Below, piece after piece: positions 1 to 50,534 of a stretch of DNA of 50,534 nt (positions are counted from its first letter, which is position 1; each line of letters starts with the position of its first letter). This stretch comes from Streptomyces globisporus (GTDB lineage Bacteria; Actinomycetota; Actinomycetes; Streptomycetales; Streptomycetaceae). The stretch covers positions 1 to 50,534 of the forward strand of contig BMTG01000025.1 in the NCBI GenBank assembly GCA_014649555.1. The letters are read 5' to 3'. The position numbers and the translations under genes were made by a program. Under the pieces are notes generated by a model, which worked only from the letters and a program-made list of their open reading frames with translations, made no database searches and was not told where the DNA came from.

Positions 1-2277
1 AGAAAGTGGGAGGGACCGTGGACCTTGGTCGGGGGACGTGGCAGCGACTGACCGCCGTGTGCCGAGCAGGTGCTCGGAGTACACCTCACCCCACTGAACC
101 GGCACCCGCCCACCACCCACCAAGGGATCGAGGACAACCAGACGAGGTTCGTCCGCCCACGCCGGCCGGCCGCGTCCGTCGGGGTACCCGTACCTCTGCC
201 AGTGCTGCTCGTGCCGCCAGCAGCGGCCCGCCCGCTGCAGCAGCAACGACAGAGGGGCAAGATCGCTGATGACGATGTCCGCGTCCAGGTCCAGGGACTG
301 TTCGACGACCTGCGTGGCCACCACGATCCGCCGGACCGGCCTCGGACCGCTCCGGCCCAGCCCCGCGGTGACTTCGGCCGTGCGCTCCTCCCTCACATCT
401 CCAGGAAATCGGGCATGCAGCAACTGAACATCACCCGCTTCCTCATGGGAGCGCCGGTCGAACTCCTCGCGGAGCTCCAGGTAAGTCTCCTGCGCGTCGC
501 CCACCGTGTTGCAGACCACAAGGGCGATGCCGCCGCCACCCGTCGCGACCGGCTCCAGCAGCCGCTTGATCACCGCAATCCGGTCCGCCACCACACCCTT
601 GCCCCCGTGGGCTGCTCGCTCGACGTCCACTCTGAGCCGCATGTTCCGCGAACGGGCCTGCTCCCGCTGACGGCCCTCGGAGATCTGCGCGCACCTGCCG
701 GTCTCGCCGTCCACGTACAGCCAGCCCGGGTACGGCGCGGGAAAAGTCTGCCGCTTCAGCACCGACGGCTTGTGGCCCGCGCCCCGCAGGTACTCCTTCA
801 CCAACCGGTCGCCGACCGAGCACGGGAGAGTCGCCGACAGCAGCACGACCGGCACACCGTAAAAGCCCAGCCAGTTCAGCAGCCGGCCCAGCAGCACTTG
901 CATGTACGGGTCGTAGGCATGCGCCTCATCCACGATGAAAGTCTTGTTCGAGAGAGCCAGCATCCGCAGAGCGTTGTGCCGAACCGGCAACACAGCCATC
1001 AGCGCCTGGTCAATCGTCCCAACCGCGAACTGCGCCAGCAGCGGCCTCTTCGCCCCACGCAACCACCGTCCCGGCCGCATATCAGCCTCCCGGCGCCGAC
1101 GCCCGGCAGGAGCCTCGTCACCGTCGCACGTCACCACCGCCTCGCCGTCCAAAACCTCGTCGGCGTAAGTGCTGCTCAGCCACGCCATGCTGTGAACCAA
1201 CGTCAGGCCTGCTCCCTCCCCGGACTGGTTCCCCAAGGCCCTGGCGACCCGGCCATGCATCTGGTCACTGGTGGCCATCGTCGGCAACAAGAACGCATAC
1301 CCGTGGGTGCCGAAAATCTTCGACAGGATCCGCTCCGCCTCCAACGCGGTCTCCGACTTCCCGTCACCAGGCGCGGCCGTCACCAACATGATGCCGCCCC
1401 TGCCCCCGGCACCCGCCGCAGCCAACAGCTCATCCATAACCGACCGCTGCAAGGGATTCGGCTCCCCCGCGATGCCGTACGCCTCGGCGAAGCCCTTGCG
1501 CTCCAGCTCCACCGGAGTCAGCCCAGCATCCCTCAACAAGCTGGCCGCGTCAGCCTGCGACCGCTGGAAGTGAGCGGGCAATGAAGGCTCAAGCGTTCGC
1601 TGGCGTTTCCGCAGGTACCCCTCCTGGCTGACCAGCCAGTCCGCGAGAATCACCACCCCCGTCACCAACACGGCAACAGGAGCCTCGAACGACCCAGGCG
1701 AGGCCGAGACCCCCAGCGCTTCGTGCACCGCCGTGGCATGCGCGACGCGCTGGTCAGCCCACACTGCGCCACCGAGGAACGTCGGGTGGGCACCGTTTCC
1801 CTGACGGTGAAAGCGGCCGTGATGACCGCCGATGATCTCCGCCACGCGTGCAGCGGCGCTCATCTCGTCGTCATCATCGAAGCCCAGAACCTTCAGGACG
1901 TCGGCTGCAGCAGTCATACCCGCCACGTCATGCCCGGCCCGTTCGGTACTCATCCGCTCGCTGCCCGCCGCCAGCTCACCGCTGAGGAACTGCGCAGCCG
2001 GCCGTGAACAGAATTGGAACCCAGACAGTTTCCCGATGTCGTGCAGGCCAGCACACAGGCCGACGAGCGCCCGAGCGCGATGCAGTTCCCCGGACAAGCC
2101 CATTCCCTCGGCTATACGCGCCCTCTGGTTCTCCGCCAAGTACACGTCCCACAAGTGAAGCGCCATCGCGGCCGCGTCGAGAAGATGCCTCACCAGCGGG
2201 TAGGGCGGCAAAGCCGGATCCAATCCACGGCACTTTCCCCACGCCGACTCATCCACCACACTCCGCCTGTGCAGCAC
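1..2277 (-). CDS. cas3: CRISPR-associated helicase/nuclease Cas3 (type I-E), 5' part, runs off left edge
   Basis: Cas3 unwinds and degrades DNA marked by Cascade. Read from GTG 2277, the frame is open for 759 codons to the window edge. Visible parts: HD nuclease with H31 and the AGLHDIGK motif (HD about residues 79-80), GGHHG near 151, Walker A APGDGKS near 302-308, DEAH box in FIVDEAHAYD near 450, SATLP near 481, then ATQVVEQSLDLD and LLQRAGR helicase motifs. The start is chosen for a GAGAGG ribosome site 6 bases upstream; GTG 2259, or an upstream GTG near 2382, are alternatives. It is divergent from the array. The remaining cas genes are presumably left of the window. The last ~25 residues before the edge do not look like typical Cas3, so truncation or a frameshift just outside cannot be excluded. 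Confidence 0.93.
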   Translation of the reverse strand, partial: MLHRRSVVDESAWGKCRGLDPALPPYPLVRHLLDAAAMALHLWDVYLAENQRARIAEGMGLSGELHRARALVGLCAGLHDIGKLSGFQFCSRPAAQFLSGELAAGSERMSTERAGHDVAGMTAAADVLKVLGFDDDDEMSAAARVAEIIGGHHGRFHRQGNGAHPTFLGGAVWADQRVAHATAVHEALGVSASPGSFEAPVAVLVTGVVILADWLVSQEGYLRKRQRTLEPSLPAHFQRSQADAASLLRDAGLTPVELERKGFAEAYGIAGEPNPLQRSVMDELLAAAGAGGRGGIMLVTAAPGDGKSETALEAERILSKIFGTHGYAFLLPTMATSDQMHGRVARALGNQSGEGAGLTLVHSMAWLSSTYADEVLDGEAVVTCDGDEAPAGRRRREADMRPGRWLRGAKRPLLAQFAVGTIDQALMAVLPVRHNALRMLALSNKTFIVDEAHAYDPYMQVLLGRLLNWLGFYGVPVVLLSATLPCSVGDRLVKEYLRGAGHKPSVLKRQTFPAPYPGWLYVDGETGRCAQISEGRQREQARSRNMRLRVDVERAAHGGKGVVADRIAVIKRLLEPVATGGGGIALVVCNTVGDAQETYLELREEFDRRSHEEAGDVQLLHARFPGDVREERTAEVTAGLGRSGPRPVRRIVVATQVVEQSLDLDADIVISDLAPLSLLLQRAGRCWRHEQHWQRYGYPDGRGRPAWADEPRLVVLDPLVGGGRVPVQWGEVYSEHLLGTRRSVAATSPDQGPRSLPLS

Positions 2278-2382
2278 TCCAGTCCTCTCCGCTCCGCCAC
2301 TCGAACCTGATCTCGCAAAGGAAGCAAGACCGCCAGCGATCGCATATAAGCACCTGGCACTGACATTGATGTCGCTCACGTC

Positions 2383-2540
2383 GGCCGTTCCCTGAGCTCT
2401 GACGGGGCACCCGTACTCGCCTTGGCGACCTTGCAAGCTGCACCTGGATAAGGTGATGACATGCGTCCGACCAAGCGTCTCTCTTCCTCAAGAATGGCAA
2501 AGAAAATGCAAAGCCCTTCTTAAGGTGCAGGTCAGGAAGT
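2383..2540 (+). promoter_or_regulatory. CRISPR leader of the main array
   Basis: This stretch lies between divergent cas3 and the first repeat and is clearly A/T-richer than its surroundings, with a run of AAAGAAAATGCAAAG near 2499-2513. The most degenerate repeat is at the far end (3395), which places the leader and newest spacers here. It probably holds the pre-crRNA promoter; no exact -10/-35 can be assigned. Confidence 0.6.
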
Positions 2541-3423
2541 GTCCTCCCCGCCGACGCGGGGGTGTTCCGCTGTTGTTCGTTCGCGCCCTGATCCTGGGCG
2601 GGTCCTCCCCGCCGACGCGGGGGTGTTCCGTACATCAACGAGATGGCGGCCGCCCTCCGAGGGTCCTCCCCGCCGACGCGGGGGTGTTCCGACCTTATTG
2701 TCGAAGACACCCACCTCGTCCTCGTCCTCCCCGCCGACGCGGGGGTGTTCCGCCCTCCACGACCTGAAGGCGGCGGGCGTCATCGTCCTCCCCGCCGACG
2801 CGGGGGTGTTCCGTCCTTCGCCTGCTTGATCCGGGCCGCGAGCGCGTCCTCCCCGCCGACGCGGGGGTGTTCCGCACTCCTACCGGCAGTGGTCGGTGCA
2901 GGCCGCGTCCTCCCCGCCGACGCGGGGGTGTTCCGGCGATGGAGATCTCCGGTGACGTGGAGGTGAAGTCCTCCCCGCCGACGCGGGGGTGTTCCGATCA
3001 TCAGCGCCGAGTTCTCCTGCGAGGTCGGGTCCTCCCCGCCGACGCGGGGGTGTTCCGCCGTCGAAGGGCACCGGGTCTACCGCAGGTACGTCCTCCCCGC
3101 CGACGCGGGGGTGTTCCGACCTGAGAGACTGGCCTTTGCACGCCGGGTAGGTCCTCCCCGCCGACGCGGGGGTGTTCCGGCCGCGGCCGGCGGCTACGCG
3201 CACGGCGCCCCGTCCTCCCCGCCGACGCGGGGGTGTTCCGGCCGCGGCCGGCGGCTACGCGCACGGCGCCCCGTCCTCCCCGCCGACGCGGGGGTGTTCC
3301 GCAGCTCCGGCAGTGCCGCGTCACCGGCCGGTCGTCCTCCCCGCCGACGCGGGGGTGTGCCGACCGCGCGAGGTTTCGTGACGACGCCGGGACCGGTGTC
3401 CCCGCCGCCGCGGGGGTGTTCCG
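2541..3423 (+). CRISPR. Type I-E CRISPR array, 15 repeats / 14 spacers
   Basis: Repeats are 29 bp, beginning GTCCTCCCCGCCGACGCGGG and ending GGTGTTCCG, with a constant 61-bp period (starts 2541, 2602, 2663, 2724, 2785, 2846, 2907, 2968, 3029, 3090, 3151, 3212, 3273, 3334, 3395), so every spacer is 32 bp. The partly palindromic CCCCG...CGGGG core and the lengths are typical of I-E and match the neighbouring cas3. By analogy with the E. coli repeat the transcribed strand is plus. The repeat at 3334 has one change near its end; the repeat at 3395 has four changes, marking the trailer end. Spacers at 3180-3211 and 3241-3272 are identical. Confidence 0.98.
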
Positions 3424-3539
3424 GTGAAACGGACGGCGGGGCACCAGCTGTGGCGGCGAGCATTGCGGTTCGCGCGGCAGTGGATTCCTGTTGGTCGGTT
3501 ACCACAAGCTCGACCACGATAGATGACTGCCGTCTTACG

Positions 3540-4040
3540 ATGAGTGTTCGCCGACGCTGGGAGCCCACCGTGCTGGATCACACCCCGGACTACCCGCCGA
3601 GGACCCCACCGCCACCCAAACGACCCGTCTCTCCGCCGCGCCCGGAGACGAGCCTTGCGGGCACAGCCCGGGCCAGGATGCAGGTGCGAAACCGGCGCAC
3701 TGCGGCATGGTCGCTTGAGGCCGCTCCGTGGTCAGCGGCGAAAGCGTCCGCGCACGTAGTGGAGCGGCTGCACGAGTGGGGCTACCGAGAAGCCGACACG
3801 TCAGCGGCCGCGCTGACACACCTGCTGGTGCGGACCGCTGTTGCGGACGGCGGCCGGCGGGTGTCTGTCCACCTCGCAGACCAGAACCGGCAGGCCCTCA
3901 TCGTCGCCCTGTCGCACCAGCCAGGACTCGCAGTCGCCGACACCAGGGTACTGCCGCAACTGACCGGCCTCGGAGCAGTTTCGTGCGGCACAGACACGGC
4001 CGACGACGGACGCAGAGTATGGGCGGTACTCGACCTATAG
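3540..4040 (+). CDS. HATPase-like (RsbW-type) regulatory protein, degenerate
   Basis: A 166-residue protein beginning MSVRRRWEP. After a Pro-rich N-terminus, residues ~60-130 resemble the histidine-kinase-like ATPase proteins common in Streptomyces: helix SAAKASAHVVERLHEWGY, then LTHLLVRTAVADGG in the place where these proteins carry the N-box (usually LVSELVTNAVRH), then strand VSVHLADQNRQALIVALSH. The expected N-box Asn is missing, so ATP binding may be lost; an anti-sigma-like or partner-binding role is inference. The open frame extends upstream into the array, but coding-like protein starts only at this ATG, 116 bp after the last repeat. Confidence 0.7.
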   Translation: MSVRRRWEPTVLDHTPDYPPRTPPPPKRPVSPPRPETSLAGTARARMQVRNRRTAAWSLEAAPWSAAKASAHVVERLHEWGYREADTSAAALTHLLVRTAVADGGRRVSVHLADQNRQALIVALSHQPGLAVADTRVLPQLTGLGAVSCGTDTADDGRRVWAVLDL

Positions 4041-4096
4041 GGCCCAGCCTCCTTGCGGCCATCGTGCCTTCACAGTCGTCCCGGCGTTGAGCTGGC

Positions 4097-4270
4097 ATGG
4101 ACTCCCTCAACGGCTCATACCCGACAACACCGCGCCTTCCGCTGATCACGCTCACCGAGGCACGAGAGGCAGTCCGGCTCTTGCAGCACTTCGCTGACGA
4201 CAGCCCCGAGGGCCGGGACGCGGACGCCTGGGTCGCCGAGGTCGCGTTGCGGTTACCAGCCGAAGACTGA
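4097..4270 (+). CDS. Small hypothetical protein, 57 aa
   Basis: ATG 4097 to TGA 4268 encodes MDSLNGSYPTTPRLPLITLT followed by an amphipathic segment EAREAVRLLQHFADD and a short acidic end. It follows the HATPase-like gene by 56 bp on the same strand and ends 3 bp before the convergent gene at 4274. Codon third positions are mostly G/C, which favours real coding. No family is recognised. It could be a small partner of the upstream regulator. Confidence 0.6.
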   Translation: MDSLNGSYPTTPRLPLITLTEAREAVRLLQHFADDSPEGRDADAWVAEVALRLPAED

Positions 4271-4273
4271 ACG

Positions 4274-6838
4274 TCATGCGATCACCGGGCCAGCCGTGTC
4301 GGTGTCCAGCGGTCGGGTGGCGAGCTCGTGCAGCCGGCCCGTCCACGGCGCGACCGGGACCTGTTCGGTCCGTGCGGCGGTCTGCTCGCGCAGCTGCTCC
4401 AGCCGCGTCGTGAGCAGGTACTCGGCGGTGCGCTCCCGGGCGGTGTCGGCGGCCTTCGTCGCGGCGGCGATGGCGTCCGCGCCGTTCGGGTTGTGGCGGA
4501 ACCAGCGGCGGTTCTGCTCGGTGCGGAACGCCCGGCGGGCTTCCGCTTCGGCTTCCGCGGTCCGTCCGAGCCTCTCCAGGGCGTTGCTGCGGTAGTCCGA
4601 CAGCGCCGCTTCCACGGTCTGGAGCGCGGCGAAGGCCAGCACCGATGCCGCACCGACCGGGTCCGTGTCCAGCTCGCCCGGCTCCACCGATTCCAGGAAC
4701 TCCCGCTGGGTGTGCTTGATGTCGGCCTCCAGCGACGCCCGGACACCGGCGATGACGGCGTCGATGTCGTCCCGGTCATCCAGCACGGCCGCCCAGGTCG
4801 CGGCGAGCAGACCGGTCTCCACCGTCATGGTCTCGGTCCGGCGCCGGTAGCCGCACGCCTCGCACAGCCCGGCCGCCCGGCCGCGCCCGCAGTCCTCGCA
4901 CGCCAGCGCCTGGCGGACCGCCTCGGCGGCGGCCGCGACCCGCCGCTCGTGTTCCGCCTGCTCAGCGGCCTCCGCACGGGCCGCCTCGCGTCGGGCCCGC
5001 TCCACACGGACCTGCTCCTGGTCCCGGGCGAAATTCTCCGCCTGGGTGGCGACCCGTTCGCGCAGCCGCTTCTCAAGGATGCGGCGGCGTTCGCCACCGG
5101 CGAGGCCGGGCAGCTCCCGGTCGATGTCCGCGCGCATCTGCGCCCGGCGGGCCCGGTGGATGTGGACCACGTTGGCGCAGCTCTCGCAGCTCTCCCCGGT
5201 GTCCAGCCGGATCCCGTCGTCGCAGCGCCGGTCCGGGCACGAGGGCCGCCGGACCAGCCCACGGCCCCTCAGCCACCCGAACGGTTTGGCGACCATCGCC
5301 TCGCCGCCGGTCTCCGTCAGACGGCGGGTAAGTCGGTCGGCCAGCAGCTGCGGCGCACTCTCCGGTCCCACGTCCAGGCCGGTCAGCTGCGCCACCTCCG
5401 CTTTCGCGGCGGCCTCCACCTGGTCCTGCTGCCAACCCGACAGCCGCCCCCAGAGCGGGGACACCGGCCGCAGGGCCACCCGCAGATGAGAATCGGCAGG
5501 CAGGGCCACCCGCTTCTGCTGCTGCGCCTTTTCCCACCCCCCGGCGCGCAGTTGGCCACCGTCGTCAGCCCCGTCAGTACGCTGCTCAACTCGCTGATCG
5601 ACTGGGGGCTTCTTCGGCTTGCCCCCGCGGAGCGGGCCGCCGTCCTCGCGCACGCACGCGCGCTCCGGCAGATCACCGAACCCACCACGGCCTTCGCCGG
5701 CAAAGCCACCAGCAAGCGAGAGATCAACTACGGGAGTACCCAGGTGAGGGTGGTCAGTGTGAAGGGCTGCCGCACCGTCGGGGTCTGAAACTCCCGTCAC
5801 ATCCGTCACCGGGATGCCGCTGACCTGCAGGTCCGTCTCCGCGCGCGGCGTCTCAACAGGCCCTGCCGCAACGTCGGGGTCTGAAAAATCGGGCTCGGGG
5901 GCCTGCGCACGGTCCTCCCGGATGTCTCCGGCGACCGTACAGCCGTGCGCGGCGGCGACCGAGAGCACCATCAGCCGCGACCGGTTTGCCAGGCCAGAGC
6001 TTGTTCGCAGACGCACCCGCAGCACCAGCTCCCGGTCCTCCAGGCGCTCCAGCACCCGCTCCCCCGCCGACGCCGTGCAGCCCAGCAGCCGGGCCACCGT
6101 TGCCGCCGCGCGGCCGCGCCTAGAGTCCACGGTCCCGCCGATCTGCCGCACCTGCCCGGTCTCCCGCGCCTCCAGCACCAGCAACAGCAGCGCGAGGCGG
6201 TCCGTCGCCGCACCCCGACCGGTACGCGTACCGATCAGCCCGGCCGGAGTGACCCGGCCGTCGCGGTGCTTCCAACCCGGCGCCATCACGGCCTCCAACA
6301 GCCGCTGCAGCGTCGCGTACTCCTTCTTCGTCAGGTTCAGCGGGTGCCCGACCACGTCCTGCGCCGCCCACAGAGGCAGCACCTTGCACTCAAGGCCGGT
6401 GCTTTCGCGAAACTCGCCCTCCGACGCATCGACGGAGACCACGCCGGACCGCTTCAGCGCTGGGACCACCTCGGATGCCGTGTACGACGCGGATGCCCCG
6501 ATCCACCGGCCCAGCTCGGAGGTGCGGATCGCCACTACACCGGTCTCCCACGGCGTCCGCGACGCCAGCACCAACACCGCCAGGCGCACCGCGTCCGACG
6601 CGCCGTCCAGGCCGTCCGCGTCCAGCAGCGCCCGCACCGCACCACCCAGCCGGGCACGCGCGTCCCGGCTGAGCGACAGCGGATGACCTGCCGCCCGCTT
6701 GGGGACCGGCCCGGCCTGCGCTGGGACGGACCGCAGCCGACGCCGCGAGCCTCCGCCCGTCACGTCGTCGACGGAGTTGTCGACGACCTCCCAGACCTCG
6801 TGGTCCAGCACGGCGGCCGACGCCGCGCCCGCGCTCAC
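4274..6838 (-). CDS. Large helix-turn-helix / zinc-finger protein of mobile elements (possible replication or regulatory protein)
   Basis: 854 residues from GTG 6838. Residues ~60-310 look like two winged-helix modules (LSLSRDARARLGGAVRALL..., then PLNLTKKEYATLQRLLEAV... and a VARLLGCTASAGERVLERL recognition-helix-like segment). Residues ~310-460 are low-complexity linker. Around 530-560 a Cys cluster (SCPDRRC...SCESC) is followed by a long Arg/Glu/Ala coiled coil (~565-645) and a second cluster CEDCGRGRAAGLCEACG (~646-662). Such architecture suits a DNA-binding protein; placement at the left end of the element suggests plasmid replication or its control, but no Rep catalytic motif was seen, so function is inference. 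Confidence 0.75.
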   Translation of the reverse strand: MSAGAASAAVLDHEVWEVVDNSVDDVTGGGSRRRLRSVPAQAGPVPKRAAGHPLSLSRDARARLGGAVRALLDADGLDGASDAVRLAVLVLASRTPWETGVVAIRTSELGRWIGASASYTASEVVPALKRSGVVSVDASEGEFRESTGLECKVLPLWAAQDVVGHPLNLTKKEYATLQRLLEAVMAPGWKHRDGRVTPAGLIGTRTGRGAATDRLALLLLVLEARETGQVRQIGGTVDSRRGRAAATVARLLGCTASAGERVLERLEDRELVLRVRLRTSSGLANRSRLMVLSVAAAHGCTVAGDIREDRAQAPEPDFSDPDVAAGPVETPRAETDLQVSGIPVTDVTGVSDPDGAAALHTDHPHLGTPVVDLSLAGGFAGEGRGGFGDLPERACVREDGGPLRGGKPKKPPVDQRVEQRTDGADDGGQLRAGGWEKAQQQKRVALPADSHLRVALRPVSPLWGRLSGWQQDQVEAAAKAEVAQLTGLDVGPESAPQLLADRLTRRLTETGGEAMVAKPFGWLRGRGLVRRPSCPDRRCDDGIRLDTGESCESCANVVHIHRARRAQMRADIDRELPGLAGGERRRILEKRLRERVATQAENFARDQEQVRVERARREAARAEAAEQAEHERRVAAAAEAVRQALACEDCGRGRAAGLCEACGYRRRTETMTVETGLLAATWAAVLDDRDDIDAVIAGVRASLEADIKHTQREFLESVEPGELDTDPVGAASVLAFAALQTVEAALSDYRSNALERLGRTAEAEAEARRAFRTEQNRRWFRHNPNGADAIAAATKAADTARERTAEYLLTTRLEQLREQTAARTEQVPVAPWTGRLHELATRPLDTDTAGPVIA

Positions 6839-7423
6839 CAGGCACCACCGCTATACCGGGTGACTGCCCGGTATGCCGCCGAACACTTCCGCGGCGCACA
6901 AGGTGCAAAACGTGACGAATCGACGGTCGATCCCGTCACACGGGTAGATCCGGACACCCGAACCAGATTGAAACGGACATGGGTCGGCTTTTCATAAACC
7001 GGGAGATCGGGCACTATGACGTTGACCAGCTTTCAGATGCGCGGACATGCCAGAGCCCTCAGGCCCCGGTCTGGATGTGCGGATGGGTTGGGAAACCGAT
7101 CAGGCGAGTGGGGATCACCTCTCTCTTCTCTGTTTGGCCGGTGAACCGCAGGGCCCCTGTCACAGGGCCCCGCGGATCGGTAGGACATCGACCGTTGTCA
7201 GCGGCCGGGTCTTGCTGGTGGCCCTTGTCAAAGGGGCCGGACCCGCTTGTCAGGCGGGGTTTTGCGATTGGAAGAGCGGCTCGATGAGCCGAAGCCCAGG
7301 ACCGGCGTCAACCGGAACTGAGCAGCCGAACTGAGGTGTCACGCCCCAGTCGGTGCGAAGGGCCGCGCTGGCCGAAGCGGATTGTCAGTCCGCAAGGTGG
7401 CCGCGCGGCCGGTGGCGGCTACG
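6839..7423. other. Intergenic region with promoter for the gene to the left and small hairpins
   Basis: 585 bp without a convincing gene; open frames here lack ribosome sites and protein-like composition. It must hold the promoter of the divergent gene starting at 6838. Its right half contains the TGTCA-loop hairpins described separately. It is less G/C-rich (around 6970-7050) than its neighbours, as expected for a regulatory or origin-like region. Confidence 0.5.
7154..7393. repeat. Cluster of five short hairpins with T(T/G)GTCA loops
   Basis: Five small inverted repeats share the loop motif TGTCA: CCCTGT-C-ACAGGG at 7155-7167; CCG-TTGTCAG-CGG near 7192; GGCCC-TTGTCAA-AGGGGCC near 7220; CCCGC-TTGTCAG-GCGGG at 7242-7258, followed by TTTT; and GCGGA-TTGTCAG-TCCGC at 7377-7393. 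The stems differ in sequence while the loop is kept, so the loop or the hairpin shape appears to be what is conserved. They may be terminators for flanking genes, a REP-like family, or an iteron-like site. Confidence 0.65.
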
Positions 7424-7732
7424 TCACCCCGACCCCCTTGAATCCGAGGCTGGCGTCGGCGTGCCCTCATCCGCTTTTGCGGCCTCGGGGAAGCGTTCTG
7501 CGAGGCCCTTGAGGAGACGCAGGTAGTTCTCGCGGTGCGGGCGCCGAGGGCTGGTCTGGCCAAGCTCCCAGCGCGTGACCGCGACCCTCTTCACGCCCAC
7601 GGCGTCTGCGACGTCCTGCTGAGTGAGGCCGGCCGCCAGGCGCAGCTTCGCGCGCACATGCGGAGACGGCAGAGCCTCGGGCAGGCCGTTCAGCAGAGCG
7701 TCCACCCGCTGCGAGCGGTCCGAGTCGGACAT
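7424..7732 (-). CDS. Xre-family helix-turn-helix regulator, 102 aa
   Basis: Starts at ATG 7732, chosen for the GGAAGG ribosome site 7 bases upstream. Residues ~25-80 form a classic Xre helix-turn-helix: VRAKLRLAAGLTQQDVADAV followed by GVKRVAVTRWELGQTSP, with the LTQQDVA helix and the ITRWE-like recognition segment. The protein ends soon after, so no effector domain is present. It stands alone, last of a minus-strand series, about 90 bp downstream of the deaminase gene, and probably acts as a small repressor or copy/maintenance regulator of the element. Target unknown. Confidence 0.88.
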   Translation of the reverse strand: MSDSDRSQRVDALLNGLPEALPSPHVRAKLRLAAGLTQQDVADAVGVKRVAVTRWELGQTSPRRPHRENYLRLLKGLAERFPEAAKADEGTPTPASDSRGSG

Positions 7733-7821
7733 AGCCGCGCCTTCCATGATCGTTGTAACTACGAAAGATACACGATCTGATCTCCGGCGGGAGCGCGGCG
7801 CTGCCGCGGAGGGCGAGACGT

Positions 7822-8304
7822 TCAACGTGACCCGTCCTCACCCAGGCCCGGCAGGTGGGAGTTGGTTGCCTTCGCGGCCGCCGCCAACTCGGGCAGCTCC
7901 ACCACGACCACTCCGGCCTCCACCAGCTGCTCGTAGCCGACGCAGTCGTCGACGAACAGGCTCGGCTCGCGCCAAGCGATGACGACGCGCGGGATGCTGG
8001 CTTCGAGGATTCGCCGTGCGCAGGGCGTGCGGGAGGCGCTGCGCTGGGAGCAGGGCTCCAGCGTGCTGTAGATCGTCGCACCCGCGAGGCGCGGGTCGTC
8101 CTGGGGGAGTTGGGCGAGGGCGACTTCCTCCGCGTGCTCGCGGGGGCCGGTCGCGCGGGAGTAGCCGGACGCCAGCTCGGTGCCGTCCTCGCCGACGATG
8201 ACCGCGCCAACCGAGTAGGCGCCGGCGGCCGGAGGGCACAGCGCGGCGAGGTCGATCGCACGCTGTATCCAGCGCAGGTCCTGGTCTCGGTCGGGTGCGT
8301 ACAT
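7822..8304 (-). CDS. RibD-like deaminase (cytidine/deoxycytidylate deaminase fold)
   Basis: 160 residues with the zinc-deaminase signature: HAEEVAL (Zn-binding His and catalytic Glu, about residue 57) and TLEPCSQRSASRTPCARRI (two Zn-binding Cys). This corresponds to the N-terminal deaminase half of RibD, which deaminates the pyrimidine in riboflavin synthesis, though the spacing PCSQRSASRTPC is two residues longer than the usual PCxxxGxTPPC. Its ATG 8304 overlaps the stop of the reductase gene (TGATG), so the two are translationally coupled and together form a split RibD-like pair. As no other rib genes are nearby, the substrate is probably a related pyrimidine or pterin; this is inference. 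Confidence 0.85.
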   Translation of the reverse strand: MYAPDRDQDLRWIQRAIDLAALCPPAAGAYSVGAVIVGEDGTELASGYSRATGPREHAEEVALAQLPQDDPRLAGATIYSTLEPCSQRSASRTPCARRILEASIPRVVIAWREPSLFVDDCVGYEQLVEAGVVVVELPELAAAAKATNSHLPGLGEDGSR

Positions 8305-8990
8305 CAGGCGGTGCGCTCCTTGGGGGCGTAGCGGACGAAGACGACGTCGTCGATCGCGCGGATCTCCAGCACCTTCATCCGGGCCGTCGATCCGCCGGGG
8401 TAGTCGGCGGCGCTCAGGAAGCGCGCCGCCTCCGGCTGGCCCACCAGCAGGGGCGCGATGGCGAGGTGTACTTCGTCAGCGAGGTCCGCGGCCATGAGCT
8501 GAGTGTGGATCGTGCCGCCGCCCTCCACCATGAGCCGGTCGATGCCACGTCGCCCGAGCTCATCGAGGACCAGGCCCCAGTCGAGCTCCGGGCCGACGGT
8601 GACGACGTCCGCGAGGCCGTCGAGCGTGGCGCGCACCTTCTCCACCGCGTCGTCGACGGTGACGACCAGCTTCTCGCCGCCGTGGTGCCAGAAATTGAGG
8701 TCAGGGGAGAGGTCCCCGGTCCGGGTGACCGTGACCTTGAGCGGGTAAGCCGGCTTGCCCGCCGCGACGCGCTGGACCCGGCGCTCCTCGCTGTTGACCA
8801 GGAGGCGCGGGTTGTCCTTTCGCATGGTCGTTGCGCCGATCAGAATGGCGTCGGACTCCGCGCGGACCTGGTCGACGCGGTCGAAGTCGGCCGCGTTGGA
8901 CAGGCGCAGCCGCTCGGGGCTGGCGTCGTCCAGGTAGCCGTCGACCGACATGGCGGCGGAGAGGATGACGTACGGGCGGCGTGTGGTCAT
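8304..8990 (-). CDS. RibD C-terminal-like reductase (dihydrofolate reductase fold)
   Basis: 228 residues matching the RibD_C / DHFR-fold family: YVILSAAMSVDGYLDDAS at the N-terminus, SDAILIGATTMRKDNPRL, and MVEGGGTIHTQLMAADLADE with the GGG nucleotide-binding loop, then EVHLAIAPLLVGQ. Full RibD reductases use NADPH to reduce the ribosyl group of the deaminated pyrimidine. Here the reductase gene comes first and the deaminase second, in the order opposite to the domains of bifunctional RibD. It starts 21 bp after the stop of the Xre-TPR regulator and likely belongs to the same transcript. Confidence 0.87.
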   Translation of the reverse strand: MTTRRPYVILSAAMSVDGYLDDASPERLRLSNAADFDRVDQVRAESDAILIGATTMRKDNPRLLVNSEERRVQRVAAGKPAYPLKVTVTRTGDLSPDLNFWHHGGEKLVVTVDDAVEKVRATLDGLADVVTVGPELDWGLVLDELGRRGIDRLMVEGGGTIHTQLMAADLADEVHLAIAPLLVGQPEAARFLSAADYPGGSTARMKVLEIRAIDDVVFVRYAPKERTA

Positions 8991-9011
8991 GGGGTCGGTG
9001 ATCCGCTTCTC

Positions 9012-10469
9012 TCAGGACTCGTGGGCAAGGACGGCGTCGAAGTTCTCACGGAAGGCGGAGACCTCCGGCTGGCGCTGCCACGGGACCAGCGTCTTGTCGA
9101 GGTTGACTAGTTCGCGCATGATTCGGCAGGAGCCGGTGTCCCGTGCGACGGCCAGCGCCTGGAGGCCGACGACAGCGGCCTCTTCCGGCGAGCCGGCGCC
9201 AGCGTGGGCGACTGCGGCGCGGGCCAGATAGACGCCCCGGTCTCGGTGATAGCCCGCTGGCAGTGCCTTGATGGCGTTGGTGAAGACCTCCGCAGCCTGG
9301 GCGTGCTTCCCCAGCACCTCCAGGCCCTGCGCGCGGTGGACGTCGAGGTACTGCTCGTTCAGCCACACGCCCCAGGGGGTCGTGTCGCTGGAGACGCGGT
9401 CAAGGGAGTTGCGGACGTCGTCGATCGCGCGCTCGCTGTCGCTGGACTCGCCTCGAAGCGCGTGGCCGTACGACTCGTAGGTCCGGGCGACCGCCGCGAG
9501 GCGGCTCCGGGGCCGCGCCATCCGCTGCGCTGCTTCGGCTAGGTCGACGACGTCGACCAGGTTCCGCTTCTCCCCGGCGAGCTGCGCCTTGCGCGCCATA
9601 ACATAGGAGGTCAGGTCGCCGTCGTCGACGGTGTGGCTCCACTGGAACGCCCTGTCGAGCCAGAACTCCGCGCTGCCGAAGTCGCCCATGTCCTGGTAGA
9701 GCCAGGAGGCGAACTCCGCGTACTGCGTCTGGAGTTCCATCAGGTCCTGACGGTCGGCGCCCTTGGTGTCCTGGCGCAGCGTCTTGATCTTCTCGATGTG
9801 CTCGCGCACGGCCGCGATGGCGTGTCGCGGCCCCAGCAGGTTGTCGTTGTCGATCAGCAGTCGGCGAGCCTGCCGGAAGTGCTCGATGGGTGTGCCGCTG
9901 TAGGCGGCCGCCATCCGCGAGGGCTGCTTCAGGCCCTGAACAATCTCGGAGTCCGCGACCGCCGGCGTACCCGCGCCGAATGCGGCCGCAGCGCCGATGC
10001 CCACCCCACCACGCAGCAAGTCGCGTCGATCGAGCGCCACGAATACCACCGATCCATCCCGTAGACGAGCGGGGACAAAGATCCCCTCATGATCAGACGC
10101 TGCCCGCTCGATGCCCGCTGTGGCCAGCCCGATCGACGCTTCGGATACGTGGGGAGCAGAAACGGATACAGGAGCCCGAGTGGATACACCGGGGTTGATC
10201 CGCGCCCAGAGGTCGACCAGCACGCCGCCGGCCCGGAGGAGAGAATCGATCAGCTCGACTTCGGCCCGGTCCTTCGGCGGGCGGCTGGCGTTCTCCCATT
10301 TCTGCAGCTTGGAGTGCGACATGAAGGACTTCGCGGCCAGCTCCCGAAGGGACATGCCGCGGACCTTTCGGAGCTCTCGAAGCGTGTATCCGAAGCGGTG
10401 CAGAGGCGACTGCTCCGGCGTCAGCACGTTCGGCTGCTGCCCCACTTGGTGATCCCTCCATGTCTCCAC
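9012..10469 (-). CDS. Xre-type regulator with C-terminal TPR-like sensor region
   Basis: 485 residues. An Xre helix-turn-helix lies at ~28-80 (FGYTLRELRKVRGMSLRELA, SHSKLQKWENASRPP). A short segment DRRDLLRGGVGIGAAAAFGA follows near 150-170, then a long helical region (~180-480) with TPR-like repeats such as ...AEFASWLYQDMGDFGSAEFW and AQGLEVLGKHAQAAEVFTNAIKAL. This is the pattern of actinomycete regulators that bind a small ligand or peptide through TPRs. The first codon is uncertain: GTG 10469 has no clear ribosome site and could be leaderless; a GTG near 10428 is an alternative. A perfect palindrome (10473-10495) sits just upstream, suggesting autoregulation. First gene of the RibD-like cassette. 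Confidence 0.85.
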   Translation of the reverse strand: METWRDHQVGQQPNVLTPEQSPLHRFGYTLRELRKVRGMSLRELAAKSFMSHSKLQKWENASRPPKDRAEVELIDSLLRAGGVLVDLWARINPGVSTRAPVSVSAPHVSEASIGLATAGIERAASDHEGIFVPARLRDGSVVFVALDRRDLLRGGVGIGAAAAFGAGTPAVADSEIVQGLKQPSRMAAAYSGTPIEHFRQARRLLIDNDNLLGPRHAIAAVREHIEKIKTLRQDTKGADRQDLMELQTQYAEFASWLYQDMGDFGSAEFWLDRAFQWSHTVDDGDLTSYVMARKAQLAGEKRNLVDVVDLAEAAQRMARPRSRLAAVARTYESYGHALRGESSDSERAIDDVRNSLDRVSSDTTPWGVWLNEQYLDVHRAQGLEVLGKHAQAAEVFTNAIKALPAGYHRDRGVYLARAAVAHAGAGSPEEAAVVGLQALAVARDTGSCRIMRELVNLDKTLVPWQRQPEVSAFRENFDAVLAHES

Positions 10470-10472
10470 TCG

Positions 10473-10495
10473 GTGTATCCAGCGGCTGGATACAC
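10473..10495. promoter_or_regulatory. Perfect palindromic operator upstream of the Xre-TPR gene
   Basis: GTGTATCCAG-CGG-CTGGATACAC: 10-bp arms, perfect, 3-bp centre, lying 4 bp before the proposed start codon. A dimeric Xre protein is the natural ligand, and binding here would block transcription of the Xre/reductase/deaminase cassette. A related half site GGATACACCGG occurs inside the gene near 10181. Confidence 0.75.
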
Positions 10496-10529
10496 GTCCG
10501 ATCTAGAACTCGCTCCCGGGCTGGGCCTA

Positions 10530-10549
10530 CAACTTTGCTAACGAAGTTG
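10530..10549. promoter_or_regulatory. Inverted repeat CAACTT-N8-AAGTTG
   Basis: Six-base arms around TGCTAACG in the region between the Xre-TPR start and the GntR stop. Position about 60 bp upstream of the Xre-TPR gene suits an operator or activator site for that cassette. The binding protein is unknown. Confidence 0.4.
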
Positions 10550-10598
10550 GACCGGCCAAGGAGGGACGAACATGCATAACGGGACGTGGGAAAGAGCG

Positions 10599-10940
10599 TC
10601 AGTCGCTTTGGCCCTTCTCGATCCGTTCGAGGCGTGCGGCGAGGTCGGCGACCTGCTCCTCAAGGGCTTTGAGGGCGCGGGCAGTCGAGTCCTCGCTGGA
10701 CTCGGAGGCGCTCTCCGTAATGAAGCTGCCGCGTCCTTGGTGGGAGTAGATGAGCCCTGCTGTGCGCAGCTCGGTCAGGGCTCGCTGGACGGTGCCGGCC
10801 GCGACGCCGTACTCCTCTGCCAGTTCGCGTGTGCTCGGCAGTTTCGTCCCGGCGGTCCAGTGGCCGGAGCGGATCTTGTCGCGGACATCCTGAACGATTC
10901 GCTGGTACGGCTGCACGGCCTCGTTGCTCATGAGCGACAT
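10599..10940 (-). CDS. GntR-family transcriptional repressor (KorSA-like)
   Basis: 113 residues. Residues ~8-75 form a GntR winged helix: PYQRIVQDVRDKIRSGHWTA, GTKLPSTRELAEEYGVAAGT and VQRALTELRTAGLIYSHQGR. Instead of a full ligand domain there is a short coiled coil (ALKALEEQVADLAARLERIE). pSAM2 KorSA and other plasmid Kor proteins are GntR regulators that repress transfer or activator genes; the position here, divergent from the long rightward operon starting at 11118, fits that role. ATG 10940 has a GAGGGGG site 10 bases upstream. The specific assignment as KorSA is inference from family and context. Confidence 0.85.
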   Translation of the reverse strand: MSLMSNEAVQPYQRIVQDVRDKIRSGHWTAGTKLPSTRELAEEYGVAAGTVQRALTELRTAGLIYSHQGRGSFITESASESSEDSTARALKALEEQVADLAARLERIEKGQSD

Positions 10941-11117
10941 CGTAGGTCGACCCCCTCGCCTTAGCTAGCTTTCATAGCTTCCTCAATCAAGCACTTGACA
11001 CACCCCCGACTGTATCAGCTAAGTTAGATATGCCGATTAGGTAGACGGGGCGGCAAAGGCCCCCACCTGCCACTTCCTGGGATCTGTAGAGCCCGAACTC
11101 GAAGGGGGCACCACCCC
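10941..11117. promoter_or_regulatory. Divergent promoter/operator region between GntR and the rightward operon
   Basis: Contains CTTAGCT (10960-10966) and its inverse AGCTAAG (11018-11024), plus TAGCTAGC and GTTAGATA elements between them, and a TTGACA at 10995-11000 pointing right. The spaced AGCTAAG motifs are the likely GntR operators controlling both directions. The gene to the right has GAAGGGGG as ribosome site at about 11101-11108. Confidence 0.6.
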
Positions 11118-11501
11118 ATGAACACCACCAGCCGCTCCACCGCCAGCCTCGCCACCGAGAACTTCGACGCTGAGACACTCGCGCTCCTGGAGGCCGTCGA
11201 AGTGCCGCTCCCCGACTTCGCCGACCTGGATCTGGACGTCGCGTTCGGCACGCCGCTGGAGATGTTCGAGGCCGGCCCCCTCCCCCACGAGCGGCTGGAC
11301 GGCCTGGACATCACCGCCGCCGTCGCCGCGATCGAGGCCCGCGAGAACCGCATGCTCGCCGCCCGCGACATCCTCGCCACCGACCCGACCGCCACCGAGC
11401 TGGTGCGTGAGCGCCTGGCCGACGTCCTCATCCCCTACGCCGAGCAGCTGCGCATCACGCCGCCGGTCACCGCCACGGAGCCCCTGCCGCTCGCGGCCTA
11501 G
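11118..11501 (+). CDS. Hypothetical acidic protein, first gene of the rightward operon
   Basis: 127 residues from ATG 11118 with a good ribosome site GAAGGGGG. Rich in Asp, Glu, Ala and Leu with helices such as ALLEAVEVPLPDFADLDLDV and ITAAVAAIEARENRMLAARD. No Cys cluster, membrane segment or known motif is seen. As the first gene behind the GntR-controlled region it may be an activator or modulator in the place that Pra holds in pSAM2, but there is no sequence evidence for that role. Confidence 0.75.
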   Translation: MNTTSRSTASLATENFDAETLALLEAVEVPLPDFADLDLDVAFGTPLEMFEAGPLPHERLDGLDITAAVAAIEARENRMLAARDILATDPTATELVRERLADVLIPYAEQLRITPPVTATEPLPLAA

Positions 11502-11564
11502 CTCCAGCCGGGTCCTCACGGACCCGGCTCCCTCACCCGGACGCCGTCTCGTACGCGGCCGGAT

Positions 11565-11801
11565 GTGGGAGCCGGAACCTCGGTCCCCTTCGCACCACCC
11601 ACAACCGAAGAGCACTACCGCAGAGAGCTATGTGGATGCCTGCCTCAACTGGCGGGATGCCGGGTGACGAACGACGAGGTCCCCGTGCCGGCTCTTTGCG
11701 TGCACCACCTACAGCAGTTGCTCTGCCCTCTCTCCACGGCCCTCGTACGTCCGTGGCGGGTGGAGAACGCAACCAAGTCCGGACCCGAGCTTCTTCCTTG
11801 A
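11565..11801 (+). CDS. Small hypothetical protein with Cys/His pairs, 78 aa
   Basis: GTG 11565 to TGA 11799. The middle part is protein-like, with EEHYRRELCGCLPQLAGCRV and VPALCVHHLQQLL holding four Cys and two His that could bind zinc or an Fe-S cluster. It ends 14 bp before the next gene. Third-position G/C is only moderately biased and no strong ribosome site precedes the GTG, so the call is tentative. Confidence 0.45.
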   Translation: MGAGTSVPFAPPTTEEHYRRELCGCLPQLAGCRVTNDEVPVPALCVHHLQQLLCPLSTALVRPWRVENATKSGPELLP

Positions 11802-11815
11802 CCAGGGAGTTCCTG

Positions 11816-12610
11816 ATGCGTCCCAGCCGTCGGCCCGCCCTCAAGGCGAGCGAGATCCTGCCCCAGAACCTCAACCTCCGCGAGGGCGAGCGCCAGTCGA
11901 TCGTCTGCCCCGACTGCGACTCGTGGCACCCGCTCTACCGCAAGATGATCAAAACCCACCACCTGGACCGCGAGGCCCGCGGCGGCCGTGCTCCCCGCTG
12001 CCCCGGCAGCGCGCAGCTGATCGACATGGACATCAGCGTCGAGCAGTGGGGCGAGAGGATGCTCGCCGCCGACAGCACGGCGACGGGCCGCCGCTCCGCC
12101 CGCCAGCACTACAAGCCGCTGGCACAGCCGCCCACCCCGACCTACCGCCTCGCGACGCAGGGACCGCAGAGCGCACCTGCCCTGCCCCGCCTGGTCTCCC
12201 TGCTGGAGCGCGCCCGCCGCGCCGTCGACCGGCACCACGCCGCCTGCCCCCTGTGCAGGGCCGGCGGGCGGTGCCAGACGGGCCGCGCCCTGGAGATCCG
12301 GGCCGCCGAGACGCAGGCCTCCTGCACGATCGCCCGCGAGCAGCTGCACCGCCAGGAGCGCGATCAGGGCGACCGGTCGGCCGCTCCGACGCGCCGGTCC
12401 CAGTGGGCGGCCGTGCTCCCGGCGGTCCGGGACGCCGACACCCGCCGTACGTCCCTGCCGGGCCCGCCCGGACGGGCCGAGGCGCCCGCCCAGTCCGGAA
12501 CCGCCAACGTGCCGACAGAGCCGGAGAACCTCGAGGCGTACGACCGGCGGCAGGCCGAGCTCGGCAAGCAGTACGCACAGCGGAAGAGCTCGGTGGCTCT
12601 GCCCGCCTGA
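11816..12610 (+). CDS. Hypothetical zinc-binding mobile-element protein, 264 aa
   Basis: ATG 11816 is chosen for AGGGAG upstream and for the conserved-looking start MRPSRRPALKASEILPQNLN; the open frame continues upstream but without protein character. Residues ~29-65 hold CPDCDSWHPLY...H...CPGS, a possible zinc ribbon. Around 140-150 CPLCRAGGRCQTG forms a second Cys cluster, preceded by the helix LPRLVSLLERARRAVDRHH. The C-terminal third is Pro/Arg-rich and disordered. Two treble-clef-like clusters suggest nucleic-acid binding. Function not recognised. Confidence 0.75.
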   Translation: MRPSRRPALKASEILPQNLNLREGERQSIVCPDCDSWHPLYRKMIKTHHLDREARGGRAPRCPGSAQLIDMDISVEQWGERMLAADSTATGRRSARQHYKPLAQPPTPTYRLATQGPQSAPALPRLVSLLERARRAVDRHHAACPLCRAGGRCQTGRALEIRAAETQASCTIAREQLHRQERDQGDRSAAPTRRSQWAAVLPAVRDADTRRTSLPGPPGRAEAPAQSGTANVPTEPENLEAYDRRQAELGKQYAQRKSSVALPA

Positions 12611-12632
12611 CCCGCTCCGGACGAACGACCGA

Positions 12633-12671
12633 GGCCCCGGCCGACTCCACGCGAGGGGGTCTGCCGGGGCC
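12633..12671 (+). terminator. Hairpin terminator
   Basis: GGCCCCGGC-c-GAC pairs with GTC-t-GCCGGGGCC around a 13-base loop, 22 bp after the stop of the zinc protein gene and 50 bp before the next start. Strong GC stem without U-tract, as usual for Streptomyces. Confidence 0.65.
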
Positions 12672-12722
12672 GATGCTGTCGCAGCACTTCAACCCGATCG
12701 ATCAAGCCACGTGGAGGTACTG

Positions 12723-12953
12723 ATGACCTACGAAGAGGCGTTGCACCAGAGCAAGTCGGCCGGCGCGGCGCATGCCACCGACCCCGCCCTGATGGCCACC
12801 TTCTGCGAGGGCGCCCTGCAGACCTTGTGCGGCGCCGTCTCGCCCAAGCTCGTCTGGACCGGGGCGCAGGCCCGCGGGATGAGCACCACGGACCTGGCCG
12901 CGATGTGCGCGAGCAGCCCGCAGGAAGTCGCCGACCTTCAGTGGGTCGCGTAG
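12723..12953 (+). CDS. Small hypothetical protein, 76 aa
   Basis: ATG 12723 follows GTGGAGGTACTG, an excellent ribosome site. The protein MTYEEALHQSKSAGAAHATD... is helical with single Cys residues and ends in a helix-turn-helix-like segment MSTTDLAAMCASSPQEVADL. It sits between two strong hairpins and so appears to be its own small transcription unit or punctuated cistron. No family is recognised. Confidence 0.7.
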   Translation: MTYEEALHQSKSAGAAHATDPALMATFCEGALQTLCGAVSPKLVWTGAQARGMSTTDLAAMCASSPQEVADLQWVA

Positions 12954-12974
12954 CGGCTCCCCCGCGACGAACGA

Positions 12975-13021
12975 CCACGGCCCCGGCCACCCCGATGAAC
13001 TCGGGGTGGCCGGGGCCGTGG
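12975..13021 (+). terminator. Perfect 21-bp hairpin terminator
   Basis: Arms 12975-12995 and 13001-13021 are perfectly complementary (CCACGGCCCCGGCC...) with a 5-base loop TGAAC, 21 bp after the stop of the 76-aa gene. Confidence 0.85.
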
Positions 13022-13062
13022 CTGCTCGTACGGCAGCCCCGGGGCCACCGGCCCCGGAAAGC

Positions 13063-13099
13063 GACGCACCCCCAGGGATTACGGCCCCGGGGGTGCGTC
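13063..13099 (+). terminator. Second hairpin, GACGCACCCCC/GGGGGTGCGTC
   Basis: Perfect 11-bp stem (13063-13073 with 13089-13099), with a further CCAGGG/CCC pairing inside. It lies 30 bp upstream of the WhiB-like gene and could be a tandem terminator or an attenuator for it. Confidence 0.7.
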
Positions 13100-13129
13100 T
13101 TCGCAGATCACCCTCCCAAGAAGGGCAAC

Positions 13130-13678
13130 ATGCGCATGCACAGGATGACATCCACTACGGCCCGGCACCTGCGCCGGGGCGTACTCCAGGCGGCGGTCGA
13201 CGCCGGTGCGGTCTGCACCGGCCTCGGCCTCGACGCCTTCTTCCGCGCCGATCGGGAGACGGACATCGAGTGGGCCCCGCGCCGTACCACCGCGCTTCGG
13301 ACCTGCGCGACCTGCCCGGTACGCGCCGGGTGCGAGGAACTCGCCCTGCGCAACGGCGAAGGCGAGGTCGACGCCGACGAGTTCGTACGCGGCGGGCTGA
13401 CCGGCCCCGAGCTGGCCGACGCCCGTTCCGCCCAGGCCGTACGTCTGGCCGCCGCAGTCGCCACGGACCAGGACACCGAGGGCAGCACGCTCGATGCCCG
13501 GATGGCTGAACGGCACGTCCTGGCCACCACCTCCACCGAGCGGGTACGGAACGGCAAGCGGGTATCGCCTGCCGCTGTCCAGCAGGAGCAGAACACCCGG
13601 ATCCGTGCGCTCAGCCTCCAGATCGCCCGCACCCGCACCGCCCGCCGGGCGCGTGCCGGCTGGGGGGTGGCGGCATGA
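13130..13678 (+). CDS. WhiB-like iron-sulphur regulator (larger form, 182 aa)
   Basis: Starts at ATG 13130 behind AAGAAGGGC. The WhiB core is at ~18-75: Cys in AVCTGLGLDAFFRADRE, then TCATCPVRAGCEELAL giving the C-x2-C-x5-C ligand set for a 4Fe-4S cluster, and RGGLTGPEL as the counterpart of the G-(V/I)-W-G-G turn. The C-terminal ~100 residues are an Arg-rich helical extension (RIRALSLQIARTRTARRARA) likely to bind DNA. WhiB-like proteins normally act with sigma factor region 4; plasmid and phage copies often alter host development or element control. Its stop overlaps the next ATG by 4 bp. Confidence 0.88.
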   Translation: MRMHRMTSTTARHLRRGVLQAAVDAGAVCTGLGLDAFFRADRETDIEWAPRRTTALRTCATCPVRAGCEELALRNGEGEVDADEFVRGGLTGPELADARSAQAVRLAAAVATDQDTEGSTLDARMAERHVLATTSTERVRNGKRVSPAAVQQEQNTRIRALSLQIARTRTARRARAGWGVAA

Positions 13679-14142
13679 CGAACGCGACCCTCCCCACCCG
13701 GCAGTCGGCCACCGGCACGTGCCCGAAGCGCAGCGGCAACTTCGAAACCTGCAGTCGCGGCATCCCGCCGGGCCTCCCCCGCCACCAGCCGCACCCTGCC
13801 CCCTACACCCGGGGCGGCTGGCGTGGCATGGAGGAGGACGACAACCGTCGCGGGCCCGAGCGCGATGAGACCGACCAGCTCCACCAGGTCGTTCGCCGCC
13901 TGACGGACGATGGTGACCGCCGCGCCCGGGCCGCTGGCCGTCACGCCCGCCGCACGTATGCCGAGATGGCCCCGGGGCAGACGCGGCAGCCGGTGCTGCG
14001 GATGACCCGCCCGCTGACCTTCACACCGTCCGTCAGCAGCCTGGGTGCGGACGATGCATGCGTCCTGTGCGGCCGTTGGCTCTGCGGAGGCAACTGCTTC
14101 GCACCGGCCCCGACGCCGTCGCTTAGGGCGGTGGCCTCATGA
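13675..14142 (+). CDS. Hypothetical protein with C-terminal Cys cluster, 155 aa
   Basis: ATG 13675 overlaps the stop of the WhiB-like gene (ATGA), so it is translationally coupled to it. The N-terminal half is basic and poorly structured. Near residues 128-141 ACVLCGRWLCGGNCF gives four cysteines in a compact zinc-knuckle-like array. It ends in another ATGA overlap with the next small gene. Likely a small metal-binding partner protein; family not recognised. Confidence 0.65.
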   Translation: MTNATLPTRQSATGTCPKRSGNFETCSRGIPPGLPRHQPHPAPYTRGGWRGMEEDDNRRGPERDETDQLHQVVRRLTDDGDRRARAAGRHARRTYAEMAPGQTRQPVLRMTRPLTFTPSVSSLGADDACVLCGRWLCGGNCFAPAPTPSLRAVAS

Positions 14143-14249
14143 GTAGCTGCGGACACCCCCCGCGCCTGGTGACCGTCAACCACATCGGTGCTGATGGCAA
14201 GCCGTACCAGGGCGTGGTGCACGAGCCGTGCCAGTGCGGCGGTAAGTAG
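14139..14249 (+). CDS. Tiny Cys-containing conserved-type protein, 36 aa
   Basis: ATG 14139 overlaps the previous stop; TAG at 14247. It reads MSSCGHPPRLVTVNHIGADG then KPYQGVVHEPCQCGGK. An N-terminal Cys-Gly-His and a C-terminal Cys-x-Cys could together bind zinc. Base usage is strongly coding-like (G/C third positions) and coupling to the upstream gene supports expression. Small proteins of this look are frequent next to WhiB-like genes in actinomycete elements. Confidence 0.7.
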   Translation: MSSCGHPPRLVTVNHIGADGKPYQGVVHEPCQCGGK

Positions 14250-14260
14250 AGCAGCTGCTG

Positions 14261-14491
14261 ATGCCGCATCGGATAAGTGCCGCCCGGACCGCGCAGCACC
14301 TCGCCGTCCGGGCCCTCACCGTCCACGGCCTGGCACACCCGCTCACCCTCGCGCTCCTGGCGGCCGCCTCCACGGCGGCCGCCAGGGCGTGGGAGGCCGG
14401 GCACCAGGTGACAGACGTTCACCCCGCCAGCACCGAGAGCAGCCCCGGGACGCACCCCGGGGCTGCTCCGCACGGACCCAGGAGGTCCTGA
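14261..14491 (+). CDS. Possible small hydrophobic protein, 76 aa
   Basis: ATG 14261 to TGA 14489, overlapping the ATG of the next gene (TGATG). A hydrophobic stretch TVHGLAHPLTLALLAAASTAAARAW could span the membrane. However the last third covers the perfect hairpin at 14437-14468, and the start has no clear ribosome site. It may be a real coupled gene or a chance open frame in a terminator region. Confidence 0.4.
   Translation: MPHRISAARTAQHLAVRALTVHGLAHPLTLALLAAASTAAARAWEAGHQVTDVHPASTESSPGTHPGAAPHGPRRS
14437..14468 (+). terminator. Hairpin GAGCAGCCCCGGG / CCCGGGGCTGCTC
   Basis: Perfect 13-bp stem with 6-base loop, ending 22 bp before the second WhiB-like start. The distance leaves room for the AGGAGG ribosome site only, so it could attenuate read-through into that gene or stabilise its mRNA. 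Confidence 0.7.
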
Positions 14492-14814
14492 TGAACCCCT
14501 TCTCCATCGTCACCGCCGTCTGCGCCCCTTCCGCGGACCTGCCGGTCAACACCAACTGGCGTACGCACTCCGCGTGCCGGGACGAGGACCCCGACCTGTT
14601 CTTCCCCATCGGCACCACCGGCCCGGCGATCGTCCAGGCCGAGGAGGCCAAGGCCGTCTGCCGCCGCTGCCCGGTCATGGAGCGCTGCCTGGACTGGGCG
14701 CTGGAGTCCGCCCAGGAACACGGAGTGTGGGGCGGCACCGACGAGACCGACCGCCGCCGGATCCACAGGCGGGCCGCGCGGCTGCGCCTCAAGGAACAGC
14801 GGTCCGCGGCGTGA
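14491..14814 (+). CDS. WhiB-like iron-sulphur regulator (107 aa)
   Basis: A canonical WhiB protein: ATG 14491 with AGGAGG ribosome site. Residues ~28-85 hold NWRTHSACRDEDPDLFFPIG, then AVCRRCPVMERCLDWAL (C-x2-C-x5-C) and the turn HGVWGGTDE, then a basic C-terminus RRRIHRRAARLRLKEQR. All four cluster cysteines are present. Such proteins bind a 4Fe-4S cluster and sigma-A region 4. It is coupled by GTGA overlap to the next small gene. Having two different WhiB proteins within 1.4 kb of one element is unusual. Confidence 0.95.
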   Translation: MNPFSIVTAVCAPSADLPVNTNWRTHSACRDEDPDLFFPIGTTGPAIVQAEEAKAVCRRCPVMERCLDWALESAQEHGVWGGTDETDRRRIHRRAARLRLKEQRSAA

Positions 14815-14990
14815 CGAAGCGCGGCTTGTACGAGCTCTACATGGCTGCCGCCGCAGCGGTCCGCGAGCACGACGCCACATGCACCACGTGCACGCCGGAG
14901 CTTCGCTGCCCGCCGGGCAGGCGCTTGTACGGCGAGCTGGTCCGGCTCCAGGACGACTACCTCGCCCAGCAGAAGACCCGGCGCACCTGA
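14811..14990 (+). CDS. Small protein with CxxC motifs, 59 aa
   Basis: GTG 14811 overlaps the WhiB stop. The sequence MTKRGLYELYMAAAAAVREH is followed by DATCTTCTPELRCPPG, three or four Cys in zinc-knuckle spacing, then a helix RLYGELVRLQDDYLAQQ. The translational coupling to the WhiB gene suggests joint action. Function is unknown. Confidence 0.7.
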   Translation: MTKRGLYELYMAAAAAVREHDATCTTCTPELRCPPGRRLYGELVRLQDDYLAQQKTRRT

Positions 14991-15028
14991 CCACACCACT
15001 CGCCCGCCCCCTCATCGAGGAGAGCCCC

Positions 15029-15367
15029 ATGGAAAGCCGCCGTCCCGCCCTTCCGACCACCAGCCTCTCCGTGCTGCCGGACTCGCTGTGCCAGCACACC
15101 CCGAGGTGCCCGAGCGCCGCCAGCCCCGACCGGGAGGCCGCGAAGGTGGTTGCTGCCCAGCCGGTGCAGGGCTGGAGTCTCCTGTGCAACTCCTTGCTGC
15201 TCTGGGAGGACACCGGGGCGCTGCTGCCCGACGGCCAGGTCGTCACCCCGCACCGGCCCACCGACACCTCCGAGTTCGTCGCCGGTCCGATGCGCAGCGG
15301 CAAGACCGACATGGCCGCGCTCACTGCGGCGATGACCGCCCGTTCCAGCAGCCCGCGCCCGCTCTGA
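15029..15367 (+). CDS. DUF5999-type small protein, 112 aa
   Basis: ATG 15029 after GAGGAGAG. The segment SLCQHTPRCPSAASPDREAAKVV...QGWSLLCNSLLLWEDTG..LLPDGQVVTPHRP is the hallmark of the DUF5999 family found across Streptomyces genomes and elements: a Cys-rich N-terminal knuckle, then GWSLLCNG and EDTGELLPDG blocks. Function of the family is not known. The C-terminal ~30 residues, which include GPMRSGKTDMAAL, are less typical. Confidence 0.8.
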   Translation: MESRRPALPTTSLSVLPDSLCQHTPRCPSAASPDREAAKVVAAQPVQGWSLLCNSLLLWEDTGALLPDGQVVTPHRPTDTSEFVAGPMRSGKTDMAALTAAMTARSSSPRPL

Positions 15368-15475
15368 CGATCCGCCCGCACCGACCGCCACACGCCAGCG
15401 GGCCGGGGGCCGAACAGCCCGGACTTCGCGCCCACCCGGCGGGAGCCGCCCGGAGTTCCGGGCCCGCCCCGCGCC

Positions 15476-15797
15476 GTTTCGCGAGCACACCCGCCCGCCC
15501 CCCGGACCGTCGGCCTTCTCGGGCGGCCGGAGCGGGTAGAGCGGGTGTCCGGTTCGCAGGTAACCGTCCGCACCACCGGCCGTTTCGGGAACGCGTCACC
15601 GCGTTTCGGGAGCGGCCCCCGCTGTTTCGTGCCCACCCGAACGCCCCCTTCTGGAGGACCTCGTGACGATCACCGACTGGCCGCGAACCGCGGCCGAACC
15701 CGACCCCGCTTCGCCCCCGCCGACCGTCGTTTCGGAGACACCGGCCGCCGTTTCGGGAACACCCGGCACCGTTTCGGAGACACCGGATTTCGTTTCG
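15476..15797 (+). repeat. GTTTCG direct-repeat array with 21-bp phase
   Basis: The hexamer GTTTCG, usually extended to GTTTCGG(G/A)(A/G), occurs at 15582, 15603, 15624, 15729, 15750, 15771 and 15792. All spacings are 21 bp or an exact multiple (105 = 5 x 21). A further copy is at 15476. The first copies are upstream of the gene at 15663; the last four are inside it and encode Val-Ser (GTT TCG) each time, using codons uncommon in this G/C-rich DNA. All copies face the same way. Conservation of a DNA motif across coding and non-coding sequence points to a protein-binding array (iteron, clt/TRS-like or segregation site). Confidence 0.8.
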
Positions 15798-17534
15798 GAG
15801 ACGGAAAGCGGAACCGGAACGAACGCCTCCGGGGCGAGGTTGACCGGTACTCAGAAGTGGACGGCCGGAGCGATCGTCGCCTTCGCGCTCGCCCTCGCGG
15901 GCATCGGCCTCTACCTCTCCTTCGAGCACGTCGCCCAGTTCGCCCACGAGGAGCTGCGCTTCGACTCGCTCGGCAAGGGCCAGCTGTTCGCGGTCGGCGT
16001 CGACGTCGGCATCATGGTGATGATCGCGGTCGACCTGCTGATGGCCTGGCTCAAGCGCCCCATCAGCTGGATCCGCTACCCGGTGTGGCTGCTGACTGCC
16101 GCCACCGTCGTCCTCAACGCCGCGTCCGGCGCCCCCCGGGACCGGACGTGGCAGTTCCTGGACTACGTCGCCGCCGGCGCGCACGGCGTCGTCCCGGTCC
16201 TGTTCATCATGGTGGTGGAACTGGGCCGCACCTCGATCGACCGCGTCGTCCGCCCTGACCAGGCCGAACGCGACTCGATCCCGTGGCTCCGCTGGGTCCT
16301 CGCCCCGATCGCGACGTCCCGGATCTTCCGCCGGATGCGGCTGTGGGGCGTCACCTCCTACCCGGAGATGACCCGCCGCGACCAGCAGCTCATCGCGTAC
16401 GAGCAGTGGCTCAAGCGCAAGTACGACGGCGACATCTCCCAGGCGTCCGAGGACGAGCTGCTGCCGATGAAGATGGCCCCGTACGGCTACACCGTCGCCC
16501 AGGCCCTGGCCATGCCCGACCAGCAGGACCGGGCAGCCCAGGAGCGGGCGGAGGAGGCCGAACGCCGACGCCTGGACGCGGAGACCCGCAGCGAGGTCGC
16601 CAAGGCGGAGTCCGAAGCCGAGCGGCTGCGCGCCAAGGGCAAGGTGGAGCTCGTCCAGGCCGAGGTCGACGGCCAGACCGGTCAGGCCCGCGCCCACGCC
16701 CGAGCCCAGGTCAGCGCGGCGGAGAAGGCCGCCGCGCTTGAGCAGAAGGTGTTGGAGAACGCGGTGGTCGCCGAAGCCCGCGCCCGCGAGGCGGAGGCCG
16801 AGCGCCAGGAAGCCGAGGAGCGCCGGGCCGCGGCGGCCGCCGATCTGGAGAAGGCCGGCCTGGAGCGCCGGGCCGCCGAGCAGCGCAAGGCGGCGGCCGA
16901 AGCGGACGCGGTCGCCGCTGCGGAGGCCGGGGCGATCGAGACCGAGCGGATCGCGCTGGCCCGCAAGGCGACGGCGGCCGCCGACCTGGACGCGGCCGAG
17001 CTGGAGCGGCGGGCGGCCCAGAAGCGGAAGGAAGCTGCGGAGGCCGACCGGGCCGCCGCGGCGGAGGCACAGGCCATCGAGACCCAGGCCATCGCCGAAG
17101 CCCGCCGGGCTGCTTCCGAAGCCGATCGGGTCGCTGCCGAAACCGAAGCCGCTGCTGCCGAAACGCGGCGGGCCGCTGCCGAAACCGCGCGTCTGGAGGC
17201 GGAGGAGCGGCGGCAGGCGGAGGTCGTTCTCGCCGACGCCGCACGGGCCAAGGAAGAGGCAGCCGAAGCCGAACGGGCTGCTGCCGAAACGCGGCGGGCT
17301 GCTGCCGAAATCGAGCGGGCCGCGGTCGAAGCCGAGGACATCGCACGGCTCAAGCCGCGCGAGCGGGGGCTGCGCAAGGTCGCCCGGATGATCCTGGCCG
17401 TCGGCGGCGACGCCGAGAGCCTGCCCCTGGCCGACATCCAGCACGAGCTGCTGCTCAACTCCCCCGGCACCGCTTCCGAGTACCGCGCCGAAGCCGCCCA
17501 GCTGCTGGCGGATGGCTACGTACCGGGGCAGTGA
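15663..17534 (+). CDS. DUF2637 membrane protein with long coiled-coil tail
   Basis: 623 residues from GTG 15663 (GGAGG site 7 bases upstream). A repeat-encoded N-terminus (VSETP-type repeats, ~20-50) precedes the DUF2637 domain with four membrane spans at about 66-88, 105-128, 135-155 and 168-188. Residues ~200-275 are cytoplasmic and globular (SYPEMTRRDQQLIAYEQWLK). Residues ~285-560 are an Ala/Glu/Arg heptad coiled coil, then a short C-terminal domain. DUF2637 proteins accompany TraB-type transfer genes of Streptomyces plasmids and are thought to act in spreading. It lies in the leading part of the transfer operon. Its DNA carries oppositely oriented GTTTCG motifs at its two ends. Confidence 0.88.
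   Translation: MTITDWPRTAAEPDPASPPPTVVSETPAAVSGTPGTVSETPDFVSETESGTGTNASGARLTGTQKWTAGAIVAFALALAGIGLYLSFEHVAQFAHEELRFDSLGKGQLFAVGVDVGIMVMIAVDLLMAWLKRPISWIRYPVWLLTAATVVLNAASGAPRDRTWQFLDYVAAGAHGVVPVLFIMVVELGRTSIDRVVRPDQAERDSIPWLRWVLAPIATSRIFRRMRLWGVTSYPEMTRRDQQLIAYEQWLKRKYDGDISQASEDELLPMKMAPYGYTVAQALAMPDQQDRAAQERAEEAERRRLDAETRSEVAKAESEAERLRAKGKVELVQAEVDGQTGQARAHARAQVSAAEKAAALEQKVLENAVVAEARAREAEAERQEAEERRAAAAADLEKAGLERRAAEQRKAAAEADAVAAAEAGAIETERIALARKATAAADLDAAELERRAAQKRKEAAEADRAAAAEAQAIETQAIAEARRAASEADRVAAETEAAAAETRRAAAETARLEAEERRQAEVVLADAARAKEEAAEAERAAAETRRAAAEIERAAVEAEDIARLKPRERGLRKVARMILAVGGDAESLPLADIQHELLLNSPGTASEYRAEAAQLLADGYVPGQ
17117..17311 (-). repeat. CGAAAC motif array, 21-bp phase, opposite orientation
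   Basis: CGAAAC, the reverse complement of GTTTCG, occurs at 17138, 17159, 17180 and 17285, with one-base variants at 17117 (CGAAGC) and 17306 (CGAAAT). Spacings are again 21 or 105 bp. Here the period coincides with coiled-coil heptads (Ala-Glu-Thr in GCC GAA AC), so protein repetition alone could produce it; the choice of GAA over GAG and the identical core and phase to the 15.6-kb array make a shared DNA role possible. Confidence 0.55.
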
Positions 17535-17668
17535 CCTGCACCAACAGGCCGTTCGACGGTTCCACCGGCCCCCGAGACGAAGACAGCGCCTCGGGGACGC
17601 GGTGAAGGCGCCGTAACGCCCCCCAAAGCCTCCCAGATCGCCCCCGTCCCCAGAAGGAGAACCCCCTC

Positions 17669-18217
17669 ATGGATATCAACGCCCTGTTCACGGATGAGGG
17701 CCTGCGGGCCTTCACCGCGACCGTCCGCGACCAGCACGTTCGTGACGCCCAGCAGTACGGGCAGATCGCCGACATCGTGCGCAGCCGCCTCCAGCAGACG
17801 CCGATCGACGGTGACCGCTGGATGGCCAAGAGGCTGCGGGCCTGGAAGGTCGCGCGGCAGCTCAAGGCCATGCAGAAGGCGTCCACCGAGGCCGCGGCCA
17901 AGGCCGAGGCCCTGTACGCGACCTACGTCAACGAGGTCCTGGAGCTCCCGCAGCGCAGGGCGGTCGCGGAGGCCAAGCGCCTGGAGCGCAAGCAGGGTCG
18001 CCAGGCCGCCGTCGGCGCGGCCGTCGCCGGGTCGCTGAACCGCACGGTGACCGCGCTCAACACTCCCCAGGAGCAGCCCGGAGGCCCGGTTCCGCAGGCG
18101 AGGCCGGCGGAGTTCGTGGCCCCGGAGAGCCCCTTCGGGCAGTGGCCGATGGCGGCCGGTGGTGAGCGGCCGACCAGCACGATCAACGACTACTTCGCGA
18201 AGGGAGAGGGGCAGTGA
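17669..18217 (+). CDS. Hypothetical helical protein of the transfer operon, 182 aa
   Basis: ATG 17669 with AGAAGGAGA upstream. The sequence is helical and basic in the middle (RWMAKRLRAWKVARQLKAMQ, AKAEALYATYVNEVLELPQR), with a Pro-rich end and a final NDYFAKGEGQ. No membrane segment. Its GTGA overlap with the following gene shows coupling. Probably a structural or DNA-handling partner of the transfer machinery; not recognised. Confidence 0.8.
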   Translation: MDINALFTDEGLRAFTATVRDQHVRDAQQYGQIADIVRSRLQQTPIDGDRWMAKRLRAWKVARQLKAMQKASTEAAAKAEALYATYVNEVLELPQRRAVAEAKRLERKQGRQAAVGAAVAGSLNRTVTALNTPQEQPGGPVPQARPAEFVAPESPFGQWPMAAGGERPTSTINDYFAKGEGQ

Positions 18218-18417
18218 CGACGCCTCGGCAGACGCAAAACCGTGCGAAGCACTGGAACGGGCGGGTTGCCGAGGCCACGACCGATCAGGAGCGGGCCGGG
18301 GTCTGGTATGACGCGTGCCGGACCCTGGCCCGCCAGGCCGAGCGCGAGGGCAGGCCGAGCCTGTGGCCCGCGCTCACCCAGGTACTGCACGACTTCTACA
18401 AGCAGCACGGAGGGTGA
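18214..18417 (+). CDS. Small hypothetical protein, 67 aa
   Basis: GTG 18214 overlaps the upstream stop (GTGA). The protein MTTPRQTQNRAKHWNGRVAE continues with a Trp-Tyr-containing helical part (GVWYDACRTLARQAEREGRP, LWPALTQVLHDFYKQHGG). It is compact and amphipathic. Translational coupling supports expression; function not recognised. Confidence 0.75.
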   Translation: MTTPRQTQNRAKHWNGRVAEATTDQERAGVWYDACRTLARQAEREGRPSLWPALTQVLHDFYKQHGG

Positions 18418-18540
18418 CGAAGTTCTTCTTCATCACCGCCTCCTCCCCACCGCCCGGAGCACCCCAAGGCGCGCGCGTGTCGTGCGCGCGCGAGGGTGCC
18501 CCAGGCGGTGACCTTCTGTCAACTCCGAGAGGGAGACGTC

Positions 18541-21219
18541 ATGGCCGACGACGACGGCCCCAACAACGTGATCAACTTCCCCCGCGTGGGCTTCACGGCT
18601 CCCACCGATCCCCCGGCCGAGCCCTCCGAACCGGCGTCCGTCGACGTGCAGTTCGCCGCCCCCGCAGATCCCTCCCCGGCCGCCCCGGAGCCGTTTGCAC
18701 TCGCGACGCGAACCGACCCGATGGTGGTCATCGCGACCCTCCCGGACCCCGGTCAGGGAGCCCCGTTCGCGGCCGCCCCGGCGCCCGCGACGACTCCCGT
18801 CCAGGGGGCGGCGGTGCCGTCGACCTTCCGCTCGGAGGGCGCCCCGGCGGCCGCGCCGCCGGGGCTGGGCTCGCTGTCCCTGGCGGCGGTCCTGGCGGTG
18901 TCCCTCGCGGCGATGCGCGGGATTCACTCCAGCATCGCCGCGGGCCGGGCGAGCCGGGAGCAGCGTGAGGCGGTCGCGAAGACCGCGAGCAGCGGCAAGG
19001 ACGGCTCCCTCAAGGGCGGTTCGAAGAAGCCGGTGCCGTCCGGTCCGGAGTACGGCCGCAAGGCGCTCCAGAGCGGCCCTGGCGGCTCGTCAGGTCGCTC
19101 CGGCTCCGGTGGTCCGGGCCGGTCCGGGCGGGGCGGCAGCGGGTCGCACAGCGGCTCGGGAGGCCGGGGGCGTGGCGGGTCGACGACCAAGTCGCCCAGC
19201 AGTTCCGGCAGCGGTTCCGGTGGTGGTCGCGGACGCGGTCCGGGCGGCGGTTCAGGCTCGGGCTCCGGCATCGGCCGCACCAACTCGCCGAAGAAGAACG
19301 GCTCCGGGGTCACCCCGCTGACGCGCACCTCGCAGGGCGGCGGCCACAGCCTCAAGAAGAACCGCAACCCCGGGTCGTCCGGGGGCTCGGGCGGTTCGGG
19401 CGGCTCCGGTGCCGGTAAGGGGCCGAACAACAGCGGCGGGGGCGGCCGGAAGAACCGCGGCCCCGGTGGCGGTGGCGGGCCCGGCTCCTCCGGAGGTGGC
19501 TCCGTCCTGAACCGTAAGCGCGGTGCCGGCGGCGGTTCCGCAGGTGGCTCGGGCAAGCAGCACGGGCCGAGCTCCGGTGCGGGCACCGGCAAGACGACGG
19601 GCCCCAAGGGGACGGGCACCGGGAAAGGGACGGGCGGGAAGTCCACGCCCGGCCCGTCCGGCCCGAAGGTTCCGAAGTCGGGTACCGGGAAGGGCGCACC
19701 GTCCGGGCCGAAGAGCGGCACGAAGAAGTCGCCGCGCGGGACGACCGGCCCGTCCGGGATCCTGCGCAAGAAGCCCGGCACCACCACGTCGGGCACCGGC
19801 CCGAAGACGAAACCGAGTGGGAAGGGTGGCAGCGGCGCGGGCACCACCACGGCGCCCGGCAGCAAGCGCGGCGGGAAGAAGAGCAAGACCCGCTCCGGTA
19901 AGGGCGGTACCGGCCCGGCCTCGGTGCCCGCGCCGGTTCCCACGGCGCCGGGCGGGAAGTCCCGCAAGGGCAAGAAGGTCACGCTCACCCCGGGCGTCGC
20001 CCACGGCACGTTCGCGGCCACCGATTCGTACGGCTGCCGGTGCGGCAAGTGCCGGCGCTTCCAGAAGGCGTACGACCGCAAGATCGACGCGGCGAAGAAG
20101 TCCGCCGCCCGAGGGCGGACCACGTTCGGTGAGGCTGTGCACGAGACCGCTGAGAAGCGGCTCAAGCGCCGCCGCAAGAAGATGGGCCCGCCCGTCGTCA
20201 CGAAGGTCAAGGTCAGGAAGCCGAAGAAGAAGTCCGGCCCCAAGACCACCAAGCCGGGCGGCACCAAGCCCTCCGGGCCCGCCGCGACAGCACCGTCGGG
20301 TCCGGCCGCGACGGCCCCGGCCCGCCGTACGCCCTGGTCCACGGCCAAGGCGCGGGCCCGCAAGCGCGCCCGGATGCGTACCACCACGGTCCCCATTCCG
20401 GCGACCGGCACCGTCTCCGCCCCGCCCATGCCACCGGTCCCGCCCACCTCGGTGGCCGCGCCAGCCGGCGCGGCCACCGTCCCACCACCGCCGCCGGGAG
20501 CACCTGCCCCTGCGACACCGGCCCCGGCATCTGCGCCCGCCGTATCTGCCGGACCCGGCACAGGGCCGGCCTCGGTGGGCGGGGGCACGGTGCCGGGCAC
20601 CGGTCAGCAGCGCCTGACGCCGTTCGAGGCGATGGGCATGGCCACGGCGGTACCCGCGCAGGCCGGGCCGATCACGGTCGAACGCGCCGATACCCCCGGG
20701 CCCAGCCCGGCGTCCGGTGCGGGCGGTCCCGCCGACAACCCGAGCACGAAGGAGAACAGCGTGAGCACTGCGCCCGACACCCGCGACAGCTGGATGGCCC
20801 AGTGGGGCAGCGGCGGTATCGCGGACATGGACGCTCAGCACCAGACGGAGGTGACCCTCGACGACACCCTCGACGTCCTCGAGGAGCTCACCGCGCAGTC
20901 GTTCACGGCGCACGAGACGTGCAACAAGCTCTCCGCCAAGGCCCGGCAGATCCGGCACGAGCTGGACGACCTGACCGCCGACCTGCGCTCCACGCACAAC
21001 GTCATCGGCCGCCTGACCGGCGCCGCGATGGCGAAGCTCGCCGAGTCCATGGAGGTGCTGGACCGCAAGGCCAGGGAGATGGCCACCAAGTCCCTGACGG
21101 CCGCCGAGCTGTCCGAGAGCGCGGAGAACGCCATGTTCGACGCCTACCGGCCGCTCCAGCAGGCCACCGAGGACACCGGCCTGGCCGTCCCCGCCGCCCG
21201 TATCCACAACCAGAACTGA
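18541..21219 (+). CDS. Very long Gly/Ser/Lys-rich protein with zinc-like motif and helical C-terminus
   Basis: 892 residues from ATG 18541 (GAGAGGGAGA upstream). Residues ~1-95 are Pro-rich; ~99-118 form one hydrophobic segment (GLGSLSLAAVLAVSLAAMRG). Residues ~140-490 are an extreme low-complexity Gly/Ser/Lys/Pro stretch (GSGSGSG-, GPGGGGG-type). Near 500 YGCRCGKCRRFQKAYDRK offers a Cys pair. After another Pro/Ala linker comes a helical domain (~745-892) with LDVLEELTAQSFTAHETCNK and coiled-coil segments. A second start, GTG 20761, lies in frame behind AAGGAG, so the C-terminal ~152 residues may also be made separately. Likely a surface or bridging protein of the transfer apparatus; this is inference. 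Confidence 0.75.
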   Translation: MADDDGPNNVINFPRVGFTAPTDPPAEPSEPASVDVQFAAPADPSPAAPEPFALATRTDPMVVIATLPDPGQGAPFAAAPAPATTPVQGAAVPSTFRSEGAPAAAPPGLGSLSLAAVLAVSLAAMRGIHSSIAAGRASREQREAVAKTASSGKDGSLKGGSKKPVPSGPEYGRKALQSGPGGSSGRSGSGGPGRSGRGGSGSHSGSGGRGRGGSTTKSPSSSGSGSGGGRGRGPGGGSGSGSGIGRTNSPKKNGSGVTPLTRTSQGGGHSLKKNRNPGSSGGSGGSGGSGAGKGPNNSGGGGRKNRGPGGGGGPGSSGGGSVLNRKRGAGGGSAGGSGKQHGPSSGAGTGKTTGPKGTGTGKGTGGKSTPGPSGPKVPKSGTGKGAPSGPKSGTKKSPRGTTGPSGILRKKPGTTTSGTGPKTKPSGKGGSGAGTTTAPGSKRGGKKSKTRSGKGGTGPASVPAPVPTAPGGKSRKGKKVTLTPGVAHGTFAATDSYGCRCGKCRRFQKAYDRKIDAAKKSAARGRTTFGEAVHETAEKRLKRRRKKMGPPVVTKVKVRKPKKKSGPKTTKPGGTKPSGPAATAPSGPAATAPARRTPWSTAKARARKRARMRTTTVPIPATGTVSAPPMPPVPPTSVAAPAGAATVPPPPPGAPAPATPAPASAPAVSAGPGTGPASVGGGTVPGTGQQRLTPFEAMGMATAVPAQAGPITVERADTPGPSPASGAGGPADNPSTKENSVSTAPDTRDSWMAQWGSGGIADMDAQHQTEVTLDDTLDVLEELTAQSFTAHETCNKLSAKARQIRHELDDLTADLRSTHNVIGRLTGAAMAKLAESMEVLDRKAREMATKSLTAAELSESAENAMFDAYRPLQQATEDTGLAVPAARIHNQN
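20761..21219 (+). CDS. Possible separate product from internal start (152 aa)
   Basis: ACGAAGGAGAACAGC followed by GTG gives a near-perfect ribosome site inside the long gene, at the exact boundary between Pro/Ala linker and folded helical domain. The product would start MSTAPDTRDSWMAQWGSGG and contain the entire coiled-coil domain (VTLDDTLDVLEELTAQSF, AKARQIRHELDDLTADLR). It is either an independent gene that has become fused in frame to the upstream one or an internally initiated isoform. Confidence 0.5.
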   Translation: MSTAPDTRDSWMAQWGSGGIADMDAQHQTEVTLDDTLDVLEELTAQSFTAHETCNKLSAKARQIRHELDDLTADLRSTHNVIGRLTGAAMAKLAESMEVLDRKAREMATKSLTAAELSESAENAMFDAYRPLQQATEDTGLAVPAARIHNQN

Positions 21220-21233
21220 AAGGAGATCAGCAC

Positions 21234-21686
21234 GTGAGCGACAACCTCCCCGCCATCCCCGGCATGAACAACACCGTCGCCAGCAGCACCGGCGGTACGG
21301 GCGGCGGCGGCCTCGGCTTCCTCGCCCTGGCGGGCCGGACCGCGAAGCTCGCCGCCTCCACCCTCTTCCTCAAGGAGGGCATGCACCTGCTCCGCTCCCA
21401 CATGGAGGCCAACTCCACCGCCGCCCTGCGGCTGGCGGAGATGTGCGGCCAGGCCGAGGTCGAGCCGCGGTTCACCTCGATGATCGAGGACGTCTCCACC
21501 GCCCTCACCGGCGTCGCGGAAGCGTCCGGGGACATGGTGAACGCCGCCGACTCCGTCGACACCGACGCCCGCGGCTTCAACGGTGCGCACGAGCAGGAGT
21601 ACCGCCCTGGCTACGAAGCCTCCAACGGCTCCGGAGTCCAGCAGGCCAAGCCCGGCTTCTACCGGCGTACCGGCCGCCGCCACTGA
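21234..21686 (+). CDS. Hypothetical protein, 150 aa, TraB-adjacent
   Basis: GTG 21234 with AAAGGAGA, 14 bp after the long gene. A Gly-rich N-terminus leads into LGFLALAGRTAKLAASTLFL (weakly hydrophobic helix), then a helical region MHLLRSHMEANSTAALRLAE and DVSTALTGVAEASGDMVNAA, and a polar tail. Resembles a small helical structural protein, possibly working with the coiled-coil domain just upstream. No family recognised. Confidence 0.75.
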   Translation: MSDNLPAIPGMNNTVASSTGGTGGGGLGFLALAGRTAKLAASTLFLKEGMHLLRSHMEANSTAALRLAEMCGQAEVEPRFTSMIEDVSTALTGVAEASGDMVNAADSVDTDARGFNGAHEQEYRPGYEASNGSGVQQAKPGFYRRTGRRH

Positions 21687-21702
21687 CCCCAACCCACCCA
21701 CC

Positions 21703-21745
21703 GCAGCACGGGGCCGCACCCACACCGGGTGCGGCCCCGTGCTGC
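21703..21745 (+). terminator. Perfect 19-bp hairpin before traB-like gene
   Basis: Arms 21703-21721 and 21727-21745 (GCAGCACGGGGCCGCACCC and its complement) with a 5-base loop. It stands 26 bp before the TTG start of the translocase gene, between stop and ribosome site, so it may terminate partially and lower TraB synthesis relative to upstream genes. Confidence 0.85.
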
Positions 21746-21770
21746 ACCCTGCCCAGACAAGGAGGCTGCG

Positions 21771-24077
21771 TTGAGCACCGACCAGGCGGCACCGGCCGCC
21801 GACACCACCAAGTCCGTCCCGAGCCACGTCCTCTACCGGCGCGTCCTGGCCGAACGCACCTCCTACGCCCTGACCGCCTCCGGAATGGCCATCGGCCCGC
21901 AGCTGGACGACAGCGCCTGGTCCTACCTCGCCTCCGGCGGCATCGGACTGGGCACCCTGGCCTGGCTGTACGCGAAGACGAAGAACACCGAGGGCCAGGG
22001 CCTGAGCGCCATCGTCCGTGCGCAGCGCGCGATCCCGTTGCTCACGGCCGCCAGCACTTACGTGGCGAACCTGATCACCCCCGGCTTCAACTGGTGGGAG
22101 GTCGTCGCCCCGGCCGCGTGGGCCGGGCTGATGGGCTGGATGGCGCCGCTCACCCGCAGCGCCGGCCTGGTCCTGGAGCTCACCGAGCACCAGGTGCCGA
22201 CCGGCACCGGCCTTGTGCCTCGGGAGCTGACGTACACCGAGTTCCTCGCCGCGAAGTGGCAGCAGGCCACCGGCGACGGCACCCGGCTCGTCTCCATCGC
22301 CCCCTACCGCGCCGACCGGCCGGACTTCGAGGCCGTCGTCGTCGCCCAGGCCGGGAAGGCGGTACCGGTCTTCACCGACGTACAGCTGGCCGCCGCGTTC
22401 GACTTCCCGGTCGGCACGGTGCGGATGCGACCGGTGCAGGGCTCGGGGCCCGGCCGGATGAGGCTGATCGCCCGGCCCACCTCGGAGGACACCGAGGCTG
22501 TCGCTGAAGGCGTTCGCGGCCTGTGGGAGAGCGCGGTCGCAGCCCCGGGCAAGGCCGCCCCCGGCGTCGACCTGATCGACCACCGGACCGAGAAGGACCG
22601 CATCGTCCTCCTGGTCGCCTCCCCGCCGGGCAAGACGATCTACCTGCCGCACACGGCGATCTGCTCCGCGTTCGGCATCGACGACCCCTCCCGCCTCGTC
22701 ATCGAGACCGACGGCATCCGCCAGGGCGTCGTCTCCATCTACAGGACCAACCCCTTGATGAAGGTCCGCAAGGCCACCGTCGACGACCTGACGATGGACG
22801 CCAAGGGCCGCATCACCATCGGCGTCTGCCACGACGGCAAACCGGCCCGGATGCGCTTGTGGGATCCGGGGCAGGGCGCGCTGCGCGGCATCACCGCCGG
22901 AGTCACCGGCGCGGGCAAGAGCGTGTTGCAGAACCTGATCCTCGCCGGGGAGAAGCGCTCCGGCGTCGTCTCCTGGGTTGGCGACGTCCAGGGCGGCATG
23001 AGCCTCCCCGAGGCGGAAGGCCGCGTCGACTGGTTCGCCAAGGGCCCGGTCGAAACCCTGCTGATGCTCACGGCCGCGCACGCGGTCATGAAGTACCGCG
23101 AGCGGATCAGCAACGAGATGGGCCGCGGCGACTTCGCCCTCGGCAAGCCGTGGCCGCTCATCAACATCACCTTGGACGAGATCAACCGGCTGCTGTCCCA
23201 CCCGGACGAAGCGATGCGCAAGGCCACCGCCTACCTCATCGCCGACATCCAGAAGACCGGCCGCAAGGTCGGCATCGGCATCCGGCTCGCCGTGCAGTCC
23301 CTGCACCTCAAGGACCTCGGTGACGACGACGCGATCCGCCAGCAGGGCAAGGTCGGCGCCCTGTTCCTCATGCGCACCGCGAGTTCGTCCACCAAGGAGA
23401 TGGGCCTGGACGGCATCGCCCCGGCCGGTTTCCAGATGGAGAACATCCCCGCCCGGATCTACGAGAACGGGCAGATCGAAGCGCTGTTCTCCGGCCAGGA
23501 CGACGAGGACGGCGAGTCCACGGCCGGGATGGCGTACATGTTCCTCGACGGTCGGGCCAAGTTCATGCGCACCTTCTTCGCCGAGAAGGTCGACGGGGTC
23601 TACCCGGACCTGATCGCCCTGTACGGCGAAGAGCCGGCCAACGGCCTAACCCCCGGTGAGGCGGCGGCCGCGCAGGCCAAGGTCGGCCTCTACGACCTGC
23701 GGCACACCAACCCGTACGCCGACTGCGACACCCTCGCCCAGGCCTTCTCCGGTGCCACCAGCAGCGCCCCCGCACCCGGTACCCCCGCCGCGGCCGACAT
23801 GGATGGGGAGGGCGGCGATACCCCGGCCGCGCCAGCTCCGTTCGGCGGGCCGTTCGCGGACATCCCGTTCGGCCTCGACAACGACCCCGGCGAGGAGCCC
23901 GGCCTCCAGGACCAGATCCTTGAACTCCTCGCGGACGGGCCCAGGCCGCTCAAGGACCTGCGCGCCGCGCTGCCGGACTTCCAGCCCTCCAGCGTCAGCA
24001 ACGCCTGCTCCCAGCTCAAGGCGAAGGGCCTGGCCACCACGCGCAAGCGCGGCGTCTGGCAGCTCACCGACAGCTGA
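21771..24077 (+). CDS. traB: TraB-type FtsK/SpoIIIE DNA translocase for conjugation
   Basis: 768 residues. TTG 21771 is preferred because AAGGAGG lies 5 bases upstream; GTG 21729 is a longer alternative that would fall in the hairpin. N-terminal ~170 residues carry three hydrophobic segments (ASGGIGLGTLAWLYA, AIPLLTAASTYVANLI, VVAPAAWAGLMGWMAPL). The ATPase has Walker A GVTGAGKS (~377-384), Walker B INITLDEI (~464-471) and a conserved QSLHLKDLG loop. After a linker a winged helix (~700-768, LLADGPRPLKDLRAALPDFQ, SNACSQLKAKGLATT) matches the DNA-recognising end of such translocases. In Streptomyces a single TraB hexamer moves double-stranded DNA between hyphae after binding 8-bp clt repeats. 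Confidence 0.95.
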   Translation: MSTDQAAPAADTTKSVPSHVLYRRVLAERTSYALTASGMAIGPQLDDSAWSYLASGGIGLGTLAWLYAKTKNTEGQGLSAIVRAQRAIPLLTAASTYVANLITPGFNWWEVVAPAAWAGLMGWMAPLTRSAGLVLELTEHQVPTGTGLVPRELTYTEFLAAKWQQATGDGTRLVSIAPYRADRPDFEAVVVAQAGKAVPVFTDVQLAAAFDFPVGTVRMRPVQGSGPGRMRLIARPTSEDTEAVAEGVRGLWESAVAAPGKAAPGVDLIDHRTEKDRIVLLVASPPGKTIYLPHTAICSAFGIDDPSRLVIETDGIRQGVVSIYRTNPLMKVRKATVDDLTMDAKGRITIGVCHDGKPARMRLWDPGQGALRGITAGVTGAGKSVLQNLILAGEKRSGVVSWVGDVQGGMSLPEAEGRVDWFAKGPVETLLMLTAAHAVMKYRERISNEMGRGDFALGKPWPLINITLDEINRLLSHPDEAMRKATAYLIADIQKTGRKVGIGIRLAVQSLHLKDLGDDDAIRQQGKVGALFLMRTASSSTKEMGLDGIAPAGFQMENIPARIYENGQIEALFSGQDDEDGESTAGMAYMFLDGRAKFMRTFFAEKVDGVYPDLIALYGEEPANGLTPGEAAAAQAKVGLYDLRHTNPYADCDTLAQAFSGATSSAPAPGTPAAADMDGEGGDTPAAPAPFGGPFADIPFGLDNDPGEEPGLQDQILELLADGPRPLKDLRAALPDFQPSSVSNACSQLKAKGLATTRKRGVWQLTDS

Positions 24078-24117
24078 TCCGCACCCACCAGCCCCGACTC
24101 ACCGAAGGAAACGAACC

Positions 24118-24306
24118 GTGGCCCTGTCGATCTCTGTGGTCGTCCTGCTCGGCGTCATCGTCCTCATCCTCGTCCGTACCGGCTACCAGCGGGTCCTGCC
24201 GGGCATCGCCGTCTGCCTGTTCGGCTTCTTCCTCGCCGGCACCGGCATCGCCCCCACGGTCAACAGCGCGATCTCCTCCCTCACTGGCTGGATCAGCAGC
24301 TTCTGA
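24118..24306 (+). CDS. Small two-span membrane protein (Spd-like), 62 aa
   Basis: GTG 24118 with GAAGGAA, 40 bp after traB. MALSISVVVLLGVIVLILVR and VLPGIAVCLFGFFLAGTGIA form two membrane spans linked by a short basic turn; the C-terminus SLTGWISSF is amphipathic. Short proteins of this layout follow the translocase gene in many Streptomyces plasmids and belong to the spread functions that move DNA through septa. Confidence 0.85.
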   Translation: MALSISVVVLLGVIVLILVRTGYQRVLPGIAVCLFGFFLAGTGIAPTVNSAISSLTGWISSF

Positions 24307-24355
24307 CCAGCCCGATCCCACCCCGCCGTAGCCACGCCCCGCTCCCCCACCCCCT

Positions 24356-24388
24356 GCGCCCTCCCCGCCCACCCGGCGGGGAGGGCGC
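24356..24388 (+). terminator. Perfect 14-bp hairpin GCGCCCTCCCCGCC
   Basis: Arms 24356-24369 and 24375-24388 with 5-base loop, between the 62-aa gene and the next membrane gene. No U-tract. Confidence 0.75.
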
Positions 24389-24413
24389 CACGCTTCCCCC
24401 CCTCGAACCGGAA

Positions 24414-24917
24414 ATGACCGTGGACTTCGAGCCCATCACCCGCCCGCTCACCGATGCCGAAGCCCGCGCCGAGGCTGAGCGGATCATCACCCAGTCCTTC
24501 CAGCCCGAGACGCCGCCCGTGCGGCACTTCCCGACGTCGTTCCGCGACCCCATCGCGCCGCCTGCATACGGCGACACCCCGCCCGTCCGTCAGGACGACA
24601 AGCGGATTGTCCCGGCCTGGGCCGCTGGAATCGCCGTCGCGAGCATCGGCGTCGGCGCCGGGATCACCGGCATCGGCTGTGGGGCCTGGCTCGTACTCCA
24701 GGGCCTGGCCTCCGTCACGCTCTACGGCGTCCTCATGGTGACCCTGCCGTTCGCGGGTCTCGCCATGGTCGCCACCGCGATCGGCGGCGCGATCAGCAAG
24801 GCCCAGTCCTCGGTCACGAAGAACGTGTTCGAGGGCCCGGTCACCCAGAACACGCAGATCAACAACACCAGCAATCAGCGGGGGATGTTCTCCCGCACCC
24901 GCAACGACGTCCGCTGA
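24414..24917 (+). CDS. Spd-like membrane protein (DUF6251-type), 167 aa
   Basis: ATG 24414. The N-terminal ~65 residues are polar (PITRPLTDAEARAEAERIIT). Two hydrophobic spans follow: WAAGIAVASIGVGAGITGIGCGAW and SVTLYGVLMVTLPFAGLAMV. The C-terminus carries NVFEGPVTQNTQINNTSNQR, an Asn/Gln-rich tail. Length, topology and place between traB and the next membrane gene fit intramycelial spread proteins. The start overlaps no ribosome consensus better than CCGGAAA, so an alternative start is possible. Confidence 0.8.
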   Translation: MTVDFEPITRPLTDAEARAEAERIITQSFQPETPPVRHFPTSFRDPIAPPAYGDTPPVRQDDKRIVPAWAAGIAVASIGVGAGITGIGCGAWLVLQGLASVTLYGVLMVTLPFAGLAMVATAIGGAISKAQSSVTKNVFEGPVTQNTQINNTSNQRGMFSRTRNDVR

Positions 24918-24995
24918 CCCGGGCGCCCTGCCTCGCATCCGACACCGCCCGCGCGCCGGGCCTCGGGTGCGGGACAGGCCGTCCGGCCTCACCGG

Positions 24996-25214
24996 TCAGT
25001 CGTAGTCGATCCAGATCCGGCCGTAGTCGTCGACTTCGGCACCCCGGATCTGCCCGTCCACGATCGCTCGGTTGATCGTCACCTCGACCTCGTAGTCGAC
25101 GTCGATCCACAGCACGCCGTCGTCGTCGGTGAACGCGGGCCAGATCGTGTCGTCCGTGTCGATGACCTGGTCGAAGACGATCTCCACCGGCTCATCTCGG
25201 GTGAACCACCCCAT
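24996..25214 (-). CDS. Small highly acidic protein on the opposite strand, 72 aa
   Basis: ATG 25214 with AAGGGGG 8 bases upstream. MGWFTRDEPVEIVFDQVIDT continues with TDDDGVLWIDVDYEVEV and ends DDYGRIWIDYD. About 20 Asp/Glu face only four Arg in 72 residues, with alternating strand-like pattern and many Trp/Tyr/Ile. It is the only leftward gene within the rightward transfer operon. Such charge in a small beta-rich protein recalls DNA-mimic inhibitors (anti-restriction, anti-CRISPR) and also antitoxins; no family is recognised and function is inference. Confidence 0.75.
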   Translation of the reverse strand: MGWFTRDEPVEIVFDQVIDTDDTIWPAFTDDDGVLWIDVDYEVEVTINRAIVDGQIRGAEVDDYGRIWIDYD

Positions 25215-25315
25215 CGCAGCCGCCCCCTTCACCCTCTGTCGATTCCGTCGCTCACCCACAGCTTGGCCCACTCGCACGCTCCGTGAACCCCGCATCACCA
25301 ACAAGGAGTTGCCCC

Positions 25316-26074
25316 GTGCAGAACGACAACGCGCCCCGCACCGACCGCCAGGAGCTCGCCCACCTCCCCGTGCCCTTCCCGAAGCCGCCGGCCAAGGACC
25401 GCCCGTTCGCGGCGCTGCGTGCTTGGTGGGACAAGGCGTGGGAAGACGAGGGCGTCCTGAACCTGATGTGGATGGACATCCTCAACGTCCCCCAGGACGG
25501 GCCGCGCCACATGGCCCCCTGGATCCGGGCCGTCCTGATGCTGGTCGCAGCGTCCTTCGTCCTCCTAGCGGTCCTGGCCGCCGGTGAAGCCGTCCTCCAC
25601 ATCGTGCACCAGCTGCTCACCGCGGTGCCCACGGTGCAGGTCGGCGTCGACACCTCCGACAGCGTCCTCGCCATCGTCGACCAGCCGGTCCGCACCTACA
25701 TCGCCCAGCACTCCGCCGGCCTCCCGATCGCCGCCTCCACCGTCTACACGCTGTGGCTGGCCACCGGCATCGTCGCCGTGGTCCTCGGCTACTTCACCCG
25801 GAGCAACGCACTGCGCGCGATGTGGACCGGGTGGGGCGCGGCCACGGTGTTCATGGTCTGGACAGCCACCCCGGACACCGGCCGCACCATCGCCGTCGCC
25901 GTGACGGTCCTGGCCTGGACGCTCCTGTCCGCGCTCGCCCTGAACGGGCTGACCCTGCGCCGCACCGTCGGCCGCCCGGCCCACCCGGCGAAGACCCCCG
26001 CCCGGCCCGACGTCCACATCCACATGCCCGCCCCGGCCGCCGACCAGCACAGCAACTGCCCCTTCCGGGACTGA
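25316..26074 (+). CDS. Spd-type multi-span membrane protein, 252 aa
   Basis: GTG 25316 with AAGGAG. A polar N-terminus of ~60 residues precedes spans at about 66-92 (AVLMLVAASFVLLAVLAAGE), 140-163 (STVYTLWLATGIVAVVLGYF), 170-185 and 190-212 (IAVAVTVLAWTLLSALALNG). The last 40 residues are Pro/His-rich (VHIHMPAPAADQH). The frameshifted gene at 30804 is a clear paralogue, sharing the Ser/Ala-rich QHSAGLP...YTLWL block and the AWT...ALNGL block. Likely a plasmid-spread (SpdB-like) protein. Confidence 0.85.
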   Translation: MQNDNAPRTDRQELAHLPVPFPKPPAKDRPFAALRAWWDKAWEDEGVLNLMWMDILNVPQDGPRHMAPWIRAVLMLVAASFVLLAVLAAGEAVLHIVHQLLTAVPTVQVGVDTSDSVLAIVDQPVRTYIAQHSAGLPIAASTVYTLWLATGIVAVVLGYFTRSNALRAMWTGWGAATVFMVWTATPDTGRTIAVAVTVLAWTLLSALALNGLTLRRTVGRPAHPAKTPARPDVHIHMPAPAADQHSNCPFRD

Positions 26075-26090
26075 TCCGGTCGCTCCGCCT

Positions 26091-26120
26091 GGCCCTCGCC
26101 CACCCCGGTGGGCGAGGGCC
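26091..26120 (+). terminator. 14-bp hairpin GGCCCTCGCCCACC / GGTGGGCGAGGGCC
   Basis: Perfect stem (26091-26104 with 26107-26120) 17 bp after the Spd-like stop, followed by a second small repeat CAGGCCGACCGGCCTG. The corresponding place after the paralogue at 31557 has a similar hairpin plus the same second repeat, showing that this terminator was duplicated with the gene. Confidence 0.85.
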
Positions 26121-26164
26121 GGACAGGCCGACCGGCCTGACCCACACCGAGAGAGAGGCGCCGC

Positions 26165-26578
26165 ATGAGTCCCGAATCCCGTGACGAGACCATCCGCTAC
26201 ACCGCCGACGTCGTCCTGCTCGCCGCTGGCCACGTCCTGCTCATCCAGCGCCGCTGGAACCCGCACGCCGGATCCTGGGCACTGCCGGGCGGCCATGTGG
26301 ACGCCGGGGAGACGTCCCTTCGGGCCGCCGTACGCGAGCTTGAGGAGGAGACCGGCATCACCGTCCCCGTCGATGCCCTGGGTCAGGTCGGTGCGTTCGA
26401 CGCCCCCGGCCGGGACCCGCGCGGCCGGTACGTCACCGTCGCCTACACCGCGGCCCTCCCCGAGCCCGTCGCCCCGACCCCGCTGGACGACGCGGCCGAT
26501 GCACGCTGGTGGCCGCTGACCGACCTCCCGCCCCTGGCGTTCGACCACGCCGACATCCTCACCGCTGCCACTCGCTGA
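26165..26578 (+). CDS. Nudix hydrolase (Pif-like transfer-immunity factor candidate)
   Basis: 137 residues from ATG 26165 (GAGAGAGGCG upstream). The Nudix box is complete: GGHVDAGETSLRAAVREL then EEETGI, giving G-x5-E-x7-R-E-x2-E-E-x-G. Nudix enzymes cleave nucleoside diphosphates linked to another moiety. In pSAM2 the Nudix protein Pif blocks redundant transfer between element-bearing cells; a Nudix gene lying among spd genes downstream of traB is the same context. It is missing from the duplicated segment at 30.8-33.5 kb. Assignment as immunity factor is inference from context. Confidence 0.9.
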   Translation: MSPESRDETIRYTADVVLLAAGHVLLIQRRWNPHAGSWALPGGHVDAGETSLRAAVRELEEETGITVPVDALGQVGAFDAPGRDPRGRYVTVAYTAALPEPVAPTPLDDAADARWWPLTDLPPLAFDHADILTAATR

Positions 26579-26752
26579 CCCGGCTACCTGCCCGGCCCTC
26601 ACCGTCCCCTGGACCACTTGGTGGCTGGTGAGGACCGGGGCAGGCTGCCCGGCCACCCACCACACTCCGCGCCCCGCCGACGCACCTTGCCGGCGGGGCG
26701 CGGCGCTGCCCACGTACCGCCACCCGACCGATCGCGAAGGAGCCCCAACACC

Positions 26753-27506
26753 GTGGCACTCACCGACTTCTTCACCCCCAAGCCCGCCGCCCACGCTCCG
26801 CCGGCTGGGGTCCCCGGGCCGGAGGCGTGGCCGGAGATCGGCGAGATGTGGAAGCCCGAGGACCTCCCCGTCGCCGAGCGGTACTACAACCAGGCCCAGG
26901 CCGTCGTCCTCGTCGCCCGCACCGACCAGGACTCCTACGGCACGGCCTACTACCTCATCGCGTGCCTGGGCTGCCACCCTCAGCACCCGCACCAAGCACC
27001 ACAGCTTCTACATCCGCTACGCGCTGGGACAGGCCGCCGAGGCCGCCAACGCCCACGCGGGAACCTGCCGGGCGCTGCCCCGCGACCTCCCGCCCCGCCC
27101 CGACGAGGACACCGCCCGGAACCTGCTGCGCTCCTGGGTGACGGACTTGGCACGCCGGAACCTCCTGCACCCCGATACCGACCTCGACCTCGCGGAGTTC
27201 GACTCCGGCCGCCTGGAGCTCCAGCGCACCAACGAGTGGATCCAGACCGAGCTGGAGGCGCTCGCCGCTGAGCGCAGCGACCTCCTGGCCGCCCGCCGCG
27301 ACGACCGCACCGGCACCGTCCGCTTCCGGGCCCGGCCTCTCCCCGCTGACCGGCCCCGTACGACCGCCCACACCATCCGCTGCCCCTTGGAGGTCCTTCG
27401 TGCTCACGCCCCGCCCGCGCCGCCGGATCGGACGCCCCCGCCCGCAGCGCCCCGGGCCCCGCTACCCGCTCCCTCAGCGCCGCCTCGCCGGTACCTGGAG
27501 CCGGTG
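26753..27506 (+). pseudogene. Frameshifted mobile-element gene (LGCH-type Cys protein)
   Basis: GTG 26753 with GAAGGAG starts MALTDFFTPKPAAHAPPAGV and reads well to YYLIACLGCH near 26975. An extra C in the run at 26976-26979 shifts the frame; removing it gives LGCHLSTRTKHHSFYIRYAL and a continuous protein (NAHAGTCRALPRDLPPRP, LLRSWVTDLARRNLLHP). The corrected frame stays open into the gene at 27507. The second Cys pair and helical middle suggest a zinc-binding protein. Either a true decay event or a sequence error in a C run. Confidence 0.75.
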
Positions 27507-27507
27507 A
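27400..27507 (+). CDS. Tiny strongly basic peptide, 35 aa
   Basis: GTG 27400 behind TTGGAGGTCC. VLTPRPRRRIGRPRPQRPGP continues with RYPLPQRRLAGTWSR: nearly half Arg/Pro. A second copy starts at 31708, also behind GGAGG, and differs from this one mostly at third positions of this reading frame (CGC/CGT, GGA/GGC, CGC/CGA), which is strong evidence that the frame is translated. It overlaps the following ATG (TGATG). Possibly nucleic-acid binding. Confidence 0.7.
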   Translation: MLTPRPRRRIGRPRPQRPGPRYPLPQRRLAGTWSR

Positions 27508-27806
27508 TGCCCCGCACCCGCCGCAAGCGCCCGCACAAGGTGGCGCGGGTGCCGCGCAGCAACGCGCTGCTGCCCGAGTACGACCGGGGCGCTGTCCCTG
27601 AGGGCCTCGTCACGCGGCGTGCTCTGCGGGTGATGGGGCTGAGCCCCGGCGACAACACCGGCCCGGTCGCGATCCTGCGCTGTTCGCTGCTGGAAGACGA
27701 GAACGACCTCCTGGAGCTGCTGGAGGAACTGCGCCCCACCGGCGGGCACGCCGTTCACCGCGGCGACACCGGCGGCCCGTACTGCGCCAGCACCCCGACC
27801 CGCTGA
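27507..27806 (+). CDS. Basic hypothetical protein, 99 aa
   Basis: ATG 27507 overlaps the stop of the basic peptide (TGATG). MPRTRRKRPHKVARVPRSNA then LVTRRALRVMGLSPGDNTGP, VAILRCSLLEDENDLLELLE and a Gly-rich tail ending GDTGGPYCASTPTR. The N-terminus is strongly basic, the middle is acidic and helical. The last ~15 codons are in DNA that is repeated at 32741, where it is read in a different frame. Family not recognised. Confidence 0.65.
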   Translation: MPRTRRKRPHKVARVPRSNALLPEYDRGAVPEGLVTRRALRVMGLSPGDNTGPVAILRCSLLEDENDLLELLEELRPTGGHAVHRGDTGGPYCASTPTR

Positions 27807-28122
27807 GCTGATGCGAACCCCGCCCCGCTCGCTGATGGCGGCCGCTGCGGTGCCTGTGGCGCTCGCCGCGGCCGCCGCCGTCCTCAAAGCTGGCCACTGG
27901 AAGCTGTATGCCGACCGGCACCGCATCCACCTCACGCCCGTTGCGCGCCGCTCCTGCCCCGACTGCCGGGGCGCGGGCGGCTGGTGGGCCGGCGGTCCGT
28001 TCCCGGAGATGGAGGCGTGCGGTTGCTGGTCCGAGCGGCGCGAGCTCCACATCCGGCTCCTGCCCGTACCGGCCCGGTTCGACGAACCGCCGTTCTGAAG
28101 CGACCTCTGCCCCGGCCACACC
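27760..28122 (+). repeat. Duplicated segment, copy 1
   Basis: Colinear without indels with 32741-33103, from GCGGCGACACCGGCGGCCCG through the membrane zinc protein to the GCCCCGGCCACACCG part of its terminator. Differences are scattered and mainly third-position. Copy 1 leads into the CRISPR mini-array; copy 2 leads into other DNA, so the junction marks a rearrangement. Confidence 0.85.
27811..28098 (+). CDS. Membrane-anchored zinc-motif protein, copy 1 (95 aa)
   Basis: ATG 27811. An N-terminal hydrophobic helix (SLMAAAAVPVALAAAAAVLK, ~8-27) anchors the protein; residues ~55-75 hold RSCPDCRGAGGWWAGGPFPE and MEACGCWSERRELHIRL, a CxxC...CxC zinc-like site similar to DnaJ-type knuckles. Copy 2 at 32729-33079 is closely similar in the same motif. 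It closes the element's gene series and is followed by a perfect hairpin. Function unknown. Confidence 0.78.
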   Translation: MRTPPRSLMAAAAVPVALAAAAAVLKAGHWKLYADRHRIHLTPVARRSCPDCRGAGGWWAGGPFPEMEACGCWSERRELHIRLLPVPARFDEPPF

Positions 28123-28132
28123 GGCCGGGGCA
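28108..28132 (+). terminator. Hairpin terminator abutting the CRISPR mini-array
   Basis: TGCCCCGGCC (28108-28117) and GGCCGGGGCA (28123-28132) pair perfectly around 5 bases, 10 bp after the stop codon. The first CRISPR repeat begins at the very next base, 28133. Confidence 0.85.
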
Positions 28133-28222
28133 GTCCTCCCCGCCGACGCGGGGGTGTTCCGACGGAGAACAGCACGGCGCCCGCGGTGATCGCGTCCTCC
28201 CCGCCGACGCGGGGGTGTTCCG
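28133..28222 (+). CRISPR. Type I-E mini-array: two perfect repeats, one 32-bp spacer
   Basis: Repeats at 28133-28161 and 28194-28222 match the consensus of the main array at all 29 positions and are in the same orientation, with a single spacer at 28162-28193. There is no leader-like A/T-rich sequence; the left neighbour is the hairpin of the preceding gene. No cas gene is near. The spacer differs from all spacers of the main array. Confidence 0.93.
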
Positions 28223-28400
28223 AACCCGCTGGCGACTGCCCGTCGGGCCGCTCCGCATCGACCGGCTGCTCGATGAGGCAAACGAAACTGCCGACCCCGT
28301 GCACCTGATGCGCGTCTTCGGGATCTCCGACACGACCGCACTGAAGTACGTCAGAGCAGCCCACCCCCACCGATTCGGGCCAGAGCCCACCCAAGCCTGA
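28223..28400 (+). pseudogene. C-terminal fragment of a large tyrosine integrase-type protein
   Basis: In frame from the repeat, the DNA reads LPVGPLRIDRLLDEANETAD, PVHLMRVFGISDTTALKYVR and ends AAHPHRFGPEPTQA with TGA 28398. DRLLDEA..TADPVHLMR-FGIS..TA-KYV..AHP is the typical end of large Streptomyces phage-type integrases. The rest of the gene is absent; homology starts within about 30 bp of the last CRISPR repeat. A relic of a recombined integration module. Confidence 0.65.
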
Positions 28401-28548
28401 TCGGCAGTCCCGAACCCGTGGTACAGCCGAGATACGCACCAAAGGGGCGATGAGTTGATCTTGATGCGTGGCGTAGCCGTTGACCGCCTGGTTCGGATGC
28501 CACCTCCGCGCGGTAGATGGCATCCAACTGGCCGGGCGCCGGAACCAG

Positions 28549-29268
28549 CTACGCGCTCTGGGGCAGCAGACCGGCGTCGATGACCTCAGCGATTAGGGTG
28601 GCGCCGCGGCTGTTCTGGTGGATGTGGTCGGTCGTGAGCACGAGACCTCGCCGCCGCGAGATCGTGTCGAGGCTGCGGCGCAGCACTGCGTGCTGGACGA
28701 GGACGCCGACGGCCGCTGCGGGCGTCACCTCCCGGTATGAAATCGGCGGCGGGTCCGCTTGGCGCAGTTCCTCGATCTGGCGTTCGTGGAGCGGAAGGTA
28801 GGCCACCTCGCTGCTGGCGGCGACCTCGGCGATCATCCGGCTGTACGCCTGCGATGCCTGTGCCGCTGCTCCGTCGAGTTGTTGGCCGAGTACCGGTAGC
28901 GACAGCAGACCGATCGTCGCGTCGGTCTCCGCTCGCAGCCGTGCGACGACGGCTCCCAGGCACTGTTGGAACCAGCCGGCCGACGGGCGATCGGGGAGCT
29001 GTTTGCGCTTCATGGCTTGCTCGACGGGGTAACCGGCAAGGCTCGCTCGGGCGTCGTTGGTCCCGATCAACACGGTGATCACATCGGGTGGGTTCGTGAC
29101 GACAGTATCGAGGCGCTGCAAGAGGTTGTAGGCGAAGTCGCCGTTGGCGCCGAAACGGGCAAGCTGCACGTCACCGGGAGGGCGGCGTCGTCCGAGAAGA
29201 TCCAGGTAGTCGACGCTGAACTGCGCGCGGGTGAGGCTGTCGCCGAGGCACGCGATGCGTGTCGTCAC
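28549..29268 (-). CDS. SGNH/GDSL hydrolase, 239 aa
   Basis: GTG 29268 with GAGGAAG. Block I is IACLGDSLTRA (catalytic Ser), the block III Gly-x-Asn-Asp is IGTNDARAS, and the final block is DHIHQNSRG, holding catalytic Asp and His. The fold is the flavodoxin-like SGNH hydrolase used by esterases, lipases and acyl-carrier thioesterases. No signal peptide, so probably cytoplasmic. Its start overlaps the stop of the cupin gene by 4 bp (GTGA), so the two are coupled. Confidence 0.9.
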   Translation of the reverse strand: MTTRIACLGDSLTRAQFSVDYLDLLGRRRPPGDVQLARFGANGDFAYNLLQRLDTVVTNPPDVITVLIGTNDARASLAGYPVEQAMKRKQLPDRPSAGWFQQCLGAVVARLRAETDATIGLLSLPVLGQQLDGAAAQASQAYSRMIAEVAASSEVAYLPLHERQIEELRQADPPPISYREVTPAAAVGVLVQHAVLRRSLDTISRRRGLVLTTDHIHQNSRGATLIAEVIDAGLLPQSA

Positions 29269-29735
29269 GGCGCTTCCTCCGGGCTGGGCGTGACGACGCG
29301 TTCGGTCGGGCGGGTGTCGGTCCGAGGACGGTGGTCGGTGCCGAGGGTCGCAGTGATGGCCAGGATGGACGTCGGCCCCTCCATGTCGACCACGTGCCAT
29401 ACCCCGGCCGGGTTGATGGTGGCCTCGCCCGGCCCGAGCAGAACGCGGTCGGGGACCCCGTCCACGTCGCGGGTGACCGTCACGGACCCGCTGAGGCAAA
29501 CGACCAGTTCGTCGCCTGCAGGGTGGCTCTCCCAATGGTCGCCGAGCCCGTCACCGTCGAAGATCATCACCATCCGGCCCTCGGCGCCGTCTGCCGCGAC
29601 CGCGGCGCTGTAGGCCTGGAGCACCTCCGGGTCCCAGGTGAAGCCCTCGACGGGTTTCGCTCTCGATCCCAGTCCGAGGTGCACGGGGGTGGTCCGCAGG
29701 TCCATGGCATTGCGTTCATGGTTGACGAGTCTCAT
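29265..29735 (-). CDS. Cupin-domain protein, 156 aa
   Basis: Residues ~60-130 form a single cupin: GDHWESHPAGDELVVCLSGS and ...LLGPGEATINPAGVWHVVDM, with metal-binding His/Glu in H-W-E-x-H-x4-D-E and the second His in WHVVD. Start ATG 29735 is the longest plausible; ATG 29705 is an alternative, and neither has a strong ribosome site. Coupled to the SGNH hydrolase and near an AraC regulator, it may bind or isomerise a small metabolite; function is not fixed. Confidence 0.85.
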   Translation of the reverse strand: MRLVNHERNAMDLRTTPVHLGLGSRAKPVEGFTWDPEVLQAYSAAVAADGAEGRMVMIFDGDGLGDHWESHPAGDELVVCLSGSVTVTRDVDGVPDRVLLGPGEATINPAGVWHVVDMEGPTSILAITATLGTDHRPRTDTRPTERVVTPSPEEAP

Positions 29736-29817
29736 GCCGACGATCGTCCACGACAGCGATCGGGCGGTCTTGAAGAAAAGGGAAGAGAAGCCGACACGAC
29801 GGGCAGACGGTTGGCGG

Positions 29818-30654
29818 CTACCCGGCTCCGAGGAGAACTTCGCTGCGACGCCAGGCCGTCGGCGATCGGCCCGTGAACTCGCGCCAGTCCCGAACGAGAT
29901 GGGCCTGGTCGGCGTAGCCAGAGACGGTTGCCACATCGCCCCACGGGAGTGGGTCCTGCGCCGCCGCCAGTTCGTGCGCGTGCTCGAAGCGCAAGACTCG
30001 GGCGAAGGCCTTCGGCGGCAGGCCCACCTCACCGCGAAACCGCTCGGTGAGGTACCGACGGCTCCAGCCGAGTTCCGCGGCGACCGCACCAACCTGGACG
30101 CAACCCCGCGCGGCGACGAGGCGGCGCCACGCCTCGGCTACCTCGGGGCGCACCCAGCGCACATGGTCGCCGCAGGCGCCACGGCCGACAGCTCGGAGGA
30201 GCAATTCGTCCAGCGCGGTGAACCGCGCCGCCCATGTTGTCGCCGATCGGAGCCGGTCGACCAGCTCGACGGCAAGCGCTCCGAGAAGCTCGTCAAGTGG
30301 GACCAGTCGGTGGGCGAGCTCGGCAGCGGGCATGCCGTAGATGGCCCGGGCCCCGAGCGGTGTCAGCGATACCTGAACACCTTGCTGGCGTCCGTCGTGG
30401 TGAATCGCGACGGACCGGCACATCAGACCGCCGGCCACGCTGCCGAATCGGGTGACCGGTGACCCGTCGTCAACGCCCGCCGCCACCTCCAAAGGATCTG
30501 ACAGGCTGATCACCGCAGTGAGCGCGCGGCTCGGCGGGCCGCAGTGCACCCCCGCCGGGAGCCCGCGGAGGTCGAAGCCGACATACGAGTCGACGTACTG
30601 CCGCAAGACGGGCGCCGGACGTGCACCGATCCCGGTGGCCGTGTGGTCCTCCAT
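29818..30654 (-). CDS. AraC-family transcriptional regulator, 278 aa
   Basis: Start ATG 30654 (MEDHTATGIGARPAPVLRQY) chosen over longer options that read into hydrophobic non-family sequence. The C-terminal ~95 residues are the double helix-turn-helix: VQVGAVAAELGWSRRYLTER and FRGEVGLPPKAFARVLRFEH, then GDVATVSGYADQAHLVRDWR and EFTGRSPTAWRR. The N-terminal part is the usual variable sensor (DUF6597-like). It ends 82 bp before the cupin start and reads the same way, so it likely regulates the cupin/SGNH pair. Confidence 0.92.
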   Translation of the reverse strand: MEDHTATGIGARPAPVLRQYVDSYVGFDLRGLPAGVHCGPPSRALTAVISLSDPLEVAAGVDDGSPVTRFGSVAGGLMCRSVAIHHDGRQQGVQVSLTPLGARAIYGMPAAELAHRLVPLDELLGALAVELVDRLRSATTWAARFTALDELLLRAVGRGACGDHVRWVRPEVAEAWRRLVAARGCVQVGAVAAELGWSRRYLTERFRGEVGLPPKAFARVLRFEHAHELAAAQDPLPWGDVATVSGYADQAHLVRDWREFTGRSPTAWRRSEVLLGAG

Positions 30655-30803
30655 TTTCGTCAGTGTACGAGCCGCCCAGCCCAGGAAGATCACCATCCAA
30701 CGACTGATCACCGCCATTTGCGGCTGGTGTCGCGGTTCTTACCGGCACCCCGTCACACAGCGCATGTCCGTTGGCCGTGGCTATACGAGAACAGGGCCTA
30801 GAC

Positions 30804-31557
30804 ATGCCGGGCAAGGTCATACCGATGTTCCCCAAGGCCGAACCCGTCGGCTACTCCGCCAGCGGGCGCCACGTCCCCTTCCGGTTCCCCGCGACTCCAC
30901 CCCGAGAATCCGCGAACCCGTCGACTTCGCGGTGGGAGGAACTGCGCCAGGCGCCGCAGGCCGGATGGCACCTCATGGCCAACTGGATCAAGGCCCTGCT
31001 GGTTCTCATCGGCGTATGTGCGGTCATCATCCTGCTCGACACCGCGGGCGACATCTTCGACGCCACCGTGAGCCGCATGGCCGACTCGGTTCCCACCACC
31101 CGGGCGGGCACCAGCGCCGCCGGCAAGCTGTGGGGCGTGGTCGACAACCCGATCCGCTACTACATCTCCCAGCACACCGCTGGCCTCAGCGCCAGTGCCT
31201 CCGCCGTCTACACCTTCTGGCAGCTCGTGGGCTGGTTCGGCCTGATCGGCGGGTTCATCGGCACCACCGGCGCCCGCATCACCTGGACCTGCTGGGGCGC
31301 GTCAAGCGTCCTCGCCGTGTGGTCCGCGGCCCCAGCCGACGGGCGCACCATCGCCACCGGCATCGCCGTCCTCCGCCTGGACCATCGCCTCCACTCTCGC
31401 CCTGCGCGGCCTCAGCCTGCGCCCGGTGGTCAACAACTTCATCCCGCCCGCCCCGACCTTCCAGCCCCAGATCGAGATCCGGCCCGAGATCCACATCCCC
31501 GCCCCGGCCCCCGCGCCCGACGACACACCCGACAACGTCCACCAGTTCCAGCGCTGA
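30804..31557 (+). pseudogene. Frameshifted second copy of the Spd-type membrane protein
   Basis: From ATG 30804 the frame encodes a paralogue of the 252-aa protein at 25316 (WHLMANWIKALLVLIGVCAV, QHTAGLSASASAVYTFWQLV). An extra C at about 31373 shifts the frame after TIATGIAVL. Deleting it restores AWTIASTLALRGLSLRPVVN and a Pro-rich tail to TGA 31555, of the same length and end type as the paralogue. The uncorrected frame runs into unrelated sequence to 31889. Either a decayed copy or a base-call error. Confidence 0.85.
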
Positions 31558-31573
31558 CCCGGTCGCTCCACCT

Positions 31574-31615
31574 GGTCCTCGCCCCGCCCTTCCACTGCGG
31601 GGCGGGGCGAGGACC
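31574..31615 (+). terminator. 16-bp hairpin after the Spd copy
   Basis: GGTCCTCGCCCCGCCC (31574-31589) pairs perfectly with 31600-31615 around a 10-base loop, followed by the CAGGCCGACCGGCC repeat also seen at 26120-26136. The duplicated terminator supports common origin of both segments. Confidence 0.85.
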
Positions 31616-31707
31616 GGACAGGCCGACCGGCCGCCTCGCACCACGCCCGCCGACGAAAGCCAGCGGGCGCGGTGCGTGCTGTCCACCGACACCAGGAGGA
31701 ACCGCTC

Positions 31708-31790
31708 GTGCTCATCCCCCGCCCGCGTCGCCGGATCGGCCGTCCCCGCCCGCAGCGACCGGCCCCCGCTACCCGATCCCCGGGCGGCGA
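31708..31790 (+). pseudogene. Truncated copy of the basic-peptide gene
   Basis: GTG 31708 behind AGGAGGA starts VLIPRPRRRIGRPRPQRPAP, matching the peptide at 27400, then diverges around 31765-31790. Beyond this the frame runs into the DUF6000 gene region and stops at 31980, so the natural end is lost. The break marks the left junction of the DUF6000 insertion. Confidence 0.65.
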
Positions 31791-31826
31791 TCACGGCCGA
31801 GAGAGATCACCGGAAGGTGGGGCCGG

Positions 31827-32444
31827 TCATCGCGCCTCAGCGCATTCGTCGATGAACGCGCAGAGCCGACGAATGAGGCTCAAGGATGAGAGTGTGGGGT
31901 CCGAGTCGCCCTGCATGTGCGGTGCATCCTGGAGCCACTGCTGCCACAGGCCCCCCGGTTGCCGGAAGCGGTCGGCTTGACCACCTCCGAGGTTCAGGCC
32001 GATGAACTGGAGCGCGCCCATGACGACGGTCTGGTCGTATCCGAGGTCCGGACGACGGAGGTATCGATCCAGGTAGGCGGCGAGCAGATCGGCGTCGCGT
32101 GCTGTTCCAAAACTGGCCAGGGCCACGCTGTAGGCCAGCCCGGCGCAGCAGACTTCGCTGGCCAGCAGGAGTTTCCCGAGGCGCTCACGGAACTCGGTCC
32201 GGCGGGAGACAGCTATGAGCCAAGCCGCAGTTCTCCGCTCTCGCCAGCCGCCTTCAAGGAGCTTGGCGATCTCATCGGCGGTGATAAGTCCTGCGTCCTC
32301 ATGGAGATCTCGCATGAATCGGTCGCACTCAGGACTGTGCATGCGGAGCAAGCCGCCGCCGAGCTTCAGGTAGCGCCGCTCGGGCGTGACGTACCGGTGA
32401 ACCACGGCTAGCAACTCGAGATGGTCACGAGGATCGCGTATCAC
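31827..32444 (-). CDS. DUF6000 family protein, 205 aa
   Basis: GTG 32444, chosen for AAGGAAAG upstream and the family-like start VIRDPRDHLELLAVVHRYVT. Family blocks follow: PERRYLKLGGGLLRM, ADEIAKLLEGGWRERRTAAW, LLLASEVCCAGLAYSVALAS, AAYLDRYLRRPDLGYDQTVV and GGLWQQW. Helical repeats suggest an ARM/HEAT-like scaffold; no enzymatic motif. DUF6000 genes are common singletons in Streptomyces, sometimes as immunity-like proteins. Here it sits on the opposite strand inside the duplicated element tail, an apparent insertion. Confidence 0.85.
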   Translation of the reverse strand: MIRDPRDHLELLAVVHRYVTPERRYLKLGGGLLRMHSPECDRFMRDLHEDAGLITADEIAKLLEGGWRERRTAAWLIAVSRRTEFRERLGKLLLASEVCCAGLAYSVALASFGTARDADLLAAYLDRYLRRPDLGYDQTVVMGALQFIGLNLGGGQADRFRQPGGLWQQWLQDAPHMQGDSDPTLSSLSLIRRLCAFIDECAEAR

Positions 32445-32569
32445 GCGATCGATCTTTCCTTGTTGATGCAGAACGGAGCCAGCCCGTTTCCTGCCCTGCT
32501 TGTCCGAGGACCGGCGATGGCCCACGCGGCTTCCGCTGCGCCTTGGCACCGGAGTACCGCAGCTACGGA

Positions 32570-32700
32570 ACAAGTGCACTCCGCCGACACCCTTACGCAC
32601 CGTCGGCTGCTGCGACCCGTGCGCCCAGGGCTACGAGCCCACCCCCGGCACCTACGTCACTGCCACCGCCACGCCGGTCACGCACCGACTGGCCTCTTGA
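32570..32700 (+). pseudogene. 3' fragment of a Cys-containing element gene
   Basis: The frame ending TGA 32698 reads CTPPTPLRTVGCCDPCAQGY then EPTPGTYVTATATPVTHRLA, with strong G/C third-position bias and a CC..C cluster. Upstream of about 32560 coding character is lost, giving the right junction of the DUF6000 insertion. The following gene has its ribosome site just after this stop. Confidence 0.45.
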
Positions 32701-32728
32701 ACGCCTCGACCGAAGGAGCGATCACACC

Positions 32729-33079
32729 GTGACAGACACAGCGGCGACACCGGCGGCCCGTACTGCGCCAGCACCCCGACCCGCTGAGCCGGTGCGAACC
32801 CTGCCCCGCTCACTGATGGCCGCCGCTGCGGTGACCGTGGCGCTTGCCGCGGTCGCCGCCCTCCTCAAGGCCAGCCGCTGGCAGCTGTACGCCGACCGGC
32901 ACCGTATCCATCTCACGCCGTATCCCCGCCGCTCCTGCCCCGACTGCCGGGGCGAGGGCGTCTGGTGGGCTGGTGGGCCGTTCCCGGAGATGGAGGCGTG
33001 CGGCTGCTGGTCCGAGCGGCGCGAACTCCATATCCGGCTCCTGCCCGTCCCGGCCTGGCCCGACGAACCGCCGTTCTGA
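32729..33079 (+). CDS. Membrane-anchored zinc-motif protein, copy 2 with new N-terminus (116 aa)
   Basis: GTG 32729 follows GAAGGAG by 10 bases. From SLMAAAAVTVALAAVAALLK on it matches copy 1 (27811), including RRSCPDCRGEGVWWAGGPFP and MEACGCWSERRELHIRL. The first ~21 residues (MTDTAATPAARTAPAPRPAE) come from DNA that in copy 1 encodes the C-terminus of the 99-aa protein in another frame. A shorter start at GTG 32792 would equal the start of copy 1. Confidence 0.72.
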   Translation: MTDTAATPAARTAPAPRPAEPVRTLPRSLMAAAAVTVALAAVAALLKASRWQLYADRHRIHLTPYPRRSCPDCRGEGVWWAGGPFPEMEACGCWSERRELHIRLLPVPAWPDEPPF

Positions 33080-33103
33080 GGCGACCTCCGCCCCGGCCAC
33101 ACC
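32741..33103 (+). repeat. Duplicated segment, copy 2
   Basis: Colinear with 27760-28122 without indels. The hairpin after this copy is less perfect (GCCCCGGCCACACCGACTGGGGC), and no CRISPR repeat follows. Confidence 0.85.
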
Positions 33104-33204
33104 GACTGGGGCGGAAGCCGCGCGCGGGGAAGACCGCAGCATCGGCAAAGAGCCGGCCGCCCCGCACCCCTTCACCCGCAAGTCGAGATCAGGAGAACCC
33201 CAGC

Positions 33205-33517
33205 ATGCCCCGTCTGCCCCGTCTGCCCCTCGTCACCGAGCGCCTGGCCCTCTTCGCCACCCTCCTGGCGACCTTCGGCGAGCTGCACCCCGCCTGCGAC
33301 CACTGGGTCCAGGGCTCGAAGACCGCGTCGCGGAAGCGGCTGTACGGCAAGGACCTGGTCCCACGCCGACGGCACCCCCGCCACACCGGACTCGACCCGC
33401 CCGACCGTGACCACCAGCACCCTCGGCAGGCGCGCGGTCGCCTGCCACGTCGCTTCTCTCGGGCTTGAAGCCGAGTGGACGCGACGGGCGCCACGTTTTC
33501 CCAGATCAGTGGCATGA
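33205..33517 (+). pseudogene. Frameshifted small element gene
   Basis: ATG 33205 behind AGGAG encodes LVTERLALFATLLATFGELH, PACDHWVQGSKTASRKRLYG, a block seen in small proteins of Streptomyces elements. An extra C at about 33359-33361 breaks the frame after YGKDLV; without it the protein continues HADGTPATPDSTRPTVTTST, LGRRAVACHVASLGLEAEW to TGA 33515. The last ~15 residues look unrelated, suggesting a junction near 33470. Confidence 0.65.
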
Positions 33518-33594
33518 CTCATTCGGTGCCGTGTGCGCGACAGGTGTCGTGGATACAGGCTCGTTCCGATGCCAGACCGTGGCGCGTTGGCTGT

Positions 33595-34251
33595 TCAGCG
33601 CTGGTGCCAGACCAGCGTGTAGCGCCAAAACAGTCGCCGGCGCAGCCGTGCGCCGGGTAGTTCATGGCGAGCCCTGCGCACGATGTCTGCGAAATCCATG
33701 GTCGCCGGTCGGGTCGGGGAAGTCATCGAGGTCGGTCGCGGTGACTTGCGGCCCTTGTTCTTGATCCATGCCATGGCGACATTCGACGGAATGGCGACGG
33801 CATCGATCAGGTAGTCGCTCGGAGACTGCGGGCGGTAGAGACCGACGACGACCAGGGCCCCGCCGGGCGCCAGGTGCTGCCGAAAGCGGGTGAGGGCCTC
33901 GCTGAACGGCAGGTGATGGACGGTGGCGACACATGTGATCACGTCGTAGGGGCCTGGAGGTATCTCGTTCAGTGCGTCTCCGACGGTGAAGGTCACCGGG
34001 GCTGCCGGGGCTGTGAGCTCCCGCGCGCGAGCGACGATGTCGGCGTCCACGTCGACGCCGTGCACCACTCCTGCCCGTGCGGCCAGAAGCCTGGCAAGGT
34101 CACCGCTGCCCGATCCGACGTCCAGGGCGCTGTTGAAGCGTCTCGGGAGCTGGCGCAAGATCCACTGGTGGTAGTGGGCGTTGTGGTCCCAGGGATGGGT
34201 GGCATGAAACTGTTCAAGTGCTCGAAGGATGCGGGGCAGCAGTGTCGTCAT
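33595..34251 (-). CDS. Class I SAM-dependent methyltransferase, 218 aa
   Basis: ATG 34251. Motif I is ALDVGSGSGDLARLLAARAG (~43-60), then the acidic loop HGVDVDADIVARA, VGDALNEIPPGPYDVITCVA (motif IV region) and LAPGGALVVVGLYRP (motif VI/VII). The C-terminal part LRRRLFWRYTLVW is basic and hydrophobic. This is the common small-molecule methyltransferase fold (Methyltransf_25 type). No biosynthetic partners are adjacent, so the substrate is open. It stands alone, leftward, next to a recombinase relic. Confidence 0.9.
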   Translation of the reverse strand: MTTLLPRILRALEQFHATHPWDHNAHYHQWILRQLPRRFNSALDVGSGSGDLARLLAARAGVVHGVDVDADIVARARELTAPAAPVTFTVGDALNEIPPGPYDVITCVATVHHLPFSEALTRFRQHLAPGGALVVVGLYRPQSPSDYLIDAVAIPSNVAMAWIKNKGRKSPRPTSMTSPTRPATMDFADIVRRARHELPGARLRRRLFWRYTLVWHQR

Positions 34252-34320
34252 GGCGTGAGTCCATCAGAGGTCGATCTCTGGGACAGCGTCGTCGGGTGAC
34301 CGCTGACGGCGATGATGCGG

Positions 34321-34845
34321 TCAGCGGTTGAGCTGGGCCATCAGCTCACGGTTCGCGGCGCGGGCGGCTTCGAGGTCTTCGTCCAGTTCCGAGAGTTCGC
34401 CGCAGAGGTCGAGAATTTGCTGTTCCAGCTCGGTGGCGCGGCGTGTGAGCGTCTCGATGTCGGCCGGGGCGCCGAGGCCGGATGCTTCCCAAGCCGTCTG
34501 GCCCAGAGCCTCGGACAGGCGCCGTTCGAGGCGGGTGATGTGTGCGGCCAGTCTCCCGTTGCGGGCCGTGAGGTTCGCGACGTCGGCCAGCAGCGACTTG
34601 CGGCTGACCTGCGTTCCGGTAGTCGTGCCGCGCGGGGGTTGGCCCGCGCGGTCGATGACGGCTGCGTGCAGGTCTCCGTGGCGGTGAATCAGGCTGCGGT
34701 GGACGCCGGCGGCGCGGGCGACCGAGGAAACGCTGATTTCCTCGCCGACGGAGGCCAGTTGATCGAGGGCTTTGAACACTCGGTTCCGTCGTCGGTCGGA
34801 GTCCGCGGCCCGCGCTCGGGTCAGGTGGTCCGGTGATGCGCTCAC
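34321..34845 (-). CDS. DUF6262-type small recombinase-module protein (TnpC-like), 174 aa
   Basis: GTG 34845 overlaps the stop of the recombinase remnant (GTGA). N-terminal helix-turn-helix EEISVSSVARAAGVHRSLIH at ~35-55, then a long coiled coil (RNGRLAAHITRLERRLSEAL, ATELEQQILDLCGELSELDE). This is the form of the small third protein that accompanies tandem recombinases of Tn554-like modules. The gene at 44154 is of the same type. Still intact although its recombinase partner is broken. Confidence 0.78.
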   Translation of the reverse strand: MSASPDHLTRARAADSDRRRNRVFKALDQLASVGEEISVSSVARAAGVHRSLIHRHGDLHAAVIDRAGQPPRGTTTGTQVSRKSLLADVANLTARNGRLAAHITRLERRLSEALGQTAWEASGLGAPADIETLTRRATELEQQILDLCGELSELDEDLEAARAANRELMAQLNR

Positions 34846-35300
34846 GCGTCACGCTCCAGCCGCAGGTCTGGCTCGGACAGACGGATGCCGGGCATGCCCA
34901 GGGAGACGGTGCGGGACTTTCGCAGGGTCCGGGTGGCGTCCTTGATCTGTTCGCGTTCGTCGTCGGTGAGGCCGTCGAGGTCGGTCTCGACGCGGCGGAT
35001 CAGGGTGCGGATGCGCTTGATCTCCTCGCCGGACGGTGTCGCTTCGGTGCGGGCCCAGGCGTCGAGGTCCGAGGCCGCGGCGAGACGTTCACGGTCTCTC
35101 AGCAGGGTGTCCAGGTAGGTCCGCAGCTCCGGCAAGTACGACGGGTCAGTGCGGAAGTGGTCGCAGCCCACGCAGCGGAACCGGAATGGGCAGCCGTGGC
35201 CGCCGGCCTTGACCTTGCTCGGCTCGACGCAGATGCCGTAGGGGTCGGACACCTGGCCGATCCGCAGGCCGTCACCACCTGGCTCACCACCCGCTCCGGA
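34842..35300 (-). pseudogene. C-terminal remnant of a TnpB-like tyrosine recombinase
   Basis: The frame ending TGA 34842 reads SDPYGICVEPSKVKAGGHGC, PFRFRCVGCDHFRTDPSYLP, ELRTYLDTLLRDRERLAA and a coiled-coil tail. C-x-F-R-C..C-H-FR-D.SYLPEL is the post-catalytic zinc region of large recombinases in this family. The catalytic domain is missing; coding character ends at about 35300, where a rightward small gene begins. The overlap with the DUF6262-type gene preserves the module order. Confidence 0.75.
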
Positions 35301-35310
35301 GCCCGCTGAC

Positions 35311-35478
35311 ATGGCGAGCGATAGGGCGACGAATCCGCCCCGCGGTGAGTGCACGCATTGCTGGTTCCACGCGTACGCCAGCCGTCAGGCCCAGGTCGGG
35401 CTCGGCCCGCGTGAGGACTGCCCGCAGTGCGTGGACCACATGAAGAACGGCCACCCCACCCACATGATCGTCCGCTGA
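35311..35478 (+). CDS. Small zinc-ribbon protein, 55 aa
   Basis: ATG 35311 with GGAG 8 bases upstream. MASDRATNPPRGECTHCWFH, then AYASRQAQVGLGPREDCPQC and VDHMKNGHPTHMIVR: two CxxC pairs spaced ~25 residues apart make a compact zinc ribbon. Small proteins of this type occur in actinomycete integrative elements. It is followed by a truncated ATPase gene from the same kind of element. Confidence 0.75.
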   Translation: MASDRATNPPRGECTHCWFHAYASRQAQVGLGPREDCPQCVDHMKNGHPTHMIVR

Positions 35479-35571
35479 CGACGCGCACAACGCCGTCGTC
35501 CCACTCCCCATCACGCCGGGCAGCGCCTCGATCCGCGCTGCCCGGCTCCCCTGTCTTCTGAGGAGATCCGC

Positions 35572-35904
35572 ATGACCGAGCTCGTCTACCCCGAGATGCC
35601 CCAGCACAGCTTGGTGGTCCTCATCGGCCCCTCCGGGGCGGGGAAGTCCACGCTGGCGGCCACCTGGCCCGCCTCGCAGGTCCTGTCCCTCGACGCACTG
35701 CGCGAGGCCATCAGCGACGACTTCTCTGTCAAGTTCAGCATGTTGAGCCGAACTGGGGCAGAGGGGTCTGTTGCCTCCGCCCTGAGCCTGCGCGAAAAGC
35801 CGCAGCCGCCAAGCGCGCGATACTCCAGTGCGCTTGGCGGCTCCATTGGCCGTATGACCGGTGGTCAGCGGTTGTCGTCGAGTTCTTGGTGCATCTGGGG
35901 CTGA
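35572..35904 (+). pseudogene. Truncated P-loop ATPase/kinase of mobile elements
   Basis: ATG 35572 with GAGGAG. HSLVVLIGPSGAGKSTLAAT (Walker A) and WPASQVLSLDALREAISDD are the N-terminus of an AAA/polynucleotide-kinase-like protein that normally runs well over 100 residues further. After about 35738 the sequence becomes unrelated (FSVKFSMLSRTGAEG...) and stops at 35902 in the terminator region of the next, convergent gene. The break marks the edge of element-derived DNA. Confidence 0.75.
35805..35841 (-). terminator. 12-bp hairpin GCCGCCAAGCGC / GCGCTTGGCGGC
   Basis: Perfect stem (35805-35816 with 35830-35841), 24 bp beyond the stop of the leftward oxygenase gene; serves as its terminator. 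Confidence 0.82.
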
Positions 35905-37019
35905 TCGTCCTGGTCGTGGGTGAGTGCGTACTGCTCGATCTCGTTGAACGCCTTCGAGGCGACTCCCAGGAGGTCCTTGTAGGGGTTGACGCCGACGGTC
36001 CGCTGGGCGGCTCCGCCGAAGAGGCCGCCGGCCGTTCCGCTGACGAGGCCGTGGCCCGCAGCGAGCGGCTTGCCCGCGAGGTCGAGGGGGCTCTTGGGCA
36101 AACCGGCCATGTCGGCGTACTTGTCGGTGAGCGCAACGCGGGTCAGCGCGATGTAGGCGTCACTGGCTCCGGGCTTCAGGAGGTCGCGGTAGAACTTGAT
36201 GGCCTGGGCGGTCATGAAGACGCCGTCGTCGGTCTTCTGCCATTCCTTGTCCCGCTCCTGGTTCCACAGCCGTTCGGCTTCGTCGGCGTCCTTGGGAAGC
36301 TGCCACTTCTCCGGCGTGCCGAGGTAGTGGTTGACGTAGTGCCAGGCGCACATGAAGCCGCGGGCGTCGTCGGCGGAGACATCGATGCCGAGGTTCCTCA
36401 TGCCCTGGAGGATCTGGGTGCTGAAGACGCAGGCGGCGCCGGTGGTGTATTTCTGGGAGACCGGCTCGCCCCACTTGTCGTAGTCCCACTGGCCGCTCTG
36501 CTTGTGCAGTTGCCTGACCGAGGCGTGCACGAGGCGCACCTTCGTGACGGTGGCGGCCAGGGTCCCGTCGCGCATGGCGTTCTTGTTGCCCATGTCGATG
36601 AACAGGCGGGAGGACTGCGACAGCCTTCGGCCCGGTCCCTCGACACCTCCGAGGCGGCCGGTGGAGCGCAGGGTGAATGCCCCGGTGGGTGCGAGGTAGG
36701 TGCCGATGAGGCCGACGGTGCCCTGCAGCATGGAGGCGGTTCCGTGGTGGTGGCCGAAGAAGCCCTCGGCGGCCTTGACGTCTGCCTCGCTCCAGTCCGG
36801 CGGTGGGGTGGATGCCTCCCGCAGGAACTGGGCCAGTCGATCGGGAAGCCGTGACATATCCGTGTCGGGCTTGAGCGTTCCGATCGTCCGGAAGAGGGCG
36901 TTGATCCCGTCGACCTCCCTGTTCTTGAGGAGGTCGGTCACCAGCGCATCAGCCGCAGGATCTCCGACCTTGCTCGCAGCCTCCAACTCAGCTGCAACCG
37001 TTGCGGATGTCAACGCCAT
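35865..37019 (-). CDS. MpaB/DUF2236 family haem oxygenase-like protein, 384 aa
   Basis: ATG 37019, 6-7 bases after GGAGGAG. Family features: GFFGHHHGTASMLQG near 90, TRRLFID-like SSRLFIDMGNKNAM, the helix TKVRLVHASVRQLH (the V-R-L-x-H-A-x-V-R signature, ~158-171), and FMCAWHYVNHYLGTPE near 222. This family includes latex-clearing protein (rubber oxygenase) and fungal MpaB, b-type haem proteins that cleave isoprenoid double bonds. No signal peptide is seen. The substrate is unknown; a polyprenyl synthase gene 4 kb away makes an isoprenoid plausible but not shown. Confidence 0.85.
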   Translation of the reverse strand: MALTSATVAAELEAASKVGDPAADALVTDLLKNREVDGINALFRTIGTLKPDTDMSRLPDRLAQFLREASTPPPDWSEADVKAAEGFFGHHHGTASMLQGTVGLIGTYLAPTGAFTLRSTGRLGGVEGPGRRLSQSSRLFIDMGNKNAMRDGTLAATVTKVRLVHASVRQLHKQSGQWDYDKWGEPVSQKYTTGAACVFSTQILQGMRNLGIDVSADDARGFMCAWHYVNHYLGTPEKWQLPKDADEAERLWNQERDKEWQKTDDGVFMTAQAIKFYRDLLKPGASDAYIALTRVALTDKYADMAGLPKSPLDLAGKPLAAGHGLVSGTAGGLFGGAAQRTVGVNPYKDLLGVASKAFNEIEQYALTHDQDDQPQMHQELDDNR

Positions 37020-37591
37020 ATCGATACTCCTCCGATATTCATCCAATTGACCATGCAATGGGTGACCTGCGCACAGACGTACTCCCGCCCAGGGGGCGCC
37101 CCTTGGTGCTGCGCGAGAAGACCCTGGATTGCCGCTCTCGCAGAGGGAGGCCCATCGTGTGGGCTGCTCGATGGGCATGAATGAGAAGGACTCGTGCGGC
37201 AAGATCACTTCACTTCGATCTTGCCGCAATCGTCGCCTCGAATTGGTCACCCAATAGGAGTAAGGGGGCGTGCGCCCCGCGTGAATCAGGGAGTGCGCGG
37301 AGACTGTCGTTTCGGTCGGTGGCGTGTTGCGCTGCGCGTTTTATCAGGCCGCAGCCGAGTGACTGCCGGGTTAGCGAAGCCCCTTCAGCGGGTGGCGTCC
37401 ATACGTCTTCTTCCAAGCCGCGGTGGCATCTTGCTTGTCAGGTTGGGCCACTACCAGCACTCCGTCCGCCTCGGAGAGCTCCGAGCCGGACAGCGACACC
37501 GGTCCACCCCGGATAGGTGGCTCTCCTCGATCGGGTGGTCATCTCCCGAAAAAACGGTTTGGCACAAATCTGGCCCGTCAAGATCGCCCGT
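37020..37591. other. Gene-free divergent promoter region
   Basis: 572 bp between the leftward oxygenase and the rightward secreted protein. A/T content is raised around 37030-37060 and 37195-37260. Open frames here have weak composition and no ribosome sites. It presumably holds both promoters; no clear operator is seen. Confidence 0.5.
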
Positions 37592-38128
37592 ATGACTATC
37601 CGTCGCTGGGCCGCTGCCGCGGCCGCTATCTTTTCCGTCGCAGTCCTGACAGGGTCCGCTCAAGCCGCACCCACCGCCGCCCCCGTCCCCTCGGGGCCTG
37701 TTGTCATCACCAACGACGCCCACACCAACTACCTGGTCCCTGACGACACGGTCGGCAACGCCGGCACCTTCCTGCAGGTCTACTACCGGCACGACCATCC
37801 CTTCCCGCGCACATTCCAGTTCGAGCAGGTGAACGGGCGTCCCGGAATCTTCCACTGGAAGAGCGCCCGAACCGGGAACTGCGCCGACGCCAGGGCCGGG
37901 GAGCCGGGGGGCTCGGTGTACCTAGCTGCGTGCACGACGAACAAGTCCCAGTGGTGGGTCCTCAGGTCGACCGATGAGAGCCCTGCACGGTGGGTTCTGT
38001 CGCCCTTCCTGAACGAGGACGTTGCTGTCACCGGCTTGTTCGGGGACGACAACTACGCACCGCTGCGTGAACTGCCCAACCTCAACTCTCCAACTACTTC
38101 GCAGATGTGGCACTTCACCCGGCAGTGA
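37592..38128 (+). CDS. Secreted protein with ricin-like/RICIN-type repeat, 178 aa
   Basis: ATG 37592 starts MTIRRWAAAAAAIFSVAVLT followed by GSAQAAP, a clear Sec signal peptide with Ala-x-Ala cleavage near residue 26. The mature part is beta-rich with SARTGNCADARAGEPGGSVY and LAACTTNKSQWWVLRSTDES: a Gly-x-Cys..D...G..V-x-L..C-x...Q-x-W pattern like one ricin-B lectin repeat, with a likely disulfide. The end FGDDNYAPLRELPNLN...SQMWHF may be a second, degenerate repeat. Probably an exported carbohydrate-binding or inhibitor protein. Confidence 0.8.
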   Translation: MTIRRWAAAAAAIFSVAVLTGSAQAAPTAAPVPSGPVVITNDAHTNYLVPDDTVGNAGTFLQVYYRHDHPFPRTFQFEQVNGRPGIFHWKSARTGNCADARAGEPGGSVYLAACTTNKSQWWVLRSTDESPARWVLSPFLNEDVAVTGLFGDDNYAPLRELPNLNSPTTSQMWHFTRQ

Positions 38129-38679
38129 TGGCGTTGTCCTTCGGTGCTGCGTTCCGCGTAGGGCTCCGCCCCGCCCTACGGCAGGGCCCTGCGCGGGAGG
38201 CTGGTGGCGGAGCGGCACGGTGATCAGCTGCCGGATATGGGCCGCCGGCGGCACGTAGGAATGGGTCCTGACCTCGAAGTCTCGTGACGGTCCACCGACT
38301 GAGTCGGTGGACCGACTTCGTGCTGTGGGCCGAGGCTGCACAGGCCGAGGGCTCGATTGCCGTTCCGAGGTGGCAAGCCCCTGCGCCAGCCAAGGTGGTC
38401 GCCCTTCGCCGCGTAGCTGAGCCGCAGAAGCGACGAGGCCGCTGTTGTGGCAGGCCCACCGCCCGGCCCGTGAGGGCGGGCAGGGCTGGCTTTCGGTCGG
38501 AACGGGGGTGATGCCGGGGGCCAGAGTCGTTGGGGCTCGCCCACCGGGGCGTGGACGGTCTCTGCGTCGGTGGCGGTGATGTCGAGCAGGCCGAGCCCGG
38601 GGCCGCTGAGCCGCCGGGGCTGAGAGGGGAGGCTCGTCCGTGACGCAAAGCAGATTAATGATCTACTCGTCGTCACTGG
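38129..38679. other. Gene-free region with a large palindrome
   Basis: About 550 bp without a convincing gene. Contains the palindrome at 38275-38319 and a short A/T-richer stretch (38640-38670, GCAGATTAATGATCTACTCG) just upstream of the FAD enzyme that is the best promoter candidate. Weak minus-strand frames have no start or family. Confidence 0.5.
38275..38319. repeat. Perfect palindrome with outer extension
   Basis: GGTCCACCGACT-g-AGTCGGTGGACC (38288-38312) is a perfect 12-bp inverted repeat with one central base, flanked by CGAAGTC (38275-38281) and GACTTCG (38313-38319) as outer arms with a 7-base bulge on the left. Could be the terminator of the secreted-protein gene 150 bp upstream, an operator, or a mobile-element end. 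Confidence 0.7.
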
Positions 38680-40419
38680 GTGGAGAGGGCCCCGCTGTCG
38701 CTGGAGGCCCCGGTAGAGGATGTGGTGGTGCCAGTGGGGCGGGGCTCGCGAGTCGCGGTGCTGGGTGGTGGCGTGGCCGGGTTGACGGCAGCGATGGAGC
38801 TGGCGGAGCGCGGCTTCGAGGTGACGGTGGTGGAGCCGGCCGGTTGGGGTGGCAAGGCCCGCAGTGCGTGGGTGCCGGGGACCGGCCGCGGCGGGCGGCT
38901 GGACCTGCCCAGTGAGCACGGGTTTAGGTTCTTCCCCGGGTTCTACCGGAGTCTGCCGGACACTTTGCGCCGGATCCCGGTCGACGGCAGCCCGGAAGGG
39001 GTGGCGGGGAATCTGCGGGAGGCGACACAGATGCTTTCCGCGCGCTCGGGCCGGGTGGGTGAGCGGGTCACCGATGTGTCCGTGGCTGCGGGGGCTCGGA
39101 CTCCGATGGAGTTCCTGCGTGCTGTCGGGCTGGAGGCGGGTGGCAGGGGGCTGACGAGCGAGGAGCTGCTGTACTTCGCGAACCGGATGCTCGTCTACAT
39201 GACGAGCAGTGACGAGCGGCGGCTGGGCCAGTGGGAGTCGACCTCGTGGTGGGACTTCGCCGCGGCCGACGGCGCCTCCGAGGAGTACATCAAGGCGTGT
39301 GTGGTGGGCGCGACCCGCACCGTGGTCGCGGCAAGGGCCGAGGTCTGCAGCGCCCACACGGTCGGCGGGTTCCTGGAGGCTTTCAGCTACGGGTTCCTGG
39401 GCCGGGGCGAGGAACTGCAGCCGGCGGACCGGGTCCTCAACGGCCCCACCAGCACAGCCTGGATCGACCCCTGGATCGGTCATCTGGCATCCCTGGGGGT
39501 GCGGCTGAAGCTCGGCTGGGGGGTCGAACGGTTGGCCCTCAACGGTCGTCGAGTCACCGCGGCCGGAATACGGGGCCCCCGCGGCCGGCGCCGGGAGCTG
39601 GAAGCTGACTGGTATGTCTGCGCGCTGCCGGTGCACCGCGTCGGCGCGCTGCTGGACCGCGGGCTCGCGGAGGCCGACCCGGAACTCAAGGGGGTGACGG
39701 GCCTGCACACGGACTGGATGGTCGGCATGCAGTTCTACCTGACCCAGCCGGTGCCGGTCACTCACGGCCATGTCCTGTTCCTGGACTCTCCCTGGGCGCT
39801 CACCTCGATCAGCCAGGCCCAGTTCTGGGACGGTGACTTCCCTGCCACCTACGGCGACGGAACGGTGGCCGACTGCCTGTCGGTGGACATCTCCTCCTGG
39901 GACACCCCGGGCATCCTGTACGGCAAACCGGCCCGTGAGTGCAGCCGGGCGCAGATCGCGGCCGAGGTCTGGGCGCAGCTGTGCGACGGGCTCAACGGAG
40001 CTGGTCGAACCCGACTGCACGAGGGGTTGCTGCATTCGTGGGAGCTGGATCCGGCGGTGCGGAACCTTGACGGGCCGGGGCCGGCCGTCAACGACGAGCC
40101 GCTGCTGATCAACACCACCGGTTCCTGGGCGGCGCGCCCGCGGGCGGTGACGGCGGCGGCGAACTTGTTCATGGCCGGGGACTACGTGCGCTCCCCGGTG
40201 AATCTGGCGACGATGGAGGGCGCGAACCAGGCCGCCCGTCTCGCGGTGAACGCCCTGCTGGAGGCGGCCGGTGGCGCCGGGGTTCCCGCGGCCGTGCACG
40301 CCCTGCACCAGCCCGGGGAGTTGCGCAGGCTCAAGGAGGTGGACGCCGAGCTGTTCGGTCAGGGGCGGGCTCACATCATGGACGGGCTGCCGCCGTGGAA
40401 GGTCAGTGCACGCGCCTGA
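38680..40419 (+). CDS. FAD-dependent phytoene-desaturase-like oxidoreductase, 579 aa
   Basis: The dinucleotide fold is at the N-terminus: SRVAVLGGGVAGLTAAMELA then ERGFEVTVVEPAGWGGKARS (GxGxxG plus Glu for FAD ribose). Near the end INTTGSWAARPRAVTAAANLFMAGDYV and ATMEGANQAARLAVNALLEA form the second FAD region typical of carotenoid desaturases, squalene-associated FAD desaturases and hydroxysqualene dehydroxylases. The start is uncertain: GTG 38680 lacks a ribosome site; GTG 38731 near VVVPVGRG is an alternative. It ends overlapping the convergent polyprenyl synthase gene by 17 bp. Likely acts on an isoprenoid chain. Confidence 0.88.
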   Translation: MERAPLSLEAPVEDVVVPVGRGSRVAVLGGGVAGLTAAMELAERGFEVTVVEPAGWGGKARSAWVPGTGRGGRLDLPSEHGFRFFPGFYRSLPDTLRRIPVDGSPEGVAGNLREATQMLSARSGRVGERVTDVSVAAGARTPMEFLRAVGLEAGGRGLTSEELLYFANRMLVYMTSSDERRLGQWESTSWWDFAAADGASEEYIKACVVGATRTVVAARAEVCSAHTVGGFLEAFSYGFLGRGEELQPADRVLNGPTSTAWIDPWIGHLASLGVRLKLGWGVERLALNGRRVTAAGIRGPRGRRRELEADWYVCALPVHRVGALLDRGLAEADPELKGVTGLHTDWMVGMQFYLTQPVPVTHGHVLFLDSPWALTSISQAQFWDGDFPATYGDGTVADCLSVDISSWDTPGILYGKPARECSRAQIAAEVWAQLCDGLNGAGRTRLHEGLLHSWELDPAVRNLDGPGPAVNDEPLLINTTGSWAARPRAVTAAANLFMAGDYVRSPVNLATMEGANQAARLAVNALLEAAGGAGVPAAVHALHQPGELRRLKEVDAELFGQGRAHIMDGLPPWKVSARA

Positions 40420-41401
40420 CCACGACCGTGCACAGCGCTTCGAGGTCTTCGAGAGCTTCGGGCAGTGCTGTGAGGCGGTGGAGCCGGTCGCGTGCGGCTG
40501 TTGCGTGCTGGGCGGCGCGGTCGCTGGTCCAGGCCCGGCCACCCGCCTCCTCGACCAGGCGGGCGAGGTCGGCCGTATCGCTGCCGGGCTGGGTGTAGAG
40601 GCGGGCGAGTTCGTCGCCGGCCGGGGTCCCGGAGCCCAGCGCGGCGACCACGGGCACCGACATCTTGCGGTTCTTCAGATCGTTGAAGACGGGCTTTCCG
40701 GTCACCGCCGGGTCGCCCCAGATGCCAAGCAGGTCGTCCACGAGCTGGAAGGCCATGCCGAGGTCGTGCCCGAACTCTGCCCACTGGGCGGAGACGGCCG
40801 GGGCGGCGCCTCCGTAGAGGGCGCCCAGGCGGCAGGCGCAGGCGAACAGTGAGGCGGTCTTGCCCGAGACCATCTCCAGGCACTCCGCCAAGGTGACCTG
40901 CGTTCGGCCTTCGAAGACCAGGTCCAGGCTCTCGCCGACAGCCAGTTGGATCAGCACGTCCACCAGGGCGGCCGACGCCTCACGAGCCACCGGCCCGTCC
41001 GGCCCGTCGCTCTCCGACAGGACGTCGAACACGGTCAGCATCATGGCGTCTGCGGACCGGGCTGCGGACGACGGGCCGAAGACCTGCCAGGCGGCCGCAC
41101 GGTGGCGCCGCATCGTGTCACCGTCCAGAACATCGTCGTAGAGAAGCGACAGGTTGTGCACCATCTCCACGGCCGCGGCCGCTGGCACCGCCGGCCGGTC
41201 CGCGCCTCCCACCGCACGCGCACACGCCAGGGTCAGGGCCGCGCGCACGTACTTACCGCCCTGCCGTGCGCCCTCCCCCGACCAGCCGAACTGATAGGCA
41301 GCCACCTCAGCGGCGGGCCCCTGAAGCGACCCCACCCACCGTCGCAACTCCCCTTCGCAAGCATCGCCCGCGCTGCGCAATACCTCATCGACCGCGCCCA
41401 C
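40403..41401 (-). CDS. Polyprenyl (geranylgeranyl-type) diphosphate synthase, 332 aa
   Basis: GTG 41401 chosen for AGGGGG 7 bases upstream; GTG 41428 is possible. First Asp-rich motif LLYDDVLDGDTMRRHR (DDxxD) with NLS before it; chain-length region just upstream reads PAAAAVEMVHNLS; second motif FQLVDDLLGIWGDPAVTGKP in the DDxxGxxGD form common in actinomycetes, and KNRKMSVPVVAAL. The enzyme condenses IPP with allylic diphosphates to C20-type products. Convergent with the FAD enzyme; the two may supply and modify one terpenoid. Confidence 0.93.
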   Translation of the reverse strand: MGAVDEVLRSAGDACEGELRRWVGSLQGPAAEVAAYQFGWSGEGARQGGKYVRAALTLACARAVGGADRPAVPAAAAVEMVHNLSLLYDDVLDGDTMRRHRAAAWQVFGPSSAARSADAMMLTVFDVLSESDGPDGPVAREASAALVDVLIQLAVGESLDLVFEGRTQVTLAECLEMVSGKTASLFACACRLGALYGGAAPAVSAQWAEFGHDLGMAFQLVDDLLGIWGDPAVTGKPVFNDLKNRKMSVPVVAALGSGTPAGDELARLYTQPGSDTADLARLVEEAGGRAWTSDRAAQHATAARDRLHRLTALPEALEDLEALCTVVVRRVH

Positions 41402-41576
41402 CGTCAAGCCCCCTATCGTCAGCTCCACACGAAACCATGCGCCTCTCTGCCCCGGCTGTCGGCGGGCAGGATTCCTCCAGGGGTCCATCATGGCGCGCCC
41501 GGCCGGTACAGAACCTCGCCGCTGCCCCGGCAGTGCGGTCGGGCAGGCACGAGAGGCGTCGGAAATACTGCTGCAC

Positions 41577-42857
41577 ATGAATGAACCCCGACCCACCAGC
41601 AAGTCCGGCAAACTCGGTCTGTCGCGACGGCTGGTCCCCATGACCGGCCGTGACCCGGAAGAGCACGGACGGACGGCCTCGCCGCTGGAGCTCTTGTTCG
41701 ACCTGACCTTCGTGGTCGCCGTCGGCACGGCGGCGTTCCAGTTCGCCGAGATGGTCGCCGAAGGGCATGCAGGCCAGGCGGTCATCGCGTTCGTGCTGGC
41801 GATGTTCGCGATCAGCGTCGCCTGGATCAGCTTCAGCTGGTTCGCTTCCGCCTTCGCCACCGACGACTGGCTCTACCGGGTCGTGACGATGCTGCAGATG
41901 GCCGGCGTCGTTGTGTTCTCGCTCGGCCTGCCCGCCATGTTCCACTCCGTCGAGGAGGGCGGCCACCTCGAACTGCGGGCCATGGTCATCGGCTACGTCG
42001 TGATGCGGATCGCGATGGTGTTCCAGTGGTGGCGCGCCGCCCGGGAGGCCCCGTCATTCCACGACGCCTGTATGGCCAACATCCGCTGGACGCTGATCGT
42101 CCAGGCCGGGTGGATCGTCGTGGCCTTCGTCCACATGCCGATCGCCGTCGTCTTCGTTGCCTTTGCCGTCCTGGGCGCCCTCGAACTCGCCCTGCCGGTG
42201 CTTGCGCAGGGCTCCGCGGGTGACACGCCCTGGCACCCGCACCACGTCGCCGAACGGTACGGACTCTTCGCAATCATCGTCCTGGGCGAGGGCGTCGTCG
42301 GTACAGTCGCCTCGTCCGGTGATCTCCTGGGCGGCGGGGACAGCACTCAGTGGACCTGGAACGCCATCGCCGTCGTCATCGCTGGTGTGGGCCTGACATT
42401 CGGTATGTGGTGGATGTACTTCCTGACACCGTTCGGCGACATCCTGGTACACCGGCGCAAGCGCGGATACCTCTTCGGCTACGGCCACATCCCCTTGTTC
42501 ATCGGCGTCGCCGCAGCCGGCGCCGGGCTCCACGTCGCGGGCCTGTACATGGAACATCACGCCAAGATCTCCGGCACCGCCGTCGTCCTCGCTCTCGCAC
42601 TCCCGGTCGGCCTCTACATGCTCATGATCTACCTCCTGCACACCCTGCTGCTGTCCACGGCCGACCGCTTCCACATCCTTCTGGTCGCCCTCACCATCGC
42701 CGTACTGCTTACGGCAGTCCTCCTGGCCGCCGCCGGCGTGGACATCGCGGTATGCCTGCTGGTCGTCATGCTCGCGCCGTTCGTCACCGTGGTCGGCTAC
42801 GAGACGATCGGACACCGCCATCAGCAGAAGATGCTGCAAGACCTTGATACGCAGTAA
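41577..42857 (+). CDS. Low-temperature-requirement protein A (LtrA) family membrane protein
   Basis: 426 residues from ATG 41577; ATG 41490, with AGGGG 7 bases upstream, is a serious alternative that adds 29 residues. The N-terminal signature RTASPLELLFDLTFVVAVGT (E-L-x-x-D-L-x-F-V) and HHVAERYGLFAIIVLGEGVV (E-R-x-x-L-F-x-I-x-x-L-G-E) are diagnostic of LtrA. About twelve hydrophobic spans are visible. Function of LtrA is unclear; it was linked to growth at low temperature in Listeria. Monocistronic, divergent from the polyprenyl synthase gene. Confidence 0.92.
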   Translation: MNEPRPTSKSGKLGLSRRLVPMTGRDPEEHGRTASPLELLFDLTFVVAVGTAAFQFAEMVAEGHAGQAVIAFVLAMFAISVAWISFSWFASAFATDDWLYRVVTMLQMAGVVVFSLGLPAMFHSVEEGGHLELRAMVIGYVVMRIAMVFQWWRAAREAPSFHDACMANIRWTLIVQAGWIVVAFVHMPIAVVFVAFAVLGALELALPVLAQGSAGDTPWHPHHVAERYGLFAIIVLGEGVVGTVASSGDLLGGGDSTQWTWNAIAVVIAGVGLTFGMWWMYFLTPFGDILVHRRKRGYLFGYGHIPLFIGVAAAGAGLHVAGLYMEHHAKISGTAVVLALALPVGLYMLMIYLLHTLLLSTADRFHILLVALTIAVLLTAVLLAAAGVDIAVCLLVVMLAPFVTVVGYETIGHRHQQKMLQDLDTQ

Positions 42858-43241
42858 GCAGAGGGCCATTTTCACCGGACCATCAACGCGCACAGTATGG
42901 GCGGAACAGGCCCCACCCCTCACGGCTGCATCGAATGGCCGGGCTCTCCCCGGTCCGTAGTGAGGAGCGTGGAGGTCGGCTTGGTCTGCCTCGTCCCTTC
43001 GGTCGGCAGGCCGAAGGGACGAGCTCGGCGAACGGAAGCACCGACGGCGCTCGTGACTTGGGGCCCTGTCTATCTCGCGGTGAATCCGCTTGCAGGGCTG
43101 GTCACGGATCTGCCCGATGACACCGCGTGGCCCAGCGGGCCGCGGGTACGTTTTTCGTGCTTTGGGTGATGGGCTGATCTCGAGCTCATAGGTTATGTCT
43201 GCTGATACTGCAGTTGGGTCTGCCACTCTCCGGGAGCAAAA
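42858..43241. other. Intergenic region, mostly featureless
   Basis: About 380 bp between LtrA and the FN3 protein. Contains the hairpin at 42990-43023. A possible frame at 42897-43169 is not protein-like. The 60 bp before 43242 is A/T-richer and probably has the promoter of the next gene. Confidence 0.5.
42990..43023 (+). terminator. 13-bp hairpin CTCGTCCCTTCGG / CCGAAGGGACGAG
   Basis: Perfect stem with 8-base loop, 133 bp after the LtrA stop; best candidate for its terminator. Confidence 0.75.
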
Positions 43242-43664
43242 ATGGAACTGCACCCCCCGTACCACCTGCACGCGACAGATGTCACCGATACGCAGATCAA
43301 GCTGGCTTGGAGGCCTGCCAGCGACTCCGTCGACGTCCAGTACGTCGTCTTCCGTGATGGGCTGGAGATCTCCCGGCGCTCCGAGACGACCTTCACCGAC
43401 AGCAGCCTCACTCCTGACACGGAGTACAGGTACTTCATCGCGTCCACCGACGCCTCGGGCGAATTCTCCGTCCCCTCCGACGTCGCCTCCGTGCGTACCA
43501 ACGGAGGGGGCCATGCCGTACCTGAATGGGATTCCAACAGCACCTCCTACGAGGTCGGCGACGCAGTGCTCTACAGGGGCAACATCTACCACTGCCTCCA
43601 ACGGCATACCTCGAACGTCAGCTGGGCCCCTACCGCTGCCGTGACCCTGTGGAAGCGCGCCTAA
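43242..43664 (+). CDS. FN3 domain plus chitin-binding-like (CBM5/12) domain, 140 aa
   Basis: ATG 43242 with GGGAG. Residues ~5-87 form a fibronectin type III domain (YHLHATDVTDTQIKLAWRPA, SLTPDTEYRYFIASTDASGE, VRTNG). Residues ~93-140 resemble a CBM5/12 chitin-binding module: WDSNSTSYEVGDAVLYRGNI then YHCLQRHTSNVSWAPTAAVT and LWKR, with aromatic residues at the expected places. In Streptomyces these two domains normally precede a chitinase or follow a secretion signal; here neither signal peptide nor catalytic domain is present. Confidence 0.82.
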   Translation: MELHPPYHLHATDVTDTQIKLAWRPASDSVDVQYVVFRDGLEISRRSETTFTDSSLTPDTEYRYFIASTDASGEFSVPSDVASVRTNGGGHAVPEWDSNSTSYEVGDAVLYRGNIYHCLQRHTSNVSWAPTAAVTLWKRA

Positions 43665-44153
43665 ACCGAGGCATTGGCCAAGGTCGACAGCCGCCTGCAA
43701 GCCGAGTCTGAGGCCCTGTCCAGAGGCTTCCGCCTCGACCTCGACGCGTGCACGGGGCTGCTGGACCCCTGCATTGGGTCCTGCGCGGTCTGCGGCTCCG
43801 ATTCCTGCGCGGCGTCGGAGCCGCGTCGTTTCCCTGGCGCCGAAGGTCCCTGATCTCCCCGAGCGGTCGGGGTCTTCGTGCTTGGCGATCTGCGCGCGGG
43901 CCCGGTGGTGGGGTCCGTCGGACCGGGGGCCCAACCACAGTGCTGGTCCGACAGCCTCGGGCATCGCCACCGGACCGCCCCACACCCAGTCCGCAGAGTG
44001 GAGCGCGACCGGATGTCGACCCAGTACAAGCACCGCCCCACTTGGAGTCGTTGTCTGCCCTCTGGACGATCTCATAGGCCCGCAGGAGCAATCCCTATCC
44101 GTGTTCATAGCGCCCAGGTTTGGCGGCGACACGGTTACCCAGGCGTTGAGGTG
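43665..44153. other. Gene-free region at the tail of the recombinase operon
   Basis: About 490 bp. A short plus-strand frame (about 43671-43853) encodes a Cys-rich piece (CTGLLDPCIGSCAVCGSDSC) but has only a TTG start without ribosome site. Nothing else is convincing. The element boundary of the recombinase module may lie here. Confidence 0.45.
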
Positions 44154-44600
44154 TCACGAGTCGCCGGGCGGCCAGGCTGACGCGAGGTCGCATCCGGGCG
44201 GTTGCCTGGGGAACTGTCTGACCACTGCAGAATTGTCGGTCAACTGCTGACGCAGCAACCGGTTCTCGGTGATCGACTGGTGCAGGACGCCGACGAGCGC
44301 TTCGATATCGGCCTTGAGCTGGGTGATCTCCTTGGCGTCCGAGGCTCTGAGCTCCTTGAGATGCCTGATCTGTCGGCGCAGACGCTTCTCGTTGTCCGGC
44401 ACGTCCCCGCGTGCGCGGACCCTGGCGTAGAACTCGTTCCTGAGATCCGTATGGCGCTGGGTCAATGCGTTGCGTGGGACTCCGGCCTCGGCTGCGAGCG
44501 CAACGATTGTCAGTGCCCCGTTTGAGTGCTCGGACTTGTCCTCCAGGATCCGGGCCATGGCCGTTCGGATGCGTTCTCGTTCGTCTGGAACTGGACTCAT
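44154..44600 (-). CDS. Small HTH/coiled-coil protein of the recombinase operon (TnpC/DUF6262-like), 148 aa
   Basis: ATG 44600 overlaps the stop of the recombinase upstream (ATGA). Residues ~28-60 are helix-turn-helix-like (ALTIVALAAEAGVPRNALTQ), followed by a coiled coil ~75-120 (KRLRRQIRHLKELRASDAKE, ADIEALVGVLHQSITENRLL). This matches the layout of the 174-aa protein at 34321. In Tn554 the small TnpC influences efficiency and orientation of transposition; a similar helper role here is inference. Confidence 0.82.
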   Translation of the reverse strand: MSPVPDERERIRTAMARILEDKSEHSNGALTIVALAAEAGVPRNALTQRHTDLRNEFYARVRARGDVPDNEKRLRRQIRHLKELRASDAKEITQLKADIEALVGVLHQSITENRLLRQQLTDNSAVVRQFPRQPPGCDLASAWPPGDS

Positions 44601-46717
44601 GGTGTGGGCTCCCGGGTGTGAATGCGGTCGTGGGCGTGACGTTCGGCCAGAGTCCGAAGGTGACCGGCGTGGCGTGCCAGTCGGTCGGCCAGCGGGCCGG
44701 GTACGCCGTCCGAGGCAGCCTGCTTCTCCAGGCCGTGCGCCCGCTGGAGCAGCAGTTCTGCGTGATGGTCGGTGCGCGCGACGTTCGCGCATGTCGGCTG
44801 GCACCGGTCCAGTCGCGGAGCGTCGACGGGTTCCATCCGATGGCACAGTGCTCGTTCCCGGTCGTAGACGCACATCAGGAGGGCCCCTGGGTTGTCGTGA
44901 ACGGTCAGGGCCGGATTGCCGAGGAGGTCCCGGGCCTGGCGGGGGGTACGGATCGACCCGGCGAAGATCGGGGCGTGTGAGGCGGCGTGGATCGCGCGGC
45001 GCGCGGCGGGTCCGGAGACGCCTGTTCCCTGAGCGAGGTCCTCGTGGAGGATGGTGAGGGTGTCGGCGGTGCTCCGGGCGGTCTCGATGTCCAGCAGCTC
45101 ATGGATGCCGCCGCGGCCGCGGGCGGCGTACCCGCCACTCATGGCGGTGCGCAAGTGCCCGTACTGGATGGCCAGCGCGGCCAGGCCGCCGGGGCGGCGG
45201 GCGATGTGCCAGGCCAGGGTGCGGCGGAAGCGGGCCAGCCCGATCGCTCCGTGAGGGTCGTGCGGAATGATCTCGTGTTCACGGTCCAGTTTCCGGGCGA
45301 GTTCGCCGGCCCAGGCCACGAAGCCTTCGATGCGGGAGCGCATCCCCTCGTTGCTGATCGATACGGAGGAGGCCGTGGAGGCGGTGTGGAAGGAGTGCGC
45401 GGCTGCGTCGAAGAGCAGCCCGCCGTCCGGGGCGATCCTCTCCAGCAGCCTGATCGCGCGGACCACGGGCGGGATCGCGACCCAGGGCACCTCCCGGGGT
45501 TGCCCGGCGGAACGGTGGTTGCCGTCCTCGTCAGAGGCGTTCTTGAATACACGCCCGTAGATCAGGTGACGGCCGGAATCCGGCTCGGGGCAGCAGCCCG
45601 TCTCAAGTCCCAGCACTTCCGCAGGACGCATCCCGGTCAGGTAAGCCAGGACGATAAAGCACGCCGTGCCCAGATGCCGCATGAGCTGGCGGGTCTCGGT
45701 GAAGTCGATGGACTGGGTCCACGGCTTGCCGTCGAGGCGGCCCGTGACCGGAACCGCGAGGGGGCAGGTGCCTGGGTTGTCCCGCACGTACGGGAGCAGG
45801 TGCCGCCACGGTGCGGTGCCCAGCAGGGCGTTGACCTGCGAGGCCGGGCAGCCCGCCTGGGCGGCGATGTAGACGTTGGCCAAGGCGTGACGGTGGCCGG
45901 CGTTGCGTCTGCTGGGGACGGGCAAGCCGTGGTCGATCAGGTCCCGGAGGTAGAGCTTGAGCCGTGCTTTGGTGTCGGGCGTGCCCCGCGTACCAGCCAC
46001 GGCCTCGGCGAGCCGGCGGCTTTCGACCCGGGCCGCGAAGATGTCGTCGGCGAAGTCGTCGACCATCCGCAGTGCCCAGATCAGCAGCGGTCCCATGGTG
46101 GCTGCGGAGATCGGCTCGGTGGTGTTCTCACCCCGTCCCGCCGCAGGGGCGGCGGGCAGGTAGTCGTCGACGCCCTGCCGGTGCCAGGGAGGCATGGGCA
46201 TTCCGCTCGGGGCAACGCCTGCCGTGTCGAAGGCCCACAGCCGGGTCAGAGCGACCAGGTCCTTCGTGACCGCACTCCTCCCGGCCCCCGGCCGCCGGGC
46301 CAGATGACCGGCGTAGGCGCCGAGAGCGTCTTCGGTTACCTCGTGCAGGCCGTGCAGCTCTTGCTGATGCAGCCAGGTCGTGAACCCCTGCCATCGGAGC
46401 ACGGTGTCGTGGATTCCATGGGGCCCCAGCCGCGAGTGCCAAGCCGGATGCCCGACCAGGACGCTCGCGGGCAGCGGATTGTTGATCATCGTCCAGGCCG
46501 CCATCTGCATCTGAGGCCGCACCGTATCCGGGAAGCGGGCCCAGTTCAGGCTGGGCCGGTAGGCGCTGGGGTTGGCGACCAGCGGGGCGAGCGACCAGAC
46601 TTCGTCGGCGTAGATCGACACGGGTACCGGTCCCGGGGCCACGACCTGCGACGGTTCGACGACCAGTGTGTCCCAGGCGGGAGGAGAAGCCGGGAGTTCG
46701 GCGGGCAGCAGGCTCAC
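44597..46717 (-). CDS. Tyrosine recombinase, third gene of the module (TnpB/IntB-like), 706 aa
   Basis: GTG 46717 overlaps the preceding stop. The C-terminal half has the catalytic set: LAYLTGMRPAEVLGLETGCC (first Arg), RFRRTLAWHIARRPGG (second Arg region), IQYGHLRTAMSGGYAARGRG with GH and the likely nucleophile Tyr. After this a tail holds LLMCVYDRERALCHRM and RLDRCQPTCANVARTDHHAE, the zinc-like Cys cluster also seen in the remnant at 34842. Long N-terminal arm-binding region (WQGFTTWLHQQELHGLHEVT). Acts with the other two recombinase-like proteins. Confidence 0.9.
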   Translation of the reverse strand: MSLLPAELPASPPAWDTLVVEPSQVVAPGPVPVSIYADEVWSLAPLVANPSAYRPSLNWARFPDTVRPQMQMAAWTMINNPLPASVLVGHPAWHSRLGPHGIHDTVLRWQGFTTWLHQQELHGLHEVTEDALGAYAGHLARRPGAGRSAVTKDLVALTRLWAFDTAGVAPSGMPMPPWHRQGVDDYLPAAPAAGRGENTTEPISAATMGPLLIWALRMVDDFADDIFAARVESRRLAEAVAGTRGTPDTKARLKLYLRDLIDHGLPVPSRRNAGHRHALANVYIAAQAGCPASQVNALLGTAPWRHLLPYVRDNPGTCPLAVPVTGRLDGKPWTQSIDFTETRQLMRHLGTACFIVLAYLTGMRPAEVLGLETGCCPEPDSGRHLIYGRVFKNASDEDGNHRSAGQPREVPWVAIPPVVRAIRLLERIAPDGGLLFDAAAHSFHTASTASSVSISNEGMRSRIEGFVAWAGELARKLDREHEIIPHDPHGAIGLARFRRTLAWHIARRPGGLAALAIQYGHLRTAMSGGYAARGRGGIHELLDIETARSTADTLTILHEDLAQGTGVSGPAARRAIHAASHAPIFAGSIRTPRQARDLLGNPALTVHDNPGALLMCVYDRERALCHRMEPVDAPRLDRCQPTCANVARTDHHAELLLQRAHGLEKQAASDGVPGPLADRLARHAGHLRTLAERHAHDRIHTREPTP

Positions 46718-48462
46718 AGGTCGAATTCCCCTTGAAGAAGCTGGTCGATGAGTGCGCGGTCCGTGGCCGTGACCGCGTCCAGCCCGGCCTCCCAGACCGG
46801 CGCGCCGAGGCGTGAGCGCAGATCAGTGAGGCGTGCGTGGGCATCCGCCCAGTCCGTCTCCCACGCGGCCGGCTCCACGACGCCGCGAAGGGTTTCCAGC
46901 GCCTGGAGCAGATGTGCCAGCCGCGGGTGGTGGGCGGGCGTGACCCGCGCGTTCGGGCAGGCTGTACAGAGCAGGAACGACGCACCGCATCCCTGCGCGG
47001 CGGGGGTGAAGGGACTGTTTTCCCAGTCCGCGCAGCCGTTCGTGACCGTCTCGCGGAGGCCGTCCGTCGGCCGGTCGGCCAGCCGGGCTGCAAACACGGT
47101 GCGGCGGGCCACGTCCAGCGCCTCCAGGGCTCCGTCGGCGATGACCGGCACGGCCGCCTCCCGCACCTGCGGCTCGCTCAGCACGTAGACCCGGTCATGG
47201 GTGTCCTGGGTGTTCTGCCCGGGCTCACGCCGGTGCAGCACGTTCACCGTCCTGCGGATGCGGCGCATCGGCGCCCCCGACAGTCCCACCGACTTCGCCC
47301 AGGCCCGACCGGACATCTCGTTCACCCCGAATCCGAAGGGCCCCACCCTCGTCTCACCGGGATACGCCTGCGCCACATGAGGGGTGGTCTGGTGCCACAC
47401 CAGCAATCGGTCGATGCTCTCCTCCACCGTCGCGACCACCGCCCGGGCATGAGCGGTCGCCTCCAGCGCCTCGGTGAACACCCGGCCTGCCGAGTCAGCA
47501 CCGAAGTCGGTGATGTTGCGGCTCTCGTAGCGTCCGCGGTGCCCCGTACGGCGCCGCTTCTCCAGCTCCAGCCTGTAGACGGGCCGACTCGTCTCAGCTG
47601 TACCCGGCAGCGCCCGCGGCACCGGCAGTTCGGAGACCGTGGTCGAGTTCAGCCCGAGCTCCGCCGTGATCAGCACCGCCAGCGCGGCCACCTCCGTGCG
47701 GCTGAGGTGGAGCCGCTTCCACGTGTGCTGGGCCCCGTCCCCGCCCAGCACCGGCCGGTAGCGGCGCAGTACCCGGCTGCGAGTGCTCGGCTTCTGGTAC
47801 TGCGGGACGTCGCCGGTGCGGGCGAGTACGTCCAGGGCCTCACCGAGCAGCCACGCGTCACCGTCTGCCGGCACTGCGCCGGAGCGCCAGGCCACCAGAT
47901 GCTCGCGGTTCTCCCTGATCCGCAGCAGTGCCGAGCGGAACGTCCGGCGCGCGGCCCGCCGGATCTCGCTGAATTCCTCGGGCGAGTAGGCCTGGTCGTG
48001 GCCCTTGGCCCAGAAGAACCGCTTGGCCATTACTTCCCGTACCGCTGGGGAGAGCCGCGGATCCAGCTGGAGCAGTGAGACGATGGCGGAGAACTTCTTG
48101 TACCCGTTCGACCGGGGCGGCAGGCTCAGCCGCCACATCGTCCACTGCGCCGCGGTCAGCGTGTCCACGTCCTGCGGCACCTCGTCCAACCCGGCGAGGA
48201 ACTCCGTGAAGGGCTTGACCAGGTACCACTGCGCCTCGCTGGACGCGATGCTGTCCCAGCCTCCGCCCGGGGCGCACTTGGCCGCGTACAGCGCGGCCAG
48301 AGACCGTTGGAAGGCATCCGGGACGGGTAGTTTGCCGAAGTCATAACGACGCACTTTGCCCTGGGCGTCGCGGTGTTCCACGACCAGTCCCTCCCTCTGG
48401 CGGACTGGCGGCCGCTGATGCGGACCATCCGGCAAAGCGGCTGCGCGCCCACGCCGGCTCAC
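46714..48462 (-). CDS. Middle recombinase-module protein, 582 aa
   Basis: GTG 48462 overlaps the stop of the first recombinase (GTGA), and its own stop overlaps the third gene. The N-terminal ~200 residues resemble a core-binding region (AQWYLVKPFTEFLAGLDEVP, WTMWRLSLPPRSNGYKKFSA). The region 250-430 has recombinase-like features (LITAELGLNSTTVSELPVPR where an Arg would be expected), but the full R-H-R-Y set is not evident. A Cys cluster QGCGASFLLCTACPNARVTP is near 505-525. Likely a catalytically weak partner, like the non-integrase second gene in four-gene integration modules. Confidence 0.8.
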   Translation of the reverse strand: MSRRGRAAALPDGPHQRPPVRQREGLVVEHRDAQGKVRRYDFGKLPVPDAFQRSLAALYAAKCAPGGGWDSIASSEAQWYLVKPFTEFLAGLDEVPQDVDTLTAAQWTMWRLSLPPRSNGYKKFSAIVSLLQLDPRLSPAVREVMAKRFFWAKGHDQAYSPEEFSEIRRAARRTFRSALLRIRENREHLVAWRSGAVPADGDAWLLGEALDVLARTGDVPQYQKPSTRSRVLRRYRPVLGGDGAQHTWKRLHLSRTEVAALAVLITAELGLNSTTVSELPVPRALPGTAETSRPVYRLELEKRRRTGHRGRYESRNITDFGADSAGRVFTEALEATAHARAVVATVEESIDRLLVWHQTTPHVAQAYPGETRVGPFGFGVNEMSGRAWAKSVGLSGAPMRRIRRTVNVLHRREPGQNTQDTHDRVYVLSEPQVREAAVPVIADGALEALDVARRTVFAARLADRPTDGLRETVTNGCADWENSPFTPAAQGCGASFLLCTACPNARVTPAHHPRLAHLLQALETLRGVVEPAAWETDWADAHARLTDLRSRLGAPVWEAGLDAVTATDRALIDQLLQGEFDL

Positions 48463-49985
48463 CGGCCCGCCAGCCGCTCGTCCAGATCCTGGATGCCTTC
48501 GCTCTCACGGGCCAGCCGGGCGAACAACCCGCTCAGCTCCTCCTCCGAGGTAGTTCCGTCCGGGAGCGTGAAGTCCGCGAGTAGCGATCGCAGCTGAAGG
48601 TCGGCGACCGGGGCGAGGTAGACCGACTTCGTAGTCTCCAGCTGGGCGTGGCCGAGCAGATCTTGCACCATCCGCCACGGATCGCCGTACAGCAGGCGAA
48701 AGTCCCGCCGTTCCTCGGGCGTCAGGCCCATCCGCCGGTCCATCACGTGGTTGAGGACGACGAGCATGACCAGCGCGAAGCTGTGGCGACACATGTGCGG
48801 TGCGCAGAATGGTGGCTCGCTCACCACGGGTGCGAGCACCAGCGTGCACCGCTCGTTCGCGGTGCGGAAGACCCCTTCCCACGAGGCTGGCCGAAACGGC
48901 AGGCCGGACTCGTTCAACCACAACCACAGCGGTTCCGGGCCCGCAGGTCCTTCGGTGAACATGAGCATCCGTTCCGCAACTGTCGCCTCCGTCAGCGGTG
49001 TCTGGCCCGCCAGCCCGTCCCGGTCACGCCAGTGCAGTACGCGCCGGTGCCGTCCGGTCTCGCGCGTCACCAGCCGCATCGGCAGACCGTCGTAGCGGCC
49101 CACTGCCTGCGCACGCCTCACCACCCGGGCCCGCGAGGACTCGACGTACCCCTCGACCTCCCCCACCACCACACCTGAGGCATAGAACGTGCGCGCCCTT
49201 CTCGACTTCGTCACCACCCGGGCCAACCGCCCTACGTAGTAACGACCTCCCTCCAGCTGAAGGCGCGGGACCTCCAACGTCAGCAACGACGCCCCCTCCG
49301 TCAGCCGCATCCCGGATGAGAACAGCAGATCGGCGAAGGCGGCGTTGCGGTCAGCCAGACGGCCAGCCCATCCCGCCGACGGCAGCCCCTCGGCGCCGTA
49401 CCCCAGCAGCCCCACCTCGACCCAGCGGCGAAACGCCCGTGGCGTCAGCCAGCGCACCTCGCTGGTCCGCGCGTTCCTCGCCCGGGCCGCCGGCACCAGA
49501 ACAGACACGCCCCCACGCCCCGCCACCGACCGCACCAACACCGGGCTGGTCATCACGTAGCCGTGCTGGACCGCCCACTCGTACAAGCGCGCCAGCGCTG
49601 CAAGCCCGCGGTTCCACCGCGCCCCACCAACCCTGCGCGGATTGCGCAGAGACCTCGTCCGCCAGTCCTCGAAGTCCCACAGATCATTAGCCACCGCCTC
49701 GCGCCACGACTTCCCCCTCCCCCACAGGAAGTCGAAGAACAGACAGTAGTCGTCCGTGTAGTTCCGCTTCGTCTCCTGCGCGAGACGAGCAAACGACGAA
49801 CGGCACAGGTACCAGCTCAGCCCCTCATCGACTCGGTAGTCCGGAGAAAGAAGGATGGGGTCCCCCGCATGAATGCCCACCCGGTCCTCACGCTCAGCCA
49901 AGTCCTCCCACCCCGCCAGGACCGTCACTCTGAGCTCATTCACCCGTCGGCCCTGCGGCACCCAGTAAGTACGCCACCCCGGCAT
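48459..49985 (-). CDS. Tyrosine recombinase, first gene of the module (TnpA/IntA-like), 508 aa
   Basis: Catalytic motifs are clear: LLFSSGMRLTEGASLLTLEV (Arg I), CAPHMCRHSFALVMLVVLNH (H-x-x-R), VQDLLGHAQLETTKSVYLAP (G-H and nucleophile Tyr). The N-terminal SAM-like region holds TKRNYTDDYCLFFDFLWGRG. Start GTG/ATG at 49985 (MPGWRTYWVPQGRR). It is the first gene of four, all leftward, each junction a 4-bp overlap, so one transcript and coupled translation make a fixed-ratio complex. Confidence 0.93.
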   Translation of the reverse strand: MPGWRTYWVPQGRRVNELRVTVLAGWEDLAEREDRVGIHAGDPILLSPDYRVDEGLSWYLCRSSFARLAQETKRNYTDDYCLFFDFLWGRGKSWREAVANDLWDFEDWRTRSLRNPRRVGGARWNRGLAALARLYEWAVQHGYVMTSPVLVRSVAGRGGVSVLVPAARARNARTSEVRWLTPRAFRRWVEVGLLGYGAEGLPSAGWAGRLADRNAAFADLLFSSGMRLTEGASLLTLEVPRLQLEGGRYYVGRLARVVTKSRRARTFYASGVVVGEVEGYVESSRARVVRRAQAVGRYDGLPMRLVTRETGRHRRVLHWRDRDGLAGQTPLTEATVAERMLMFTEGPAGPEPLWLWLNESGLPFRPASWEGVFRTANERCTLVLAPVVSEPPFCAPHMCRHSFALVMLVVLNHVMDRRMGLTPEERRDFRLLYGDPWRMVQDLLGHAQLETTKSVYLAPVADLQLRSLLADFTLPDGTTSEEELSGLFARLARESEGIQDLDERLAGR

Positions 49986-50276
49986 GCGCTCACCCCTGCT
50001 CGATCCGCTTCAACACGTCGATCCAACAGGGAAGACGACGCCGGGGATCAGAGCGCGACCGGTGAGGCGGTCGCCGCCCTGCACCTGCTGCTGGAGGCGA
50101 GGATGCGCCGCCGCCTGTTCTTCTCTGAACTAACAGATCGTCCCGATTCGTGATCAATCACCGCTCCGTCACGGTGGGCTGTCCGTGGACAATCCGCGTG
50201 CACTGGTTGATCAGGGTGCGGAACACTGGGCAATGAGCTTTGCAGCCTCCCGGACAGTGCAGGAGCGAGCCCTTCG

Positions 50277-50534
50277 TCATGTCGCGGAATTGGCGTCGGG
50301 CCCTCCGATGGCGGGCAGGTGCCAGGTGAGAATCCAGCCGGCGGTAATCGCTACCGCGCCGCCAGCCAGGGCGATTGCGCCGCCTGTTCCAATGCCTGCG
50401 GCCACCACGCCCAGGCAGACCGGTCCGACGCCCTGGAGCGTCATGCTGCCGGAGCCGAGCAGGCCGAAGGCCTGGCCTTGGCCGTCCTGCGGCAGGGCGT
50501 CCAGGAACGGGCGTTGCAGGCCGAGACCGTAGGC
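50277..50534 (-). CDS. MFS transporter, C-terminal part, runs off right edge
   Basis: The frame from the window edge to TGA 50277 reads AYGLGLQRPFLDALPQDGQG, QAFGLLGSGSMTLQGVGPVC, LGVVAAGIGTGGAIALAGGA and VAITAGWILTWHLPAIGGPD. The R-x-F-L-D-A-x-P..GQAFGLL.SG.M..QG-GP block and two closing membrane spans are typical of a drug-efflux-like major facilitator family in Streptomyces. The N-terminal part is outside the window. It is probably not part of the recombinase module. Confidence 0.82.
   Translation of the reverse strand, partial: AYGLGLQRPFLDALPQDGQGQAFGLLGSGSMTLQGVGPVCLGVVAAGIGTGGAIALAGGAVAITAGWILTWHLPAIGGPDANSAT

What the first reader, a model, noticed from the sequence alone, without database searches (positions are those of the whole stretch)
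28108..28400. Cas-less I-E mini-array at the tail of a conjugative element
Seen: two full-consensus 29-bp repeats around one 32-bp spacer start on the base after the terminator of the last element gene; no leader; integrase C-terminus follows. The repeats equal those of the array next to cas3 25 kb away, so resident Cascade could process it. Known: plasmid- and phage-borne mini-arrays can use host Cas proteins for inter-element competition. Inferred: the element carries a hitchhiking guide against a rival, or the element landed by recombination between CRISPR repeats.
Basis: partly seen in the sequence, partly recalled or inferred. Interest (0 to 1): 0.75.

Follow-up and report, generated by a model that had tools for sequence, protein, structure and literature searches.

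The report
Stray CRISPR shard on Streptomyces plasmid
A two-repeat, one-spacer piece of a type I-E CRISPR array sits at a recombination scar on a Streptomyces plasmid and still holds a well-formed guide against a rival conjugative plasmid, but no working CRISPR effector was found in this genome to use it, so it looks like a dormant remnant of a kind already known.

Summary
Two perfect 29-bp type I-E repeats (28133-28161, 28194-28222) flank a 32-bp spacer, directly after the hairpin behind the last gene of a conjugation module, with no leader. The spacer looks like a genuine anti-plasmid memory: 31 of 32 bases match a DUF2637 gene on a 14-kb traA/traB plasmid of S. anulatus, with an AAG PAM. 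Three S. globisporus linear plasmids share the junction: one has the identical mini-array, two have a single repeat. After the second repeat come 23-26 bases without known homology, then the 3' end of an integrase gene; these bases are probably a cut-off second spacer. Best explanation: an array fragment broken off by illegitimate recombination on a rearranging plasmid, now dormant. It could work only where another element supplies Cascade; complete systems with the identical repeat exist on related linear plasmids. Scattered and Cas-less arrays on Streptomyces plasmids are already described.

The parts
28133..28161 (+). type I-E CRISPR repeat 1 (perfect consensus)
28162..28193 (+). 32-nt spacer; 31/32 match with 5' AAG in a DUF2637 gene of NZ_CP109526.1
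28194..28222 (+). type I-E CRISPR repeat 2 (perfect consensus)
28223..28248 (+). 23-26 nt without homology to the integrase; probably the truncated next spacer (inference)
28246..28411 (+). 3' fragment of an integrase gene, 97% identical to the gene on plasmid p1 of Streptomyces sp. WAC00288
28107..28133 (+). GC-rich hairpin after the tail gene, no T-tract, abutting repeat 1
27684..28131 (+). tail gene region of the conjugation element, copy 1 (92.9% to the plasmid of Streptomyces sp. S8); homology stops at the repeat
32737..33112 (+). second copy of the tail gene region, which continues into the downstream DNA seen in the S8 plasmid
28469..30674 (-). GDSL esterase, cupin and AraC-type regulator cargo, found in other settings on other plasmids and genomes
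2541..3423 (+). main CRISPR array, 15 repeats with the same consensus, the last one degenerate
60..2436 (-). cas3 open frame, truncated at its 3' end (the relative's annotated start aligns to residue 54 of this frame)
1..59 (.). unrelated plasmid DNA joined to the broken cas3 (100% to pTFSG1, just upstream of a xylanase gene)

Best explanation
The mini-array is a fragment of an ordinary type I-E array: repeat, spacer, repeat and the first 23-26 nt of the next spacer. It was broken off by illegitimate recombination and is now embedded between the end of a conjugation module and an integrase fragment, on what is probably an S. globisporus-type linear plasmid. Its spacer was acquired in the normal way (AAG PAM) from a traA/traB conjugative plasmid. 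In this genome it is a dormant memory: it has no leader, no promoter was found and no Cascade was found. A sister lineage has since lost one repeat-spacer unit, probably by repeat-to-repeat deletion. It could be read only in a cell where another element brings a complete I-E system with the same repeat. Shown: the sequence, the protospacer and PAM, the absence of cas hits in the draft genome, the junction variants. Inferred: the shard origin, the linear-plasmid location, the direction of the repeat change, the dormancy.
For: Exact repeats and spacer. Protospacer 31/32 with AAG in NZ_CP109526.1. No Cas1, Cas7e, Cas6e or Cse1 hit in the genome, with 43 of 120 relatives positive for Cas7e. cas3 broken at 59/60 by DNA 100% identical to pTFSG1. 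The same junction on three S. globisporus plasmids, the only records that cover at least 80% of the junction: NZ_CP109060 with the identical mini-array, NZ_CP029362 and CP109147 with one repeat. Right edge 23-26 nt past repeat 2. The flanks are pieces found separately elsewhere. CRISPR decay elsewhere: CP109147 keeps two long arrays (57 and 12 repeats at up to 3 mismatches) with no annotated cas gene in the 46-76 kb stretch, and the own genome has a decayed array on contig C6.
Against: The 23-26 nt after repeat 2 match no protospacer and no full spacer in what was searched, so the second spacer is unproved; filler DNA would look the same. The left junction falls on the first base or two of the repeat, which random breakage would seldom do; short G-rich microhomology could explain it. 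The donor array was not found: no other plasmid record shown holds this spacer in an array. The assembly is a draft of 58 contigs, so a missing cas contig cannot be excluded. In the 14 named control genomes the Cas7e, Cas6e and Cse1 models ring in only 2, E. coli not among them, and the wider control in relatives was run for Cas7e only.
Confidence: 0.72

Rival explanations
1. A hitchhiking guide: the plasmid carries the mini-array as a weapon, transcribed by read-through from the conjugation module and processed in trans by a Cascade supplied by another plasmid or host, so that rival traA/traB plasmids are excluded.
For: Spacer with AAG PAM and only one mismatch, at position 9, against a conjugative plasmid. 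Complete I-E systems with the identical repeat on related linear plasmids, e.g. NZ_CP108282.1. The homologous site in the element's own DUF2637 gene has 17 mismatches and no AAG. The upstream genes of the S8 relative run in the same direction.
Against: No Cascade found in the own draft genome. A strong hairpin just upstream and no promoter found. Two of the three sister plasmids lack the spacer. The identity of the mini-array in NZ_CP109060 says little, because the whole 6.5-kb block differs at only 10 sites.
Confidence: 0.15
2. A solitary repeat was the original state (as in pTFSG1 and NBC_01745), and Cas1-Cas2 of a then-resident system inserted the spacer there without a leader (ectopic acquisition).
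For: Single-repeat versions exist at the same junction; the left edge is at the repeat boundary, where Cas1-Cas2 cuts (recalled); the PAM is canonical.
Against: No leader. The two single-repeat plasmids also share a deletion of about 134 bp around 27828-27952, so they look derived; no outgroup settles it. Loss of a repeat-spacer unit is the simpler change.
Confidence: 0.08
3. The repeat acts as an RNA anti-CRISPR (Racr, solitary repeat unit) that occupies the Cas proteins of a host or rival.
For: pTFSG1 carries this one repeat and no other copy within 3 mismatches; Racr candidates are reported in viruses and plasmids (PMC10651486, passages).
Against: No promoter found in 27700-28420 with a sigma-70 consensus scan; the window version is a full repeat-spacer-repeat unit with a protospacer, which would make a normal crRNA.
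Confidence: 0.04
4. A CreTA-like addiction module in which the spacer directs Cascade to a nearby promoter.
For: One or two ectopic repeats outside an array (start of the abstract of PMC9458426).
Against: The repeats are perfect, not degenerate (degeneration is in that paper's title); the best match of the spacer within about 2 kb has 12 mismatches.
Confidence: 0.01

Closest known systems
Orphan (Cas-less) CRISPR arrays on plasmids (PMC9071438; passages)
   Same: Plasmid-borne, no cas nearby, short, spacer against another plasmid; that paper offers both decay and use of host Cas in trans as explanations.
   Different: This one has a single spacer, below that survey's cut-off (two-repeat arrays were excluded from most of its analyses), and its broken edges can be mapped.
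Scattered arrays of Streptomyces linear plasmid pSHK1, and the Cas-less array of SCP1 (as cited in the review PMC12231136; passages; Guo et al. 2011 itself not read)
   Same: CRISPR arrays scattered over a Streptomyces linear plasmid away from its I-E cas genes (pSHK1), or with no cas genes at all (SCP1).
   Different: Here no cas genes were found in the genome beyond a broken cas3, and a protospacer with PAM is identified.
Virus-borne CRISPR mini-arrays (PMC6858448, search listing and start of abstract; review PMC11656645, passages)
   Same: One or two spacers, repeats identical to a fuller CRISPR system, target a competing mobile element.
   Different: No Cascade found in this host, no evidence of expression, and the target plasmid showed no close kinship with the carrier beyond a distant DUF2637 gene.
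Type I-E system of S. avermitilis (PMC4762764; abstract and passages)
   Same: Type I-E, AAG PAM, array transcribed away from a cas3-side leader in the main locus.
   Different: That system is complete and active; this one has lost its effector.

Membership tests
Type I-E CRISPR array | 29-bp repeat with a short GC stem, 32-33-bp spacers | tested here: met
Type I-E CRISPR array | spacer derived from a mobile element with AAG PAM | tested here: met
   31/32 with AAG in NZ_CP109526.1
Type I-E CRISPR array | leader at the 5' end | tested here: not met
   tail gene and hairpin abut repeat 1
Orphan / Cas-less CRISPR array | array without cas genes beside it | tested here: met
   no cas gene annotated in the sister block of NZ_CP109060 nor among the window ORFs chosen for the Pfam scans
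MGE mini-array using host Cas in trans | repeats identical to those of a CRISPR system in the same host | tested here: inconclusive
   identical to the main array on the same contig, but that locus has only a broken cas3
MGE mini-array using host Cas in trans | functional Cascade available in the host | tested here: not met
   no Cas7e, Cas6e or Cse1 hit in the draft genome; Cas7e control 43 of 120 relatives
MGE mini-array using host Cas in trans | transcribed and processed into crRNA | not testable with these tools
   needs small-RNA sequencing; no sigma-70-like site found
RNA anti-CRISPR (solitary repeat unit) | single repeat behind a promoter | tested here: not met
   two repeats and a spacer here; no promoter found
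CreTA module | degenerate repeats, spacer matching a nearby toxin promoter | tested here: not met
   (defining features partly recalled)

The most novel reading that the evidence does not exclude
The mini-array is a portable, single-shot guide kept on S. globisporus linear plasmids. It has no Cas of its own and becomes active only when the plasmid shares a cell with another linear plasmid carrying a complete I-E system with the identical repeat; then it removes traA/traB conjugative rivals at their DUF2637 gene while sparing its own diverged copy.
Probability: 0.12. Interest if true: 0.6.

Novelty: new member of a known kind. Interest (0 to 1): 0.3.

Why it matters
It is an example, mapped at its junctions, of how a plasmid CRISPR system falls apart: effector genes are lost, arrays remain or break into fragments, and one fragment still carries a target with the right PAM. 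A Streptomyces spacer with an identified target is unusual: the review PMC12231136 cites a study in which 99.5% of 2104 spacers had no phage or plasmid match (passage). Whether such fragments are scrap or guides usable in trans is open, and this junction with its natural single-repeat versions makes it testable.

Tried and rejected
Protospacer in phages: 63 records matched at E up to 10, 30 were listed; the best covers 27 of 32 nt at 88.9%, not accepted. IMG/VR and GTDB contigs: 0 exact matches to one degenerate form of the spacer (the tool may leave out the own genome and near ones). Other Streptomyces: 0 of 391 genomes besides the own one with the spacer at up to 3 mismatches; 0 of 391 with the 26-nt partial spacer at up to 2. 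Self-targeting: no second site at up to 3 mismatches in the own genome. Weaker plasmid sites for the spacer: 5 mismatches in DUF2637 genes of two plasmids, preceded by AAA and AGG, and 6 mismatches in a third plasmid, preceded by ATC; not counted as protospacers. The second I-E system on NZ_CP109060 was considered as a provider in trans; its repeat differs (compared by eye). Main-array spacers as a control: 3 of 13 distinct spacers were searched in plasmids; 1 of 3 (2570-2601, nearest the leader) matches 32/32 with AAG on S. globisporus NZ_CP108668.1; the other two gave no convincing match in the rows shown (6 of 34 and 6 of 47 records). One search listed 30 of 1430 records; the rest were not inspected. 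and one search lists were likewise cut (20 of 278, 40 of 80). Racr and CreTA were considered and disfavoured (see rivals). Literature searches; I make no claim of absence from print.

Full report
OBSERVATION. The window is C25:1-50534 of an 8.25-Mb draft genome in 58 contigs. Two perfect 29-bp repeats at 28133-28161 and 28194-28222 enclose a 32-nt spacer. The repeat equals that of the array at 2541-3423. With up to 3 mismatches it occurs in the whole genome at 18 places: 14 in the main array, 2 here and 2 on contig C6, where a decayed array of four repeats (1-5 mismatches) lies; the reversed-pattern control gives 0. Upstream, homology to the conjugation region of the Streptomyces sp. S8 plasmid NZ_CP015446 (pieces between 18009 and 28131, 91-93%) stops at 28131, where the repeat begins. 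The S8 plasmid continues there into other DNA, which in the window follows a second copy of the tail gene region at 32737. There is no leader; a strong hairpin without T-tract abuts the repeat.

SPACER. Against 72,556 plasmid records the spacer has two full-length matches with at most one mismatch among the 30 best rows shown of 1430: the same mini-array in NZ_CP109060.1, and 31/32 in NZ_CP109526.1, a 14,020-bp circular plasmid of S. anulatus NBC_01414 with traA and traB. The match lies in a DUF2637 gene, and the three bases 5' of it are AAG, the PAM reported for S. avermitilis I-E (PMC4762764, abstract). The mismatch is at spacer position 9, outside the seed (seed rule recalled). On a 70% GC background the expected number of matches this good in the collection is about 2e-6, and about 1e-8 with AAG. 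DUF2637 genes on two other plasmids match with 5 mismatches and without AAG. The aligned site in the element's own DUF2637 gene has 17 mismatches and no AAG. No phage match was accepted, and the spacer was not found in 391 other Streptomyces genomes at up to 3 mismatches, so the target is rare in what was searched.

CAS GENES. The cas3 gene on the minus strand is open to the contig edge, but its homology to intact cas3 genes stops at position 60, about 200 residues short. Bases 1-59 are 100% identical to DNA just upstream of a xylanase gene on S. globisporus pTFSG1, so the break appears to be real and not only a contig end. The genome gave no match to Cas1, Cas7e, Cas6e or Cse1. The Cas7e model rings in 43 of 120 genomes of the relatives set, the own genome being one of the misses. 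Of the 14 named control genomes the three Cascade models ring in only 2, E. coli not among them; I did not run a relatives control for Cas1, Cas6e or Cse1. I conclude that no Cascade is detectable here. Complete I-E systems with the identical repeat exist on related linear plasmids, for example NZ_CP108282.1.

JUNCTION IN RELATIVES. Three S. globisporus linear plasmids carry the same block. NZ_CP109060.1 (NBC_01004) is identical over the array; the 6,473-bp block 27688-34160 differs at 10 sites, none of them in the repeats or spacer, so this identity is no sign of selection. NZ_CP029362.1 (pTFSG1) and CP109147.1 (NBC_01745) have one repeat at the same place and lack one repeat-spacer unit. On pTFSG1 this is the only copy of the repeat within 3 mismatches. 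Both share a deletion of about 134 bp nearby, so I read them as derived. After the second repeat come 23-26 nt that match neither the integrase genes of two relatives nor any array or protospacer in what was searched; integrase homology begins at 28246-28249. A truncated second spacer is the simplest reading, not a proved one. Further right, the cargo (GDSL esterase, cupin, AraC-type regulator) is found in other settings.

MECHANISM. The most likely account is breakage of a normal array on a rearranging plasmid. The fragment kept one full unit and part of the next, and was joined to the end of a conjugation module on one side and to an integrase remnant on the other. The same plasmid family shows decay elsewhere: NBC_01745 keeps two head-to-head arrays (57 and 12 repeats at up to 3 mismatches) with no annotated cas gene between them, and its array shares its next-to-last spacer position with the window's array. 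Two spacers with AAG protospacers on Streptomyces plasmids (the mini-array spacer and main-array spacer 2570-2601), out of four spacers searched, suggest that the former system took memories from plasmids. Whether the fragment is ever used in trans cannot be decided from sequence.

KNOWN OR NEW. Orphan arrays on plasmids are described, with decay and use in trans both proposed (PMC9071438, passages). For Streptomyces, five arrays distributed on pSHK1 and a Cas-less array on SCP1 are cited in PMC12231136 (passages). This is a new member of that kind, with two useful additions: an identified target with PAM, and a natural series of junction variants.

Noticed in passing
window 1-2436: cas3 is broken at 59/60 and joined to DNA that on pTFSG1 lies just upstream of an endo-1,4-beta-xylanase gene.
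   Followed up: yes
window 2570-2601: The leader-proximal spacer of the main array matches 32/32 with AAG a XRE-family regulator gene on the S. globisporus plasmid NZ_CP108668.1.
   Followed up: yes
window 3180-3211 and 3241-3272: The main array holds two adjacent identical spacers.
   Followed up: no
L027:11136-11287 (CP109147.1): In NBC_01745 a reverse and a forward array stand head to head, about one spacer length apart, where a relative has the cas operon between its two arrays; no cas gene is annotated there, and an IS5-family transposase gene lies within the reverse array.
   Followed up: partly
L021:6552-6768 (G000 contig C6): A decayed four-repeat array with a near-identical repeat lies on a 434-kb contig of the same genome.
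   Followed up: partly
L028:18312-28436 (NZ_CP109060.1): NBC_01004's plasmid carries a separate I-E system with no annotated cas1 or cas2 in the stretch seen, a different repeat, repeats on both sides of the cas genes and cas3 on the opposite strand.
   Followed up: partly
window 4274-6838: An 854-aa open frame without Pfam or PADLOC match lies beyond the main array and has a relative at 77-82% DNA identity on NZ_CP109060.1.
   Followed up: no
window 12967-13029: A 29-bp inverted repeat with 5 nt between the arms, 90% complementary.
   Followed up: no
window 27679-27688: The S8-like conjugation region and the block shared with NZ_CP109060.1 meet here; about 670 bp of the S8 plasmid are missing at this point.
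   Followed up: no
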